Origin: Prolixibacteraceae bacterium
GTDB lineage: Bacteria; Bacteroidota; Bacteroidia; Bacteroidales; Prolixibacteraceae
Length of the DNA stretch: 64,000 nucleotides
NCBI GenBank assembly: GCA_025210775.1
Contig: JAOARB010000001.1
Coordinates: 1-64,000 of the forward strand
Direction of reading: 5' to 3'
This document shows, piece after piece, positions 1-64,000 of this stretch; the first letter of the stretch is position 1; the number at the start of each line of letters is the position of its first letter. Below the pieces are notes generated by a model. It was not told where the DNA came from. It was given only the letters and a program-made list of their open reading frames with translations, and made no database searches. A program made the translations under genes and the position numbers.

Positions 1-1
1 A

Positions 2-40
2 ATAATGTTCTTGAATATTGGTAAGAGGTATCTCTTCCCG
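2..40 (+). repeat. 40-nt hairpin repeat, copy A
   Basis: Positions 2-40 are repeated nearly identically at 203-242. Each copy ends in a small palindrome, here GGTAAGAGGTATCTCTTCC. In this copy the repeat forms the 5' half of the 5S-like sequence. Confidence 0.6.
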
Positions 41-126
41 CAACTATTGCCGTTTGTGATCAGAGTAAGTTAAGCCCTATATTGCTGAGGCTACTGCAGA
101 GACGGGCGAGAGTAGGTCGCCGCCGT
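10..126 (+). rRNA. rrf: 5S rRNA-like sequence (3' half clear, 5' half aberrant)
   Basis: The 3' part, about 58-126, reads like the 3' two thirds of a Bacteroidota 5S rRNA: CAGAGTAAGTTAAGCCC, then GAGGCTACTGCAGAG, then GAGAGTAGGTCGCCGCC, followed at once by a terminator. The 5' half does not fit. No GGYGGY-type strand is present to pair with the terminal GCCGCC, and about 12 nt too many separate CTCTTCCC (32-39) from the CAGAG block. It is therefore either a strongly diverged 5S or a chimeric/degenerate copy at the end of an rRNA operon whose 23S lies outside the window. The 5' boundary given here is a guess. Confidence 0.5.
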
Positions 127-129
127 TTT

Positions 130-168
130 AAAAAAGGTGCCATTCGAAAGAGTTGAACCTTTTTTTAT
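130..168 (+). terminator. Intrinsic terminator after the 5S-like sequence
   Basis: AAAAAAGGT (130-138) pairs with ACCTTTTTT (157-165), and the stem runs into a T tract. The position directly behind the 5S-like 3' end fits the end of an rRNA transcript. Confidence 0.6.
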
Positions 169-202
169 GTCCATACTTTTCTGAAACCTTCTTTATTTGA
201 GA

Positions 203-242
203 ATAATGTTCTTGAATATTGGAAAGAGGGACCTCTTCCCTG
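203..242 (+). repeat. 40-nt hairpin repeat, copy B
   Basis: This is the second copy of the element at 2-40, sharing AATAATGTTCTTGAATATTGG and then a hairpin AAGAGGGACCTCTT. Similarity fades after CTCTTCCC, and no 5S 3' half follows. It may be a 5S 5'-half remnant duplicated behind the rRNA operon. The rest of 170-343 is AT-rich and shows no other feature. Confidence 0.6.
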
Positions 243-343
243 AGCTTTTGTCCTTTTGGTGTATTTGAAGGGAAAAGAGACAAGTAAAGCGAAGTGTTTG
301 TTTTTTCTTAATGCAATGATGGAAATATTTGTTAGTGTAAAAG

Positions 344-374
344 TCTGATTCTATTCTTGGAAATTATAACTTTG
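344..374 (+). promoter_or_regulatory. Bacteroidota-type promoter upstream of the GH133 gene
   Basis: TCTG (344-347), 19 nt, then TAACTTTG (367-374) match the TTTG-N19-TAnnTTTG consensus of the Bacteroidota primary sigma factor with one mismatch in the -33 box. The start codon is at 400. Confidence 0.55.
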
Positions 375-399
375 ATCTTCTATTAAAGAGATAAATGTT

Positions 400-2739
400 A
401 TGGTCACAAGATTTTGGACACGACTTATGTCGGTCTTATTAATTGTTTTCTTTTTTGCATGTAAAAAGAAGGATGTAAAGAAGGAACAAGTTGTTTTGGA
501 ATCAATGAAGGTAGAGGTGTTGCCTTCTGAGAATAGAATTGTTGCTTTCTCCAATAAGATGGATTCCTATTATCAAACACAGACACATGTGTTGGATAGT
601 AAACTTTATTCATGGTTTAATGGATGGAATATTGCACAAAAACGAATTTTCTCTGATTATAAGTTGACAATAGATGGTACTGCTTTTGATCGTGCCAATT
701 CCAATGTATCGGTTTTTCCGAATTATTTGGAAAGAAGAACACCTAAGGGGATTGAGAGGTTAAGACTTTTTGATGACCAAAGAGTGTTAGAGGTGGCTAT
801 GGATTCAGTCAAAGGTGAAACGGTTTCTATGTCACTTGAAGTGAATGACCATCTACTTTCATATTTGGAAAGTGATGAATCTGGTGTTTGGTATAAGTCT
901 AGCGAATCTGGATTTTATGTATTGCTTACTTCTGGAAATAAGATTCAGAAAAATGAGAAATCAATCTTATCTGTAGTTCCTTCGAATGGTCACGTATCTT
1001 ATTATGTCTTATATGGAGATAAGAAAGACCTATTGATTTCTGCTTCAAAGAAAGCAATAGATAAATCTTCTTATTGGGCAAGTGAAAGAATTCAAAGGAT
1101 GAATCGTTTGATTACGACACAGACGTTTACGAAAACCAATGATCCATTGGTGACGTCCTCTCTAAGATGGTTTACTATAACTATGGATGGATTGGTAACA
1201 CACCAACGTGGATCAGGTATCTATGCAGGTGTGCCATGGTTTAATGAATATTGGGGGCGTGATACATTTATATCACTTCCTGGAGGAACATATGTCTTAG
1301 GAAATAATAAAGTAGCGAAGCAAATATTATGGTCTTTCTCTTCTGTCCAAGATTCAGTAGAGTCATCTAAATATTATGGTCGTATTCCGAATATCGTAAA
1401 GATGGAGTCTTTAAATTATCATACTACAGATGGTACTCCTCGCTTTATAAACCAGATGATGGAGTATATTAAGTATTCGGGGGATACATCTTTAATTAAG
1501 GAGATCTATCCTATTGTGAAGAGAAGTATTGATGGATCGTTGAAAAATTGGGTTAATAAGAGAGGTTATTTGACTCATGAAAACAATGAGACTTGGATGG
1601 ATGCACGTCGTGCGTCGGATAAGAAATCTTATTCACCAAGGGGTACTTGTGCTAACGATATTCAGGCATTGTGGCGTAATCAATTGTCTACAGGTATTTT
1701 CTTTGCCAAACATATAGGCTCTAAGGAAGATCAAAAAAGATGGGAAGAGGCATATTTAAAGGTATCTACTAATTTTATCAAAGATTATTGGAATAAGAAA
1801 GAAGGTTATCTTGCTGATCGAATTGATAAAAAAGGAGTTGCAGAATTTAAATTACGCCCAAATCAGTTGTTCGCTTTAGATTTTATCAATGATCCAAAGA
1901 TTAAACTACAGGTAGTTAAGACGGTGTGGGAAAACCTTGTGTATCCTTGGGGCGTCTCTTCTTTAGATAAAAAAGATAAAGATTTTCACCCATACCATTT
2001 GGCATGGGAACATTACCATAAAGATGAAGCGTATCATAATGGAACTGTTTGGCAATGGTTGAATGGTATCGCTATGCAACGTATGATTGAAGTGGGAGGA
2101 GAAGATATTGCCTATCAGCTATTCCATAATATGTGTGATCAAGGAATGAACAAGACGGGGGTTGGATGTATTAATGAGAATAGTGACTGTTTTCCTCATC
2201 CTGGAGAATCCTATCCTAAATTAACAGGAACCTATTGGCAGGCGTGGTCTCAAGCAGAACATTTAAGAGTGTGGTACCAATATTTTATTGGTGTACGTCC
2301 AGATAAGAGTATTGAGGATCTACTTTTAATGCCTAGAATACCTGAGGCATTAAATAATGTGACTTCGATAATTCCAATAAAAGGAGGTAAAGTTCATTTC
2401 GCTTATAGAAAGAACAAAGAGAATGTTTCAGAATTTACTTATAAAGCCGAAGGTTTTTCCTCTTCAACAAGAGTAGATATCAAGTCGTTTAAAGATGTCA
2501 AACTTACTCTTTCGGATGGAGATATAATTAAGATTGTCGTTTCGGATAAGCTACATTTTGTTCAAAACGACTCTTCTGGTAAAGAGATTATAAACCAAGT
2601 TTACGATCAAGATAATGATAAAGTTAAATATCAAGGGTACGTAGATCGACAACTTAAAACAGTTGATTTTGCACAACCAGATTGGAGTCTAAAATATCCT
2701 GTTCTAAATAAGAACTACGGTGGATCTAAAGCAATTTAG
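400..2739 (+). CDS. Exported amylo-alpha-1,6-glucosidase-like lipoprotein (GH133, GDE C-terminal family)
   Basis: The N-terminus is a short lipoprotein signal ending FFFAC with Cys21, so the protein is probably anchored in the outer or periplasmic membrane face. Around residues 280-293 it has WFNEYWGRDTFISL, the hallmark of the (alpha/alpha)6 catalytic domain of glycogen debranching enzymes, and near residue 543 AYHNGTVWQWL, the second conserved active-site block. Family knowledge predicts hydrolysis of alpha-1,6 branches in glycogen- or dextrin-type glucans. Export is unusual for the cytosolic debranching role and suggests scavenging of external oligosaccharides. No GH13 partner or SusCD pair lies next to it. 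ATG at residue 10 is an alternative start that also preserves the lipobox. Confidence 0.82.
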   Translation: MVTRFWTRLMSVLLIVFFFACKKKDVKKEQVVLESMKVEVLPSENRIVAFSNKMDSYYQTQTHVLDSKLYSWFNGWNIAQKRIFSDYKLTIDGTAFDRANSNVSVFPNYLERRTPKGIERLRLFDDQRVLEVAMDSVKGETVSMSLEVNDHLLSYLESDESGVWYKSSESGFYVLLTSGNKIQKNEKSILSVVPSNGHVSYYVLYGDKKDLLISASKKAIDKSSYWASERIQRMNRLITTQTFTKTNDPLVTSSLRWFTITMDGLVTHQRGSGIYAGVPWFNEYWGRDTFISLPGGTYVLGNNKVAKQILWSFSSVQDSVESSKYYGRIPNIVKMESLNYHTTDGTPRFINQMMEYIKYSGDTSLIKEIYPIVKRSIDGSLKNWVNKRGYLTHENNETWMDARRASDKKSYSPRGTCANDIQALWRNQLSTGIFFAKHIGSKEDQKRWEEAYLKVSTNFIKDYWNKKEGYLADRIDKKGVAEFKLRPNQLFALDFINDPKIKLQVVKTVWENLVYPWGVSSLDKKDKDFHPYHLAWEHYHKDEAYHNGTVWQWLNGIAMQRMIEVGGEDIAYQLFHNMCDQGMNKTGVGCINENSDCFPHPGESYPKLTGTYWQAWSQAEHLRVWYQYFIGVRPDKSIEDLLLMPRIPEALNNVTSIIPIKGGKVHFAYRKNKENVSEFTYKAEGFSSSTRVDIKSFKDVKLTLSDGDIIKIVVSDKLHFVQNDSSGKEIINQVYDQDNDKVKYQGYVDRQLKTVDFAQPDWSLKYPVLNKNYGGSKAI

Positions 2740-2782
2740 TTCCCCATAAGGTTATTTTAGGATCTAGAATAGTTAGTTGTTT

Positions 2783-2857
2783 ACACCTTTATTTACCATA
2801 TTGATCAATTATGTTGTTATCAACAGCCTGATTTATGGTAAATAAAGGTGTTTTGTT
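2783..2857 (+). terminator. Long-stem terminator after the GH133 gene
   Basis: An 18-bp perfect inverted repeat (2783-2800 with 2834-2851, starting ACACCTTTATTTACCAT) is followed by TTTTGTT. The loop carries a smaller GTTG...CAAC stem. Confidence 0.75.
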
Positions 2858-2988
2858 AATAATAATTTAAGAAAAAATACCTTTTTGTATTTAGTGTGTT
2901 TGTTGTGTAAGTGTTTGATATATAGTTTTATCGGGTCTTTTGAGTGTTTTTTTAGTTTTATATTCTATGCGGAATGAAGCATAAAAGT

Positions 2989-3019
2989 ATTGGGATCAGG
3001 ATTTAAATATTTACTTTTG
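2989..3019 (+). promoter_or_regulatory. Bacteroidota-type promoter directly in front of the porin start codon
   Basis: ATTG (2989-2992), exactly 19 nt, then TACTTTTG (3012-3019). The -7 box ends only 5 nt before the ATG at 3025, so the transcript would start at or next to the start codon. Confidence 0.65.
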
Positions 3020-3024
3020 CTGCA

Positions 3025-5055
3025 ATGAAATCGTTAAATATCATATGGTTCTTAATGATTGGATTGCTCGGAAGTGTGACTTCTACTTTGGGACAAACTC
3101 CTAATTTAGACAGTCGTTCTGGCTTATCTAATCAACATGAAGATCATTCAGAAGAGAATGATACTATACCTTCGTATATTCGTACGTGGAGGTTTAGTGA
3201 TGATTTCTCTAAGAAGATATCTACGGAGATGGATACGAGTTTAACTCATTTCCATCAGAGACAACTCGATCAAAAGAAAAATATATACGTTCAAAATACA
3301 GGTAATTTAGGAACTGCTTATCAATCGTATTCTTTTTTCGAACGAAATGCCAGTGTTGAAGGGTTTCATTATTTGAATGGATATAAAGATTATATATCAG
3401 ATCCAAATTCTGTTATCTTCTATAATACTACGACCCCATATACATTATTAGACTATTCTCAATGGTGGGATAATAGACCTAAGGGGCGCACACTTTTTCA
3501 TTTAATCCATACACAAAATATCACTCCATATTTAAATTTTGGTTTTGATTTTAAGTATAATGGTTCGGATGGTCGTTATCAATATCAAAGTGGAGACAAT
3601 AGTGCTTTCTCTTTCTTTATGAATTATGAAGGTGAGCGTTATTCTGGTTATTTTAGCTTATCTCAGAACAAAGTAAGCCACGAAGAGAACGGTGGTCTTC
3701 GTAATATTGATGAGATACGCAATAAAGACCTTGATCCAGAGAATTATATTGTTTGGATGACAGGCAGTAAAAATACAATCAAAGACTTTAATATATCCTA
3801 TAATCAAAAGTATGATTTAGGATCTTATGAAGAGGTAAAGCAGGAAGACGGAGTATACGAGGAGTTTAATCCTAAAGTATCGTTTATGCATACCATAACC
3901 TTCCGTAATGATTCTAAGAGTTATATAGAGTCGGAAGCCAACCCATCTTTTGGTACGGGTTCTACTGATCCTAAAGATTATTACTATGGATATAATCCTA
4001 CGTTATATCTTTCCGATAGTCGTACAGATGATTATGCAAAAGAGAGAGCTATCTCGAATCTTTTTCAGATAAAATTTCATGAATCGGAAGATAGAAAATA
4101 TTCATTCTCCAAACGAGTATATGGTGGAATAGATATTCTAAAAGAAGAACTTCCAAAGGCAGAGTTAATCATGACACCCGAAGGAAACCAGTCTGTGTCA
4201 GGAATTAATGAATCAGAAAATATTTATAACCTTTATGTAGGTGGTGAGATTGCCAGAGAGAAAGGAACTTTCTGGAATTGGTCTACAGGAGGGCGTTATT
4301 ATGTGTCGGGTTACCGTAGTCAGGATTTGATGGTTTATGGAAACATGAATAAGCCGATACGTACTGAAAAAGACACTTCTTTTTTAACGTTAAGTGGAAA
4401 GATGTCTTTAGAAACACCAAACTATTTTGTAAATAAATATACTTCAAATCATTATGTATGGGATAATGATTTCAAGAAAACATATAAACTATCATTACAT
4501 GCCAAATATGAAAAGCCTTCGATACATTTTAGTGTAGGAGCAGATATGGCATTTATTAACAATTATATTTACTATGGATATAGTGTAGTACCAAAGCAAG
4601 CAGAGAGTGAATTTTCTGTTTGGTCTTTATCATTACAAAAAGACTTTCATATGGGTCCTTTAGTAATAGAAAACAGAGTGATCTATCAGAAGAGTAGTTC
4701 TGATACATATATACATTTACCGTCATTTATTTTCAGGAATAGTACATATTTATATGGCAATATTACGCCTGTTTTAGAGGGGCAATTTGGAGTAGATACT
4801 TATATCACAACCAAATATTATGCAGATAAATATTCCCCTGCCTTAAACCAGTACTATCTACAAAATGACGAGAAAATTGGAGGATATCCAGTTTGTGATA
4901 TGTTCTTATCGTTAAAATTAAAGCGAGTAAGACTATTTATGAAATACGCTTTTATTAACCAAATGTTAGGAGATCTTGATTATTTTATATCACCTACTTA
5001 TCCAATCCAGCCTGCGACGTTATCTTTTGGAGCCTCGTGGAGCTTCTACGACTAA
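3025..5055 (+). CDS. Putative outer-membrane porin (Porin_10 family)
   Basis: The signal peptide (residues 1-24, ending TSTLGQ) is followed by a region rich in alternating aromatic and polar residues, as in large Bacteroidota beta-barrels. The N-terminal pattern (RTWRFSDDF, then DTSLTHFH, then NTGNLGTAYQS, then NTTTPYTLLDYS) matches what I know of the putative porin family PF14121/DUF4289. The last residues (LSFGASWSFYD) end in alternating aromatics like a closing strand. At 676 aa it is a normal length for the family. The substrate cannot be inferred. It has its own promoter and lies upstream of the MltF gene with about 130 nt between them, where I see no terminator, so read-through is possible. 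Confidence 0.78.
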   Translation: MKSLNIIWFLMIGLLGSVTSTLGQTPNLDSRSGLSNQHEDHSEENDTIPSYIRTWRFSDDFSKKISTEMDTSLTHFHQRQLDQKKNIYVQNTGNLGTAYQSYSFFERNASVEGFHYLNGYKDYISDPNSVIFYNTTTPYTLLDYSQWWDNRPKGRTLFHLIHTQNITPYLNFGFDFKYNGSDGRYQYQSGDNSAFSFFMNYEGERYSGYFSLSQNKVSHEENGGLRNIDEIRNKDLDPENYIVWMTGSKNTIKDFNISYNQKYDLGSYEEVKQEDGVYEEFNPKVSFMHTITFRNDSKSYIESEANPSFGTGSTDPKDYYYGYNPTLYLSDSRTDDYAKERAISNLFQIKFHESEDRKYSFSKRVYGGIDILKEELPKAELIMTPEGNQSVSGINESENIYNLYVGGEIAREKGTFWNWSTGGRYYVSGYRSQDLMVYGNMNKPIRTEKDTSFLTLSGKMSLETPNYFVNKYTSNHYVWDNDFKKTYKLSLHAKYEKPSIHFSVGADMAFINNYIYYGYSVVPKQAESEFSVWSLSLQKDFHMGPLVIENRVIYQKSSSDTYIHLPSFIFRNSTYLYGNITPVLEGQFGVDTYITTKYYADKYSPALNQYYLQNDEKIGGYPVCDMFLSLKLKRVRLFMKYAFINQMLGDLDYFISPTYPIQPATLSFGASWSFYD

Positions 5056-5187
5056 TTAAATTACAACAAAGATATTATTTCAAAAGACCTTGTATGGATT
5101 ACAAGGCGAGTTAACGGATGAACTATATAAGGATAATTTTGTTTAAGATTATATGATTCGTCCTATTTATGAACCAATACATATTTT

Positions 5188-6624
5188 ATGAGATCGTATA
5201 TCAAGCATTTGATATTGATATTGTTAATATTTGTATCCTGTAAGGGAGATAAAAACTTACAAAAAGAAGTGGGTCAAGCACAGCGTGACTTAGCTTCAAA
5301 AGAGCTTGAAAATATTCAAGCATCAGGAACGCTTAAAGTGGTAATTGACTATAATTCGATCAATTACTTTATTTACCGAGGTCAACCGATGGGATTCCAG
5401 TATGATCTACTACATCGTTTGGCTGATGATCTAGGAGTATCTCTAGATATTCGTGTGAGTAATAACTTAAAAGAGACATTTGATCTTTTAGAGAGTGGTA
5501 CTGTAGATTTGATTGCAAAAAATCTTACCATAACAAAATCAAGAAAAGCCAAAGTGCTTTTTACTTATCCACTATTGTCAAGCCGACAGGTACTTATTCA
5601 ACGTAAGCCAGACGGATGGTCTAAGATGGATAGTCGTACCCTAGATTCTCATCTAATTAAAGATGTGCGAGATTTAGCACATAAAACGGTTTTCGTTCAG
5701 AAAAATACAGCTTATTTTAAGCGATTAAACAGTTTATCTGATGAAATAGGTGAGGATATTAATATCGTAACAGACTCTTTGCATGGAGTAGAACAGTTGA
5801 TTGGTATGGTTGCGAGCGGCAAGATTCCAATGACAGTTTGTGATGCAGAGGTAGCGAAATTAAACCAAGCCTACTATTCGAATGTAGATGTTTCTACTCC
5901 GATTAGTTTTACGCAAGATATGGCCTGGGCTGTACGCAAAAATTCGACTGCTTTAAATGATTATGTAAGCAAGTGGTTACAAGATTTTAGCAAGACAAAA
6001 CGATATAAGTTGATGTATGCAAAATACTATCGTTCTGCTCGTTCAAAACATTACACTGCTAATGTAAATCGTTTCCTTAAAGAGGATAAATTATCTGTTT
6101 ATGATGATTTGATTAAAAAGGCAAGTAAGAACATTGGATGGGATTGGCGTTTGGTAGCTTCTATTGTTTATCAAGAGTCCAACTTTAATCCAGAAGCGGA
6201 ATCTTGGGCGGGGGCTGTAGGATTGATGCAGCTTATGCCAGAGACAGCTGAGCGTTATGATGTAAAGGATTTAACTTCTCCAGAAGAGAATGTTTACGCT
6301 GGTACTCGTTTCTTGGGATGGTTAGACAGTTATTTTAAAGAGCATATTTCGGATCCAAAGGAGCGTGCTAAATTTGTTTTAGCATCTTATAATATTGGAT
6401 TAGGACATATTTTAGATGCCCGTCGTTTGGCACAGAAGTATGGTAAGGATATGAACAAATGGGACGATAATGTAGCCCCTTATTTGTTGAAGAAATCATT
6501 AAGTGACTACTATAAAGACCCTGTTGTAAAGTGGGGATACTGTAGAGGAACAGAGACGTTTAATTATGTAGATGAAGTAATGGAGCGTTATCAAAGTTAT
6601 AGTAACTTATTGAAAGAGTCTTAA
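5188..6624 (+). CDS. mltF: Membrane-bound lytic murein transglycosylase F-like lipoprotein
   Basis: The lipoprotein signal ends in FVSC (Cys18). Residues about 40-280 form a periplasmic solute-binding domain (SBP_bac_3 type; GTLKVVIDYNS, then FDLLESGTVDLIAKNLTIT). Residues about 305-440 form a lysozyme-like SLT domain with the catalytic Glu in YQESNFNP near residue 330, followed by AVGLMQLMPETA and LASYNIGLGH. This two-domain order is characteristic of MltF, which cleaves peptidoglycan glycan strands to 1,6-anhydro products. At 478 aa it is typical for Bacteroidota members. A weak TAATTTTG box lies at 5134-5141. Confidence 0.88.
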   Translation: MRSYIKHLILILLIFVSCKGDKNLQKEVGQAQRDLASKELENIQASGTLKVVIDYNSINYFIYRGQPMGFQYDLLHRLADDLGVSLDIRVSNNLKETFDLLESGTVDLIAKNLTITKSRKAKVLFTYPLLSSRQVLIQRKPDGWSKMDSRTLDSHLIKDVRDLAHKTVFVQKNTAYFKRLNSLSDEIGEDINIVTDSLHGVEQLIGMVASGKIPMTVCDAEVAKLNQAYYSNVDVSTPISFTQDMAWAVRKNSTALNDYVSKWLQDFSKTKRYKLMYAKYYRSARSKHYTANVNRFLKEDKLSVYDDLIKKASKNIGWDWRLVASIVYQESNFNPEAESWAGAVGLMQLMPETAERYDVKDLTSPEENVYAGTRFLGWLDSYFKEHISDPKERAKFVLASYNIGLGHILDARRLAQKYGKDMNKWDDNVAPYLLKKSLSDYYKDPVVKWGYCRGTETFNYVDEVMERYQSYSNLLKES

Positions 6625-6647
6625 GGAACAGAATAACCCTAAATATT

Positions 6648-6688
6648 AAGAACCATTAGATCTAGCATCTAATGGTTCTTTTTTTTAA
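6648..6688. terminator. Terminator between mltF and the convergent Nudix gene
   Basis: A perfect 14-bp stem AAGAACCATTAGAT (6648-6661) / ATCTAATGGTTCTT (6667-6680) with a 5-nt loop and a T8 tract terminates mltF. The stop codon of the minus-strand Nudix gene sits in the loop (6662-6664), so the right arm is also the last codons of that gene. Confidence 0.85.
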
Positions 6689-7303
6689 CGTTTTCCAGAT
6701 CTCTTCGAATTCGGAAAGAATCATTGCCGTTGCTCCCCATATCTTTGTATCGAAATAATTATAGCTAGGTACGCTCATTTCGTGTCCTTTGATGGCTACA
6801 GTCATCTCGCCTTTAGAGGAGAACATTTCATTTAGATTGATCTGAACAATCTTCTCTACTTCATCTTGGTTTATAACAAAGGATGGTTTTTCTTGAACAA
6901 AAGCGACGTAAGGAGTAATATAGAAATTACTCACAGGGATGTATATCTTCGTAAGAGTTCCAATAATTGAATCTAATGTAAGTTCTACCCCAATCTCTTC
7001 TTTTGTTTCTCTGATTGCTGTTTGTTTAAGGTTATGGTCTAATTGAGAATCGAATTTACCTCCAGGAAGAGCAAATTGTCCTGCATGATTTCTCATGTCA
7101 GAATTTCTTTTAATGACACATGTTTTATAGGATTGATCCCACCAGATTAAAATAAGAACAGCACTTTCTTGTATCACTTGAGTATGATCTCTAAGAGGCC
7201 TTAGTTCTCGAAGATAGGGTAGCATTCTTAAATGTGCTTTCTCTCCAGGAAGTTCCTCACATAGTAGCTCTTTTAGATGAGCAATTGAATTCCATTTATT
7301 CAT
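6662..7303 (-). CDS. Nudix hydrolase, CoA-pyrophosphatase-like
   Basis: The protein has a Nudix box: LPGGKFDSQLD followed by AIRETKEEIGV, in which the REUXEEXGU metal-binding core is intact. The long loop between GGK and RET, the upstream SAVLILIWWD strand and the size (213 aa) resemble the NudL/CoA diphosphatase subgroup, which cleaves CoA to 3',5'-ADP and phosphopantetheine; the substrate is inference. The gene begins directly next to the stop codon of the upstream LolE-like gene (7303/7304, no spacer), so it is the last gene of a three-gene minus-strand operon. Confidence 0.8.
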   Translation of the reverse strand: MNKWNSIAHLKELLCEELPGEKAHLRMLPYLRELRPLRDHTQVIQESAVLILIWWDQSYKTCVIKRNSDMRNHAGQFALPGGKFDSQLDHNLKQTAIRETKEEIGVELTLDSIIGTLTKIYIPVSNFYITPYVAFVQEKPSFVINQDEVEKIVQINLNEMFSSKGEMTVAIKGHEMSVPSYNYFDTKIWGATAMILSEFEEIWKTLKKRTIRC

Positions 7304-8563
7304 CTAGTCAAATTTTATAGCCTTGTCTGGTGAAATTCTTGATATAAACATAGAAGGAATAACCAGCATAATGATGGTTATAAGTAATGTTGCGATATTA
7401 AGAATCACAAGATAGCTGAAATTAAGTTCGATAGGGACTGTATCCACATAATATGAATTAGGATCCAATGGTATAAGACTAAATTTCTTTTGAATAAAAC
7501 AAATAGCCAAAGCCAATATATTTCCCCATAATAGGCCCTTGGTAATAAGGAAACCTGCTATAATAAGAAACAACTTTCTGATACTTTTGTTTTCTGCTCC
7601 GAGTGCTTTTAATGTTCCGATCATCTGTGTTCTTTCTAGAATAAGAATAAGAATACCAGAAACCATATTAAAACCAGCAACAGCGATCATTAAACCTAAA
7701 ATAACCCATACATTCATATCAATAAGATTTAGCCAATCGAATATCTCTCTGTATTTATGGGTGATGTTTATTGCCCTGACCGTTAATACGTCTTGTTGGT
7801 AGTTTAAGATAATATTTTGAGCCTCATAAGTAGTTTCTTCTAGTTTGTTAAAATCATTTACAATAATATCGAAGCCACTAATTTGGTTTGGAGCCCATTT
7901 GTTCAGTCGTTGAATTTGTCTGATATCTACAATAGCAAACATTCGATCAAACTCGTTGATGGAGGTAGAGAAGATCCCTTTAATAATAAATTTTCTTAAT
8001 TGAGGAGCCGTAGCATTCTGTTTCATAAAGAACATTCTAATAGGGTCACCTACCTTCAATTTCATTCTGGAGGCCATGATTTGGGATATGAGTATCCCAT
8101 TGTTTTGCTCCTCTTTTTTAAGGTCGAGTACCTCTCCTTTGGTTAAGTGATTCTTAAAGAATTCCCATGTATGTTCTTTCCCAAATCCTTTTAGTACCAC
8201 TCCTTCAATCTCTTTCCCCGTATGGATGATACCTGTTTTAGTTGCAAATCTTTCTGCATACTTTATGTTGGGATGATTTCTAATATTGTAGATCCAATCT
8301 TCGTCTGATAGAATGGGGGTGTTATCATAGCTATTACTTGTGCTGTAGTTCAGTAGTTGGATATGTGAACCGAAACCAACGACCTTGTTTTTAACCTCTT
8401 TTTTGAAGCCTATCGTGATCGAAACCGAAAGAATAATTACAATAATTCCTATTGCAATACCAGCAACAGCAAAATTGATAATGCTTTTACTAAAATGATG
8501 TTTCTGATCGTTAGCAAAGAATAGTTTTTTTGCTAGGTAATATTCGTAACGCAATTTTTTCAT
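7304..8563 (-). CDS. ABC transporter permease of the LolC/LolE (FtsX) family
   Basis: The architecture is typical of MacB/LolE permeases: one N-terminal membrane segment (about 28-52), a large periplasmic domain (about 53-280) and three C-terminal membrane segments (about 283-308, 331-357, 378-408) forming the FtsX domain with the conserved GTLKALGAENKSIRKLF loop. LolC/E with the ATPase LolD releases lipoproteins from the inner membrane toward the outer membrane. No ATPase gene is adjacent, as is common in this phylum. The start codon overlaps the end of the upstream gene by 4 nt (8560-8563), indicating translational coupling. Confidence 0.85.
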   Translation of the reverse strand: MKKLRYEYYLAKKLFFANDQKHHFSKSIINFAVAGIAIGIIVIILSVSITIGFKKEVKNKVVGFGSHIQLLNYSTSNSYDNTPILSDEDWIYNIRNHPNIKYAERFATKTGIIHTGKEIEGVVLKGFGKEHTWEFFKNHLTKGEVLDLKKEEQNNGILISQIMASRMKLKVGDPIRMFFMKQNATAPQLRKFIIKGIFSTSINEFDRMFAIVDIRQIQRLNKWAPNQISGFDIIVNDFNKLEETTYEAQNIILNYQQDVLTVRAINITHKYREIFDWLNLIDMNVWVILGLMIAVAGFNMVSGILILILERTQMIGTLKALGAENKSIRKLFLIIAGFLITKGLLWGNILALAICFIQKKFSLIPLDPNSYYVDTVPIELNFSYLVILNIATLLITIIMLVIPSMFISRISPDKAIKFD

Positions 8564-9576
8564 TTCGTTTTTTCGTTAGGAGTCACAAAAGGAAGAACAA
8601 GGGTACATATTCCTCCTGTAATAAAAGTGATTAAAGTAATGGCCGTATGTACCACAAGTGCAAATATTAACCCATCTGTTTTGTCAATATTATAGAGAGC
8701 CAAAGCTTCCACAGTCATAAAGTGCCATGGCCCCATACCTCCTTGTACAGGAGCAACCATGCCGTAACTACCGAAGATAAAGACGGTGATACCAGCCATT
8801 ATGCTTAGATCGCTAGAGAAGTCAAAAGCAAAGAAGCAGACATAATCCATAGCAAAATAAAGAAACCATATGGCAAGGGTATAGGTGATAAATCTCCAAG
8901 GATGTTGAATGTTCTTAATTGACATGACTCCTTGAAAGAAACTTTGTACCAATGCAATTTTTTTTAATCTCTCAGACTTAAGTAGTTTATAACCAAGATA
9001 AATAGAGGCTATGCCAAGTAGAACCAAAACAGAAATAACAAAAGGGTTAAGTATAAAATGGGTTACCTTATTACCGATTTCTGGATTTTGATGAATGAAA
9101 TCCATTAGTTTTGAAGATTGTCCTATCACCACAACTAAGGTAAGAATCATCAGCATGATCATATCAATAATGCGTTCACTGATGACTGTCCCCAAAGCTT
9201 CAGTAAATGAGATTTTTTCCGTTTTAGATATGCTCGCACATCGTGAAATCTCGCCCATCCTAGGGACAATTAGGTTCATAAAATAAGAAGACATCACCGA
9301 CAAAAAAGAATTCATCTTTTTTACTTTTCGTGTGTCTGTATCTAAAACAAGATTCCATCTTAGTGAGCGGAATAGGTGACTCATTATGGCCATAAACATT
9401 GCTAAAATAACCCATCTATATTGAAAATCATTCGACAGTTGTTCTTGCAAAACAGCAAAATCAAAATCACGATATATATAATAAAAAGTGGCTACGCCTA
9501 TAGCAAGAAAAAGGATGTATTTGAGCCTATTTTGAAATATCTTTCTCAAGAGAATTAATTTTAAGAGGGTTATCAA
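8560..9576 (-). CDS. Flippase-like integral membrane protein (LPG_synthase_TM/UPF0104 family)
   Basis: This is a polytopic membrane protein of 338 aa with about eight hydrophobic segments. The signature-like stretches RSLRWNLVL, VPRMGEISRC and PVQGGMGPWHFM belong to the family of the transmembrane part of lysylphosphatidylglycerol synthase (PF03706). It lacks the cytosolic aminoacyl-transfer domain, so it is not an LPG synthase; a lipid-flipping role is inferred from the family. It is the first gene of the operon flippase-lolE-nudix and is divergent from ksgA. Confidence 0.75.
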   Translation of the reverse strand: MITLLKLILLRKIFQNRLKYILFLAIGVATFYYIYRDFDFAVLQEQLSNDFQYRWVILAMFMAIMSHLFRSLRWNLVLDTDTRKVKKMNSFLSVMSSYFMNLIVPRMGEISRCASISKTEKISFTEALGTVISERIIDMIMLMILTLVVVIGQSSKLMDFIHQNPEIGNKVTHFILNPFVISVLVLLGIASIYLGYKLLKSERLKKIALVQSFFQGVMSIKNIQHPWRFITYTLAIWFLYFAMDYVCFFAFDFSSDLSIMAGITVFIFGSYGMVAPVQGGMGPWHFMTVEALALYNIDKTDGLIFALVVHTAITLITFITGGICTLVLPFVTPNEKTK

Positions 9577-9599
9577 AACAGAAGTTTCGACAAGCTTGT

Positions 9600-9607
9600 T
9601 ATATTTG
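9600..9607 (+). promoter_or_regulatory. -7 box for ksgA/rsmA
   Basis: TATATTTG matches the TAnnTTTG -7 consensus and lies about 85 nt before the start codon. No clear -33 TTTG is found at the ideal spacing, so confidence is moderate. Confidence 0.4.
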
Positions 9608-9691
9608 CACTTGTACTTTAGTCTAATTACAAAAATAAGATTTTGTAGCTAGCTAAGATATCTCTTTTGGAGAAATTCCAATATTAATTTG

Positions 9692-10477
9692 ATGAAAAAT
9701 ATGTCATTAGTAAGAGCAAAAAAGAATTTAGGACAACATTTCTTGACCGATTTAAATATCGCTAGAAGAATCGTAGATAGTATTACCCATCGTGAGGTGT
9801 CTAAAGTGATGGAAGTAGGTCCAGGAATGGGCGTCTTGACACAATATTTGATTGAAGATGAATTCCCAGAAGTTTATCCTATTGAGATCGATGTTGAGTC
9901 GGTGGCATATCTAAAAGAGCATTATCCAATGTTAAAAGATCGCATTTACGATGGCGATTTCTTAAAGATGGATTTTAAAGCTTTTTCTGACGAACCTATT
10001 GTGGTTGTAGGAAACTTTCCATACAATATCTCTACACAGATCTATTTCAAAATTCTAGAGAACAGAGATCAGGTGGTAGAGTCTGTTGGAATGATTCAAA
10101 AAGAGGTAGCTGAACGTATTTGCTCTTCTCATGGAACAAAAGTGTATGGAATACTTTCTGTATTGCTTCAAGCATTTTATGATATTGAGTATCTTTTTAC
10201 TGTTGGTGAGAATGTTTTCAATCCACCACCAAAAGTCAAATCGGCTGTTATTCGTTTGATACGTAATGAAAGAGAAACGCTACCTTGTGATGAAAAGTTG
10301 TTCTTTAGAGTGGTAAAAGCGATTTTCAATCAACGTCGTAAGACCATTCGTAATAGTCTAAAATCGGTTTGTCCAAATGTGGCTGAACTTGATACAGACA
10401 TGTTAGGAAGACGTCCTGAACAGATGAGTGTAGAAGATTTTATTTCACTAACCTGTATGGTAGAAAAGATTCTATAG
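9692..10477 (+). CDS. rsmA: 16S rRNA dimethyladenosine transferase
   Basis: This is KsgA/RsmA, which dimethylates the two adjacent adenines in the 3'-terminal hairpin loop of 16S rRNA using SAM during late 30S assembly. It shows the family start VRAKKNLGQHFL, the SAM-binding EVGPGMGVLT near residue 42, the catalytic NFPYNIS (an NPPY-type motif with Phe for Pro) near residue 108, and FNPPPKVKSAV. At 261 aa it is full length. The reading frame opens with TTG at 9689; I prefer ATG 9692, with ATG 9701 as an equally possible start just before SLVRAKK. Confidence 0.93.
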   Translation: MKNMSLVRAKKNLGQHFLTDLNIARRIVDSITHREVSKVMEVGPGMGVLTQYLIEDEFPEVYPIEIDVESVAYLKEHYPMLKDRIYDGDFLKMDFKAFSDEPIVVVGNFPYNISTQIYFKILENRDQVVESVGMIQKEVAERICSSHGTKVYGILSVLLQAFYDIEYLFTVGENVFNPPPKVKSAVIRLIRNERETLPCDEKLFFRVVKAIFNQRRKTIRNSLKSVCPNVAELDTDMLGRRPEQMSVEDFISLTCMVEKIL

Positions 10478-10538
10478 TTTATCGTTATGATATTTCATTA
10501 ATGGTATCCTCTTGGAGCACCATTGATATTATGGTACA

Positions 10539-10577
10539 AAGCAAAAATTACAACAGTTGTAGTTTTTGCTTTTTTTA
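10539..10577 (+). terminator. Terminator after ksgA
   Basis: AAGCAAAAATTACAAC (10539-10554) and GTTGTAGTTTTTGCTT (10556-10571) form a 16-bp stem with one G-T wobble, followed by a T tract. Confidence 0.8.
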
Positions 10578-10860
10578 TTCTTAGGATTCTTATCAAAACA
10601 CGGTTTCATAAAATTGAGTGAGTCGTTTTTTGTTTTCCTAATTAATGATGGTCTGATCGATTGTTAAATATGGTTGAAAATAAGTTTATGATAGTCTAAT
10701 CGAAAATAGGTTCGGCTTTTTGTTTTGCTTATGGTGTGAGGTAGGGTTTGTTTCTAAGATTTAGACGGCAATATTTTATTTGTTTACCCCATATATAATG
10801 TATTATCGACCTATTTTAATTTGCTCCTTTTCATGAGACCATTTGCAGATCTGTAAATCT
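10578..10860. other. Non-coding AT-rich spacer before repeat copy 1
   Basis: No ORF with coding character, tRNA or clear stem-loop is seen here. It forms the left part of a gene-free kilobase between ksgA and purH. Confidence 0.5.
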
Positions 10861-11130
10861 CTAATATTACTTAACTCTATATTAAGCTCATTTTAACGCA
10901 ATATCTAAATTACCATAATTTCATTTTGTTCTTGTATCGAGTTCGCTTTATCCTCATATCAAGTTCATATCAAGTTCATTCTAACATAACGTATAAATGA
11001 ACTTGATATGAAGTTAATATGAATTTGATATGAAGTTGTAGTGGTTTTGACCTAAAGTGGATGTCAACAGGTAGTGATGTTGATTTAGTTGAATAATGGT
11101 GTTGTAGTAAACATAAGTAGGATAAATCCT
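10861..11130. repeat. Dispersed GAANTTGATAT element, copy 1
   Basis: The core is 10954-11038: two inverted 11-nt units on the left (ATATCAAGTTC twice), the spacer ATTCTAACATAACGTATAAAT, then direct units GAACTTGATAT, GAAGTTAATAT, GAATTTGATAT and a partial GAAGTTG. The flanks are also shared with copy 3: ATATTACTTAACTCTAT, then TACCATAATTTCATTTTG on the left, and GAATAATGG followed by AAACATAAGTAG on the right. The copy lies between ksgA and purH. It encodes nothing. Confidence 0.8.
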
Positions 11131-11500
11131 TTGTTTCAAAAGGGAAATGCAAATCAGTAAGCCTTGATGTGTGATCTATTTTTATTTTTTTTTAAAAAGA
11201 AATTTCATCTTAGATGCTACTTGTTTTAGGTGTTTAGATGTTTTGGGTGATAATATAGAATAGGGATAGATTGGTGATAAAATAGTGTCATTAAACTTCT
11301 TGATGAAAGAGATGGTTGAAAAAAGTTGAATAGATCGGATTGTGATTTGTTATTACGGTTATTGATCCAACTTCTCTTAATGATTAGTTAATAAACGGAT
11401 GTTTTGTTAATTATTTGTTTGGTGTTGATATATAGTGGTTTATCTCTGTTTTTTTGCTCTGTTTACAATTACTTAATACGTGAATACGGATTTAAAGTTG
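11131..11500. other. Non-coding spacer between repeat copy 1 and the purH promoter
   Basis: This is AT-rich sequence with many stop codons in all frames. I see no gene or convincing structure. Confidence 0.5.
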
Positions 11501-11508
11501 TATTTTTG
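11501..11508 (+). promoter_or_regulatory. -7 box for purH
   Basis: TATTTTTG fits TAnnTTTG, 24 nt before the purH start codon. A good -33 box is not visible at 19-nt spacing. Confidence 0.45.
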
Positions 11509-11531
11509 AGTATCACTTAAAAAACCTAAAG

Positions 11532-13055
11532 ATGGACTGTTTAAAAAATATTCGTACAGCTTTAATATCTGTTTTTGACAAGACCAACCTAGAACCTCTT
11601 GTTAAGAAATTATCAGATTTAGGAGTTGAAATTTATTCTACTGGTGGAACCCAAAGCTTTATTGAAAATATGGGAATTGATGTCGTTCCTGTAGAGGATC
11701 TTACATCTTATCCTTCGATTTTAGGTGGAAGAGTGAAGACCTTGCACCCAAAAGTTTTCGGTGGTATTCTTTCACGAAGAGATTTGGAAGAAGATCAAAA
11801 AGAAGTAGAAAAATATGAAATTCCATTCATCGATTTAGTGGTCGTAGATTTATATCCTTTTGAAGAGACTGTTGCCAGCGGTGCTTCGGAAGCAGATATT
11901 ATCGAAAAGATTGATATCGGTGGTATTTCTCTAATTCGTGCTGCAGCAAAAAACTTCAAAGATGTGGCTATTGTGTCTCATAGAGGTCAGTATGGTGCGT
12001 TATTAGATATCTTAGAAACAAAAGAGGGGGCAACCACTTTAGAAGACAGAAAGAAATTTGCTTCTGAAGCTTTTGCAGTGTCTTCTCATTATGATTCTTC
12101 TATATTTGAATTCTTTGCATCAGAAGATGCGGATTCATTAAGACTTTCATTTGAGAATAGAAAGCCACTACGTTATGGTGAAAACCCTCACCAACAAGGA
12201 GCTTTCTATGGAAATTTCTCTGCTATGTTTGATCAATTGCATGGTAAAGAAATTTCGTATAACAATTTATTAGACATTGATGCGGCTGTAAACTTGATTG
12301 ATGAGTTTGATTCTACTACCTTTGCAATATTGAAGCATAATAACGCATGTGGTTGTGCATCAAGAGAAAGTATTAAGGAAGCTTATCAAGCAGCATTATC
12401 TAGTGATCCAGTATCTGCTTATGGTGGTATTTTGATTACCAATAAAGAGTTGGATTTAGAAGCAGCTGAAGAAATAAGTAAACTATTTTTTGAAGTGATT
12501 ATTGCTCCATCATATCAAGAAGAAGCAATAAAAGTTTTGTCTACTAAAAAGAATAGAATTATCTTAGTACGCAAAGAAACCGAAACCAGTGTAAAACAAT
12601 ATCGTAGTGTCTTAAATGGATTGCTTGTTCAGGACCGAGACTTGAAGCGTGAGAGCGCCGAAGACCTGAAACTCGTTACTAGTCGCACTGCAAACGACCA
12701 AGAGGTAGAAGACTTACTTTTTGCCAACCGTTTGGTTAAACAGTCCAAATCAAATACAATTGTACTCGCTAAGGGTGGTATGTTGATTAGTAGTGGAGTA
12801 GGAGAGACGTCAAGAGTAGACGCATTGAAACAAGCTATCGATAAGGCAAAGAATTTTGGTTTTGATTTGAATGGTGTTGTGATGGCTTCAGATGCTTTCT
12901 TCCCGTTTGCGGATTGTGTAGAGATCGCATGTAAAGAAGGCATAAAATGTGTAATCCAACCAGGAGGATCTATAAGAGACAATGATTCTGTTCAGTTCTG
13001 TAATGAACACGATATGACAATGGTAATGACAGGTTTCAGGCATTTTAAACATTAA
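11532..13055 (+). CDS. purH: Bifunctional AICAR formyltransferase / IMP cyclohydrolase
   Basis: PurH catalyses the last two steps of IMP synthesis. The N-terminal MGS-like cyclohydrolase domain (about 1-145) shows ALISVFDKT, EIYSTGGT and GGRVKTLHPKVFGGIL. The C-terminal transformylase domain (about 150-480) shows LRYGENPHQQGAFYG, the catalytic Lys-His in LKHNNACGCA and the folate-site region KSNTIVLAKGGMLISSGVG. Length (507 aa) is normal for Bacteroidota. Only 22 nt separate it from mreB, a gene order conserved in the phylum, so the purine gene probably heads the elongasome transcript. Confidence 0.95.
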   Translation: MDCLKNIRTALISVFDKTNLEPLVKKLSDLGVEIYSTGGTQSFIENMGIDVVPVEDLTSYPSILGGRVKTLHPKVFGGILSRRDLEEDQKEVEKYEIPFIDLVVVDLYPFEETVASGASEADIIEKIDIGGISLIRAAAKNFKDVAIVSHRGQYGALLDILETKEGATTLEDRKKFASEAFAVSSHYDSSIFEFFASEDADSLRLSFENRKPLRYGENPHQQGAFYGNFSAMFDQLHGKEISYNNLLDIDAAVNLIDEFDSTTFAILKHNNACGCASRESIKEAYQAALSSDPVSAYGGILITNKELDLEAAEEISKLFFEVIIAPSYQEEAIKVLSTKKNRIILVRKETETSVKQYRSVLNGLLVQDRDLKRESAEDLKLVTSRTANDQEVEDLLFANRLVKQSKSNTIVLAKGGMLISSGVGETSRVDALKQAIDKAKNFGFDLNGVVMASDAFFPFADCVEIACKEGIKCVIQPGGSIRDNDSVQFCNEHDMTMVMTGFRHFKH

Positions 13056-13077
13056 AAATTAAAAGCTTGTCAATATA

Positions 13078-14100
13078 ATGGGGATTTTCTCTTTCTTAAC
13101 TCAGGAAATAGCAATTGACTTGGGGACAGCCAATACAATCATTATCCATAATGATAAGATTGTAGTGGATGAACCATCGATTGTTACAATGAATACAAAA
13201 ACGGATGCGATGGAGGCAATTGGCGAGAAAGCTCGTCAGATGCAGGGTAAGACGCATGCCAACATTAAAACCATTCGACCTCTGAAGGATGGAGTGATTG
13301 CTGATTTTGATGCAGCAGAAAAGATGATCCGTGGAATGATTAAGATGATTCCTCGTAGAAGTCGTTTCTTTTCTCCATCATTGAAAATGGTTGTATGTAT
13401 CCCTTCAGGTAGTACCGAGGTAGAAAAACGTGCGGTACGAGATTCTTCGGAGCATGCCGGAGGACGTGAAGTCTATATGATATATGAGCCAATGGCTGCA
13501 GCCATCGGTATTGGTATTGATGTAGAGGCACCGGAAGGAAACATGGTTGTTGATATCGGGGGAGGAACAACAGAGATTGCTGTTATTTCTCTTGGAGGTA
13601 TTGTTACGAACAAATCTATCCGTATTGCAGGAGATGATTTGACAGCTGACATTATGGAGTATATGCGTCATCAGCACAATATTAAAATTGGTGAGCGTAC
13701 GGCAGAAGAGATTAAAATTAATGTAGGAGCAGCGCTAACCGAGTTGGAAGATGCACCACAAGATTTTATTGTTCAAGGGCCAAACCAGATGACAGCGCTT
13801 CCTGTTGAGATACCTGTTTCTTATCAAGAGATTGCACACTGTTTAGAAAAATCGATATCAAAAATCGAGACTGCTATTTTGAGTGCATTGGAGCAGACCC
13901 CTCCAGAATTATATGCCGATTTGGTGAATAAAGGTATTTACCTAGCAGGAGGTGGGGCCTTATTAAGAGGTTTAGATAAGAGACTTTCTGATAAGATTAA
14001 TATTCCTTTCCATATTGCAGAGGACCCATTGCGCGCAGTTGCTCGTGGTACCGGTATTGCATTGAAAAATGTTGAGAGGTTTAAATTCCTAGAAAGATAG
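13078..14100 (+). CDS. mreB: Rod shape-determining actin homologue MreB
   Basis: MreB polymerises under the cytoplasmic membrane and positions the wall-elongation machinery. The actin-fold ATP-binding signatures are present: phosphate-1 IDLGTANTII (about 13-22), DIGGGTTEIAVISLGGI (about 159-175) and the adenosine motif GIYLAGGGALLRGL near the C-terminus. At 340 aa it is full length. It is followed by mreC, mreD, PBP2 and rodA in the classical order. Confidence 0.95.
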   Translation: MGIFSFLTQEIAIDLGTANTIIIHNDKIVVDEPSIVTMNTKTDAMEAIGEKARQMQGKTHANIKTIRPLKDGVIADFDAAEKMIRGMIKMIPRRSRFFSPSLKMVVCIPSGSTEVEKRAVRDSSEHAGGREVYMIYEPMAAAIGIGIDVEAPEGNMVVDIGGGTTEIAVISLGGIVTNKSIRIAGDDLTADIMEYMRHQHNIKIGERTAEEIKINVGAALTELEDAPQDFIVQGPNQMTALPVEIPVSYQEIAHCLEKSISKIETAILSALEQTPPELYADLVNKGIYLAGGGALLRGLDKRLSDKINIPFHIAEDPLRAVARGTGIALKNVERFKFLER

Positions 14101-14223
14101 TAATACTATTATAAGATGAATTATCCAAGGTGAGTGAGAGTGTTTTCTTTCATTCACCTTGTGGTGGTTTAAAGAATAATGTGAATTGTTCAATTATGTA
14201 ACCCCAAAAAACAGAGTTGACAG

Positions 14224-15054
14224 GTGAAGAACCTTTTAAAATTTTTGATCAAATATCACTTTGGTTTCCTATTCTTATTGTTAGAGCTTATCGCTATGAT
14301 ACTAATCGTTAATTTCAATGATTATCATAGGGTTTCGTTCTTGAATTCAAGTAACTTTATTTCAGGGTCTATATTTTCTATGGTGGATGGTGTTAAGGAG
14401 TACAGCTACCTATCCAAAGAGAATAAACGTCTTGTAGCGGAGAATGCAAGATTGAAAGAACTTGTTCTTTATTATAACTCGGAAGATGCCTCTGTAGTTG
14501 TTGACACTACTGTAACTACGATGGATTCCCTTTTACAATATCAATTGTATAATGCAAAAGTTGTTAAAAATGACATTTTTACTGACTATAATTATATTAC
14601 CATAAACAAGGGGACCAGTGATGGGGTTAGTGTCGATCAAGGAATTATCAATGATCAAGGAGTTGTAGGAGTTGTTTCAGCTGTTTCATCACATTATTCT
14701 GTGGCTATCTCATTATTAAATAAGCATTTTAAATTAAGTTCGAAGATTGAGAAGAATAACTATTATGGTTCTTTATCTTGGAATGGAGAGTCTTATCAAT
14801 ATGCAAAACTAAATGAGATTCCTTTTCATGTCTCTGTTGCTGTTGGAGATACGATTGTAACTAGTGGTTATTCATCGATCTTCCCAGAAGGGATTCCTGT
14901 AGGAGTTATTTCTAGTTTTGAGAAAGAGGGCGGAAGTAACTTTTATGATATTAACGTAAAGCTTTTGACTGATTTTAAGAATATCAATTACGTGAATATT
15001 GTGGATTATAGTTTAAAAGAGGAAAGAGTTGCATTAGAGGAGGAACAGAGATGA
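14224..15054 (+). CDS. mreC: Rod shape-determining protein MreC
   Basis: The single N-terminal membrane anchor (about 12-30) is followed by a short coiled coil (LSKENKRLVAENARLKELV, about 60-80) and the periplasmic beta domains with the family pattern NDYNYITINKGTSDGV-like, GVVGVVSAV and IFPEGIPVGVI. MreC activates PBP2. The start is GTG at 14224, chosen because the encoded N-terminus (KNLLKFLIKYHFGFLF) matches family members. The stop overlaps the mreD start by 4 nt. The 123 nt after mreB contain an imperfect CAAGGTGA...TTCACCTTG stem (about 14128-14162) that could attenuate transcription. Confidence 0.9.
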   Translation: MKNLLKFLIKYHFGFLFLLLELIAMILIVNFNDYHRVSFLNSSNFISGSIFSMVDGVKEYSYLSKENKRLVAENARLKELVLYYNSEDASVVVDTTVTTMDSLLQYQLYNAKVVKNDIFTDYNYITINKGTSDGVSVDQGIINDQGVVGVVSAVSSHYSVAISLLNKHFKLSSKIEKNNYYGSLSWNGESYQYAKLNEIPFHVSVAVGDTIVTSGYSSIFPEGIPVGVISSFEKEGGSNFYDINVKLLTDFKNINYVNIVDYSLKEERVALEEEQR

Positions 15055-15557
15055 TAAAAGATTATTTAAAATATATATATCTGTTTTTTGGATTGATATT
15101 CTTGCAAATATTTATTCTGAATAATGTCTTCTGGTTTGGTTATATCAACCCTCAAGTCTTCCTATTGTTTTTGCTTTTACTTCCTTTTGAAATAAGTGGG
15201 GCATCGTTATTGATATTGTCTTTTTTCCTAGGGTTGTTTATTGATATTTCAAGTAACTCTTTAGGTATTCATACCTCGGCAACATTACTTGTTGGTTTTA
15301 TTCGACCAACGGTCTTGTCTCTGATTTCATCAAGGGATGTATATGAAAAAGGCTCTTTGCCTAGAATAAAATATTATGGATTGGGTTGGTTTGTTAAGTA
15401 CTGTTTAATCATTACTTTTATCTATACCTTTTATCTTTATATTCTACAATCATTTTCATTCGTTCATATTGTAGAAATATTTGTTCATAGTTTGGTTACG
15501 ACTGTCGTAACTGTATTTATTATGGTGTTAAGTCAGTTGTTATTTTTAAAGGAGTAA
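15051..15557 (+). CDS. mreD: Rod shape-determining protein MreD
   Basis: This is a small, very hydrophobic protein (168 aa, about five membrane segments) in the canonical position between mreC and PBP2, with the MreD-like LGLFIDISSNSLGIHTSA stretch near residues 60-78. It is thought to stabilise the MreC-PBP2-RodA assembly. Sequence conservation in this family is low, so the call rests on context as well as topology. It overlaps mreC by 4 nt (ATGA). Confidence 0.88.
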   Translation: MIKDYLKYIYLFFGLIFLQIFILNNVFWFGYINPQVFLLFLLLLPFEISGASLLILSFFLGLFIDISSNSLGIHTSATLLVGFIRPTVLSLISSRDVYEKGSLPRIKYYGLGWFVKYCLIITFIYTFYLYILQSFSFVHIVEIFVHSLVTTVVTVFIMVLSQLLFLKE

Positions 15558-15580
15558 AACTGGATTAAAAGATTATTTAT

Positions 15581-17413
15581 ATGAATCCAGAAATTCGTTC
15601 AAATCGTCCATTTGTTATTGTTGCGATATTCTTAGTGGTAGGTATCGCACTTTTGGTAAGACTATTGGATCTACAGGTCTTAGATGATAAATGGAAACTT
15701 TCTGCAGAAAATAATGTCGTACGAAAGGTGGTTACTTATCCTGCTCGTGGGTTGGTGTATGATAGGAATAAAAATCTGTTGGTATACAATCAGGCTGCTT
15801 ATGATTTTTTGGCTGTGCCTCGTGAGATTAAATCTTTCGATACACTAGAGTTATGCAATATTCTAGGAGTGGAGAAGGAGGTTCTGATTAATAATCTAAA
15901 GAAAGCAAAAAAATATTCCACCTATAAGGAGTCTGTTATTTTAAAACAATTATCTGCGAGTCGTTATGCTTCGCTTCAAGAACAGCTATATAAGTTTCCT
16001 GGTTTTTATGTTAGAACAAGAACTCTACGACAATATCCTTTTCCAATTGCATCTCAGACATTAGGCTATGTAGGGGAGGTTACTCCTACAAATATCAAAA
16101 AAGATAGATATTATAGCTCTGGTGATTACATTGGAAAAAGAGGTGTGGAGTACACTTACGAAAAGTATTTAAGAGGGAAAAAAGGTGTCTCCTATCAATT
16201 GGTGGATGTGCATAGCCGTATCAAAGGACGATTTAAAGAGGGACGTTACGATACTACTGCGGTGACTGGTGATAACTTGATTTCTACGTTAGATGCAAAA
16301 TTACAGCGTTATGGTGAGGAGTTGATGGCAGGAAAGGCGGGGGCTATTGTTGCTATTGAACCTGCTACTGGTGAGATTTTGGCAATGGTGAGTGCACCGT
16401 CCTATGATCCTGGATTGCTGGTGGGGCGTATTCGTGGTAAGAATTACGCATTATTGCAAAAAGATAAAAATGAGCCTCTTTATAATAGGTCGGTATCCGC
16501 AGCTTATCCTCCAGGTTCTACTTTTAAAGTAGTCAATGGATTGATTGCATTGCAAGAGGGGGTGATTACTCCTTCGACAAAGTTCTATTGTCATGGTCGT
16601 GCTTCTAGACCAATTAGATGTACCCATGATCATGAGAATCCATTAGGTTTGGTGCCTGCTATTCGAGAGTCGTGTAACCCTTTTTTTTGGCAATCATTTA
16701 AAGCTTCCATGTCTAAATATTCGACAACGAAAGAAGGGTATATTGAGTGGTATAACTATGTTAAGAAATTTGGGTTAGGAGAAGATATCACTACAGATAT
16801 CAGTGGTTCGAGAAAAGGAAATGTACCCACCGCAGAATTTTACGATAGAATATATAGGAAAACATGGAACTCTTTAACTGTTCGTTCCCTGTCTATTGGC
16901 CAAGGAGAGTTGTTGTGTACTCCTTTACAGATGGCAAACGTTTCAGCTACGATCGCTAATCGAGGTTTTTTCATCACTCCTCATATCATTAAAAGTGTTG
17001 AGTCTCCAGACGGCAAAGTCGAAAATCTTCATTTTGATCGTCACGAGACTGGTATTGACAGTTCTTATTATAATTTGTCCGTAGAAGGATTAAGACAGGT
17101 TGTTACCATTGGAACGGGACGTAATGCGTATATTGATTCGGTTACGATTGTTGGTAAAACAGGAACGATACAGAATTCATCTGGAGATGATCACTCTGCA
17201 TTTATTGCTTTTGCTCCTATGGATAATCCGAAGATCGCGATATATGTTTATGTTGAAAGAGGAGTTTGGGGTTCAAGATATGCAGCTCCTATTGCGAGTT
17301 TGATGATAGAAAAATATTTGAAAGGACATATCTCTGTTCGAAAAAGATATATAGAGAAAAAAATGAAAGAAGCTGTTCTTCTGGAGACAGAAGACGAAAC
17401 GGTTAAGAACTGA
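15581..17413 (+). CDS. mrdA: Penicillin-binding protein 2 (elongasome transpeptidase)
   Basis: This class B PBP cross-links peptidoglycan in the Rod complex. An N-terminal membrane anchor (about 10-30) is followed by the dimerisation domain (VVTYPARGLVYDRNKNLL) and the transpeptidase domain with all three active-site motifs: SxxK as STFK near residue 312, SxN as SCN near 362 and KTG near 525 (VGKTGTIQ). Length 610 aa is usual. The last base of its stop codon is the first base of the rodA start, so the two are translationally coupled. Confidence 0.93.
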   Translation: MNPEIRSNRPFVIVAIFLVVGIALLVRLLDLQVLDDKWKLSAENNVVRKVVTYPARGLVYDRNKNLLVYNQAAYDFLAVPREIKSFDTLELCNILGVEKEVLINNLKKAKKYSTYKESVILKQLSASRYASLQEQLYKFPGFYVRTRTLRQYPFPIASQTLGYVGEVTPTNIKKDRYYSSGDYIGKRGVEYTYEKYLRGKKGVSYQLVDVHSRIKGRFKEGRYDTTAVTGDNLISTLDAKLQRYGEELMAGKAGAIVAIEPATGEILAMVSAPSYDPGLLVGRIRGKNYALLQKDKNEPLYNRSVSAAYPPGSTFKVVNGLIALQEGVITPSTKFYCHGRASRPIRCTHDHENPLGLVPAIRESCNPFFWQSFKASMSKYSTTKEGYIEWYNYVKKFGLGEDITTDISGSRKGNVPTAEFYDRIYRKTWNSLTVRSLSIGQGELLCTPLQMANVSATIANRGFFITPHIIKSVESPDGKVENLHFDRHETGIDSSYYNLSVEGLRQVVTIGTGRNAYIDSVTIVGKTGTIQNSSGDDHSAFIAFAPMDNPKIAIYVYVERGVWGSRYAAPIASLMIEKYLKGHISVRKRYIEKKMKEAVLLETEDETVKN

Positions 17414-18834
17414 TGAGAAAAACGAATATATTATCTAAGATCGATTGGGTAACCATTCTATTATATACACTTTTAATGTTGGTCGGCTGGGTTAATATTT
17501 ATGCCGCTGTATATAATGTAGAACATCATAGTATTTTTGATATCACTCAAAGATATGGAAAACAGTTGATGTGGATAGGAGCTTCTCTTGTCTTGATGTT
17601 TGTGATTATGCTGATTGATAGTCGTTTTTTTACCGCTTTCTCGTATCATATTTATGGTGTCGCCATTTTGCTACTTGTTGCGACACTGCTCTTTAGTACT
17701 TCCGTAAAAGGAGCAAAAGCTTGGATTAAGATCGGCGGTTTTGCATTGCAACCTGCTGAGATAGCTAAGTTTGCAACCAATTTGGCTTTGGCTAAACTTA
17801 TTAGTCAGTATAATTTCAAGGTAAATAACCTTACATCTTATCTTAAGATTGCACTTATTTTAGGTTTGCCAATATTGATCATCTTGTTGCAAAATGATAC
17901 GGGTTCTGCATTAGTCTTTTTTGTGTTTCTTTTGGTGTTATATAGAGAAGGATTGCCTGGTATCTTTTTGTTTATAGGATTCCTTCTAGCATTTATCTTT
18001 ATCATTACTCTTCTCTACCCTGGCGGGATTAATTTGATGATTATTGGTTCGATATATGCTGTTGTGTATTTCTTCTTTACCCGTAATGTCAAGCATGCAA
18101 TTTCTCTTCTTGTTGGTTTAACAGTCTCTTTTTTCCTTACCGATTATATGATTGAGACTTTAGGCTATGAATTGAATTTAGGTAAGATATTATTCTATAT
18201 TCTTTTGATTTATTCATTGGGCTTTACCCTAAAGAGTTTCTTCTCACGAAAGATGAATGAGTTGATTATCTACTCTAGTATAATGGGCTGTGTCCTTTTC
18301 TCTACATCTGTAGATTATGTTTTTAATGATATTTTACAAGCTCACCAAAGGGCCAGAATTGAAGAACTTTTAGGTATTCGTAATGATCCTTTAGGGGTCG
18401 GATATAATGTAAACCAATCTAAAATTGCCATTGGTTCGGGTGGTATCCTAGGTAAGGGTTTTCTTAAAGGAACCCAAACCAAGTTTAATTTTGTTCCTGA
18501 ACAGAGTACCGATTTTATCTTTTGTACTGTCGGAGAGGAGTGGGGATTTATGGGAACTTCTTTTGTGATTCTTCTTTTCCTTACACTTTTCCTTAGGCTC
18601 ATTTATCTCTCAGAGCGTCAGCGATCGGTCTTTAGTAGGGTTTATGGTTATGGCGTTGCTTGTATTTTGTTTTTCCACTTTGCTGTCAATATCGGTATGA
18701 CCATTGGTTTGGCTCCTGTGATTGGTATCCCTCTACCTTTTATTAGTTATGGTGGTTCCTCTTTGTGGTCTTTTACTATTTTACTCTCTATATTCCTTAA
18801 ATTGGATTCGAATAGGATGGATAGACTTTGGTAG
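17413..18834 (+). CDS. rodA: Peptidoglycan glycosyltransferase RodA
   Basis: RodA is the SEDS-family polymerase that partners PBP2. It is polytopic, with the conserved cytosolic motif GAKAWIKIGGFALQPAEIAK (about 97-116) and the periplasmic loop NVNQSKIAIGSGGILGKG followed by FVPEQSTDFIF, and ends with the PLPFISYGGSS signature. At 473 aa it is longer than proteobacterial RodA because of extra hydrophobic segments around residues 195-290, a feature of Bacteroidota homologues. It closes the operon. Confidence 0.93.
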   Translation: MRKTNILSKIDWVTILLYTLLMLVGWVNIYAAVYNVEHHSIFDITQRYGKQLMWIGASLVLMFVIMLIDSRFFTAFSYHIYGVAILLLVATLLFSTSVKGAKAWIKIGGFALQPAEIAKFATNLALAKLISQYNFKVNNLTSYLKIALILGLPILIILLQNDTGSALVFFVFLLVLYREGLPGIFLFIGFLLAFIFIITLLYPGGINLMIIGSIYAVVYFFFTRNVKHAISLLVGLTVSFFLTDYMIETLGYELNLGKILFYILLIYSLGFTLKSFFSRKMNELIIYSSIMGCVLFSTSVDYVFNDILQAHQRARIEELLGIRNDPLGVGYNVNQSKIAIGSGGILGKGFLKGTQTKFNFVPEQSTDFIFCTVGEEWGFMGTSFVILLFLTLFLRLIYLSERQRSVFSRVYGYGVACILFFHFAVNIGMTIGLAPVIGIPLPFISYGGSSLWSFTILLSIFLKLDSNRMDRLW

Positions 18835-19091
18835 TTTATAATAACAATATGATAATATGTAACATTTGAATTGTTTTTGTTGTTATATGACGATGAATTG
18901 TAAAGTTATATCTGTGTATTACTATCAATATGTTATAATTTGCTGGTTGTGTGTAATTTAGGTATATTTGAAATAGTTTGGAGTAGAGTTTCTTTGCTGC
19001 AAAATTAAGGTATTTAATTATTATTGAAGTATAACATCCCTTCTACAGACCTTAATTAGAGGGACAAACTTTATAAATCTTTTTTTATTTC

Positions 19092-20387
19092 ATGAAATAT
19101 CGTTCTTATACACTTTCAAATTATCAAACCTTACCTCAAATCCAAAAGTTATCTGATGAAGATAGATTCGACATCGAAGTTGTTGGACATGTGTTACCAT
19201 TTAAAACAAGTAGCTATGTTGTTGATGAATTAATCGATTGGGATAACTGGAAAAATGATCCATTTTTTATTTTGACATTTCCTCAAAAAGGAATGTTGTC
19301 AGAAGAACATTATAATAAGGTTGCTACGTTATTGAAAGAAGGAGCACCAAAGAGTGAGCTTAAAAAGGCGATTGATGAAATACGTTACGATTTAAATCCG
19401 AATCCAGCAGGTCAAGCGCATAATGTACCAGAACTAAATGGTGTAAAACTTGATGGAATGCAGCATAAGTATAGAGAGACAATGCTTTTCTTCCCATCAC
19501 AAGGTCAAACATGCCATGCTTACTGTTCTTTCTGTTTCCGTTGGTCTCAGTTTGCATTGACAAATGAGAAGTTTGCAATGAAAGAAGCAGGCTTGATGGT
19601 GGATTACTTAAGAGCACATCCAGAGATCTCTGATGTTTTGTTTACTGGTGGGGATCCATCGATAATGAAAACAAAATTCTTTTCACACTACATTAATACG
19701 CTTCTTGATGCGAAATTGCCTAACCTTAAGACGATTCGTATCGGAACTAAGGCATTAACTTTCTGGCCTTATCGTTTTACTACTGATGATGATGCACAAG
19801 AATTGTTAGATCTTTTCAAGAAGGTTACCGATAGTGGAATTAATTTGAGTATCATGTCTCACTTTAACCATTATGGTGCTCTTGGAACTAAAGCCGTACA
19901 AGATGCTATCGCAGCCATCCGTAGTACAGGTGCTCAAATTCGTTCTCAAAGTCCATTGATGAAAAACATTAATGACAATGCTGAGGTATGGGCTACAATG
20001 TGGAGAAAACAAGTGGATCTTGGTGTGATTCCTTATTATATGTTTGTTGCTCGTGATACAGGAGCACAGGACTATTTTGCTGTTACTCTAGAGAATGCTT
20101 GGAATATCTTTAAAGATGCTTACCAGTCTGTAAGTGGAGTTTGTCGTACGGTACGCGGACCAAGTATGTCATGTGATCCTGGTAAAATACAAATTGTAGG
20201 TGTTACTGAGATTCATGGAGAGAAAGTATTTGTATTGTCTTTCATTCAAGGACGTAATCCAGAGTGGGTTGGAATACCTTTCTTTGCGAAATATGACCCA
20301 AATGCAATATGGATTAATGATCTAAAACCTGCTTTAGGAGAGAAAGAATTCTTCTATGAGAAGGAACTTAGAGAGATGTATCATTAA
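19092..20387 (+). CDS. KamA-like radical SAM protein (lysine 2,3-aminomutase family)
   Basis: The radical SAM cluster motif CHAYCSFC (C140, C144, C147) ligates the 4Fe-4S cluster that cleaves SAM, followed by FTGGDPSIM, the GGDP type of SAM-binding strand. The spacing and surrounding sequence match the lysine 2,3-aminomutase/KamA/EpmB group. However, the lysine that holds PLP in true aminomutases sits in PGGGGK, and here the corresponding stretch reads SMSCDPGKIQIVG, with no glycine run. The substrate is therefore uncertain. The gene stands alone, 257 nt after rodA, and ends in a strong terminator. Confidence 0.75.
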   Translation: MKYRSYTLSNYQTLPQIQKLSDEDRFDIEVVGHVLPFKTSSYVVDELIDWDNWKNDPFFILTFPQKGMLSEEHYNKVATLLKEGAPKSELKKAIDEIRYDLNPNPAGQAHNVPELNGVKLDGMQHKYRETMLFFPSQGQTCHAYCSFCFRWSQFALTNEKFAMKEAGLMVDYLRAHPEISDVLFTGGDPSIMKTKFFSHYINTLLDAKLPNLKTIRIGTKALTFWPYRFTTDDDAQELLDLFKKVTDSGINLSIMSHFNHYGALGTKAVQDAIAAIRSTGAQIRSQSPLMKNINDNAEVWATMWRKQVDLGVIPYYMFVARDTGAQDYFAVTLENAWNIFKDAYQSVSGVCRTVRGPSMSCDPGKIQIVGVTEIHGEKVFVLSFIQGRNPEWVGIPFFAKYDPNAIWINDLKPALGEKEFFYEKELREMYH

Positions 20388-20410
20388 TCGATTCTCGATA
20401 TAGATTTTAA

Positions 20411-20447
20411 AAAAGGGTGATGTTTCTTGAACATCACCCTTTTCTGT
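20411..20447. terminator. Terminator between the KamA-like gene and its convergent neighbour
   Basis: A perfect 14-bp stem AAAAGGGTGATGTT (20411-20424) / AACATCACCCTTTT (20430-20443), loop TCTTG. The A- and T-rich ends make it usable in both directions. Confidence 0.85.
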
Positions 20448-20491
20448 TTTTAGAGCTAATGGAGGGCTTTAGGAAGGTGTTTGACTCTTTC

Positions 20492-21505
20492 TTAATGTAT
20501 AAGACGTCCGTAGATGTTAAATGAAATACCAAACTGAACAAGCATTCCTTTGATTTGATCAGAGAATTTCATGTAACCAACATTAAAACTTCCTCTTATT
20601 GCAATATCTTCAATTTCTTTTCCTCCAAAGAATTGTTTTGGTCGTAAGCATAATCTTCTTGAAAGAATATAATCTGTGTCTACTCCTGCCGAGATTTTAT
20701 ATGCTCCATGTATCTTATCCGTATTTCTTTCATCTAGAAGTTTAGATACCATTGCATAATCGTATCTTATGGATGGTGCAATTCTCCATTTATGCGTATC
20801 AAAAACGGTATAGGTAAAAGTGGCTCCAACTTCTGTTTTATCGATATCTTCTGAGATATTACTATTGAGTCGTTCAAAATCAAACTGCTTGGATTTTAAT
20901 TTCCCATAATTAAGATGAAGATAGAGACAAAAGTCTTTGTAAGATACCCCATATCCTAACTCTATGGCTGGGCAATTCTCATAATATTTTGATAGCTCAT
21001 TACCATAAATGTCGGATCTAACTCCAAGGTACATGTCTATCCCAATATTTTTTTTATTGATGATATAATTGGGCTTACTTCTCTCTCTAAGGATTTCTTT
21101 ATCCAATTGGATCAACTTCTTTTTTGATGCCTCTACAGACTTTAGCGAAACAAGCTGTTCTACGCTTCTGTTGAGCTCTTCGGTGTAGTTGGAGAATATT
21201 TTCTCGATCTCTTCATATTTACTACAATTATTTATCTCTCTCTCAGATTTAATTTTTATCAGCTCAATCTGGTTTTTAATTAATTGTTGAAATAGAATAG
21301 ATTCATGATTTTTAAGATTTGTTTCTCCGTCGTATTTGATCTCTACATTATATTTCGATACAATGGTGTCATTGTATTGTTCACTTACGGGTGATAGGGA
21401 GAGATGATAATCTATCTTTTTTTTTATGTAATTACTTTGAGCTTTTGTCGTTTCTATCTGAAAAATAGAGAACAGTAGAAGCAAAATTCCAATCTTTTCT
21501 TTCAT
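20492..21505 (-). CDS. Exported protein with coiled coil and beta-barrel-like C-terminus, function unknown
   Basis: I do not recognise a family. A signal peptide is visible (residues 1-22, IETTKA before Q23). Residues about 70-150 are charged and heptad-like (IKIKSEREINN, then EELNRSVEQLVSLKSVEASKKKLIQLDKE), which suggests a coiled coil. From about 155 to the end alternating strands appear (YLGVRSDIYGNE, ELGYGVSYKDFCLYLHLNYG, KISAGVDTDYILSRR) ending in VQFGISFNIYGRLIH, consistent with a small outer-membrane barrel. It is divergent from the TonB-C gene across a 230-nt AT-rich gap and convergent with the KamA-like gene. Confidence 0.6.
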   Translation of the reverse strand: MKEKIGILLLLFSIFQIETTKAQSNYIKKKIDYHLSLSPVSEQYNDTIVSKYNVEIKYDGETNLKNHESILFQQLIKNQIELIKIKSEREINNCSKYEEIEKIFSNYTEELNRSVEQLVSLKSVEASKKKLIQLDKEILRERSKPNYIINKKNIGIDMYLGVRSDIYGNELSKYYENCPAIELGYGVSYKDFCLYLHLNYGKLKSKQFDFERLNSNISEDIDKTEVGATFTYTVFDTHKWRIAPSIRYDYAMVSKLLDERNTDKIHGAYKISAGVDTDYILSRRLCLRPKQFFGGKEIEDIAIRGSFNVGYMKFSDQIKGMLVQFGISFNIYGRLIH

Positions 21506-21636
21506 CCTTTTGTAATTGTTCTAAATAGTGGTGTTGTTGTTTAATAATCAATAATGATATCAATAATAAGTTAATAAAGCAATAATTTTTAGATAGATAT
21601 TACTTGTATTATGTTACAAAAGTATGAAAAAACACC

Positions 21637-21644
21637 TATATTTG
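21637..21644 (+). promoter_or_regulatory. -7 box for the TonB-C/MORN-like gene
   Basis: TATATTTG matches TAnnTTTG; GTTAC lies around the -33 position (21613-21617). The start codon is about 95 nt downstream. Confidence 0.45.
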
Positions 21645-21739
21645 AGAACCAAAGAATAGCCTGTTATTATTATTAGCTATACATAAGATAATATAAGCTA
21701 TTTGATGTGTACTTCAAAATGTCTGTTAAATAACGTATA

Positions 21740-22687
21740 ATGAAGAAGTTTTTACCTTTAGTAATTTTCCTTATTTCAGTAGTTGGAAGTGTGAATGCCT
21801 CCACACCGTCAACTCAGATCTATTATTACAATAAGAAGAATAAGGAAGTTCGTAGAAAGAGAGCTAATCATTACTATCGAGTGGAGAGAAAAGACTCTAC
21901 TGGAGTATATGAGTTGAAAAGCTTTACTATGGGAGGTATTCTCAAATGGGAATGTACTTGTGTCGTTGATAACGAAAGTGATATTCGATGGGGAAAGTTT
22001 AATAAAAAATCGAAAGATATTATTAAACAGAAGATACCTCTAGGACTTTCGTTGCAGGGAAAGTATAAACAATACTTCCAGAATGGGGATGTGGTATGTG
22101 AGAAAGAGTACGATAACGATTTAGAGATGTCATTCCGTAAATTTTACGTTAATGGACAGGTTATGATCGAAAAGCTCTATGCCGATGGTTTTATCAAATC
22201 TTATAAGGTGTTTTATCCGAATTTGGTTCCAAAACTGTTTAGATTGTATGAGAATGGACGAGAAATAAGTTTTTATTCTTATTACGAGAATGGAAAGGTT
22301 CGAATCCATAGAGAGTATAATAATGGCGCAATCTCACTATATTCTGAATATGATGAAACTGGAAAGGTCTTAAAACAAGTGGACAGCTTGCCAAAGTATA
22401 TCAATGGTACTATTGCTGATGCCCATCGTTTTATTTCACGTTCTATTGAGTATCCTGAAGATGCTCAAAGTAATCGTATTTCAGGTGATGTTGTTGTGAT
22501 TGCTGACATTGATAAATTTGGAAAAGTAGTCGGAACTCGTGTGGTTAAGAGTGTTTTCCCTTCTATCGATGAAGAAGCTTGTAGAGTGGTTAAACTGCTT
22601 AAGTTTACCCCTGCCTCTTCTAACAACCAACATGTAGATTCAGAACTTCGTTTCTTGATTCGATTTAAATTGAATCATAACATTTAA
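21740..22687 (+). CDS. Exported protein with MORN-like repeats and TonB C-terminal domain
   Basis: After a signal peptide (about 1-20, GSVNASTP) the middle (about 90-210) contains repeated units of the type YxNGxVxxEKxY (YFQNGDVVCEKEYDND, FYVNGQVMIEKLYADG, YYENGKVRIHREYNNG), resembling MORN/toxin-antitoxin YwqK-type repeats. The last 90 residues match a TonB C-terminal domain (IEYPEDAQSNRISGDVVV, then VVKSVFPSIDEEACRVVKLLKFTPA). No N-terminal transmembrane anchor like that of true TonB is visible apart from the signal sequence, so it is probably a periplasmic protein that borrows the TonB-C fold. A biochemical role is not known. Confidence 0.7.
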   Translation: MKKFLPLVIFLISVVGSVNASTPSTQIYYYNKKNKEVRRKRANHYYRVERKDSTGVYELKSFTMGGILKWECTCVVDNESDIRWGKFNKKSKDIIKQKIPLGLSLQGKYKQYFQNGDVVCEKEYDNDLEMSFRKFYVNGQVMIEKLYADGFIKSYKVFYPNLVPKLFRLYENGREISFYSYYENGKVRIHREYNNGAISLYSEYDETGKVLKQVDSLPKYINGTIADAHRFISRSIEYPEDAQSNRISGDVVVIADIDKFGKVVGTRVVKSVFPSIDEEACRVVKLLKFTPASSNNQHVDSELRFLIRFKLNHNI

Positions 22688-22710
22688 TTGTTGTATCAAT
22701 TAAATTGTTT

Positions 22711-22748
22711 AAAGGAGATAGACCCTTGGTGGCTTATCTCCTTTATTA
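22711..22748. terminator. Bidirectional terminator between the TonB-C gene and the DMT transporter
   Basis: AAAGGAGATA (22711-22720) pairs with TATCTCCTTT (22735-22744). The stem lies between convergent genes with weak T tracts on both sides. Confidence 0.6.
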
Positions 22749-22750
22749 TT

Positions 22751-23674
22751 TTATGCCTTCTGCACCTTTTGTTGCTTCCTTCTTTTATGCTCTCTGTTTT
22801 CAATATAAGACATATGTAGTAGGCCTAAAAGTGTCACCACTCCTCCAATCACTTGATATAACTTGGGTAGCTCTCCCCAATAGAGATAGGTGCATAATAT
22901 TAATACCAACCCTTTTGAACTTTGCACTACAGTTGCTCTTGAGGCCTCTATATATTTCAAACTATAGTAAACTAAGTTGATCGCAATAACGGGTCCTATA
23001 ATTGCTCCTATAACGATATTGGTCATTGCTGCTTGTGGAACCTTTAGCGTTGCATCGGTAAGTACTAAGGCTGAAATGGCATATATAAAAAGTGCAATGG
23101 CCCTATTGGTGTTTAATAGAAAAGGAGGAATCTTTTGTATCTTATGTTTGATGATGATTGTTGCTATTGCAGCAGTAAGACAGTTGATGATGATTAGAAT
23201 GGTTCCACCATTCATAAAGTCTACCCATGAAGCTTCTTCTGGAAAAGAGGTGATGATAATTCCAATAAATGCAGCTGTAAGTCCAATGTATTCTAGTGGG
23301 TGTATTTGCTCTTTAAGAACGGTTATACCTAGTATGGTAGTGAAGATAGGGAATAGGTTCCCTAACATTCCTGTAACGGCTGTATTGGGAATAAAATGGA
23401 TTGCACTAAAAAAAGATACAGTGATAATTATCTCAAGGAATCCGAGTAGAAGCAGTGTCTTATAGTGGTGCTTTATTGTGGTGGTTATCTCTTTTACTTT
23501 CTTGGTCGCAAAAAGAAGAGTACTATTAATAATAAATGATATCCCAAACCAATAGAAACAGAATTGAGGAATGGTTGATAATTCCATAGCCTTCTTAGAG
23601 AAGATATAGATATGGCAAAAGAAGATGGTTGCCAAAATAGACAGAATATATCCTTTTGATCTGTTTGAATGCAT
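22751..23674 (-). CDS. EamA/DMT-family transporter
   Basis: This is an inner-membrane protein of about ten hydrophobic segments with the internal duplication typical of EamA (first half about 5-140, second half about 150-300; each half ends in the pattern LG...EQIHPLEYIGLTAAFIGI or WGELPKLYQVIGGVVTLLG). Drug/metabolite transporters move amino acids, nucleotides or drugs; the substrate here is unknown. I place the start at 23674 (MHSNRSKGY). An in-frame ATG further upstream (23707) would put its codons inside the pgi terminator hairpin and is unlikely. Confidence 0.8.
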   Translation of the reverse strand: MHSNRSKGYILSILATIFFCHIYIFSKKAMELSTIPQFCFYWFGISFIINSTLLFATKKVKEITTTIKHHYKTLLLLGFLEIIITVSFFSAIHFIPNTAVTGMLGNLFPIFTTILGITVLKEQIHPLEYIGLTAAFIGIIITSFPEEASWVDFMNGGTILIIINCLTAAIATIIIKHKIQKIPPFLLNTNRAIALFIYAISALVLTDATLKVPQAAMTNIVIGAIIGPVIAINLVYYSLKYIEASRATVVQSSKGLVLILCTYLYWGELPKLYQVIGGVVTLLGLLHMSYIENREHKRRKQQKVQKA

Positions 23675-23683
23675 ATTTACGAT

Positions 23684-23717
23684 AAAAAAAAGGCCACATT
23701 GAATCAATGTGGCCTTT
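23684..23717 (-). terminator. Terminator after pgi
   Basis: A perfect 14-bp stem AAAGGCCACATTGA (23689-23702) / TCAATGTGGCCTTT (23704-23717), single-base loop region, with a T7 tract when read on the minus strand. Confidence 0.85.
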
Positions 23718-23734
23718 AGTCCAAATTGAATTGG

Positions 23735-25081
23735 TTATTTTAATTTCTCTTTAATCTTTTTTGTTTCTTCTTCGAAACCTGGTTTCTCAAGAAGAGCAAA
23801 CATGTTCTTTTTGTAAGCTTCTACACCTGGTTGGTTAAAAGGATTCACTTCTAACATATAACCACTGATACCACAAGCTTTTTCAAAGAAATAGATCAAC
23901 TGTCCTAAATAGTACTCGCTAATTTGTGGTACTTCAACGTGAATATTTGGTACACCACCATCAACGTGAGCAAGAGCAGTTCCTAGTTCAGCCATCTTAT
24001 TAACTTCATCAACACGCTTACCAGCAAGGAAGTTCAAGTTGTCAAGATTCGCTTCATCATTAGGTACAACAACAGTGTTGTCTACATTCTTAATTGAAAG
24101 AACTGTTTCAAAAAGAGTTCTTTCACCTTCTTGAATATATTGACCCATTGAGTGTAGATCAGAAGAGAAGTCTACGCTTGAAGGGTAAATTCCTTTTCCT
24201 TCTTTTCCTTCACTCTCACCGTAAAGTTGTTTCCACCATTCAGCAAAATAGTGAAGTTTAGGGTTGTAGTTTACAAGGATTTCTATTTTCTTACCATCTT
24301 TGTAAAGTTCGTTTCTTACTGCAGCATATTGAGCAGCAATATTGTCTTCGAATTTTACTTCAGGAGACGTTTGAGCTTCCATATCCTTTGCTCCTTGGAT
24401 CAATTGACGGATATCAAAACCTGCACATGCAATAGCAATAAGTCCTACTGGAGTAAGAACAGAGAAACGTCCTCCAACATCATCAGGGATAACAAATGTT
24501 TTGTATCCTTCTTCTGTTGCCAATTGGCGAAGAGCTCCTTTTGAAGCATCTGTTACGGCAATGATACGATTTCCTGCTTCGTCTTTTCCATATTTCTCTT
24601 CGATATCTTTCTTAAGAACACGGAAAGCCAATGCAGGCTCAGTAGTAGTACCAGACTTAGAGATGATAACAATACCATACTCTTTGCCTTGTAGTAGCTG
24701 ACGAAGTTCAGCTAAATAATCCTCACTGATGTTTTGTCCAGCAAAAATTACGTGAGGAGCATCTCCTTTAACGAAGTTAGAGAAGTTGCTTGATAGTGCA
24801 TCGATAACAGCTTTTGCTCCTAAGTATGATCCACCAATACCAACAACAACAAGAATGTCTAGCTTTTTAGCTAAAAGTTTTTTTGCTGTGTTTTCAACAT
24901 CTACAATGTGCTCTTCAGAAATGCTTGAAGGAAGGTTTACCCATCCTAGGAAGTCATTTCCACGAAGTGTTTTTTCGTGTAATGCTAAATTATATTTTTC
25001 CGCTTGAGTTTTGTAGCTATCTACAGACTCTTGGCTAATAAACCCAAGAGCGCGATTAAAATTAAGCGCGATATTTTCCAT
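23735..25081 (-). CDS. pgi: Glucose-6-phosphate isomerase
   Basis: PGI interconverts glucose-6-phosphate and fructose-6-phosphate in glycolysis and gluconeogenesis. The sugar-isomerase signatures are clear: [36 protein letters not shown] and [12 protein letters not shown]. The protein is 448 aa, the short form found in Bacteroidota and Firmicutes. It is the last gene of lysS-gpsA-pgi, 25 nt after gpsA, a conserved order in the phylum. Confidence 0.94.
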
Positions 25082-25106
25082 CTTTATTTCGTTTTTGTAT
25101 AATTCT

Positions 25107-26111
25107 CTATCTAAGATGTTCAGTCAATAGTCGAAGTTCAATAGAAGGCGAAATATTTTCATAAAGAATATTGTATACAGCATCAGTAATAGGCATGTTT
25201 ACATTGTATCTTTCGTTAATCTCTTTGATACATTTAACTGCGTAATAACCTTCTGCAACCATATGCATTTCCAACATTGCTGATCTTGTTGAATATCCTT
25301 TTCCAATCATCATTCCGAAAGTTCTGTTTCTTGAGAACTGAGAATAACCAGTAACTAGCAAGTCACCTAAATAGGCACTTGATTTAATGTCACGTGTGAT
25401 TGGATGTACCGTATCCACAAAACGTTTTATCTCTTGAATTCCATTGGAAATCAATACTGCTTGGAAATTATCACCATAGCGCAATCCATGAGCAATACCT
25501 GAAGCTAGTGAGATAATATTTTTTATTACAGAAGAGTATTCTGTACCATAAATATCCTCACTGATATGAGTACGAATAAATGGACACTCTAGGTTAAATG
25601 CAAATTGTCTTGCTTTTTTGATGTCAGGACATGCAATAGTTAAGTAGGATAGAAGCTCTCTTGCCACTTCCTCTGCATGACATGGTCCTGCAATAACACC
25701 AATAGATTCAAAAGGAACATTAAATCTTTCGTGAAAGAATTCTCCAACAATACTGTTGTCATCAGGTACAATACCCTTAATGGCAGATACAACAAATTTG
25801 TTTGAGATATCTACCTTAAGATCTTTGACTGCATCTTTTAGGAATGCTGAAGGCACCACAAAGATCAAGATGTCCGAATTTTCCGCAATCTTATTGATAT
25901 CACTATAGAAATTGATCCTATCAGTATCAAATTCTACAGCGCGCAAGTATTTGGGGTTATGCTTATATTTTTTGAAAAGCTTAATGTTATCTTCTGATCT
26001 AAAATACCAGTTAAACTCCTCTACATTATGCATAAGCATCTTAGCGAGAGCTGTTGCCCAACTCCCGCTACCAATAACTGCAATTCTCTGTTTATTTATA
26101 TTTTCAGCCAT
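25107..26111 (-). CDS. gpsA: NAD(P)-dependent glycerol-3-phosphate dehydrogenase
   Basis: GpsA reduces dihydroxyacetone phosphate to sn-glycerol-3-phosphate for phospholipid synthesis. The Rossmann motif is [15 protein letters not shown] (about 12-26), followed by [19 protein letters not shown] and the substrate-domain stretch [21 protein letters not shown]. At 334 aa it is full length. It lies 13 nt downstream of lysS and 25 nt upstream of pgi, all on the minus strand. Confidence 0.93.
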
Positions 26112-26124
26112 TTAGCTTATAAAC

Positions 26125-27846
26125 TTAGTTGAACCAGCTCTTCACCTCCTCAGCGGATGGATTTTTAAGACCTAGCTTATTCTTTTTATTGAAACCACAT
26201 AGATCATTAAACAGTTTACCTGGTTTTGATTCTAATACTTGAGATACTTTCTGGAATCCCATTTTTCTTAGAACCTCAATCCATTCAGGGACAATACCAA
26301 TTTCCTCGAATTTACTGTCTGGATCTACTGTTGCTTTCTTCTCTGGTTTCATTTGAGGGAAGAAAAGAACATCTTGAATAGATGGTGAGTTGGTCATCAA
26401 CATAGTTAGACGATCAATACCGATACCCATTCCTGATGTTGGAGGCATACCATATTCTAAGGCTCTAACGAAATCCATGTCAATAAACATTGCTTCGTCA
26501 TCTCCTTTTTCTGATAATTTAAGCTGATCTTGGAAACGCTCTAACTGATCGATAGGATCGTTAAGCTCAGAGTATGCATTACATAGCTCTTTACCATTTA
26601 CCATCAACTCAAATCTTTCTGTTAAGTTAGGATCTTCACGGTGTTTCTTACAAAGAGGAGACATCTCTACAGGGTAATCTGTAATAAATGTAGGTTGGAT
26701 ATAATTTCCTTCACATTTCTCTCCGAAGATTTCATCGATAAGTTTTCCTTTACCCATACTTGGGTCTACTTCAATATCTAGTTGTTTACAAACATCCACC
26801 AATTGAGCTTCGTCCATACCGTTAATATCTATACCAGTATGTTCTTTGATTGCATCAATCATTGTGATACGTTTGAAAGGACGTTTAAAGTCGATCTCTT
26901 TATCTCCTACTTGAACCTTAGTTGTTCCGTGTAGATCTAATGCGATTCTCTCAATCATCTCTTCTGTGAAGTCCATCATCCAGTTGTAGTCTTTATAGGC
27001 TACATAGATCTCCATCACAGTAAATTCAGGATTGTGAGTACGGTCCATTCCTTCGTTACGGAAGTCTTTAGCAAATTCATAAACGCCATCAAATCCACCA
27101 ACGATCAATCGTTTTAGGTATAGCTCATTAGCAATACGCATATACAATGGCATGTTTAGTGCATTGTGGTGTGTGATAAATGGACGTGCTGAAGCTCCTC
27201 CTGGAATTGGTTGTAGAATAGGAGTTTCTACTTCTAGATAACCTGCATCATTGAACATGTTTCTCATCGTGTTGATGATTTTTGTTCTTTTGACGAAAGT
27301 ATCTTTTACTTGAGGGTTGACAATCAAATCAACATAACGTTGACGGTAACGCATTTCAGCATCAGTAAAAGCATCAAATGTTTTACCATCTTTTTCTTTT
27401 ACGATAGGTAATGGTCGTAATGACTTACTAAGAACGACAAGTTCTTTAGCGTGGATTGATATCTCTCCAACTTGAGTTACGAAAGCAAAACCTTTAATAC
27501 CAACAATATCTCCAATATCTAAAAGTTTCTTGAAAACATCATTATAAAGAGTCTTGTCTTCTCCTGGACAAATCTCGTCACGATTCACATATAATTGAAT
27601 TCTTCCTTCATGATCTTGAATCTCCGCAAAAGAGGCCTTCCCCATGATGCGTCGACTCATGATACGACCTGCCACAATTACTTCTTGGTAATTGTTCTTC
27701 TCTTGATCAAAATTTTTCTTGATCTCAGTACTAGTCGCATTTATTTTGAATTCTTCTGCTGGGTATGCTTCGATACCTAAATCTCTTAACTTCTGAAGAG
27801 AATTTCTTCTGATTATCTCTTGTTCGCTTAGCTCTATTTTGCTCAT
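26125..27846 (-). CDS. lysS: Lysyl-tRNA synthetase, class II
   Basis: The N-terminal OB-fold anticodon domain (about 55-160; [21 protein letters not shown]) is followed by the class II catalytic core with motif 2 [15 protein letters not shown] (about 260-274) and motif 3 [12 protein letters not shown] (about 470-481). It is 573 aa. The roughly 70-residue extension after motif 3 ([21 protein letters not shown] and following, predicted helical) is also seen in other Bacteroidota LysS. It is the first gene of the lysS-gpsA-pgi operon. Confidence 0.95.
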
Positions 27847-28282
27847 TTTGTAAAGATGAGATGTGTTAAAAGGCAGACTACCTAACCTTTATATTCCATA
27901 AATATATAGAATATTTACAGTAATCAATATATGTATTTCTAATCGTTCAGTATCTGCCTACCTAATGTAAAATGGCAAAATTAAAAAAATGTTTGCTTAC
28001 TTCTATCAAAAATGGGGCTTTTCTTCGTTTGTATAGTTTTTTTCTTTTTTTTAAAAATGCTTTAATACACTCATAGGTAGTTTGTTAGCTTTGGTTGTGT
28101 TCATTCACTATTCTCTAAATAATAGTGTAGCTAATGCATTCATATATTGTTGTTGTTTTTCTTTTAACTATTTGAAGTGTAGTGTGTTGTGTGATGATTG
28201 TAGATAAGGATAATGATGCTTGTTTTGTTTGTTTTATCGCTAATATTAATAAATTCATTATTTTTTTGCTCGTTTTATTATT
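27847..28282. other. Non-coding divergent spacer between lysS and recJ
   Basis: This is about 440 nt of AT-rich sequence without coding character. A short direct repeat CTACCTAA occurs near 27887 and 27958. No riboswitch or tRNA is visible; the recJ promoter lies at its right end. Confidence 0.5.
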
Positions 28283-28313
28283 CTTGCAAAAAGAACCGCT
28301 TTTCGTATCTTTG
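28283..28313 (+). promoter_or_regulatory. Bacteroidota-type promoter for recJ
   Basis: CTTG (28283-28286), exactly 19 nt, then TATCTTTG (28306-28313). Transcription should start about 70 nt before the ATG at 28391. Confidence 0.65.
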
Positions 28314-28390
28314 GGATACCTATACTTTTGGGTGTGTGTACATTCTAGCCTTTAAGTTTGGTTCTAATTTTTAAGACGAAAGATATTAAA

Positions 28391-30115
28391 ATGCAAAAAG
28401 AGTGGAAATATAAAGACCCGGGTGATCCTAATCAGGTGAAGCTCTTATCTGCAGCTTTAGGTGTAGATATAGCTATTGCAAACCTTTTGGTTCAAAGGGG
28501 AGTGACGACTTTCGACGAGGCAAAAATGTTTTTTCGTCCCAAACTGAGTGATTTGCATGATCCTTTTCTAATGAAGGATATGGATAAAGCAGTTGACCGT
28601 CTTCATCGTGCAATAGAGAATCAAGAAAAGGTTTTAGTCTATGGAGACTACGATGTGGATGGAACCACTTCTGTGGCATTGATGTGTAGCTTTATTCGTA
28701 AATTTATTAAGGATTATGAATACTATATTCCGGATCGTTATATAGAGGGCTATGGGGTATCTTCTCAAGGTATTGAGTATGCTGCTGAAAACAACTTCGA
28801 CTTAATTATTGTGCTTGACTGTGGGATTAAAGCCGCAGACAAAGTAGCTTTAGCTAATGAGTACGGAATAGATTTCATTATTTGTGACCACCACAATCCT
28901 GATGATATTATTCCTGATGCTGTAGCCGTTTTAAATCCTAAACAAATTGATTGTCCTTATCCTTATAAAGAGTTGTCAGGTTGTGGTGTAGGATTTAAGT
29001 TTCTTCACGCTTACTGCTTAAAACATCATATCCCATTAGAGGTTATTTATGATTATTTAGATTTTGTTGTAGTTAGTATTGCTGCCGATATTGTTCCTAT
29101 CACAGGAGAAAATAGGGTATTAGCCTACTGGGGACTACAGAAACTTAACAGTGCCCCATCCATAGGTCTTAAGACTATTATTCAAAATGCAGGTATTTCT
29201 GGTCAAGAACTTCGTATCAATGATATTGTATTTAAAATAGGTCCAAGGTTAAACGCTTCTGGTAGAATAGAACATGGGAACAAATCTGTTCGAATTCTAT
29301 TAAGTGAAAATGCTGAAGAAGCAAGCATTTTAGGAAGTAAGATTGATTCTTTCAATGAAATAAGAAAAACGCTAGATCGTGATATTACCAGCGAGGCGTT
29401 TAAAATGATTGAAAACAATCCAGAATTTGAGAACCAAAAGAGTACGGTGTTATATAACCGTGACTGGCATAAAGGAGTTGTTGGAATAGTTGCTTCTCGT
29501 TTGACAGAACACTATTATCGTCCAACCATTATCCTTACCGAATCTAATGGTTTAGCAACAGGCTCGGCTCGCTCTGTTGGGTCTTTCGATTTATATGAGG
29601 CCATTGGTAAATGTTCCGATCTTCTAGAATCTTATGGAGGGCATATGTTTGCTGCAGGTCTTACTCTTCAAATAGATAAATTAGGTGAATTTACTCGTCG
29701 ATTCAACCAGATTGTAGAGGAAACATTAAGTCAAAAAGATATGGTTCAGACCATCGAAATTGATGCAAAAGTTTCACTTTCCGATATAAATCCTAAATTT
29801 GTAAGAATTTTGAAGCAGTTTGAACCTTTGGGACCACATAATAATGCTCCTGTTTTTGTGACGGAAGATGTCCTAGACCATGGTACAAGTAGACTGGTTG
29901 GTAAAAGCTTGGAACACTTGAAGTTGGATTTGGTTGAGCCAGATCGTTCTACTTCTGTTTTTCCTGGAATTGCTTTTTCTCAAGGTCACTATTTTAATGT
30001 TATTAAACAAGCCATGCCATTCGATGTCTGCTATACCATCACAGAGAACGAGTTTAGAGGAAAGGTGTCGACACAGTTAAATGTTAAAGACATCCGCTCT
30101 CATGAGTCCCTTTAG
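28391..30115 (+). CDS. recJ: Single-stranded-DNA-specific exonuclease RecJ
   Basis: RecJ is the 5'-3' ssDNA exonuclease of RecF-pathway recombination and mismatch/base excision repair. DHH-phosphoesterase motifs are visible: VYGDYDVDGTTSVA (about 83-96), ICDHHNP (about 163-169), and the DHHA1 part with NRDWHKGVVGIVASRL and ESYGGHMFAAGLTL. The C-terminal OB domain follows to residue 574. The frame opens with TTG at 28358, but ATG 28391 (MQKEWKYKDPGD) matches family N-termini and I use it. Confidence 0.92.
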   Translation: MQKEWKYKDPGDPNQVKLLSAALGVDIAIANLLVQRGVTTFDEAKMFFRPKLSDLHDPFLMKDMDKAVDRLHRAIENQEKVLVYGDYDVDGTTSVALMCSFIRKFIKDYEYYIPDRYIEGYGVSSQGIEYAAENNFDLIIVLDCGIKAADKVALANEYGIDFIICDHHNPDDIIPDAVAVLNPKQIDCPYPYKELSGCGVGFKFLHAYCLKHHIPLEVIYDYLDFVVVSIAADIVPITGENRVLAYWGLQKLNSAPSIGLKTIIQNAGISGQELRINDIVFKIGPRLNASGRIEHGNKSVRILLSENAEEASILGSKIDSFNEIRKTLDRDITSEAFKMIENNPEFENQKSTVLYNRDWHKGVVGIVASRLTEHYYRPTIILTESNGLATGSARSVGSFDLYEAIGKCSDLLESYGGHMFAAGLTLQIDKLGEFTRRFNQIVEETLSQKDMVQTIEIDAKVSLSDINPKFVRILKQFEPLGPHNNAPVFVTEDVLDHGTSRLVGKSLEHLKLDLVEPDRSTSVFPGIAFSQGHYFNVIKQAMPFDVCYTITENEFRGKVSTQLNVKDIRSHESL

Positions 30116-30182
30116 GTTACAGATCGTTTTTAAATGATTACGTAAATTTAATACTTATTTTGTAACCATTTTTTGCTCTACT

Positions 30183-31412
30183 ATGAACTCTACGTCTCGT
30201 ACGTCGATTGGGATGAAGGATACCATCCTCGGAATTCAATTTCTTTTTGTAGCCTTTGGTGCTACCGTTCTCGTTCCCCTTTTAGTGGGAATTGACCCTT
30301 CTGTCGCTCTTTTTACCGCTGGTGTCGGAACCATTATTTTTCATTTTATTACTAAAGGTAAAGTACCTGTTTATCTAGGAAGTAGTTTTGCGTTTATTGC
30401 GCCAATGATTGCTTGTGGTAAACTATACGGTATGCCTGCTATGTTTGGTGGTATTGTTGCTGTCGGTGTGGTTTATACATTGATATCAACTATTATCAAG
30501 CTACGAGGTACTCGCTTTATTGAGCTACTCTTCCCTTCAGTAGTTGTTGGACCTGTAATTATGCTTATTGGATTGTCTTTGGCTCCTAATGGGGTGAATA
30601 TGGCAAAAACCAATTGGGCTATCTCAGGGTCTGTTTTAATGGTCGCGATATTTACAGTTATGGCTGGAAAAGGAATCTTTAAGTTAATTCCAATTTTTGT
30701 TGGTTTAGCTTTCGGATATATTCTTTCTATGTTTTTAGGTGTAATTAATTACGCTCCTATCTTAAATGCCGAGTGGTTTGCTCTACCAAAGTTTATTACT
30801 CCTGAATTTAAATGGGAAGCCATGTTATACATGATTCCTGTGGCGATTGCTCCAATTATTGAGCACGTAGGAGATATGTATGCTATTGGAGGTGTGGTAA
30901 ACAAGAACTTTATCAAAGAACCAGGTTTGAACCGTACTATCCTTGGTGATGGTGTTGCAACCATGTTTGCTGGTTTCCTTGGTGGACCACCAAACACAAC
31001 TTATTCAGAGGTTACTGGTGCAATCTCACTTACTAAAGTGACAAACCCTGCAGTACTTCGTATTACTGCGGTGACGGCAATTATCTTCTCTTTGTGTGGT
31101 AAAGTGAGTGGCTTTTTACAAACCATCCCACAAGCAGTATTGGGTGGATTAATGCTTCTTCTTTTTGGTATGATTGCTAGTGTCGGAATTAAGACGTTAG
31201 TGGATTCTCGTATTGACATGAACAACACACGTAACCAAGTGATTATCTCTGTAGTTCTTACTATGGGTATTGGAGGTGCTGTATTTAATATTGGAGATTT
31301 CTCTCTTCAAGGAATTGGACTAGCTTCTTTGGTTGGTGTAATTCTTAACTTAATTCTTCCTGGAAGATCTAAAGCAGTGAAGAAGACCGAAAAAGACAAT
31401 ATTGTAATCTAA
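30183..31412 (+). CDS. uraA: Uracil permease (NCS2 nucleobase:cation symporter)
   Basis: This polytopic inner-membrane protein of 409 aa has the NCS2 signatures: YLGSSFAFIAPM in the first unit, the TM8 Glu in IIEHVGDMYAIGGV, and GGPPNTTYSEVTGAISLTKV in the TM10 half-helix region. UraA-type proteins import uracil with protons; xanthine or other pyrimidine specificity cannot be excluded. It starts 67 nt after recJ and ends in its own terminator, so the two may be cotranscribed. Confidence 0.87.
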   Translation: MNSTSRTSIGMKDTILGIQFLFVAFGATVLVPLLVGIDPSVALFTAGVGTIIFHFITKGKVPVYLGSSFAFIAPMIACGKLYGMPAMFGGIVAVGVVYTLISTIIKLRGTRFIELLFPSVVVGPVIMLIGLSLAPNGVNMAKTNWAISGSVLMVAIFTVMAGKGIFKLIPIFVGLAFGYILSMFLGVINYAPILNAEWFALPKFITPEFKWEAMLYMIPVAIAPIIEHVGDMYAIGGVVNKNFIKEPGLNRTILGDGVATMFAGFLGGPPNTTYSEVTGAISLTKVTNPAVLRITAVTAIIFSLCGKVSGFLQTIPQAVLGGLMLLLFGMIASVGIKTLVDSRIDMNNTRNQVIISVVLTMGIGGAVFNIGDFSLQGIGLASLVGVILNLILPGRSKAVKKTEKDNIVI

Positions 31413-31435
31413 TTATTTAGGTTATCTGAGATATT

Positions 31436-31479
31436 AAAAGCGTGGTAATAAGATAACTCTTATTATTGCGCTTTTTTTG
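31436..31479 (+). terminator. Terminator after uraA
   Basis: AAAAGCGTGGTAATAAG (31436-31452) pairs with CTTATTATTGCGCTTTT using three G-U wobbles, then a T tract. The rest of the gap up to 31753 is AT-rich with no other feature. Confidence 0.7.
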
Positions 31480-31753
31480 TTTTATTGATTTTTTCTCCTT
31501 CCTAATATGATGTTCTACATTCAATCATATTTTGTTTTTTAGAAGACGACAGGTCTTTGACAAGAATGTTGGTTTATCGAAAATGAACTACCGTAAAATT
31601 TTTTTTGATGCCTCTCGAAACATCATTTCATCTTATCTATTACTACTCATTTAATACTAAAATTTTATTTGTATTTCATAAGTTTGATATTTTAACTTTT
31701 TGAAATTAAACAGGTTGGCTCTATTGACTGTTGATGAATAAAATAGCTGACTT

Positions 31754-32533
31754 ATGAAAAAGAATATATTACTTATGTGGTTTGTGTTGATGGCTTCTTA
31801 TGTTGGAGCACAACAAATACAGACAGACCGTCCAGATCAGACAGAATCATATTTTACTGTCCCAAAGAATTATTTCCAGATAGAAACAGGATATATGTTT
31901 GAAAAATTCTCTTCGGAAGATTTAAAACGTAATACCTACAATACGACCTTGTTAAGGTATGGATTACTCAAGAGTATGGAGTTACGTTTCAATATTGCTT
32001 ATATCGATGAAGATGGGATTGATGGGAACAACTATTCTGAGTCTGGTATTGGAAATATGGAGGTAGGAATTAAATATCATGTGATGGATCAGGATGGAGC
32101 TGTTCCAGCATTGTCTATATTGTTTCATGTCGTTCTACCAGCAGGAGAAGAAGCTTTGTCACCTGAACACAGTGAGCCTGTATTCAAAGCATTAGGAGGA
32201 TGGGAACTAAATGAGAAAAGTAATTTATCTTACAATGTAGGGATGACATGGCCATCTAATTCAGAGAAAGAGCAATGGACTTACTCTGTTGCGTATGGTC
32301 ATTCCATTGTACATCATATAGGAGCATTTGTTGAATTCTATGGTTATGGAGATAGTGATGACTCTCAAAACATGTTTGATCTGGGATTTACTTATTTACT
32401 TAATGATCATCTACAATTTGATGTCTCAGGTGGAGCCAATCTCAAAGGATTTGGTAAAGGATATTTTCTTTCTGGAGGAGTATCATATCTATTCCCTTTG
32501 GAAAAGAATAAAAGAATGGAAATGAAGAAATAG
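31754..32533 (+). CDS. Outer-membrane transporter-like barrel (Phenol_MetA_deg family)
   Basis: After a signal peptide (about 1-19, SYVGAQQ) the protein starts IQTDRPDQTESYFTVPKNYFQIETGY, which is the typical opening of the PF13557 family, followed by TTLLRYGLLKSMELRFNI and GIGNMEVGIKYH. The rest is alternating beta-strand sequence ending LSGGVSYLFPLEKNKRMEMKK. Members are predicted outer-membrane barrels often annotated simply as transporter; the family name does not prove a role in phenol metabolism. The gene is monocistronic. Confidence 0.75.
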   Translation: MKKNILLMWFVLMASYVGAQQIQTDRPDQTESYFTVPKNYFQIETGYMFEKFSSEDLKRNTYNTTLLRYGLLKSMELRFNIAYIDEDGIDGNNYSESGIGNMEVGIKYHVMDQDGAVPALSILFHVVLPAGEEALSPEHSEPVFKALGGWELNEKSNLSYNVGMTWPSNSEKEQWTYSVAYGHSIVHHIGAFVEFYGYGDSDDSQNMFDLGFTYLLNDHLQFDVSGGANLKGFGKGYFLSGGVSYLFPLEKNKRMEMKK

Positions 32534-32588
32534 TTAAACAATTAATACTGGTCTATTGTAGTTAATCGCAATAGCAAAAGAGTCATAT

Positions 32589-32620
32589 TACAAGAAATCT
32601 TCTTAAGAAGATTTCTTGTA
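32589..32620. terminator. 32-bp perfect palindrome between convergent genes
   Basis: TACAAGAAATCTTCTT followed immediately by its exact complement. It lies between the convergent barrel gene and the redoxin-like gene and covers the last codons of the latter. The T tract is weak on both strands, so termination is likely but not certain. Confidence 0.5.
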
Positions 32621-34033
32621 TTTGGCTCTTTGTTCTTTAATATATTCTTCTCGATAAAATTGGACAAAATAATTCTGAAAACCTCTAGTCGGACGTAGGG
32701 CATTAGAGTTTATTATCTCCATTTTCTTGTTTAAAAGAATATAGGTTGGCGTACCCGTAATCTGGCACTTCTTTTTTAAGTCGTAACCATGGTTTGCTAC
32801 CATAATGCTACCTTTAAAATCCTTAAGTAATGGACTATTGCGTTTGTCGTTTGTGGTTACAATTGCAATATTCAATATCTGTTTTAATTGTGCATTCAAA
32901 CTATTTAGCTCTTTGATCTGTTGAGAAGCCTCCATATTATCAAGGTCTAAGAATGCCCAATATTGATATTTGTTTTTCCACGATAGATCCGAAGAGGCTC
33001 CAGAGCTATAACAACGAATATTTTTCGCCTCTATATTAATAGATCTTTTTACTTTACCATGGTATTCTTTTAACACCTCTTTGGCTTCCTGTTTTACGCT
33101 CTTGCTACTCCCTTTTAGACTTAATTGCTTAATCAAGCTAAGCAGTGTTTGCTCTTTAAAGCTCTTGTAATATAGTGCATCATGAAGCCCTTTAAGGATA
33201 TAATGATCGACAAATTTGTGTTCCAACCCTTTGTTGATAAAATAATGTCTGATTTTTGTATAGTCTTTGCTGTTTATCGCTTGCTTTAAAGCTTTGTTAT
33301 CGATAGACATTGCTTGTTTATACAACTCATTATCCAAGATGCGATTGAAATATCTGATATAGGTGTCATGATAAAAAAGATAGTCCATCTTATTTAGCAC
33401 ATGGGTAGTGGTTTCCCAATTAGAGTAGCCCTTAACCGAGGCAATCAACTCACTTTTTCGAATCTCAATATGGTGGTGTAGATAAGAATCTTTCGGATTG
33501 TCCATTTCGGATAACTCACTAAGGACTTTTTCTAATACTGTTCTATTACGTCGAAAGAATAGATCTTGTTTGTACCTAGAAAACAACGCATCATACCTTT
33601 GGTCAAACTGTTGGATTTTATAGTTTATATCTTCTTTGTCAAGATTCTTAAATCCTACAATATAGGGTTGGTGTTTGAAATAGAGACTATTCTTTTGTTG
33701 GCTGTTTTTTTCTTTAAAAGGAGGCAAGATGACGCTATACTCCTTCTTGGGTACAAGAAAAAAGATAAACTTATAAGTTCCCAGATCACAATATCCCTTG
33801 ATGGTTTTAGTGTTTGGAATCTCTACTTCTAGTTTTCCTGTGGCATCAAAAGCTCCTGAAAATAAAACCACCTTTTGGTTGTTTATTGGACTTTGATAGC
33901 TGTAGATTACCACTTTTTTATTCGAGTAGCTCTTGTTTGAAACCTTGATATGGGTTCCTAATGCAGGTAGTGCACCAGAAATCCATATCAAAGAGATCCA
34001 TAGGATGATATTAAGATTTTTCCACATGGTCAA
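32603..34033 (-). CDS. Exported protein with thioredoxin-like C-terminal fold lacking CxxC
   Basis: A signal sequence is present (about 8-26, LWISLIWISGALPALGTH). Residues about 30-110 resemble the beta-rich DUF4369-like domain found ahead of redoxins, 110-330 are helical, and 350-476 resemble a TlpA-type redoxin: YWAFLDLDNMEASQQIKELN, then ITGTPTYILLNKKMEII with the cis-Pro. The position where the CxxC should stand (WAFLDLDNMEAS) has no cysteine, so it cannot act as a classical thiol oxidoreductase. Its 5' end overlaps coaD by about 20 nt, so it is translationally coupled. The second ATG (34027) is an equal start. Confidence 0.65.
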   Translation of the reverse strand: MTMWKNLNIILWISLIWISGALPALGTHIKVSNKSYSNKKVVIYSYQSPINNQKVVLFSGAFDATGKLEVEIPNTKTIKGYCDLGTYKFIFFLVPKKEYSVILPPFKEKNSQQKNSLYFKHQPYIVGFKNLDKEDINYKIQQFDQRYDALFSRYKQDLFFRRNRTVLEKVLSELSEMDNPKDSYLHHHIEIRKSELIASVKGYSNWETTTHVLNKMDYLFYHDTYIRYFNRILDNELYKQAMSIDNKALKQAINSKDYTKIRHYFINKGLEHKFVDHYILKGLHDALYYKSFKEQTLLSLIKQLSLKGSSKSVKQEAKEVLKEYHGKVKRSINIEAKNIRCYSSGASSDLSWKNKYQYWAFLDLDNMEASQQIKELNSLNAQLKQILNIAIVTTNDKRNSPLLKDFKGSIMVANHGYDLKKKCQITGTPTYILLNKKMEIINSNALRPTRGFQNYFVQFYREEYIKEQRAKYKKSS

Positions 34034-34499
34034 TCAATTCTTCTGTTGTAATATTAGATGGCAAGAACATGGTTACATCCCCTTTGTGTCTAAGAATATC
34101 TCGAACAATTGTGGAAGTCACAGGAGTATGCTCTGGCATTGTTAATAAAAACACTGTCTCTAAATCATCAACCATTTTTTTGTTTACTTGGGCTATGGCT
34201 CTTTCGTACTCAAAATCAGCTGCTGTTCTTAATCCTCTGAGGATATGTTTTGCATTTACTTTATTACAAAAATCAACCGTCAAGCCTTCATGTGTTTCGA
34301 CCGTCACTTTTGTTGTATCCGAAAAAACTTTTTTGATCCATTCTACTCTTTTTTCAAGAGGGAAAAATGATCGTTTTTCCGAATTGTATCCAATCATGAT
34401 AATGATTTGATCAAACATAGGTAGTGCCCTACGCACAATGGATTCATGACCGATAGTGAAAGGATCAAATGAACCAGGAAATACAGCTATTTTAGACAT
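34011..34499 (-). CDS. coaD: Phosphopantetheine adenylyltransferase
   Basis: CoaD makes dephospho-CoA from 4'-phosphopantetheine and ATP, the fourth step of CoA synthesis. The nucleotidyltransferase motif is PGSFDPFTIGHESIV (about 8-22, TIGH as the HxGH-type site), followed by LRGLRTAADFEYE and the C-terminal VTSTIVRDILRHKGDV (ISSTxVRE type). At 162 aa it is full length. It lies 10 nt after the aspartate kinase gene on the same strand. Confidence 0.94.
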   Translation of the reverse strand: MSKIAVFPGSFDPFTIGHESIVRRALPMFDQIIIMIGYNSEKRSFFPLEKRVEWIKKVFSDTTKVTVETHEGLTVDFCNKVNAKHILRGLRTAADFEYERAIAQVNKKMVDDLETVFLLTMPEHTPVTSTIVRDILRHKGDVTMFLPSNITTEELIDHVEKS

Positions 34500-34509
34500 A
34501 TTTAAAAAA

Positions 34510-35775
34510 TTATTGTTTTACTAGATATCGTGACGTTCTTCTATTGTGTTGTTCGATAAGAACCTCTTTATTTTCAATATATTGAAGATTGTCAAGCAAT
34601 GGGTCACTATTCTGTATGGTTAAAAGGTCAAGATGTTGATTGTATCTAACTTGATAGGTTGCCATCAGCTTTTGTATCATATCATCAAACTGCCTGTTGT
34701 TTTTATCTGTAACAATCGAGAAATATAGTGCCGACTGTTGTACTAGATTCGATTTGGCTTGATGTTCAGAAAGCACTTGATAAACAAAAGCAATATCATC
34801 TTCCGAAAGGAAAGAGAGATCCCTATCAGAAATAGTGATAAGCACTTGATCTTTCTTTAAGATATAAATTGGAGGTAAAGGAGAAGAATATTCACATTTA
34901 CCAATAAATGTACCTTGATTGTTCGGAGAGATAAAACTCTTTACATACAAAGGAATATTTTTGTTTCGTAGAGGTTTTAACGTCTTTGGATGGATTACTG
35001 ACGCACCAAAATAAGCCAACTCGATTGCATCACGATAATGAATCTCATTTAACTTCTCAGAAACCTCAAAATACCTTGGATCGGCATTTAATACCCCATC
35101 TACATCCTTCCATATGGTTAGAGATTCAGCCTCTAAACAGTTTGCAATAATTGCAGCAGAGTAGTCTGATCCTTCTCTACCTAATGTTGTTGTAAGGTTT
35201 GTATAGGTTGAGGCAATAAAACCTTGGGTGATATATAGTGTGGTGGCATCAGGATGAAAGACAAAACTCTCTTGGATATTATGCCTGCTTATCTCCCAAT
35301 CCACAATCCCTTCTCTGTAGTTCTCAGAAGTACGAATAATTGGACGAATATCCATCCATTGGTTCGCTATTCCTTTGTGGTTAAGATATAACGAAATAAC
35401 AGAGGTCGAAAGGATCTCACCAAAACTGACGATCTGGTCATATTCATAATCAAAATTTAGCGATGGATGTTCCGAAACACGTTGTTCCAACTGTGTAAAT
35501 AGATCATCGATTTCTACCAAACTTTCCTGACCAAGAAGGTCATTAATAATTTTTTGATGATATGTTTTGATATGGGCTAGTGCTTCCTCTGTCTCTTTTG
35601 TTTTTTTATCAAAGAAGGCATTCACCAGCTTTTCAAAAGCATTGGTCATCTTTCCCAAGGCCGAGATAACTACGACTTTGTGAGGGTGTTGATCCGACTT
35701 TAATTGCTCAGAAAGGCGGATAATGTTAGGGGCATCTTTTACCGAAGCTCCTCCGAATTTATATACCTTTATCAT
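34510..35775 (-). CDS. lysC: Aspartate kinase (monofunctional)
   Basis: This enzyme phosphorylates L-aspartate, entering lysine, threonine, methionine and diaminopimelate synthesis. The kinase motifs are VYKFGGASVKDA (3-14), TTLGREGSDYSAAIIA (about 200-215) and IWKDVDGVLNADPRYF. The C-terminal part (about 300-421) corresponds to the ACT region but is short and divergent, so feedback properties cannot be predicted. It is 421 aa, first gene of lysC-coaD-redoxin-like, with a GATATTTG box on the minus strand near 35810-35817 that could be part of its promoter. No lysine riboswitch is visible upstream. Confidence 0.9.
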   Translation of the reverse strand: MIKVYKFGGASVKDAPNIIRLSEQLKSDQHPHKVVVISALGKMTNAFEKLVNAFFDKKTKETEEALAHIKTYHQKIINDLLGQESLVEIDDLFTQLEQRVSEHPSLNFDYEYDQIVSFGEILSTSVISLYLNHKGIANQWMDIRPIIRTSENYREGIVDWEISRHNIQESFVFHPDATTLYITQGFIASTYTNLTTTLGREGSDYSAAIIANCLEAESLTIWKDVDGVLNADPRYFEVSEKLNEIHYRDAIELAYFGASVIHPKTLKPLRNKNIPLYVKSFISPNNQGTFIGKCEYSSPLPPIYILKKDQVLITISDRDLSFLSEDDIAFVYQVLSEHQAKSNLVQQSALYFSIVTDKNNRQFDDMIQKLMATYQVRYNQHLDLLTIQNSDPLLDNLQYIENKEVLIEQHNRRTSRYLVKQ

Positions 35776-36067
35776 CTGTTCTATTCGATTATCTTAATTA
35801 TAGTAAGAACAAATATCGTGAATAATTTCCGCAATTATCAAATTGAATAGATTTGTTCCTAAAAAAAAGTAAAATAGAAATAGAGGAAGCCCCAAATCGA
35901 CACAAAATGTCACTCTTCATTGGGTTGAACTCTTATTTTGTATCTATGTCATATTGGCATGTTTGTGCTTTCCTTTGGATGGTGTTTTGTTGTACATAAT
36001 CCTCAATTAAGAGAATGGTACTCATGATTCTGATAACCTATTTGCCACAATTTTAGACGGTCCCCTC
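35776..36067. other. Non-coding divergent spacer left of repeat copy 2
   Basis: This is the gene-free left part of the 0.8-kb divergent region between lysC and apbE. A possible minus-strand promoter lies near 35810. I see nothing else. Confidence 0.45.
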
Positions 36068-36268
36068 CAAATATTACTTAACGTCGTTATAAGGCAATAT
36101 TAAACCTATTTTTTGGCCTGATTAAACTCATATTAACTTCATATCAACTTCACTCTAGAGTAAAGTTGACATAACGTATAAATGAACATGATATGAAGTT
36201 GATATGAATTTGATATGAAGTTGATGTGAATTTGAAACATAATTATAGCGAATTTGATATGAACTTAA
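36068..36268. repeat. Dispersed GAANTTGATAT element, copy 2 (most units)
   Basis: ATATTACTTAAC begins the similarity. Inverted units stand at about 36128-36155, the core ACATAACGTATAAATGAAC at 36170-36188, then direct 11-nt units GAACATGATAT, GAAGTTGATAT, GAATTTGATAT, GAAGTTGATGT, GAATTTGAAAC, and, after a short gap, GAATTTGATAT plus GAACTTA at 36251-36268. It is a shorter and more diverged copy on the left than copies 1 and 3 but has more repeat units. It lies between divergent lysC and apbE. Confidence 0.75.
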
Positions 36269-36519
36269 AAATTATTGATGGGGTGTTTGGATGCCTTTTT
36301 TCTGCCTTTTTCACACCAATTTTGAGATAATAAAGCTTTGTTTTTTGTACTTGAGAAGTATGTGAGAGAGATAATTAACCTCTGAAGGATTTATTTAAAG
36401 AAGTAAAGTGTCATATACATATTTTAAAATTTCATTAAGATAAAGTACATGTCAATTTGTCTATTTTTGCCTTAACTATTTATTCAATAAAAATGAGATG
36501 TGAATAAGATGAATATCTT
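36269..36519. other. Non-coding spacer right of repeat copy 2
   Basis: AT-rich, no ORF of coding character, no clear hairpin. It leads into the apbE promoter. Confidence 0.45.
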
Positions 36520-36527
36520 TACCTTTG
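36520..36527 (+). promoter_or_regulatory. -7 box for apbE
   Basis: TACCTTTG matches TAnnTTTG 42 nt before the start codon. The -33 region (GATG) is poor. Confidence 0.45.
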
Positions 36528-36569
36528 CGCTGTAAAGAAAAATGGAGATCAAATTAATACTATATTTCG

Positions 36570-37586
36570 ATGAAACAATTTGGGACATGGCTAGCGGTAT
36601 GCTTTAGCCTATTTATCTTTTGCTCTTGCCAACCAAAGGAGGCTAAGTATGTTTATAATACGGGTGCTGTTTACGGTACACTTTATCATATTGTATATGA
36701 AAACCCTGATGGAAAGGATCTTCATAAGGAGATAAAGGAGGAGATGCAGAGATTTGATAATTCACTTTCTACTTTTAATCCCAATTCGACAATTTCTAAG
36801 ATCAATAAAAATGAACCAACCACATTAGATCCTTTTTTTCTGAAGTGCTATACCAAAGCGGTGGAAGTTTCTGATGCTACTGATGGAGCCTTCGATATGA
36901 CTGTTGCACCTATGGTAAACGCTTGGGGTTTTGGTTTTAAAAACCGCCAAAATGTAACGGAACAGGTGGTGGATAGTTTGAGAGCTATTGTTGGTTATCA
37001 TTTGATTAAGATCGAAGATGGCAAAGTACAGAAACAAGATCCTCGTGTGATGTTGGATGCCAGTGCCATAGCAAAGGGCTTCTCTGTTGATGTGGTTGCC
37101 GACTTTCTACGTAGTAAAGGTTGTAAGAATTTTATGGTAGAAATTGGTGGTGAGATTGATGCCCAAGGAGTCAATAAAAATGGACGCGTATGGGTTATTG
37201 GTATTAACAAACCTAAAGAGGGTATGGCCTTAGATAACCAAGAACTTCAAGCTACCGTAGAACTGAAAGATTGTGGTTTGGCTACTTCAGGGAATTATAG
37301 AAATTTCTATGTTAAAGGAGGAAAAAAATATGCGCATACCATTGATCCACGTACTGGATATCCTGTACAGCACTCTTTGTTAAGTTCTAGTGTGATGGCA
37401 TCGACATGTATGGAAGCCGATGCATATGCTACATCTTTTATGGTTTTGGGCTTTGAGAAAGCCAAAGAGATTGTATTGAATAATAGTGGGCTAGAAGCAT
37501 TTTTTATCTATGCTGACGATAATGGTGAGACTCAGGTTTGGAGCTCTCCTGGATTTAAAAATAAGATTAAAGACATTATTGAATAG
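36570..37586 (+). CDS. apbE: FAD:protein FMN transferase lipoprotein
   Basis: ApbE attaches FMN covalently to Thr/Ser of flavoproteins such as NqrB/NqrC and RnfG on the outer side of the inner membrane. The lipoprotein signal ends CSC (Cys20). Family motifs are GTLYHIVYE, FDMTVAPMVNAWGF, LDASAIAKGFSVDVVADFL, MVEIGGEIDAQG and YAHTIDPRTGYPVQ, the last containing the Mg-binding Asp region. No Nqr or Rnf genes are in the window. A HAD gene follows 6 nt downstream in the same operon. Confidence 0.92.
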   Translation: MKQFGTWLAVCFSLFIFCSCQPKEAKYVYNTGAVYGTLYHIVYENPDGKDLHKEIKEEMQRFDNSLSTFNPNSTISKINKNEPTTLDPFFLKCYTKAVEVSDATDGAFDMTVAPMVNAWGFGFKNRQNVTEQVVDSLRAIVGYHLIKIEDGKVQKQDPRVMLDASAIAKGFSVDVVADFLRSKGCKNFMVEIGGEIDAQGVNKNGRVWVIGINKPKEGMALDNQELQATVELKDCGLATSGNYRNFYVKGGKKYAHTIDPRTGYPVQHSLLSSSVMASTCMEADAYATSFMVLGFEKAKEIVLNNSGLEAFFIYADDNGETQVWSSPGFKNKIKDIIE

Positions 37587-37592
37587 AAATAT

Positions 37593-38315
37593 ATGATTAG
37601 ATATATCGCATTTGATGCAGACGATACGTTGTGGGAGAATGAACCTTATTTTAGAGAGACTGAAGGTAACTTTATTCATATGTTGGCTCCCAATAGCGAT
37701 TATAACGAAGAGGAGCTAAAAGAGTTAATGTTCCATTACATTGTAAAGAATGTACCATTGTATGGCTATGGTACTCGCTCTTTAATGTTGTCTTTGATGG
37801 GATTTTGTAATCAATATGCTACAAAGAATCTATCGGAGATGATCGATAAAACGATTGCTCTTGGTCAAAAGCAACTACTAAAGCCTGTGGTTTTGCTCCC
37901 TCATGTTCGCGAAACATTAGAGCATCTTTCTAAGCAGTATAAGCTTTTGATGATCACCAAAGGCGATTTGATGGAACAACAAAGGAAGATTAAAGAGAGT
38001 GGCATAGACCATCTTTTTGAGCATATTCGTGTGTTGGAAGAGAAAGACGAGAAGAGTTATGCCGATTTCTTTAACGAGGTAGGTATTAATATCTTGGAGG
38101 TTGTGATGGTGGGGAATTCCTATAAATCAGATGTCCTTCCTATTGAAGCTTTAGGCGGAAATGCTGTGTTTATTCCTTATAAGTCGACATGGGCTTTTGA
38201 ACATGCCGATAAGAAAGAGTCTGATCTGATTCATGAAAGAAACAATATTACAGAAGTGCCTGTATTGATTAAAGCACTTCAGCAAGAAGAAAAATGTGTC
38301 TCTCCCTCTCTATAG
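37593..38315 (+). CDS. HAD-family hydrolase
   Basis: HAD motif I is FDADDTLW (residues 7-14, nucleophile Asp8 and acid Asp10), motif II the Thr in MITKGD (about 127-132), motif III the Lys in the helix EQQRKIKESG, and motif IV VMVGNSYKSDVLPIEALG with the metal-binding Asp. The helical cap between motifs I and II puts it in subfamily I (phosphoglycolate phosphatase/YjjG-like). Substrate unknown; possibly FMN or another nucleotide given its coupling to apbE, but this is speculation. Its last codons overlap the convergent gene. Confidence 0.82.
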   Translation: MIRYIAFDADDTLWENEPYFRETEGNFIHMLAPNSDYNEEELKELMFHYIVKNVPLYGYGTRSLMLSLMGFCNQYATKNLSEMIDKTIALGQKQLLKPVVLLPHVRETLEHLSKQYKLLMITKGDLMEQQRKIKESGIDHLFEHIRVLEEKDEKSYADFFNEVGINILEVVMVGNSYKSDVLPIEALGGNAVFIPYKSTWAFEHADKKESDLIHERNNITEVPVLIKALQQEEKCVSPSL

Positions 38316-38337
38316 TAGGGGAGATACACACTCTTTT
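38296..38337. terminator. Bidirectional terminator at overlapping convergent gene ends
   Basis: GTGTCTCTCCC (38296-38306) pairs with GGGAGATACAC (38319-38329) with one mismatch, preceded by an A tract and followed by CTCTTTTT. The stop codons of both convergent genes lie inside the hairpin. Confidence 0.65.
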
Positions 38338-38849
38338 TCAATTTTATATAAACCTTGGTTGTTTCTTCTATTGATGGCAAGCAGAAAGAGGTAAAGTGAT
38401 TTGGCTCGTTGTCTTGTCTGCTCTAAATAGCGTTTGGCATAATAAACATACTGCTCCTTATTATCGGATTTTTGTACGTATGGTGGTTTGGCAAAAGTGT
38501 TGTATAGCTTTAGTTCTACACGAACATATTGTTTCCATCGACGTTGGTCGTTCATAATCAAAATACGCTCTTCTTTATTCAGGTTTTGGAAAAGCAGTTT
38601 GAAATATTCATTCACCAAATTGTTGTAAGCCTCTTCGGCTTCATTAATTGCTTTTAGTCTCATCACAAGACTTGGTGCAACTTCTAGTGCCTTTCGATAG
38701 TCGGAATGAATTCTAGTGGTATCTTTTGTGTAATATTCTTCAATATTATTGATCGATAATTCTCGGTCGTTGGTTTTCGTTTCTTGTGCTACTACAAAAT
38801 TTGGGAGGAGTAACGAACAAAGAAAAACAACAAAAAGTCGTTGTTTCAT
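38310..38849 (-). CDS. Small exported protein with LprI-like region, function uncertain
   Basis: I place the start at 38849, giving 179 aa with a clean signal peptide MKQRLFVVFLCSLLLPNFVVAQ. The frame is open 31 codons further upstream, but that part is unlike a signal sequence and lies in the probable promoter. Residues about 60-120 are helical, with LNKEERILIMNDQRRWKQYVRVELKLYN-type content (positions roughly 92-118) that loosely recalls the LprI/DUF1311 lysozyme-inhibitor domain (an L-x-x-x-Q-R-x-W pattern), but the usual cysteines are absent. The assignment is weak. Confidence 0.55.
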   Translation of the reverse strand: MKQRLFVVFLCSLLLPNFVVAQETKTNDRELSINNIEEYYTKDTTRIHSDYRKALEVAPSLVMRLKAINEAEEAYNNLVNEYFKLLFQNLNKEERILIMNDQRRWKQYVRVELKLYNTFAKPPYVQKSDNKEQYVYYAKRYLEQTRQRAKSLYLFLLAINRRNNQGLYKIEKECVSPLL

Positions 38850-38959
38850 ATTTTTATGATTCTGATTTTGTTTGTTTAATAGCATAAAAATATGAAAACA
38901 AAGATAAAAAAGGCTTGCTCTGAGAAAAAATATGTAAAGCAAGCCAAGGTTTTTTACTT

Positions 38960-39868
38960 TTAAGAAGTAAAGAAGGATTTGATGATATCATTGACCATCC
39001 TAGGGTTTTCTTTTAATCTGCGTGTGGAATATTCAAACCATCGTTCCCCAAAAGGAATGTATACCCTCTCTTTTTCTCCTTTTTGTATCATGGCTTGTTT
39101 TAAGTTCTCTTTAACACCACATAATACTTGAAACTCATATTGGTATCTAGAGATACGATTCTCTTTGATCCACTTTTGCGTTTCTTCGATCAGCCAACTA
39201 TCATGGGTTGCTAGTCCTACAAATCCCCCTCTTTTAAGTATCGATTTCATGATACGTAGATAGTTGTCTCTTACTTCTTGTTTTTTCTGATAGGCGATTT
39301 CAGCAGGTTCTACGTATATCCCCTTGCATAATCTGAAATTGAGCGATTGTTCGGGGTATTTCTCTAGTAATTCTACGACATCTTTATGTGATCTGTACAG
39401 ATATGCTTGAATTACCAGTCCTACATGACGTGGATACTTCTGGAGAAGGTGTTCGTATAATTCTATCTCTAGTGTGGTATAACTTGAGTCCTCCATATCG
39501 ATACGTACAAATCCATTGGGATAGGTTGAAACTTGTTCAAGGATCTTTTCGTACATCTCATAACATTGTTGTTTGTCTAATTTAAGCCCAAACATAGAGG
39601 GTTTGATCGAGACATTGACATCTAGTTTGTTCTCTGCAAGTTGTGGGATCAGCTCTTCATATAGATGAAAGAACTTATATGCTTCTGTAATATTATGGAT
39701 CTCTTCTCCTAGAAGATCAATGGTGGTATAGGCTCCCTTTTTTCTCTCTTCTAAAGCTTTTTTTAGAAGACTTTCGATGGTTTTACCTGCAATGTATTTC
39801 TTCGAAAACTTCCATACAAAAGACTCCGGAAATTTCGGTAGTAGTTTGGCGATGAATGATTGAAACAT
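38960..39868 (-). CDS. Proline dehydrogenase
   Basis: This FAD enzyme oxidises proline to pyrroline-5-carboxylate. The PRODH beta/alpha barrel motifs are visible: VNVSIKPSMFGL, FVRIDMEDSSYT, VIQAYLYRS (with the conserved Arg), FRLCKGIYVEPAEIAY, FVGLATHDSWLI, and the C-terminal VYIPFGERWFEYSTRRLKENP, which holds the two Arg that bind the proline carboxylate. At 302 aa it is a stand-alone domain without the P5C dehydrogenase part of PutA. No P5C dehydrogenase gene is adjacent. Confidence 0.9.
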   Translation of the reverse strand: MFQSFIAKLLPKFPESFVWKFSKKYIAGKTIESLLKKALEERKKGAYTTIDLLGEEIHNITEAYKFFHLYEELIPQLAENKLDVNVSIKPSMFGLKLDKQQCYEMYEKILEQVSTYPNGFVRIDMEDSSYTTLEIELYEHLLQKYPRHVGLVIQAYLYRSHKDVVELLEKYPEQSLNFRLCKGIYVEPAEIAYQKKQEVRDNYLRIMKSILKRGGFVGLATHDSWLIEETQKWIKENRISRYQYEFQVLCGVKENLKQAMIQKGEKERVYIPFGERWFEYSTRRLKENPRMVNDIIKSFFTS

Positions 39869-40209
39869 AGTAAAGAAGTTATTTAGGGTTAATCAGAAGG
39901 TGCATCCTTCTCTCTAAATATAGAAAATGTTTCCATCCTCTGTTATGATGTAAATCATTCTCTTATAGTCAGTAAACATCCAAATAGAGAAGTTGTTTCA
40001 GTAATATTGTATGTTATGCAAAATATTTAGGGCCGGTAATTTAAATTGAAGAGGTGTATTGAATTTTCTTTGTTGTTCAAGTAAGAGATTTTAGAATCGT
40101 ATTATAAGCAATGAGAAACAGTGAGATCGTTCTCTTATAGCTTATAATACGATTTCTTTTGTTAATCTATATTTTTATCACTTTTGTGTGTCAGGATATG
40201 CTTTAGAGG
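39869..40209. other. Non-coding spacer with an orphan long stem-loop
   Basis: No gene is seen. ATCGTATTATAAGC (40096-40109) pairs perfectly with GCTTATAATACGAT (40140-40153), and the loop contains a second GAGAA...TTCTC stem. TTTCTTTT follows on the plus strand. No plus-strand gene precedes it; it could serve the minus-strand lipoprotein gene that ends at 40210, or end a small RNA. Confidence 0.55.
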
Positions 40210-40851
40210 TTATCGTTTGAATTTGTTATTCTTTATTTCTTCTTTTACGATCTGGAGGGCTTCATCCAAATTATCGGATACTCTTCTCCATATACAGTTT
40301 AATTTAATTTTTTGAAGTTTTTTTGTTTTATGATCATAGAAAGAGACGATTATGTCACAAGTCATTGTACCATCGCATAGATAGATGCTTTCTACATCTA
40401 CATCTTTAAATAGGTTACTTTTATTTATCACATCAAATTTAGATGTAAATAACACATAGCCTTGTTTCCCTATTTCATGAGAAAAAGGAGTCGCTAAGAA
40501 TTGTCGGACGAAATAAGTTCCGCTATCCCAATTTAGCGTTTCAATGTTGGAATATTCGACGTTATTACTTGGAATAAATATACGAAGATAGTTTTCATAA
40601 TTTGTTCCAATTTCACTAAAAGTCCATTGGTGAAAGAAGAAGGTTTTGCTTGCTGATTTAAGCAGTTGTGTAAAGATATCATTGTTTGCTTCTCCATCAT
40701 TGTTCGCATCAATAGGGATATTACTAATGGCTCCTTCTAATTCATAAAATCCTTTATATTCTTCAGGTAATTGATGAATCTCTTTCTCTTCTTTTGAACA
40801 AGATGCAAATATAAAGAAGAGCACTGTAATGTGTATTAATGTTTTTTTCAT
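40210..40851 (-). CDS. Lipoprotein of unknown function with Asp/Asn-rich loop
   Basis: The lipoprotein signal ends FASC (Cys18). After it comes YKGFYELEGAISNIPIDANNDGEANNDIF; the DANNDGEANND stretch (about 48-58) looks like a calcium-binding loop of the kind seen in many Bacteroidota surface lipoproteins. The rest (about 60-213) is beta-rich, reminiscent of lipocalin-like proteins that measure 150-200 aa, but I cannot name a family. It stands alone between two gene-free gaps. Confidence 0.65.
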   Translation of the reverse strand: MKKTLIHITVLFFIFASCSKEEKEIHQLPEEYKGFYELEGAISNIPIDANNDGEANNDIFTQLLKSASKTFFFHQWTFSEIGTNYENYLRIFIPSNNVEYSNIETLNWDSGTYFVRQFLATPFSHEIGKQGYVLFTSKFDVINKSNLFKDVDVESIYLCDGTMTCDIIVSFYDHKTKKLQKIKLNCIWRRVSDNLDEALQIVKEEIKNNKFKR

Positions 40852-41188
40852 TGTATGAAGGTTAAATATTGTGTAAATGTATGAATAAATATGTAAAGTA
40901 TGTACATTCCAGTTTAATCTGAAATATGGTTTTTGTGGAAGTGTCTTATATATAGGTGTTTGCCATATTGTTTTAGTTAAAACAAATATGTTCGTTTTTA
41001 ATGGTCAACTAAGAAGGAAGCATAGATTTGTTAATTGAAGGTATCGATTGAGATGATATGAGTTTATTTGATTTATGGTCTATTGATTGGTTAGATTATC
41101 GATATTAGAGAAATATGTAGAATACTGGAATTTAAATTATTCTGACTTATTCGGTTAATTATTGTGTGGATTGTGGAATACAAAATCT
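40852..41188. other. Non-coding spacer upstream of the OmpH-like gene
   Basis: AT-rich sequence between divergent genes. No ORF, tRNA or strong hairpin is visible; the plus-strand promoter box is at its right end. Confidence 0.45.
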
Positions 41189-41196
41189 TATATTTG
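41189..41196 (+). promoter_or_regulatory. -7 box for the OmpH-like gene
   Basis: TATATTTG matches TAnnTTTG, about 50 nt before the start codon. The -33 element is unclear. Confidence 0.45.
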
Positions 41197-41246
41197 TGTA
41201 TACGAAACAATTTTGAAACACAATTACTATTTATTATACAAAACTT

Positions 41247-41819
41247 ATGGATAAGAAGACACGTAATTCAATAGTGGCTATTATGGGCTTGGTTTTGGCC
41301 TTAATTTTTAATGGATGTACGAAAACAACGCCAACAAAGAAAACAGTTGATGGTCCTGTTAATAATGGAAAGATTGCTTATGTCAAAGTCGATTCGCTTG
41401 TGGTAAACTACTATTTGACAAAGGATCTAAATGATGAGTTTTTAGAAACATCAGAAGCTTATAATAAGGAGTTTGCAGCAAAGAAAACGAAGATGACTAA
41501 AGATGCACAAGCGTTTCAAGTGAAGTATCAACGTCATCAATTCGCTACTCAAGCAAGTATGATGAAAGAGCGAGAGCGTATTGTCGCAATGGAGAAAGAA
41601 GTTAAAAAGATGGATTATGAGTTGTCAACAAAATTATCTAAAATCCAATCTGATAACAATAAACGAGTAACGGATAGTTTAAATGTGGCTTTGGATCATT
41701 TCCAAGAATTACACCATTATAAGTATATTTTAAATGGCGCTGCAGTTTTAAGAGCCGAAGGAGCAGATAATATTACTTCTGAAGTGTTGAAGATCTTAAA
41801 TGCTACAAAGAAGAAATAA
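41247..41819 (+). CDS. OmpH/Skp-like periplasmic chaperone lipoprotein
   Basis: The signal region ends FNGC (Cys24), so this Skp relative may be lipid-anchored. After GKIAYVKVDSLVVNYYLTKDLN, the usual OmpH opening, residues about 75-150 form a long charged coiled coil (AAKKTKMTKDAQAFQVKYQ, then KERERIVAMEKEVKKMDYELSTK), matching the tentacle helices of Skp. The C-terminal strand KYILNGAAVLRAEGADNIT closes the beta body. The family holds unfolded outer-membrane proteins in the periplasm. It is transcribed alone, with a terminator 23 nt downstream. Confidence 0.8.
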   Translation: MDKKTRNSIVAIMGLVLALIFNGCTKTTPTKKTVDGPVNNGKIAYVKVDSLVVNYYLTKDLNDEFLETSEAYNKEFAAKKTKMTKDAQAFQVKYQRHQFATQASMMKERERIVAMEKEVKKMDYELSTKLSKIQSDNNKRVTDSLNVALDHFQELHHYKYILNGAAVLRAEGADNITSEVLKILNATKKK

Positions 41820-41842
41820 AAGATAAAATACTTTGTTAAAGG

Positions 41843-41873
41843 GCAAGAAGAAAGACTCTTCTTGCTTTTTTTT
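41843..41873 (+). terminator. Terminator after the OmpH-like gene
   Basis: GCAAGAAGA (41843-41851) / TCTTCTTGC (41857-41865), 5-nt loop, T8 tract. Confidence 0.85.
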
Positions 41874-41891
41874 TACTTTTAAGAATGGACA

Positions 41892-43127
41892 ATGGGTTTT
41901 GCGGATAAATATTTAAAAAGATGTAATCCTTCTGTTTTTTCGCTGTTGAATAGTAGCGATAAGATGGCTGCAGATATTGTAGTAACCATACCTGCTTTTA
42001 ATGAGCCCGAGATTGAATCTTGTATTTTGAATCTTTGTGATTGTGAAGCCCCTAAGATTTCGATCCTTTTATTGGTGCTTTTTAATTCGGGAGAGAGGGC
42101 TTCCGAAAAAGAAGTGGAAGTAAATAGAGCAGGGAAGCGAAGATTAGAACAGTTAATGGATGAGGGACGAGTGCCCCATTGGTTGCAGTTGGTGGTTGGA
42201 AATGTTGAAAATGTTAAACACAAGAAGGCTGGGGTGGGCTATGCACGTAAAGTGCTTATGGATAATGCCGTTCGATTTCTGAATGAAAGAGATAATTCGG
42301 ATGGATTGATGGTCTCTTTGGATGCTGACTGTAGGGTGTCTAAAAACTATTTCATGGTGTTGGAATCTTATCTTAAAGATACTAAGACTCCTTTCTATAC
42401 CCACTATTTTGAGCACCCTTTGGATCAAGATCTCTCGTTGAATAGAGGTATTATAGCTTATGAGTTGCATCTACGATATTACGTAGAGGCTTTGAGGTCG
42501 ATCGGGTTTCCTTATGCTTTTCATACGGTTGGTTCTGCTTTTTCTGTGAGAGCTTATGCCTATGTGAAACAAGGGGGGATGAACGATCGTAAAGCAGGAG
42601 AGGATTTTTATTTCTTACAGAAACTTACCCCTCTGGGATACCCCAAAGCAATCAATGATTTGACAGTCTACCCTGGAGTCCGACTTTCTGATCGTGTGCC
42701 TTTTGGCACAGGGCCAATGTTAAAGAAGTGGGAAGAAGGTAGTGCCAATTTAGATCTTAGTTATCCAATAGAAGCTTTTAAGCCTATAGGTCTCTTTTTT
42801 AAACATCTGGATGATTTCTATTCAGAAGGGTGGTCTATGGATTTATTGCCTCCTTTGATGAGGGTGTTTCTCGAAGAACGAGAGGAGATTGAGAAATTAA
42901 ACCAGTTGAGGCAGAATTGTAGTACTTTAAAGGTATTTAGACGAAGATTTTTCCATCTTTTTGATGCTTTTTGGATTCTTAAATGTTTAAATTTCTTTGT
43001 GGATCAAGGCTATGGTAAGCAAGAGACAATGGCTGGTTTAACAAAGTTAGGAATCGTTAATAATAGCCAAAGCATGTTAGAAGCGCTTCAAATTCTTCGT
43101 AAAAAACAGAAACTAGAGATTATTTGA
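41892..43127 (+). CDS. Glycosyltransferase, GT2-like (GT-A fold)
   Basis: The N-terminal GT-A domain opens with IVVTIPAFNEPEIESCI (about 29-45), has the nucleotide-sugar-binding LMVSLDADCRVSKNYF (about 145-160, DxD as DAD), and an acidic acceptor motif AGEDFYFL near residue 235, as in family 2 transferases. The C-terminal 150 residues are helical and charged. Neither sugar nor acceptor can be inferred. It is followed by a small membrane-protein gene about 30 nt downstream. Confidence 0.75.
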   Translation: MGFADKYLKRCNPSVFSLLNSSDKMAADIVVTIPAFNEPEIESCILNLCDCEAPKISILLLVLFNSGERASEKEVEVNRAGKRRLEQLMDEGRVPHWLQLVVGNVENVKHKKAGVGYARKVLMDNAVRFLNERDNSDGLMVSLDADCRVSKNYFMVLESYLKDTKTPFYTHYFEHPLDQDLSLNRGIIAYELHLRYYVEALRSIGFPYAFHTVGSAFSVRAYAYVKQGGMNDRKAGEDFYFLQKLTPLGYPKAINDLTVYPGVRLSDRVPFGTGPMLKKWEEGSANLDLSYPIEAFKPIGLFFKHLDDFYSEGWSMDLLPPLMRVFLEEREEIEKLNQLRQNCSTLKVFRRRFFHLFDAFWILKCLNFFVDQGYGKQETMAGLTKLGIVNNSQSMLEALQILRKKQKLEII

Positions 43128-43153
43128 GTATTTTTGTGCAAAACGTAATAATT

Positions 43154-43384
43154 ATGATTGTAATAAAATTGATACTTATTTCTATCGTAATGATGGGGAT
43201 ATGTGTTGCAGGTTTAGCATTAAGAATCTTGGTCAAAAAGAATGGTAGATTCCCTCATACTCATGTTGGAGGTAATCCAGAGATGAAGAAAAGAGGATTG
43301 ATTTGTGCTAAAAGCTACGATGCAATTGAGCAACGTAAAGCTTATGCTAAGGTTAATTATAAAGGACTTAAACTTGCCAAGTAA
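43154..43384 (+). CDS. Small membrane-anchored protein, conserved Bacteroidota type
   Basis: The start is set at ATG 43154 (76 aa); the frame can be extended to a TTG at 43124 overlapping the previous stop, but that adds an unlikely prefix. One membrane segment (about 2-26) is followed by a conserved-looking cytosolic tail: KKNGRFPHTHVGGNPEMKKRG, CAKSYDAIEQR. Short proteins with this FPxTHVGxNxxMRxxGI-type tail are common in Bacteroidota and are annotated only as membrane or secreted protein. Function unknown. Confidence 0.7.
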   Translation: MIVIKLILISIVMMGICVAGLALRILVKKNGRFPHTHVGGNPEMKKRGLICAKSYDAIEQRKAYAKVNYKGLKLAK

Positions 43385-43429
43385 TTTTTATCGGTAAAAA
43401 ATAGAGTAAAAGGTGATAATGTCTTTTTA

Positions 43430-43467
43430 AATAGCCCTCTTGTATTGGCTATTGTGACTCTTTTTTT
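43430..43467 (+). terminator. Possible terminator after the small membrane protein
   Basis: AATAGCC (43430-43436) / GGCTATT (43447-43453), then GTGACTCTTTTTTT. The stem is short. Confidence 0.45.
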
Positions 43468-43591
43468 ATTCGATTTTAAAACTCTTTAGATAAGATCTTA
43501 GGCTAAAGTGGATCGTTTCGACTTACTAAGTGTAAGGTGCTATAGAGATGAAAAATTATAATCTTTCGATAGAATGTAATTCAAAATAAAG

Positions 43592-43625
43592 AAGACTATC
43601 CTTATTGTAGGATGGTCTTTTTTGT
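43592..43625 (+). terminator. Second terminator-like hairpin in the 43.4-43.8 kb gap
   Basis: AAGACTATCCT (43592-43602) / AGGATGGTCTT (43609-43619), one wobble, T6 tract. No gene lies between it and the previous terminator; it may insulate the following operon or end an unseen small transcript. The rest of the roughly 400-nt gap is empty. Confidence 0.65.
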
Positions 43626-43700
43626 TTCTCCTTTGATAGGAAGCTTCTTCCCTCTTTTGAATAACAATAGAATAATTCTAAAAAAGTAATTTCATTTTGC

Positions 43701-43708
43701 TATATTTG
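43701..43708 (+). promoter_or_regulatory. -7 box for the PpiC-like/surA operon
   Basis: TATATTTG matches TAnnTTTG about 80 nt before the start codon. The -33 is poor. Confidence 0.45.
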
Positions 43709-43787
43709 GGTAAGTGTCTCATTATTATGTTATAAAAGACACGTTACCTTAGAAACATACTAATTCTTCAATTAAAGATATTGCGGA

Positions 43788-44651
43788 ATGAAGAAACTAT
43801 TATTTATTAATGTTGTTGGTTTGCTGTTATGGCTGTCTTGTGCCTATCCAACGGGAACCAAGAATGATACAGGTGATGCTTATCTGGCTAAGGTGGGGAG
43901 ATATACTTTGTCTAATGATGAGGTGAAGCAGGTGTTGCCTCATGGTTTAGATAGTCTGGATAGTGTTGCTTTTGTGAACAATTTCATACACCAGTGGGTA
44001 AGACAAAAGCTTTTGTTAGCTAAAGCCGAAACGTTATTGTCTCTAGATGAAAAGGAGATGAGCCGAAAGATGGAGGAGTATAGAGAAAATCTATTGATCT
44101 ATCGTTTGGAACAGAAGTATATCCAAGAAGAGCTAGATACGCTTATCTCAGAGGAGCTCTCTTCCTCGTATTATAAAGAACATATTGAGAAATTTAAACT
44201 CTCTTCGCCTATTGTTCAAGCTGTAATTGTTAAAGTTCCTACCTATGCATCCGAACCAGAAGAGATTAAGCGACTTTTAATGTCTAAGGATACAAATGAT
44301 TTTTTATCTTTAGAGTCTTATTGTTTTCGTTATGCTACTCGGTATGATGATTTCAATAATGAGTGGGTCCCGTTTAATGTGATAGAACGATTCTTTAAGG
44401 ATGATTTTCAGCAACCAAAAAAGTTCTTTCAGAAGAGTCGTTATTATGAACAATTAGACTCTTTAAATTTTAGATGTGTATATTTGAAGAAATTTATGAA
44501 TACCGGAGAGTATGCTCCTTATGAGTATGCTAAAAAAAGAGTAAATAACTGGATTCTAAATGAGAGAAAACAGAAGTTGCTTCGTGATCTAGATAGCCTT
44601 ACTTATTTGAAGGCCGTTGAACAGGAACACTTTATTATTAAAGGAAATTAA
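43788..44651 (+). CDS. PpiC/SurA-like lipoprotein, probably without a PPIase active domain
   Basis: The lipoprotein signal ends LSC (Cys18). Residues 30-140 resemble the helical SurA N-domain (VGRYTLSNDEVKQVL, then FIHQWVRQKLLLAKAETLLS). The region after 140 (SPIVQAVIVKVPTYASEPEEI) sits where a parvulin domain should be, but the usual GG-x-LG and GYH-I motifs are missing. It lies 18 nt upstream of surA, and this lipoprotein-surA pairing suggests a joint role in folding outer-membrane proteins, with this one as a binding rather than a catalytic component (inference). Confidence 0.72.
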   Translation: MKKLLFINVVGLLLWLSCAYPTGTKNDTGDAYLAKVGRYTLSNDEVKQVLPHGLDSLDSVAFVNNFIHQWVRQKLLLAKAETLLSLDEKEMSRKMEEYRENLLIYRLEQKYIQEELDTLISEELSSSYYKEHIEKFKLSSPIVQAVIVKVPTYASEPEEIKRLLMSKDTNDFLSLESYCFRYATRYDDFNNEWVPFNVIERFFKDDFQQPKKFFQKSRYYEQLDSLNFRCVYLKKFMNTGEYAPYEYAKKRVNNWILNERKQKLLRDLDSLTYLKAVEQEHFIIKGN

Positions 44652-44669
44652 GAACAAGAATCATATAAT

Positions 44670-46019
44670 ATGTATATAAAGAATTTACGTGCTTTTTTAC
44701 TTGTCCTATGTCTTTGTTGTACAACCATTGTAAATGCGCAAGACAAAGTCGTTGATGAGATCGTTGCGGTGGTGGGAAATAATATCATCCTAAAGTCAGA
44801 TATTGAACAGCAATATCTTCAAATGCAGGTGCAAGGGTATACTACCGATGGAGATATGAAGTGTGAAATATTAGAACAGTTTTTAGAAGCGAAACTTCTG
44901 GAAGCTGAAGCGGCATTGGATACAACTATTGAGGTGACCGATGGTCAAGTGAATGGGGAGATGGAGCGTCGTTTACAACTTTACCGTGAAAGAATTGGTA
45001 CCGATCGTGATATAGAGAAATATTTCAAACAGAGCATGTCTGAAATACGTTCTGGTTTGGATGAAAATATTCGTCAACAAATCATTACACAACAAATGAG
45101 AAGTAAGATCACCGAAGGCGTTACTGGTACTCCTGCTGAGGTGAGACGTTATGTGAAGACCACTGACGCTTCTACATTACCTAAGATTTCGGGTCAATTG
45201 GAATATGAACAGATTATTGTTACTCCAGTGGTTCCTGATGAAGAGGAGCTGAGAGTGAAAAATAGATTACGCCAGATTAAAAAGAGAGTAGAGGATGGCT
45301 CTAGTTTTGCTACAATGGCCGTGCTTTATTCACAAGGTCCTTCTGCTACCAATGGTGGTGAACTTGGATATATGGGTAAAGGTCAGCTTGATCCTGCTTA
45401 TGCGGAAGCTGCATTTAACTTAGAAAAAGGAGATGTCTCGAATGTGGTAAAGAGTGATTTTGGTTACCATATCATTCAGATGATTGATAAAAAAGGAGGT
45501 AAAGCCAATACTCGTCATATCTTGATGCGTCCTAAAGTGGATGTGAAAGAGAAAGAAAATGCGAAATTACGTTTGGACTCTATTGTAGATCTAATTGATG
45601 AAGAAAAGCTTACTTGGAAACGAGCTGCTTTATTGTACTCTTCGGATAAGGACTCTCGTAACAATAGTGGACTTGTGGTGAATCCAATGACAATGTCCTC
45701 TAAATTTAATATCTCAGAGGTTCCTCCTATTGATAGTAAGGTGTTGTCTAATATGAAAGTAGACGAAATGTCTGATCCTTATTGGGCTGAAGATCCTCGT
45801 AAAGGAGGAGGTTCTTATAAGATTGTACGACTTATATCAAGAACAAAAGAACACGTAGCCAATCCTCAAGAGGACTACCAAGTGCTTTATGATCAGTATT
45901 TGGCAGAAAAGAAAGAAAATGTGTATCGACAATGGATTAAAGATCATATGGGAAAAACATATGTTCGTATTGATCCTTCTTATGCCAATTGTAATTTCAA
46001 CAACGATTGGGAAAAGTAG
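44670..46019 (+). CDS. surA: Periplasmic peptidyl-prolyl isomerase SurA
   Basis: The signal peptide is residues 1-24 (VNAQ). The SurA N-terminal domain begins VVDEIVAVVGNNIILKSDIEQQYL (positions about 27-50). The first parvulin domain (about 175-275) is canonical: FATMAVLYSQGPSATNGGELGYMGKGQ and FGYHIIQMIDKKG are both present in that region. A second, more diverged parvulin domain follows (ANTRHILMRPKV, about 287-390). SurA escorts outer-membrane proteins to the Bam complex. It is preceded by the PpiC-like lipoprotein. Confidence 0.9.
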   Translation: MYIKNLRAFLLVLCLCCTTIVNAQDKVVDEIVAVVGNNIILKSDIEQQYLQMQVQGYTTDGDMKCEILEQFLEAKLLEAEAALDTTIEVTDGQVNGEMERRLQLYRERIGTDRDIEKYFKQSMSEIRSGLDENIRQQIITQQMRSKITEGVTGTPAEVRRYVKTTDASTLPKISGQLEYEQIIVTPVVPDEEELRVKNRLRQIKKRVEDGSSFATMAVLYSQGPSATNGGELGYMGKGQLDPAYAEAAFNLEKGDVSNVVKSDFGYHIIQMIDKKGGKANTRHILMRPKVDVKEKENAKLRLDSIVDLIDEEKLTWKRAALLYSSDKDSRNNSGLVVNPMTMSSKFNISEVPPIDSKVLSNMKVDEMSDPYWAEDPRKGGGSYKIVRLISRTKEHVANPQEDYQVLYDQYLAEKKENVYRQWIKDHMGKTYVRIDPSYANCNFNNDWEK

Positions 46020-46040
46020 TATGATATTTTAAAATATAAG

Positions 46041-46096
46041 GCTATTTACAAGATAGGTTCTATTATATATCGAACTCTTTTGTAAATAGCTTTTTT
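46041..46096 (+). terminator. Terminator between surA and the OstA-like gene
   Basis: GCTATTTACAAG (46041-46052) pairs with TTGTAAATAGC (46080-46090); long loop, T6 tract. The OstA-like gene starts soon after, so it may be partly read through. Confidence 0.7.
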
Positions 46097-46138
46097 GTTA
46101 TACAATAAAGTTTAGTTGTTTTGAATCATTGTTCTATA

Positions 46139-47752
46139 ATGAGACGAAGTATATTAGTAATAATATGTTGCCTCGCTATTTCGATTCCTTCTTTTGCTCA
46201 GAAGAAAAGAAGGGTCTATATTGATCATAGCGATAGCTTGGTGAGTAACGTGGGGGTTGCACATAATGCCGATAGATTGATCGGTAATGTCGTGGTGAGA
46301 CATCAAGGGGCAATTATGAAGTGTGATAGTGCCTATTTCTATTCTAAAGAGAATAGGGTAGATGCTTTTGGACGTGTCCATATCACTCAAGGTGATTCGA
46401 TTAATCTTAGTGGTAACTCTTTAGAGTATGATGGAAATACTTCTACTGCACTTATTCGTGGATTGGTGGAATTAAAAGATCCTTCCCTTGTTTTAACTAC
46501 AGATGAATTGGAGTATAACCTCGATGATGGGGTGGCTTATTACAATACCGGAGGTACTATTGTGGATAGCTTAAATACCCTAAATAGTGTCGTTGGTCGA
46601 TATTATGCAGCATCTAAAATGCTTTTCTTTAAAGATAGTGTAGAGGTGGTTAATAAAGATTTTACATTAAAATCGGATACCCTTAAATATGATACTGAGG
46701 CGAAGAAAGTGTATATCTCTGGACCGACACATATAGATGGAACTTCAGGATATTTATATTCCGAATCGGGGTGGTATGAGACGATAACGCAAGATGCCGA
46801 GCTATATAGAAATTCTCGAATGGGAAATGAAAAACAAGAGCTTAGGTGTGATACGTTGTTGTATAATAAAGCTTCGGGAGAGGCCTATGCTTATCACAAT
46901 GTTCAATTGGAAGATTTTAAAAGTAAACTTGAAATCCGAGGAGAGGAAGGGTTCTATTTCGAGAAATCTAAAAGAGGAATGGTGACCAAATCCGCTTTGT
47001 TATTGCAGTATGATAAAAAGGATACGCTTTATCTGCATGCAGATACTCTTTTAACTCGTCCTATCGCAGATTCTATACCTGATCAGAAAATGTTTTTAGC
47101 TTATAATAGGGTTCGCTTTTATCGTAAAGATATGCAAGGGAAATGTGATTCTTTGGCTTATAGTGCCCAAGATTCCATAATGCGTATGTATTTTGCTCCA
47201 GTAATTTGGGCAATGAAGAATCAGATGACTGCCGATTCTATTACTTATACCAATAAGATTGAAGACCCTGACCTTCTGAACTTATATAATGATGCTTTTA
47301 TGGTGTCTAAAGATAGTCTTGAGATGTATAACCAGATTAGTGGAAAGAACATGACGGGCTATATCTATAATAATCATTTGAAGGTTTTGGACGTCTTAGG
47401 TAATGGACAGACGATCTATTATGTGAAGGATAAAGATAGTATGCTGGGGGTCAATAAGGCGGAGTGTTCAAATATCCGCATTAAGCTTAAGGACAACCAG
47501 ATTGATCGTATTTCATTTATAACTTCTCCAAAGATGGATTTCTTCCCACCAAGTGATTTCACGTCACAGGATTTAAAACTTCCTCTCTTTAAATGGGAAG
47601 AGGAGATACGACCAAAGTCTGCCTTGGATGTCTTTAATTATGATGCCTATAAGGAAGAAGAAGTGATTGATCGTAACCTGGGAGAACAAGTATCTAAAAA
47701 GGATATTTTGGAAAAAGTAAGAAAGTCTTTGCGTAATAGTGATAAAAAGTAA
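46139..47752 (+). CDS. OstA/LptA-like LPS-transport periplasmic protein
   Basis: I set the start at ATG 46139 (537 aa; the frame opens at TTG 46121) because it gives a clean signal peptide ending SFAQKK. The protein is built of repeating beta units typical of the OstA/jellyroll fold: LIGNVVVRHQGAIMKCDSAYFY, FGRVHITQGDSINLSGNSLEYD, ALIRGLVELKD, then similar copies to about residue 450. This is the larger Bacteroidota OstA_2 type. LptA-like proteins bridge LPS across the periplasm. The position after surA fits an envelope-assembly cluster. Confidence 0.82.
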   Translation: MRRSILVIICCLAISIPSFAQKKRRVYIDHSDSLVSNVGVAHNADRLIGNVVVRHQGAIMKCDSAYFYSKENRVDAFGRVHITQGDSINLSGNSLEYDGNTSTALIRGLVELKDPSLVLTTDELEYNLDDGVAYYNTGGTIVDSLNTLNSVVGRYYAASKMLFFKDSVEVVNKDFTLKSDTLKYDTEAKKVYISGPTHIDGTSGYLYSESGWYETITQDAELYRNSRMGNEKQELRCDTLLYNKASGEAYAYHNVQLEDFKSKLEIRGEEGFYFEKSKRGMVTKSALLLQYDKKDTLYLHADTLLTRPIADSIPDQKMFLAYNRVRFYRKDMQGKCDSLAYSAQDSIMRMYFAPVIWAMKNQMTADSITYTNKIEDPDLLNLYNDAFMVSKDSLEMYNQISGKNMTGYIYNNHLKVLDVLGNGQTIYYVKDKDSMLGVNKAECSNIRIKLKDNQIDRISFITSPKMDFFPPSDFTSQDLKLPLFKWEEEIRPKSALDVFNYDAYKEEEVIDRNLGEQVSKKDILEKVRKSLRNSDKK

Positions 47753-47811
47753 TATTGGAATGGTAGCTTTTTATTGTACCATAGTTTAGTGCTTATTGCT
47801 ACTATACGAAT

Positions 47812-47856
47812 AAAAAGAGAGAAGAACATAAAGTATGTTTTTCTCTCTTTTTTTGT
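47812..47856. terminator. Bidirectional terminator between the OstA-like gene and the alpha/beta hydrolase
   Basis: AAAAAGAGAGAAGAACATA (47812-47830) pairs with TATGTTTTTCTCTCTTTTT (47834-47852). A and T tracts on both sides suit convergent genes. Confidence 0.8.
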
Positions 47857-47860
47857 TTTA

Positions 47861-48841
47861 CTAATTAAGTATATCTTGATGGATAAACTCTTTTGTTTTT
47901 CTTTCTACCCTCTGCCAGCTATGGGATTGTAATCCATTGGCAATAACATGAGTTTCTGCATTCGGAAAAAGTACAAGCTCTTTCTTTTTAGATCCCAGTT
48001 GAGGGAACATCTCTTTGATTGCTTTTACACTAACGGTATTGTCTTCGTGTTTGTCGTCTTTATAATATGCTCCTACAAATGTGGGACAAGACACTTTGGA
48101 AAAGGTCTCTTCGTTCATGGTGATATCCAACAACTGTTGTAGGTATACCATACTCTCTACTCTATATTTTTGGTACCAATATTGGGCTACTTTTCCTGTA
48201 TCATGGAATACTCTAAAGTTTCCTCCCATTGCAATACGTGCAATGTCCAATCCCCACGGTTTAGATAGTAGCTTGGCTTCTGGTTGTTTGATTACAATAT
48301 TTGGAGAATATAGAATCAATCCATCTACAAGATCAGGGAAGTCTGCTGCAAGTTTTAATGAAAGAGTTCCACCTGTTGAGGTACTCATAATAACCACTTT
48401 TTCTCCTAATTGATGAGCGATAACAAGAGCCTCTTTTGCCGATTCATAAAGACTGTCTGGCGTCATGTTTAGAAGGGCATCTTTGGTGTCAAGACCATGT
48501 CCGTGAAGACGAGAGAAGAATGCATTTGCTTTCATCTCTTTTGCAATATTAACATTTATTGGAGCCCCTTCATACCAAGAAGCAGAGAATCCATGTAGAT
48601 AGAGCAATACATATTTTGTTGATTCTTTCGTTGTTGAATCATTCCATAAAATACGTGCTTGGTTGTCTTCTTTAAGCTTAAACTTTTGTTCATTTAAAGT
48701 AATCCAATCTTCTAAATCTTCTCCCTTTTTGTCAATTTCAGGAAGGTTCTTATCTAATACATATTCCTTGGGGGTAGGACCAATAAAATAGCCTGCAACC
48801 AAGAATAATAGGCATATAATAATGACTCTTATCTTTTTCAT
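47861..48841 (-). CDS. Membrane-anchored or exported alpha/beta hydrolase
   Basis: The N-terminal hydrophobic segment (about 4-21) is a signal or anchor. The alpha/beta-hydrolase core shows the oxyanion LYLHGFSASWYEG (about 80-92), the nucleophile elbow IMSTSTGGTLS (Ser155 in S-T-S-T-G, a variant of GxSxG), a probable acid in YYKDDKHEDN and the catalytic His in NAETHVIANG. The arrangement resembles carboxylesterase/monoacylglycerol-lipase-like enzymes. Substrate not known. Confidence 0.8.
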   Translation of the reverse strand: MKKIRVIIICLLFLVAGYFIGPTPKEYVLDKNLPEIDKKGEDLEDWITLNEQKFKLKEDNQARILWNDSTTKESTKYVLLYLHGFSASWYEGAPINVNIAKEMKANAFFSRLHGHGLDTKDALLNMTPDSLYESAKEALVIAHQLGEKVVIMSTSTGGTLSLKLAADFPDLVDGLILYSPNIVIKQPEAKLLSKPWGLDIARIAMGGNFRVFHDTGKVAQYWYQKYRVESMVYLQQLLDITMNEETFSKVSCPTFVGAYYKDDKHEDNTVSVKAIKEMFPQLGSKKKELVLFPNAETHVIANGLQSHSWQRVERKTKEFIHQDILN

Positions 48842-49315
48842 TTTTTTGATGTTTTGTTACGAATTTAATATTTATCCCCTTTTTGATACTGAAAATAATC
48901 ACTTTTTGATTATAAAACTCAAATGTTCTATTTTTTCAAGAAGTTGTATTATATGTTTAATCGTTTGATAATCAGTTGTGATGACTACTGTTGTCTATCA
49001 TCTGGTTTTTATGATAGTTTTATTATTAACAAAAATTAACAAAGATACCGTTGTGATTGCTTTCAAAATTGATTCAATTTGTCAGTATAATATCAAAAGG
49101 TCTTGCTTTTTGTTTATGAATAGAATTACAATTTACTATAAGTTTGATCTTTGATCTAAGAAAGAATAAAATGTTAGAATATGTATGTACCCCCAAGTTA
49201 CATAATAGATATAATAAATCTAGATATACTAATATTTAATTAGCTACCACCAACTTCTTTCTTCCTCCAATTATACATTAATTTACGAAATCATCACGCT
49301 GAAAAAATATATTGA
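48842..49315. other. Non-coding divergent spacer upstream of the carboxylase operon
   Basis: This is 474 nt of AT-rich sequence. A direct repeat AAAATTAACAAA-like stretch near 49030 and loose dyads occur, but I find no good TAnnTTTG box with a -33 partner and no riboswitch. The carboxylase promoter must lie here. Confidence 0.45.
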
Positions 49316-50863
49316 ATGAGCGATAATAGAATACACTACAAAAGGTTTAATGACCGAGATCAGAAATTTAATGAGAAGTTTGATGACGCATATTTTGAAC
49401 GTCAGCATGCAAAAGGTAAGTTGACGGCTATTGAGCGTATCGATATCCTTCTTGATGAAGATTCTTTTGTTGAGATTGATGCGTTTGCATTACCATTAAA
49501 CTATGATGGTGATGACCCAAAGGCAATTGGTGATGGTGTCATTTGTGGTTATGGAAAGATTAATAATAGAGACGTGCTTGTTTACGCCCAAGATTTCACT
49601 TATCAAGGTGGATCTTTAGGAACAATTCACGCTGAAAAGATACAAAAAGTACAAGACTTAGGTCTTCGTATGGGACATCCTGTAATCGGTCTGATTGACT
49701 CAGGGGGAGCCCGAATCCAAGAGGGTATAGGTAGTTTAGCTGGTTATGGTGGAATCTTTATGAATAATGTGAAATCTTCTGGTGTCATTCCTCAGATCTC
49801 TGTTATCCTAGGACCTGCTGCTGGTGGTGCTGTTTATTCTCCTGCATTGACGGATTTTATTTTTATGACTCGTAAGACTGCTTACATGTTTGTAACAGGA
49901 CCGAATGTTGTAAAAGAAGTTTTGAACGAGGACACTACTAGTGAAAAGCTTGGTGGAGCTGATGTTCACAGTAACAAGAGTGGTGTTGCCGATTTTATCT
50001 ACGACGATGAAGAGCATACATTGTTGGGAGTACGTAAGCTGTTAAGCTATCTTCCTTCGAATAATGTGGAGCAACCTCCAATGTCGACAGATACAAACAT
50101 TATTCCTGATGGATTGGAGAATATTTCAAAGATTATTCCTGATGACTCTAACAAACCATATGATGTAATTGAGATCATTGATCGTCTTGTGGACAAAGGA
50201 TCTTTCTTTGAAGTAGCTGAAGGTTATGCACAGAGTATTGTAACTGGTTTGGCTCGTTTGAACAACCAGGTGATTGGTATTGTAGCCAACCAACCAAAAC
50301 ATCTTGCTGGTACTTTAGATATTGATTCTTCTAGAAAAGCCGCTCGTTTTGTTCGTTTCTGTGATGCGTTCCATATCCCTATTCTGGTATTAGAAGACGT
50401 TCCAGGTTTCCTTCCTGGTATCGACCAAGAGCATGCTGCGATCATCAAACATGGAGCTAAATTACTATTTGCTTTTGCTGAAGCTTCTGTGCCTAAGATT
50501 ACCGTAATTCTTCGTAAAGCTTATGGTGGTGCTTATATTGTGATGAACAGTAATAAGATGGGTGGAGACTTTAATTTCGCTTGGCCTACAGCAGAAATTG
50601 CTGTGATGGGACCAGAAGGAGCAGTGAAGATTCTTAATCGTAAAGAGATTGCTGCTTCAGATAATCCTGAGGAGTTGAGAAGATCATTGATTCTAAAATA
50701 TAAAGAAGAAGTAGCGAATCCTTATATCGCCGATCAAAAGGGATATATTGATGAGGTAATCTTACCAGAAACGACTCGTGAGAAGTTGATCAAAGCTTTT
50801 GCTCTTCTTGAGAATAAATTCGAAGAAAAGAGTTCTAAAAAGCACGGTAATATTCCACTTTAA
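49316..50863 (+). CDS. Acyl-CoA carboxylase, carboxyltransferase subunit (propionyl-CoA type)
   Basis: This 515-aa fused carboxyltransferase has both halves: an N-terminal half with IGLIDSGGARIQEGIGSLAGYGGIF (positions about 123-147) and GPAAGGAVYSPALTDFIFM (about 162-180), and a C-terminal half with VLEDVPGFLPG and VILRKAYGGAYIVM. These motifs are shared by PccB, MmdA and AccD-type subunits. It transfers CO2 from biotin to an acyl-CoA, most probably propionyl-CoA to methylmalonyl-CoA, given the adjacent biotin carboxylase and carrier. No decarboxylase membrane subunit is present. It is first in the three-gene operon. Confidence 0.87.
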   Translation: MSDNRIHYKRFNDRDQKFNEKFDDAYFERQHAKGKLTAIERIDILLDEDSFVEIDAFALPLNYDGDDPKAIGDGVICGYGKINNRDVLVYAQDFTYQGGSLGTIHAEKIQKVQDLGLRMGHPVIGLIDSGGARIQEGIGSLAGYGGIFMNNVKSSGVIPQISVILGPAAGGAVYSPALTDFIFMTRKTAYMFVTGPNVVKEVLNEDTTSEKLGGADVHSNKSGVADFIYDDEEHTLLGVRKLLSYLPSNNVEQPPMSTDTNIIPDGLENISKIIPDDSNKPYDVIEIIDRLVDKGSFFEVAEGYAQSIVTGLARLNNQVIGIVANQPKHLAGTLDIDSSRKAARFVRFCDAFHIPILVLEDVPGFLPGIDQEHAAIIKHGAKLLFAFAEASVPKITVILRKAYGGAYIVMNSNKMGGDFNFAWPTAEIAVMGPEGAVKILNRKEIAASDNPEELRRSLILKYKEEVANPYIADQKGYIDEVILPETTREKLIKAFALLENKFEEKSSKKHGNIPL

Positions 50864-50878
50864 TTTGCAAATCATCGT

Positions 50879-52375
50879 ATGAAAAAAATATCATCTATAT
50901 TAATAGCCAATCGTGGCGAGATTGCCATCCGTATTGCTAAGACAGCAAAAGAGATGGGAATCGAGGTTTATGGTTTAATGACTCATTACGAACCTAATGC
51001 GGTTTATCTTTCGCATATGGATCATGTAGTGGATGTGACCGAAGAATCTCATGAAAATATCTTTATGAATCCTGTTCGTATCGCTGAGATCGCTAAGGAG
51101 CATAATATAACGTCTGTACACCCTGGTTATGGATTCCTTTCTGAAAGTCGTGAATTGGCTGAAGAGTGTGATCGTAGAGGTGTGATCCTTATTGGACCAT
51201 CAGCTCAAGCTATTGAGGATATGGGCGACAAAGGGGTGGCACGTAAGATGGCGAAAGCTGCTGGTGTCCCTATCCTTGAGGGTAGTAAGGATATTGTTGA
51301 AAACATCGAAGATGCGAAAGTACTTGCAGACAACATTGGTTATCCTGTGATCATTAAGGCTGTTGCTGGTGGTGGAGGAAAAGGAATGCGTGTGGCACGT
51401 ACTCCTGATGAATTGACCATGATGTTTAAGATGGCACGTCGTGAAGCGGAAGGTATTTTCAATAACTCAGATGTATTTATTGAGAAATATGTAGAAAACC
51501 CACATCATATCGAGTTCCAAATTCTTGCGGATAAACATGGTAATGTGGTTCATCTTTTCGAAAGAGAGTGTAGTATCCAACGTAAGCACCAAAAGCTTAT
51601 TGAAGAGGCTCCATCTCCTGCTTTGAATGACGAACTACGTCAACGTATGGGTGAGGCTGCAGTGAATATTGCTAAATATGCTAATTATTACAGTGCAGGT
51701 ACTGTTGAATTCTTGGTGGATAGCGAAAAGAATTTCTTCTTTCTTGAGATGAACACACGTATCCAAGTAGAGCATCCAATTACCGAGTCTATCACAGGTG
51801 TTGATTTGATTGAGCAGATGATACGTATTGCACAAGATGAAGAGATTTCATTGAAGCAAGAGGACATTAAAATCAAAGGAGCTTGTATTGAGTATCGTTT
51901 AAATGCAGAAGATGTACAAGCTAACTTTGCTCCAGCTTTTGGTATTATTGAACAGTATGATTTCCCTGTTCATCCTTCATTAAGATTAGATACTGGTTAT
52001 CGTAATGGTATTGTTGTTCCTCCATATTTTGATTCGATGGTGGCCAAAGTAATCGTATCTGGAGAGACTAGAGAAGAAGTGTTGGCTTCCTCTAAAGTGA
52101 TCTTTGAAGATATTAAGATTAAAGGAATCAAGACTACTTTGCCTTTCTTTAAGAAAGTATTAGAAACACCTTCTTTTGTGGAAGGGAAATATACTACCTC
52201 TTTCTTGTTGAACGATATCGATCAGGTATTCCTTCAGAAGCCTAACGAGGAGATGGTGGCTGCTTATGTTGCAATGCAGTTATACTTAAACAATAAGAAC
52301 TATATTGAAAGAGGAGAGTTAGAAGTAAAATCTACTTCTCCTTGGTTACAAAGTAAACACCTAAAAAACCTTTAA
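50879..52375 (+). CDS. accC: Biotin carboxylase subunit
   Basis: This ATP-grasp enzyme carboxylates biotin on the carrier protein with bicarbonate and ATP. The N-terminal ILIANRGEIAIRI (about 6-18), the ATP-binding glycine loop AVAGGGGKGMRVA (about 161-173), the HIEFQIL strand with the conserved His and the metal/biotin site EMNTRIQVEHPITE (about 288-301) are intact. At 498 aa it is the common AccC form. It sits 15 nt after the carboxyltransferase gene and 3 nt before the biotin-carrier gene. Confidence 0.93.
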   Translation: MKKISSILIANRGEIAIRIAKTAKEMGIEVYGLMTHYEPNAVYLSHMDHVVDVTEESHENIFMNPVRIAEIAKEHNITSVHPGYGFLSESRELAEECDRRGVILIGPSAQAIEDMGDKGVARKMAKAAGVPILEGSKDIVENIEDAKVLADNIGYPVIIKAVAGGGGKGMRVARTPDELTMMFKMARREAEGIFNNSDVFIEKYVENPHHIEFQILADKHGNVVHLFERECSIQRKHQKLIEEAPSPALNDELRQRMGEAAVNIAKYANYYSAGTVEFLVDSEKNFFFLEMNTRIQVEHPITESITGVDLIEQMIRIAQDEEISLKQEDIKIKGACIEYRLNAEDVQANFAPAFGIIEQYDFPVHPSLRLDTGYRNGIVVPPYFDSMVAKVIVSGETREEVLASSKVIFEDIKIKGIKTTLPFFKKVLETPSFVEGKYTTSFLLNDIDQVFLQKPNEEMVAAYVAMQLYLNNKNYIERGELEVKSTSPWLQSKHLKNL

Positions 52376-52378
52376 TCC

Positions 52379-52897
52379 ATGATTGTACGTAAAAGAAAAA
52401 CAAACAAATTCTACGTTGGTGGAGAAAACGAATATACATTCATTGAGGAGTTAGGAGAACTAAAATCAATGAATGGGGATGAGATTACTATCGATACAGA
52501 TTTCTCTAAAGAGGAAATTGCACTAACACAAGATGGTATTGAGCATAAAGCTCAAGTAGTCTCTATTAAGAAGAATAAATGTACTGTTCTTGTGAATGGT
52601 AACAGCTATAACTTTGTTATCGATACAGAGATCTCTAAACGTAGAAAAGAGATCCTTGCTAGAGACGAAGATGAGAAGGAACAAGAAGTGATTGCACCTA
52701 TTCCTGGTAAGATTGTAGATGTTTTTGTAGCCAAAGGACAAAATGTTGAGGCTGGACAGATTATTCTTACTCTTGAAGCAATGAAGATGCAAAACGAGAT
52801 TCTTGCACCTATCTCAGGTGTGGTTACTGAAATGAATGTTAAACCAGAACAAGTAGTTGTTACTGGTCATAAGATGGTGACCATCGAAGTGATGTAA
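52379..52897 (+). CDS. Biotin carboxyl carrier subunit
   Basis: This 172-aa protein has a C-terminal biotinyl domain (about 102-172) with the biotinylation motif EAMKMQNE (Lys136), preceded by IAPIPGKIVDVFVAKGQNV and followed by LAPISGVVTEMNVKPEQVV, the two sides of the hammerhead fold. The N-terminal 90 residues are beta-rich and probably dock the carboxylase subunits. The gene starts 3 nt after accC and ends the operon at a strong terminator. Confidence 0.88.
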   Translation: MIVRKRKTNKFYVGGENEYTFIEELGELKSMNGDEITIDTDFSKEEIALTQDGIEHKAQVVSIKKNKCTVLVNGNSYNFVIDTEISKRRKEILARDEDEKEQEVIAPIPGKIVDVFVAKGQNVEAGQIILTLEAMKMQNEILAPISGVVTEMNVKPEQVVVTGHKMVTIEVM

Positions 52898-52920
52898 GAT
52901 CAAGAAGGTAATCGAAAATA

Positions 52921-52960
52921 AAAAAGGGGAGAAGACTTAATTGTCTTTTCCCCTTTTCTT
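52921..52960. terminator. Terminator after the carboxylase operon
   Basis: AAAAAGGGGAGAAGAC (52921-52936) / GTCTTTTCCCCTTTT (52943-52957), 6-nt loop, A/T ends usable by both convergent operons. Confidence 0.85.
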
Positions 52961-52978
52961 ATTTTGGTTGTCCTATAA

Positions 52979-53911
52979 CTAATAGAAACCTCCATTCTTA
53001 TAGGTTAACTTGTAGAATCCATGATCGTATTGATTGTTGCCTACAGAGTTGAATTTTAACGTCTTTACAAATGCTATGGCACTGTCAATAGTGCGTTGGT
53101 TTGTAATCGTTGTATATCCTTCGTTAACCGTAACCTTAGATACTTGTCCTATAGGGTTCACCGTTAGGTTCAAATAAATGGTTCCTGATTCATTTCCAAG
53201 ATAAGAAGGCTTTGGTGCTCCTGATACAAAAACACGGTTGGCCATACTTAGTCCTTTATGTCGAGAGGATTTGGCAGAAACATTACTTGAACTAGAACTT
53301 TGTGATGTATTTGTTTGTTTGTTCTGTTCTTGCTTCTTTGTATTCTGAGCTGTAGTCATGATATTCTGAAGAAGTTTCTTTGCCTCTTCTTCTTTCTTTT
53401 TAATCACTTCCTGTACTCTTCGAATACTATCCTGACGTCTTTTCTTGATAAGTTTTTCTTTTTTTATCTCTTCCTGACGTCTTCTCTCTTCTTCTTGTTT
53501 TTTCTTTCTTTCTTGCTCTTTCTTTACCGAATTAACATCGGTCGTTTTTTTGTTATTCACCTTCGGTGTTTCCTTTTTGACCCCCTCATTGGCTTTGGTC
53601 TTATAGGATTTACCTACCGTAGGTTTGGCTACCTCTTTATGTATTTTCTCTACCTTTTTCTGATGTGCCTTAGGTTGAGCTTTTGCCGCAGTAGCAATTT
53701 TATCATTCTTTTGTTTGGGCTGTTGACGCTTGGGTTTTGCTTGTGCAATCTTATCCATTCCACGATTGTCTACCAACACAACATAATCACTATCGTTCCC
53801 CCCATCTTGTCCCTGAAGAGGGAAGTAGAGAAGAAACAATAGTAATAGAACATGAATTACTAAAGAGAAAACAACACCATGTAGCCGAGTATCTTCATTT
53901 GTATTTCCCAT
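52979..53911 (-). CDS. TonB/TolA-like energy transducer
   Basis: The protein has an N-terminal cytosolic stub, one membrane helix (about 12-30), a long Lys/Gln/Glu-rich periplasmic stretch (about 45-215, with RKKKQEEERRRQEEIKKE-type blocks near residues 135-155), and a C-terminal domain of about 80 residues (GTIYLNLTVNPIGQVSKVTVN, then IDSAIAFVKTLKFN) of the TonB-C/TolA type. The charged coiled stretch recalls TolA more than TonB. With ExbB and ExbD upstream it should transmit the proton-motive force to outer-membrane receptors or to envelope constriction. Confidence 0.8.
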   Translation of the reverse strand: MGNTNEDTRLHGVVFSLVIHVLLLLFLLYFPLQGQDGGNDSDYVVLVDNRGMDKIAQAKPKRQQPKQKNDKIATAAKAQPKAHQKKVEKIHKEVAKPTVGKSYKTKANEGVKKETPKVNNKKTTDVNSVKKEQERKKKQEEERRRQEEIKKEKLIKKRRQDSIRRVQEVIKKKEEEAKKLLQNIMTTAQNTKKQEQNKQTNTSQSSSSSNVSAKSSRHKGLSMANRVFVSGAPKPSYLGNESGTIYLNLTVNPIGQVSKVTVNEGYTTITNQRTIDSAIAFVKTLKFNSVGNNQYDHGFYKLTYKNGGFY

Positions 53912-53931
53912 CTTAGTTCATTTGTATTGTC

Positions 53932-54363
53932 TTATTTTCTGACATTAGAGGTCCCTAATAATAGGGTGTAGTTAAGTTCACGTGCTAAAGACATCACTTT
54001 AACTACTTCTTCAACAGGAACAGTTTTCTCTGCTTGTAACATTACCACTGGGCGAGGCTGACCTTTTACCACTTCATTCTCTGGAAAGGTGTTTTGTAGT
54101 GCCGGAGCCAAATCATTATAGTTACAACTAACAGGTTCTGCTGTACCGTTGGCATAACTATAGGATTTTTGCCTATTGATATAGATCGTGAAAATCGACT
54201 TATTACTTTTCCCTTGTGAACTTTGTGGTAAAGTGATTTTAAGACTCGGTGGTCCTATCATTGTTGAGGCAATCATAAAGAATACCAACAATAGGAATAC
54301 GATATCTGTCATAGATGACATACTAAATGATGCATCTACTTTACTTCTTCTTTTTAACGACAT
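53932..54363 (-). CDS. exbD: Biopolymer transporter ExbD/TolR
   Basis: This 143-aa protein has the single membrane helix with the essential Asp region FSMSSMTDIVFLLLVFFMIAS (positions about 14-34; Asp22 in MTDIVF), followed by the periplasmic ExbD/TolR domain (IYINRQKSYSYANG, then VMLQAEKTVPVEEVVKVMSLARE). It forms the proton-conducting unit with ExbB. It is 20 nt upstream of the TonB-like gene and 8 nt downstream of exbB. Confidence 0.9.
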   Translation of the reverse strand: MSLKRRSKVDASFSMSSMTDIVFLLLVFFMIASTMIGPPSLKITLPQSSQGKSNKSIFTIYINRQKSYSYANGTAEPVSCNYNDLAPALQNTFPENEVVKGQPRPVVMLQAEKTVPVEEVVKVMSLARELNYTLLLGTSNVRK

Positions 54364-54371
54364 AATGCTGT

Positions 54372-55073
54372 TTATTTAGAAGGTTCGTGTAAAAGATCCA
54401 TAAATTCAGTAGAGGTGTGTTCCATTATAGCAACTGTCTTGTCGATACGAGCTACAAGAATATTGTAGGCAAAATAAGCAAGAATACCTACCAACAATCC
54501 TCCTGCTGTTGTTGACATTGCAGTATAAATACCACTAGCAAGGTTCGAGATCTCTACGTTTTTAGCACTTGACATCTCAAAGAAGGCTTGGATCATTCCC
54601 ATTACTGTACCTAAGAATCCGATCATTGGAGCTCCACCTGATACACTGGCTAACACAGGCAATCCTTTTTCTAGTTTAGAAATCTCAAGGTTACCTACAT
54701 TCTCAATAGCAGTTTGAACATCATTTAAAGGTCTTCCCATTCTACGGATTCCTTTTGAGATCATTCGTCCCATTGGAGTATTGGAAGTTTCGCATACCAA
54801 CAATGCTCCTTGTAGGTCGCCTGTCTTAATTTTATGCTTAATATCATTCATCATCCCATTATCAAACTTTCGAGCTCTTGCGATAGCAAAATAGCGTTCT
54901 CCAAAGATATATAGAGCTACTACTGATAGAAGAACTAGAGGGTACATCATATAACCTCCTTTTTGGAATATGTCCATCAGTGAAAGAGAATGGTTCACCT
55001 GCATTGTTAGATTCTTTGCCGTTTCTGCAGCAGCTTGTGCAGGTGCGCTTAATAAAATAGATAAGGTATGCAT
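54372..55073 (-). CDS. exbB: MotA/TolQ/ExbB proton channel protein
   Basis: This is a 233-aa protein with three membrane segments: about 41-60 (YMMYPLVLLSVVALYIFGERYF), 140-165 and 180-205. The proton-channel family signature is VSGGAPMIGFLGTVMGMIQAF followed by LASGIYTAMSTTAGGLLVGI. The cytoplasmic loop with GMISKGIRRMGRP lies between TM1 and TM2. It is first in the exbB-exbD-tonB operon. A CAAAGTTA box (TAACTTTG on the minus strand, 55105-55112) lies about 30 nt upstream. Confidence 0.9.
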   Translation of the reverse strand: MHTLSILLSAPAQAAAETAKNLTMQVNHSLSLMDIFQKGGYMMYPLVLLSVVALYIFGERYFAIARARKFDNGMMNDIKHKIKTGDLQGALLVCETSNTPMGRMISKGIRRMGRPLNDVQTAIENVGNLEISKLEKGLPVLASVSGGAPMIGFLGTVMGMIQAFFEMSSAKNVEISNLASGIYTAMSTTAGGLLVGILAYFAYNILVARIDKTVAIMEHTSTEFMDLLHEPSK

Positions 55074-55104
55074 GTTTTGTAATATTTCAATTAAAATTCT
55101 TATA

Positions 55105-55112
55105 CAAAGTTA
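55105..55112 (-). promoter_or_regulatory. -7 box for exbB-exbD-tonB
   Basis: On the minus strand this reads TAACTTTG, matching TAnnTTTG. The -33 position is not convincing. Confidence 0.4.
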
Positions 55113-55192
55113 TATAAAAGCCAATGTAAAATAATTATTTATATCTGTAAAATAACATTTACGATTAAGATATTTATAACTATAACGTGAAT

Positions 55193-58100
55193 TTACTCCT
55201 TTTCAGTATTTTTTTGACCTTTTGTCTTTTGTGAAGTGTCACTTCTTCTTTTTTCCTTACGTTGCAGACGTCTCTTCTCTTTTTTATCTTTTCTCTTCGC
55301 TCTTTGTTTTCTGTAGCGTTCAAAAAGTTCGTCAAAACTATTAAAGTTTTCTTTAAAAGAGATACCTACTCCTTGTGTATATGGTGCAGTATCGTATAGG
55401 AGCTCATCGTTAGATCTATTGTATACCTTAAGTTGAAGCTTGCCATTCTTGGTTAGCTTTACATACACTTCAACTTCTCCTACAATCTCATTGGTGTTTT
55501 TAGACTGAAGGCTCCCGTTATTTCCAATATTACCATTGATGATTACACGATTGTTTAGCAGTTGGGTACTTAACGCGACTTCAATCTGTCGATCACTTAC
55601 ATTATCACCTGGTCGGTAATTAAATCCAATATCGAAATCATTTGATATCTGTGATAACCAACTAGAAAACTGATTTGATAATAGTTCCGAAGCCGTAGCA
55701 CTTAAAATATCTGCATTATTCTCTTGTGTATTATTGGCTTTCAAATAATCCGGGGTTGTAAATTTACCAATCAAAAGAATTGATATCATTTGACGTGTTA
55801 CTTCTTCTTCTGTCGATAGGTATTGTGCGATTTCATCTTTCGTTCTTTCATCAGCTGTAGGTAGATTGATTGCAAAATTGACCTTTGGATTCATTAGGTT
55901 GTTCGAAAGTTTTATAATACAATCCACTTTAATCCTTTTCGAATAGTCGTTATTATTACTTTCTCCTAGCAGTTCCTGTAGTGATGCTTTGGTGGAGTAT
56001 ACCGCCTCTAAGTCAAGATTAGCTTTATACGGATCTCCTTCCCATGTCAATCGTCCGCCTTCTTTTACTTTAAAGTGTTTACTGATAAAACCTTGACGAT
56101 TAAAGTTGTAATTACCTTGAGCAATAGTGTAATCTCCATAAATTGATAGGTCTCCCTCTTTATCGTAAAGAATGTGAAGGTCCCCATTCCCTCTACCTTC
56201 AATCAGATCTGAAGAGGAGCGGTCAAATATAATCCTACATTTAGCATCTGGAGTCATTGTAAGGTCCAGATTAAAAGTAAAGAATTCGTCTTCTTCTCCT
56301 TGTTTTAAGACGACCTCTTCTTTAAAGAATCTTTTGGGCTTTTTAAATCGTATAAAATTATTCTCTGTCGCAGTCGATGGTCCTTCCATTGGAATAGCAA
56401 TATCGGTACCTAGCTCGGTACGCATATTGACATTTAACTTAAGGTCATCAGTATTTCCTGTAAGTCTTACATCTCCACTTCCGTGTGCTTTACCATAGAA
56501 ATCTTCATTATCATCGATAGTGGTATTTAGTACCGAAAGGTATTGTGTTCCGATATTTAAATCGAAATCAAAATTAGAGAAGAATTCATGTTTTATATAG
56601 CCGTTGAATTTACCAATATTCCCCTCTTTATCTTTTAAGGTGATATCATTAAACACAATCGTGTCTGGTACAAAGCTCACAGAATCGGTAATTGCATAAG
56701 TTGTCTTTGTGAAGTCAATACCAATCTCTCCCTTGTCAAGCTTTACATTCCCTACAAGGAATGGATGGGTGGCAGGTCCTTCAACTTTTACTTTTCCTGA
56801 GATAAAACCATCTAGGTGGTAAGAGAAGTCATTCAGGAAAGGCATCAGACTAACAAAAGGAAGTCGGTCTAATTCCGCATCATAATTTAGAGTATTCTTC
56901 GAAGGCGAGAAATCTCCATGTGCATAGATGATCTTCTTCTCTCCATTCCATAGTAATAATTGGGATGTTAGTACTTTTTGGATACTATTCCAATCCGATT
57001 TTAAGGAGATATCTCCAAGCGGTTTGTCACTAAATGAAAAATCTTTGATAAAGAGATCTCCTAAAAGCATCTTGTTTTTATATATGTCTTTTATGGTCAA
57101 TACCCCATTGGTGATCCCACTCAGTCCCGTATCCCAATTGCATATAGTGTCTATCTTTCCAATCGACACGTCTTTAAAATGAATATTCAATGAGTCGTTC
57201 TCTTGTTCTGAAATTTCTCCCTCAATATTTATACTATGCTTAAGGTTGGATATCTTTAGGTTGTCTATATCCACATGACTACTGTCTATCTTTACTGTAG
57301 ACTCTCCGATAAGAATAGGATGATCTGCTATATAGATATAAGATGGAGCCACTTTAAATTCGATCTTTGGAATTTTTTTCTCTTCATTGTCTCTCGAGAT
57401 AATCGTTGTAATAGGTAAATTACCTGAGAAGGTTAGTGAGTCTGCATTACTCCAAGACAACAGTGTTGCAATGGTATCGTTTTCCGCCGAGGTATGCATT
57501 GCAAGGTTATGCAGGGTGTAATTCTCACCTATAGATACTTTAGAAGCCCTCAGTCGAGAGTCTAATGCATTATGTTTGTCTTGGATACTTAATGTGAGAT
57601 GTTTAATCAAATTGTGATCATGATAAAGCTCTGGGACATCAATAAATAGATCAGCAGTATGGGTAGAGTCGGTCAACGACCCCGATATCGTAATAGGAAA
57701 TCTTACGGCTGTTTTCTCTGAGAAATACTCTAATAGCCCGTGGTCATTGGTAATTGTTCCATTGATCTTTATACGATTGTTATCCGTTAATACTGACACA
57801 CTTGATAAACTTGGTAGATGCGATGAAACAATGTTGTTTACCGACTGGTATAGGGATTTATAGGTGTAATTCCCCACAATGCCAAGGTCAATGTATTTAC
57901 TTTTTAGCTTAAATGATCTTTCCCCTTCATCAATATTGGTGTTTAGCTCTATCTTATCTAGCTCACAAGATTTTTTCCCATTCTTGATATTAAACTTATG
58001 GATGTCTATCCCTCCTTTGAAGTTATCTATGCTGTTACCCGAAAATTTCGCGTCTACATTTATATTTAACGTGTCAATACGAGAAGGTTCTCCAATTTTA

Positions 58101-59650
58101 AGAAATGCGGGAACAAAATTTTCTACATCAAGATTAAAATCATAATTAGGAATGTCGGCTAGATAATCTGCTTTACCATCAAAATTAAGATTTAAATTAG
58201 GGTCTTCTATTCTTATCCCACCACTGAAACCTCCTGTATAGGCTTGACCATTTAGATAGATAGAATGAATGATATAATCCTTAAGTTGTATCTCATCGAT
58301 GGTTCCAATAACCTTCATGTCATATTTCCCATTCTCTGTATAGTACCCTTGTATATTTGAACGAAGTGTAAGTTGGTTGATCGATTTACTATTGATCATT
58401 CCTCCTAATTTAAAGTTGGTCGTATTAAAAGCTCCACTGACATTAATTCGTCCATTGTTGTCTGGTCGTATTGCAATATCGGTATCTATTTGTCCTAGAG
58501 CCCCACTCATGGTACCAAAACATACAAAATCAGAAGGAAATCCTGTGAACTCACCTTTGTAGTATAGCTTATGTTGATTCTCGATGGAGGCAGGTAGTTG
58601 AAGGTATTCTTCCCCAAACGATAGTGGCATCTTTATTTTACGAACCTCTTGTAGATCCACAACAGCACGATCAAGTTTGGCAAAAATAAAAGTATTCTTA
58701 ATGTTCGGAAGCCCCATAAAACTTAAGTTACCCGAAAGCATTGTGTTTTTTCTTAATCGAACACCAAGATCTTTGATCTTAAGATTTGAAATAGGCCCTT
58801 TGATTTTTCCTTTGATAGACACTTTCTCTTCCATCCCTTGTAATTCGGGAACAAAATAAGCCACCTCTTTTAGTGAGACTGACGATGGTGCCAATTGTAG
58901 AATAAAAGGACGTTTATTTATATCAATTTCTGTACTATCGTTTCGCAGTTTCATAAAACAAGAGTCCATCTTTAGATCAGAGAACCCCGTTTTAATATGA
59001 AAATCTTTGATATAGATGTTTTGTGCATCCCTTTTCATTTCACCAGAGATGTTCTTGATTTCTAATGAATGTTGCTCTTTCATCGAAAAATGATCCAATC
59101 GGAAAAGTAAAGTGCTGTCTTTTTTCTCAGTATAAAAATCAATCAAGATATCCTTTAAGTCGATATGGTTATAATCAAATTGACCTTCTTTTTCCGAGAC
59201 ATTCTGGTTGTTATTCTTTATTCGAGCTTCACTAATACCTACATGATTAAGCGTGAATTGCCATGGTGATTTATTCTCACTTGGTGTTGAACTCCCCAGT
59301 GAATCTACTAAAAACATGTAGTTGTAGTTACTGCTATCTTTGTAGCAGATGGAATTGATATACGCTTTCTCTAGTGATATGTTGTTAGAGTAGACCTTTT
59401 GTTCGTTAAAACTTAAAGAATCAACACCTACGACCAATGCTTGAGAAAATACTAGCGTATCGTTACGCTGGTCCCGAATTAAAAAGTCTTTTAGTACAAA
59501 CTTATTAAAGAAACGGAAATCTACCTTTCGGATGGATATTTGTGTTCCCAATTTCTGAGAAAGATCGTCCGTAATGGATTGTACAATCAACGTTTGAACA
59601 CGACTACTCATTAACGCTACGTAACCAGCACAAAAAGTGATTATTAGCAT
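55193..59650 (-). CDS. tamB: Translocation and assembly module protein TamB
   Basis: At 1485 aa it is typical for Bacteroidota TamB. A hydrophobic N-terminal anchor (LIITFCAGYVALM) is followed by LGTQISIRKVDFRFFNKFVLKDFLI, the opening AsmA-like motif, then a very long beta-taco built of repeated strands (for example LFIKDFSFSDKPLGDISLKSDW, then LVGNVKLDKGEIGI), and the C-terminal DUF490/TamB domain from about 1000 (FEGR-like GRGNGDLHILYDKEG, NFNRQGFISKHFKVKEGGRLTWEGDPY) to 1420. The Lys/Arg-rich tail ends KGQKNTEKE. It spans the periplasm and moves phospholipids or assembles outer-membrane proteins. The ATG used here leaves a truncated anchor; see the findings. Confidence 0.88.
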   Translation of the reverse strand: MLIITFCAGYVALMSSRVQTLIVQSITDDLSQKLGTQISIRKVDFRFFNKFVLKDFLIRDQRNDTLVFSQALVVGVDSLSFNEQKVYSNNISLEKAYINSICYKDSSNYNYMFLVDSLGSSTPSENKSPWQFTLNHVGISEARIKNNNQNVSEKEGQFDYNHIDLKDILIDFYTEKKDSTLLFRLDHFSMKEQHSLEIKNISGEMKRDAQNIYIKDFHIKTGFSDLKMDSCFMKLRNDSTEIDINKRPFILQLAPSSVSLKEVAYFVPELQGMEEKVSIKGKIKGPISNLKIKDLGVRLRKNTMLSGNLSFMGLPNIKNTFIFAKLDRAVVDLQEVRKIKMPLSFGEEYLQLPASIENQHKLYYKGEFTGFPSDFVCFGTMSGALGQIDTDIAIRPDNNGRINVSGAFNTTNFKLGGMINSKSINQLTLRSNIQGYYTENGKYDMKVIGTIDEIQLKDYIIHSIYLNGQAYTGGFSGGIRIEDPNLNLNFDGKADYLADIPNYDFNLDVENFVPAFLKIGEPSRIDTLNINVDAKFSGNSIDNFKGGIDIHKFNIKNGKKSCELDKIELNTNIDEGERSFKLKSKYIDLGIVGNYTYKSLYQSVNNIVSSHLPSLSSVSVLTDNNRIKINGTITNDHGLLEYFSEKTAVRFPITISGSLTDSTHTADLFIDVPELYHDHNLIKHLTLSIQDKHNALDSRLRASKVSIGENYTLHNLAMHTSAENDTIATLLSWSNADSLTFSGNLPITTIISRDNEEKKIPKIEFKVAPSYIYIADHPILIGESTVKIDSSHVDIDNLKISNLKHSINIEGEISEQENDSLNIHFKDVSIGKIDTICNWDTGLSGITNGVLTIKDIYKNKMLLGDLFIKDFSFSDKPLGDISLKSDWNSIQKVLTSQLLLWNGEKKIIYAHGDFSPSKNTLNYDAELDRLPFVSLMPFLNDFSYHLDGFISGKVKVEGPATHPFLVGNVKLDKGEIGIDFTKTTYAITDSVSFVPDTIVFNDITLKDKEGNIGKFNGYIKHEFFSNFDFDLNIGTQYLSVLNTTIDDNEDFYGKAHGSGDVRLTGNTDDLKLNVNMRTELGTDIAIPMEGPSTATENNFIRFKKPKRFFKEEVVLKQGEEDEFFTFNLDLTMTPDAKCRIIFDRSSSDLIEGRGNGDLHILYDKEGDLSIYGDYTIAQGNYNFNRQGFISKHFKVKEGGRLTWEGDPYKANLDLEAVYSTKASLQELLGESNNNDYSKRIKVDCIIKLSNNLMNPKVNFAINLPTADERTKDEIAQYLSTEEEVTRQMISILLIGKFTTPDYLKANNTQENNADILSATASELLSNQFSSWLSQISNDFDIGFNYRPGDNVSDRQIEVALSTQLLNNRVIINGNIGNNGSLQSKNTNEIVGEVEVYVKLTKNGKLQLKVYNRSNDELLYDTAPYTQGVGISFKENFNSFDELFERYRKQRAKRKDKKEKRRLQRKEKRRSDTSQKTKGQKNTEKE

Positions 59651-59830
59651 CAGAAGGATAAGTAGTACTATTTTACCTATTTTTTTAATAACTTTGAGTT
59701 TTTAAAAAGAAACAATTGTAAACGGGGATACCAAAAACAAAAATCGTAAATTTTTGCACAGGTTCATAAAAAGATGCAAAAAAAATATCAGTTATTTTGG
59801 CTTTCTTCTGTTTGTCGTCGTATATAGTTT

Positions 59831-60862
59831 ATGGAAAAGGATATTTTTATTTTGGGGATTGAGTCATCTTGCGATGATACTTCTGCTGCGGTTATTAAAA
59901 ACGGAGTGATTTTAAGTAATGAAGTTGCGGGTCAAAAGTGTCATGAAGCTTATGGCGGAGTGGTGCCAGAATTAGCTTCTAGAGCACACCAACAAAACAT
60001 CATTCCTGTGGTAGACTTAGCTATTAAAAATGCAGGAATCAAGGTGACAGACCTTTCAGCTATTGCATTTACTCGCGGACCAGGACTACTTGGTTCTCTT
60101 TTGGTGGGTACTTCTTTTGCTAAAGGTTTATCGCTTTCAGCAAATGTTCCATTGATTGATGTGAACCACCTTCAAGGTCACGTCTTGGCTCATTTTATTG
60201 GTGAAGAGGGTGTAGATAAGAAAATGCCTAATTTCCCATTTTTATGTCTGCTTGTCTCTGGTGGTAACTCTCAGATTATTCGTGTTGACGATCATCTGTC
60301 GATGGAAGTGATTGGTCAAACTATCGATGATGCAGCAGGGGAAGCTTTTGATAAATGTGCCAAAGTGATGGGGCTACCTTATCCAGGAGGTCCATTGATT
60401 GATAAATTTGCTGCGATGGGTAATCCTGATGCTTACACTTTCTCTAAACCAAGAATCCAAGGGTTGGATTACTCTTTCTCTGGTTTGAAGACTAGTTTCT
60501 TGTATTTCCTAAGAGATCAAATTAAGATTGATCCTGATTTTATTGAGAAAAACAAATACGATATTTGTGCATCTCTACAAAAGACCATCATCGATATCTT
60601 ATTGAATAAATTGCGTAGAGCTGTGAAAGAAACAGGCATTACTGATGTTGCTATTGCTGGTGGAGTTTCTGCGAACAAAGGTCTTCGTGGTGCATTAGAA
60701 GAGGATGCGAAAAAATATAGATGGAATCTATTCATCCCTCCATTCTCTTTTACTACAGATAATGCTGCGATGATTGCCATCACAGGTCATTACAAATATT
60801 TAAATCAAGATTTTATTGGTCACGAAGCTGCTCCTTATTCAAGAGTAACTTTTGATAAATAA
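59831..60862 (+). CDS. tsaD: tRNA N6-adenosine threonylcarbamoyltransferase
   Basis: TsaD (formerly Gcp) transfers the threonylcarbamoyl group to A37 of ANN-decoding tRNAs, with TsaB and TsaE. The ASKHA-fold N-terminus is ILGIESSCDDTSAAVI (about 7-22). The metal-binding His pair is in HLQGHVLAH (about 112-120), and the C-terminal signatures are VSGGNSQI, GEAFDKCAKVMGLPYPGGP and IAGGVSANKGLR. At 343 aa it is full length. It is divergent from tamB, a conserved arrangement in this phylum. Confidence 0.95.
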   Translation: MEKDIFILGIESSCDDTSAAVIKNGVILSNEVAGQKCHEAYGGVVPELASRAHQQNIIPVVDLAIKNAGIKVTDLSAIAFTRGPGLLGSLLVGTSFAKGLSLSANVPLIDVNHLQGHVLAHFIGEEGVDKKMPNFPFLCLLVSGGNSQIIRVDDHLSMEVIGQTIDDAAGEAFDKCAKVMGLPYPGGPLIDKFAAMGNPDAYTFSKPRIQGLDYSFSGLKTSFLYFLRDQIKIDPDFIEKNKYDICASLQKTIIDILLNKLRRAVKETGITDVAIAGGVSANKGLRGALEEDAKKYRWNLFIPPFSFTTDNAAMIAITGHYKYLNQDFIGHEAAPYSRVTFDK

Positions 60863-60927
60863 ACTAATGATATTTCATGGGACTATAAGAATATTCTATT
60901 CTTTGTTGTCATCCAAATAACGATAGG

Positions 60928-60970
60928 GGAGCATCGGTGCTATTTAAATAAGCCGATGCTCCTTTTTTTT
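60928..60970 (+). terminator. Terminator after tsaD
   Basis: GGAGCATCGG (60928-60937) / CCGATGCTCC (60953-60962), T8 tract. Confidence 0.85.
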
Positions 60971-61050
60971 GTTTTTATCCCCCAAAAAAGAAGTTGTTTA
61001 CTTTCTTTTATTTGCCCCTTTTTAAGGACAGATCATAGAGCTATATATGC
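60971..61050. other. Short non-coding spacer left of repeat copy 3
   Basis: Contains only T-rich tail sequence after the tsaD terminator; nothing else is seen. Confidence 0.4.
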
Positions 61051-61320
61051 CACATATTACTTAACCCTATATGAAGCTGACTTTATCGTAATATCTACAT
61101 TACCATAATTTCATTTTGTTATTGTATTGAACTTACTTTAAGACCATATCAAGTTCATATCAACTTCATTCTAACATAACGTATAAGTGAACTTGATATG
61201 AAGTTGATATGAATTTGATATGAAGTTGTGGTGTGTTTGACATAGATATGAGGTCAATGGGGTATCATGTAGATATAATTGAATAATGGGGGTGTGTTAA
61301 ACATAAGTAGTGTAAAATCT
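61051..61320. repeat. Dispersed GAANTTGATAT element, copy 3
   Basis: This is closely similar to copy 1 over about 270 nt: ATATTACTTAACCCTAT, TACCATAATTTCATTTTG, inverted units (ATATCAAGTTC, ATATCAACTTC), ATTCTAACATAACGTATAAGT, direct units GAACTTGATAT, GAAGTTGATAT, GAATTTGATAT, GAAGTTG, then GAATAATGG and AAACATAAGTAG. It stands between tsaD and the HYC_CC_PP-like gene. Copy 3 keeps the cleanest 11-nt units. Confidence 0.8.
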
Positions 61321-61743
61321 TGGTTTAGGGGGAGGAGAAAGTGTCTCTATAGGAGTGTGGACATTGTTTCAAAAAGTGAGTAAAAATGCAAATTTAGGAA
61401 TAACCAGAATGCAAAATTAGTTATGGTTATAAGGTTCGAGAGTGTAAATTAAATTCTGTCTGTTTTTTGTAGTAAAATCCAACATGCACTAAAAAAAACG
61501 CATTAGAAGGTGTGTAAACAGTGAGTGTAAAATTAATTCTGTGATATTGTATCAGAGAATGAATGTCGGTTGTTTTATAGCGTTTGAAAGTTGCTTTTGT
61601 CTTTGGAAAAAATGAGTGTTAATGGTGTTATTTTACATAAAAAAGTTCTAATTTGTTATTTTTACCTTATTTATAATGCTTTGTATTTAAGATGATTGGA
61701 TCTTCTTTTTGGGGTAAGGTGCTGAGAGAATGACTTTTGTCTG
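61321..61743. other. Non-coding spacer right of repeat copy 3
   Basis: AT-rich; TGCAAAATTAG-like short duplications occur near 61387 and 61411. A fragment GGTGCTGAGAGAATGAC at 61719 looks like the first part of a TPP riboswitch, but the second half is missing. No ORF of coding character. Confidence 0.45.
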
Positions 61744-61774
61744 TTTAGAATTCATACTTTTTTACCTATTTTTG
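61744..61774 (+). promoter_or_regulatory. Bacteroidota-type promoter for the HYC_CC_PP/TonB-receptor pair
   Basis: TTTA (61744-61747), 19 nt, then TATTTTTG (61767-61774). The -33 box has one mismatch. The start codon is at about 61803. Confidence 0.55.
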
Positions 61775-61802
61775 CCACCATAAGTTACTCATCGTGGCTT
61801 TT

Positions 61803-62339
61803 ATGATAAAAATGAACAACATAAGGTTAAAAATATTGAGCATTGTTATGATGGTGATCTGTCTTGTCGGGTCGTCAGGAATCAACATGTTCTTTCATCA
61901 TTGTGTTCTTCATAATCGCTATGATGTTTCAGTACTGATGCCGAGCAAGTGGCATCAAAATCATGAAGAGGGAGATTTATGTAACGCATCTGATCATTGT
62001 CATTCTAATGAATATGGTGAAGAAGGACATTGTGACCACCAAATTGTTCCTCTCTCTGATCTTGATCAAGAACAGATTGTGTGTTGCGTGGTAAGCCATA
62101 GTTTTGTAAAACAAGACTTTGTTGTAACCCCTTCCTTTAATTATGATTTTTCTATTCCTTTTGTTACGTTTTTGAATTTTCAGATTCAAGAACTCTCTTT
62201 CTATTTTGAAAAAGAGTGTAAACTATTGATTCATTCTTTTATACGAGAGATCGTCGATCCTCGCACGATTCTACTCAATCTAGGAGATACTTCTATTGTT
62301 GTGGCTTTATGTCAGCTTAAGATGCCATTTGATCTTTAA
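61803..62339 (+). CDS. His/Cys-rich HYC_CC_PP-type protein, probable metal handling
   Basis: I use ATG 61803 (178 aa); the frame opens at GTG 61794 and ATG 61812 is also possible. A membrane or signal segment (about 9-28) is followed by FFHHCVLHN (about 30-38), the His/Cys cluster CNASDHCHSNEYGEEGHCDH (about 60-79) and a CC pair (94-95). This arrangement, upstream of a TonB-dependent receptor, matches the small HYC_CC_PP family of Bacteroidota; a role in copper or other soft-metal binding is inferred from residue content. It is 92 nt before the receptor and probably cotranscribed. Confidence 0.7.
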   Translation: MIKMNNIRLKILSIVMMVICLVGSSGINMFFHHCVLHNRYDVSVLMPSKWHQNHEEGDLCNASDHCHSNEYGEEGHCDHQIVPLSDLDQEQIVCCVVSHSFVKQDFVVTPSFNYDFSIPFVTFLNFQIQELSFYFEKECKLLIHSFIREIVDPRTILLNLGDTSIVVALCQLKMPFDL

Positions 62340-62431
62340 ATTTTTATTTCCTCCATCTTTTTGTGGAGGTCTGGATGTCTGTTTTAGATATCCTGTGAGA
62401 TATTAATTTTATTCATTAAGATTGTATTATT

Positions 62432-64000
62432 ATGTATCGATTGATTTTGAGTGCAATAATCTTTTTTTGTTGCACATTGGCATGGGCAGATAGTTATAAA
62501 GGAAAAGTATACGAACTAGATGCCAAAGGGAATAAAGTACCTATTCCTGGAGTAAATATTATGGTAGAGGGAACTTCTCATGGAACTGTAACTGATTTAA
62601 ATGGAAATTTTGAGATTCCTGTAGAAGGAAAGAAAAAAGGGTTGATCTTTAGTTATGTGGGTTATCAAAAGGTTCGCATCCTTCCTAAAACTTTAGACCA
62701 GATATTGGTGGAGATGACCCAAGGTGAAGAACTAGGGGAAGTGACTGTGGCCAAAAGACGTGCTTCAACCTCTTTCTCTAAAATTAATCCTATCCAAGCA
62801 CAGAAACTTACGGGTGCTGAATTGACCAAATGTGCTTGTTGTAATCTTTCTGAGAGTTTCGAAACCAATGCTTCTGTAGATGTCTCTTTTTCGGATGCGG
62901 TTTCTGGTGCTAAGACTATTAAAATGCTTGGATTGTCTGGGAAATATTCTCAGATGATGATCGAAAATATTCCTGCTTTGAGAGGAGCACAAAATAGCTA
63001 TGGATTGGAATATATTCCTGGTACATGGATGCAATCTATCCAAATATCGAAAGGTACTTCGGCTGTTAAGAGTGGTGCTGAATCGATGACAGGACAGATT
63101 AATGTGGAACTTAAAGAACCGGATGGAGAAGAGAAAGGGTCTTTCTATATGTACGGAAACCAAGATGGAAAGATGGAGTGGAATGTGAATTATGGCATGA
63201 AACTGAATGACCATTGGAGTACTGCTGTTTTTGGTCACTATGAGGATACTTTCCGTGAGATGGACAATAACAACGATGGTTTCTTGGATCGTCCTGTGAC
63301 TCGCCAATATAACTTTTTTAATAAGTGGAAATATAAATCAGACTTTATTAATTGGAAGTTTGGATGGAGTATCTTGGATGAATCGAGAGATGGAGGACAA
63401 GTGGATTTTGATAAAAATATCTCCCCTTTCGATCAGCAAGCTTATGGTATTGGTATCGACTCGAAAAAGATGAACGCTTATTCTAAGCTTGGTTTTATAT
63501 TTGATCGTCCTTCTACTAGTCTTGGTACGGTGTTGAAATGGGATCGTTATACCAGAGACTCCTTCTATGGTCGTCAGCTGTATGATGTAGACCAACAAAA
63601 TATCTATGGCTCGGTAATCTTCCAATCATTCTTATTTAATACCAATCATAATTATTCTGTAGGACTTAATTATGTGAATGATAGAAATAGAAATAAAATT
63701 CAATTTTTGGAGGAGACCGAAAAACAAGATATCGGATTTGATGAAGAGGTGATTGGGGGATTCGCAGAATATACTTTCACCCCAACGGATGATATCACAT
63801 TCTTGGCAGGATTACGTTATGATCATAGCTCTATCCATGGAACTTACTGGACTCCTCGTATGCACTTTAGATGGGCTTTTACTGGTAGTTCAACGCTAAG
63901 ATTGTCGGCAGGTAAAGGGTATAGAACACCCCAAGTGGTAGCAGAGAATACTCGTTATTTGGCTTCTTCTAGAGTGTGGCATTTTTCACAAACCACTCCG
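62432..64000 (+). CDS. TonB-dependent receptor with carboxypeptidase-like domain (partial, cut by window end)
   Basis: The first 523 codons are present. After the signal peptide (about 1-19, LAWAD) comes a carboxypeptidase-regulatory-like domain (about 22-95; IPGVNIMVEGTSHGTVTDLNGNF region, then IFSYVGYQ), then the plug domain with a CACC cluster (Cys134, 136, 137) in LTKCACCNLSESFETNASVD, KMLGLSGKYSQMMIENIP and QSIQISKGTSAVKSGAESMTGQINVE. Barrel strands follow to the window end (ITFLAGLRYDHSSIHG, LRLSAGKGYRTPQVV). The Cys cluster and the HYC_CC_PP neighbour suggest a metal, probably copper, substrate. Confidence 0.85.
   Translation, partial: MYRLILSAIIFFCCTLAWADSYKGKVYELDAKGNKVPIPGVNIMVEGTSHGTVTDLNGNFEIPVEGKKKGLIFSYVGYQKVRILPKTLDQILVEMTQGEELGEVTVAKRRASTSFSKINPIQAQKLTGAELTKCACCNLSESFETNASVDVSFSDAVSGAKTIKMLGLSGKYSQMMIENIPALRGAQNSYGLEYIPGTWMQSIQISKGTSAVKSGAESMTGQINVELKEPDGEEKGSFYMYGNQDGKMEWNVNYGMKLNDHWSTAVFGHYEDTFREMDNNNDGFLDRPVTRQYNFFNKWKYKSDFINWKFGWSILDESRDGGQVDFDKNISPFDQQAYGIGIDSKKMNAYSKLGFIFDRPSTSLGTVLKWDRYTRDSFYGRQLYDVDQQNIYGSVIFQSFLFNTNHNYSVGLNYVNDRNRNKIQFLEETEKQDIGFDEEVIGGFAEYTFTPTDDITFLAGLRYDHSSIHGTYWTPRMHFRWAFTGSSTLRLSAGKGYRTPQVVAENTRYLASSRVWHFSQTTP

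Follow-up and report, generated by a model that had tools for sequence, protein, structure and literature searches.

Organisation of the repeat in the window

The spacer between rsmA and purH contains a repeat with an 11-nt unit, which raises the question of whether this period marks a helically phased array of protein-binding sites or is the residue of replication slippage. The window is the whole stretch of DNA analysed, 64,000 nucleotides in length, and corresponds to C19:1-64000 of genome G000 (3.75 Mb, 99.5% complete). Tandem Repeats Finder (TRF) reported period-11 repeats at 10954-10979 (100% match) and 10997-11038 (83%), as well as further arrays with the same unit at 36182-36235 and 61188-61228; its list for the window consists of the period-11 arrays of these three elements and nothing else. 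The motif TTGATATGAANTTGATATGAA, with up to three mismatches, matches the window 13 times against 0.05 expected. A scan for self-similarity at lag 11 yielded three matches in the window, whereas 100 dinucleotide shuffles averaged 0.01. Thus, the 11-nt repeat that a sequence-only reading had placed at 10954-11038 is confirmed by TRF, motif matching and the lag-11 scan.

The same reading described the units as direct throughout, which is correct for 10997-11038 but not for 10954-10979. Because the latter segment is an inverted arm, element 1 is a dyad around 10980-10996, a feature that had been missed, as had the genome-wide lattice described below. The units, TTGATATGAAn, are directed outward from the centre, TCTAACATAACGTATAA, and an inverted repeat pair connects 10935-10968 with 10997-11030. 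The lag-11 autocorrelation profile shows that the period-11 signal fades outward across ~120 bp on both sides. The array centres are asymmetric and either 17 nt or 28 nt long (Table 1).

Table 1 Array elements and the spacers that contain them, in window coordinates.
Feature	Position	Strand	Basis or remark
Gene-free spacer rsmA-purH, 1,054 bp, with element 1	10478..11531	.	ORF map
Element 1, subfamily A, conserved stretch ~270 bp	10855..11124	+	Alignment of 22 copies; genome copies 74-82% identical
Element 1 left arm, 2.4 inverted 11-nt units (TCATATCAAGT)	10954..10979	-	TRF, inverted repeat
Element 1 asymmetric centre TCTAACATAACGTATAA	10980..10996	+	CATAACGYATAA kept among copies
Element 1 right arm, 3.8 direct 11-nt units	10997..11038	+	TRF
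Element 1 right-hand conserved motif TAAACATAAGTAGG	11108..11121	+	128 or 117 nt from centre start
Gene-free spacer, 794 bp, with element 2	35776..36569	.	ORF map
Element 2, subfamily B	36121..36235	+	Three parts: left arm, centre, right arm
Element 2 left arm	36121-36153		
Element 2 centre, 11 nt longer than A centre	36154-36181		
Element 2 right arm	36182-36235		
Gene-free spacer, 931 bp, with element 3	60863..61793	.	ORF map
Element 3, subfamily A	61045..61314	+	Alignment with other A copies
Element 3 left arm	61143-61169		
Element 3 centre	61170-61186		
Element 3 right arm	61187-61229		

All three arrays of the window are members of a family, A/B, for which DNA, pattern and profile searches found 57 copies in G000, 23 of subfamily A and 34 of subfamily B. 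Conservation in A spans ~270 bp, includes motifs near both ends and drops beyond about -125/+145 of the centre. The hexamer ATAAGT is common to the A centre (GYATAAGTGAAC, 10984-10996) and the right-hand motif (AACATAAGTAGG, 11108-11121), and the left-hand motif, TTACTTAA, reads TTAAGTAA when inverted; the ATAAGT-type motifs of subfamily A possibly represent one further putative binding site type.

Copies differ in length mostly by multiples of whole 11-nt units. The B centre exceeds the A centre by 11 nt, that is, by one unit, and in A 128 or 117 nt separate the centre and the right-hand motif in 22 of the 23 copies and 145 nt in the remaining one. The number of units per array ranges from 2 to about 10, hence tandem expansion also occurs, and perfect units are present in some copies (for example, L030 and C31:233268-233471). 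Unit variants in the alignments are limited to TT-R-W-W-R-TGAA. The exact 11-nt phase together with these restricted variants favours the assembly of protein along one face of the helix. The variable bases had been read as following the fixed order C, G, T, G. Copies 1 and 3 keep this order, as does copy 2 with the substitution GAACATGATAT that had been pointed out, but an alignment of 54 copies shows fixation at positions one and two alone (C and G, each in 52/54); T is found at the third in 16/54 and G at the fourth in 37/54. The fixed order was therefore partly an artefact of viewing three relatives.

Array families in sister species

DNA, pattern and profile searches of three same-genus genomes, in which RsmA is 87-88% identical to that of G000, revealed nothing comparable to the A/B sequence, and viral contigs contain no exact match to the unit patterns of A/B or of family C described below. 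The best named hits of RsmA are 56-65% identical. The first impression, that A/B is a species-specific mobile repeat, was corrected by the orthologous rsmA-purH spacer of genome G002 (777 bp), which carries a different 11-nt dyad array, GGTTAGGGTTTGGTTACTC-TAAG-AGTAACCAAACCCTAACCAAACCCTAACC. A sequence-blind lag-11 scan of G000, G002 and G003, covering 1.12 Mb, detected 32 arrays; control lags between 7 and 16 other than 11 gave 0-4 matches each in the same 1.12 Mb, and 0.52 Mb from five other genera of the family gave one match at lag 11. Among the genomes sampled, the arrays are restricted to one genus.

The family that occupies G002, termed D, has the unit GGTTACCCTTC, and D-related arrays with the centre CCTCCACACGACAAAAAGG occur in G003. 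D units in G002 arrays (e.g., the arrays L239 and L245) read GAAGGGTAACC or AAACCCTAACC, with GGG or CCC at one position; the middle three bases are flipped, and TAACC and AA are constant. Family C, with the unit GTCCATGGTTT and the centre CATCGA...TCGATG, is unrelated to A/B in sequence yet has the same 11-nt dyad design. It is present in all four genus members, with 65 copies in G000, and is almost absent from 57 other genomes. In one C-family array of G000 (C31:233268-233471), two units alternate as a 22-nt dimer (TTTATGCATGG TTTCTCCATGG), which indicates that tandem expansion was recent. Across the four species, the 11-nt dyad design is common to families with unrelated sequences. The earlier suggestion of a cooperative, helically phased array is indirectly supported by this recurrence in unrelated families, by the exact 11-nt period and by the whole-unit steps in length; the binding itself is a prediction.

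Sharing of individual sites was found for three of ~8 mapped A/B elements with G002 and for one with G003, which is not significant against a null in which any long spacer may host an array (P about 0.24). As this conservative null is not rejected, positional conservation between species is suggestive only. In G002 the spacer orthologous to that of element 3 is ~150 bp long and array-free, from which it follows that single sites come and go. An unrelated array is located in G003 ~125 bp past the ortholog of the left gene of element 3. The rsmA and purH genes are adjacent in G000 and G002; in G003 a distance of ~53 kb separates them, and the site of element 1 is therefore not kept there.

Spacing along the chromosome

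The 122 arrays of G000 (57 A/B and 65 C) define 94 within-contig intervals of 13.7-62.7 kb, with a mean of 27.9 kb and a CV of 0.40. No interval is shorter than 10 kb, compared with 28 expected, and random choice among long spacers reproduced this regularity in none of 50,000 trials. C sites closer than 10 kb to an A/B site are absent, against 17 expected and a minimum of 6 in 5,000 trials. Because C avoids A/B by more than 10 kb, the unrelated families obey one spacing rule, which is the strongest evidence that they have a common role at the scale of the chromosome. Some C arrays of G000 are found near contig ends (C2:146-252, C12:67305-67411 and C30:2166-2270); assemblies may break at such repeats, and this genome may therefore contain slightly more arrays than were counted.

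The chromosome of G002 is complete, and its site set comprises 67 D and at least 26 C arrays among the matches listed. C matches with three mismatches are outside this set, and the gaps in G002 are therefore upper bounds. The 93 sites listed are distributed around the whole chromosome with a CV of 0.46, compared with a random minimum of 0.69 in 20,000 placements, and among the matches listed two intervals fall below 15 kb against 25 expected. C arrays alternate weakly with the other family (P about 0.02-0.03): G000 has 57 mixed neighbours versus 49.5 by chance (P 0.03), and G002 has 47 runs versus 38.4 among the matches listed.

These distributions bear on whether the repeat could be a neutral product of replication slippage, as the variable unit number and the perfect units in some copies would allow. 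Slippage does not yield inverted arms around a conserved centre or the dispersal of such arrays, nor does it yield an exact 11-nt period in unrelated families or over-regular spacing. A neutral tandem repeat would have no conserved higher-order arrangement, and a dyad, a conserved centre and lattice spacing were found. Slippage is already contradicted by the spacing in G000 and G002 and by the lag-11 scan, and can hardly be maintained as an explanation. The argument for selection against simple slippage had earlier been attached to the order of the bases. It is supported by the lattice spacing; the base order is only partly fixed, and the unit number varies from 2 to about 10.

Genomic setting

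With gene boundaries, and hence spacers, set by ORF length only, the array-bearing spacers have a median length of 868 bp versus 112 bp elsewhere (P = 6e-17), and the arrays of the window are located in its three longest spacers (1054, 931 and 794 bp). Non-conserved gene-free DNA extends for hundreds of bp on either side of the arrays, conservation stopping before the spacer edges, and the nearest gene is up to about 600 bp away. The flanking genes may be convergent, divergent or codirectional; 17/53 A/B arrays lie between divergent genes and 12/53 between convergent ones. Since the flanking genes run in every orientation, the arrays are no ordinary promoter element. Tandem 11-bp direct units are nevertheless typical of some regulators, and the arrays between divergent genes are those expected if an ordinary transcription factor controlled adjacent genes through operator arrays of the PhoB/OmpR type. 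The arrays between convergent genes, the distance of up to about 600 bp to the nearest gene and the even spacing, which regulons do not have, make such operators improbable.

The two arms of an array complement each other, with 81% of cells paired in A, as would be required of a transcribed hairpin serving as a long terminator, an attenuator or a small RNA, and in family D the arm-to-arm correlated, two-sided changes exceed those of shuffles. In A, by contrast, no arm-to-arm pair covariation beyond shuffles was detected. Rfam 15 gave no matches in the window above the gathering score, the arrays occur alike between convergent, divergent and codirectional genes, and a lattice of ~28 kb is not expected of a hairpin RNA, which we regard as very improbable. 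The correlated changes in D may possibly reflect a structural component of its arms or exchange between them. The whole-unit length differences, together with the lack of arm covariation in A, speak for phased binding of protein rather than for RNA or slippage.

Comparison with known systems

Most likely, the arrays function like matS or parS sites, yet they appear to belong to no system tested. The 13-bp matS motif is found 23 times within 800 kb in the Ter macrodomain of E. coli, at intervals of about 35 kb (PMC3330122). The arrays resemble it in being dispersed over many sites per chromosome at a comparable density, and an organising role would be analogous. In contrast to matS, a single motif confined to Ter, they are multi-unit, ~80-270 bp long and chromosome-wide, and fall into several unrelated families. 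MatP (PF06303) was found in none of the four genus genomes, with a positive E. coli control. At the unit level the closest parallel is ParR-parC, which likewise uses 11-bp direct-repeat units: ParR of plasmid R1 needs at least two of the 11-bp repeats (PMC9426499), and parC has ten repeats according to the title of Dam and Gerdes 1994, as cited in PMC9426499. Type II partition sites of this kind are defined by direct repeats of about 10-20 bp next to parM/parR on a replicon. However, parC is one plasmid locus beside the par operon, whereas the arrays occupy ~120 chromosomal sites and consist of two inverted arms around a centre; element 1 of the window has rsmA and purH as neighbours.

The sites of Noc, SlmA and ParB are short single palindromes and are not known to be spaced as a lattice; the multi-unit arrays differ from them. 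The resemblance lies in the many dispersed sites that these nucleoid-associated cell-cycle proteins possess (PMC4726725, and general knowledge). Integron attC sites were considered for the ACTTAAC and GTTAAAC motifs and were dropped, the copies being ~28 kb apart and without a cassette array.

REPINs are inverted pairs scattered through extragenic DNA, where several families exist side by side; they are tied to a Y1 transposase, and their distribution in extragenic space is random (PMC3116915). The arrays also have inverted arms in intergenic DNA, but their arms are made of tandem 11-nt units, their spacing is over-regular and G000 is without a Y1 transposase. By analogy, the arrays could be non-autonomous mobile elements (REPIN- or MITE-like) served by a transposase in trans and spaced by target immunity or by selection against close copies. 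Their dispersed, intergenic and dyad-symmetric nature and their subfamilies agree with this, as do the array-free orthologous spacer in G002 and the conserved motifs near both ends of A. However, the Y1/RAYT transposase (PF01797) is absent from the 99.5% complete G000; it is also absent from G001 (77% complete) and is represented once in G002 and twice in G003. Moreover, the immunity of one transposase would not readily give a mutual exclusion zone between families with unrelated units, and conservation ends before the borders of the spacer are reached, with hundreds of bp of non-conserved, gene-free DNA on either side. A mobile element is thus unlikely, though it deserves consideration.

A proposed chromosome lattice

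The dyad architecture, the exact 11-nt phase, the gene-free setting and the over-regular spacing across unrelated families are seen directly. On balance, the arrays are probably cooperative protein-binding sites that jointly form a nucleoid-organising chromosome lattice. From the arrangement of the sequences we infer protein binding, cooperativity, a chromosome-organising role and co-evolution, which may be combined as follows. Each array would be a putative cooperative site for a sequence-specific DNA-binding protein, which would nucleate at the asymmetric centre and load outward both ways along a single face of the helix, each 11-bp turn taking up one protomer or dimer. The ~100-120 sites, about 28-48 kb apart, would then constitute a lattice over the chromosome that serves to anchor, bridge or segregate the nucleoid. 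In this single lattice two types of site would coexist (A/B with C in G000, D with C in G002), and the unit sequence would turn over between species along with the cognate protein. Nucleoid anchoring, bridging or segregation is favoured by the lattice, the gene-free setting and the indifference to gene direction. The unproven site sharing, the empty element 3 site in G002 and the arm correlation in D count against this reading.

A more specific proposal, which we offer tentatively, is that one Bacteroidales genus may possess an undescribed chromosome-organising system with two interchangeable classes of dyad array, evenly spaced chromosome-wide, which would act as distributed anchors or as a distributed centromere, with a separate fast-evolving protein recognising each class.

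We know of no evenly spaced landmarks over a whole bacterial chromosome, and a limited keyword search of the open-access literature found no evenly spaced chromosome-wide sequence landmarks. That the repeat belongs to ~120 two-armed arrays placed about every 28,000 bases suggests that a system not yet described demarcates or organises the whole chromosome. Maps already exist of the sites, of their spacing and of the natural exchanges of unit sequence that distinguish sister species; should a nucleoid protein bind the arrays, the setting of domain size and the segregation of bulk DNA in bacteria would become directly testable. A layout that is conserved while its site sequences turn over would be a bacterial parallel to the co-evolution of centromeres or to that of the PRDM9 type.
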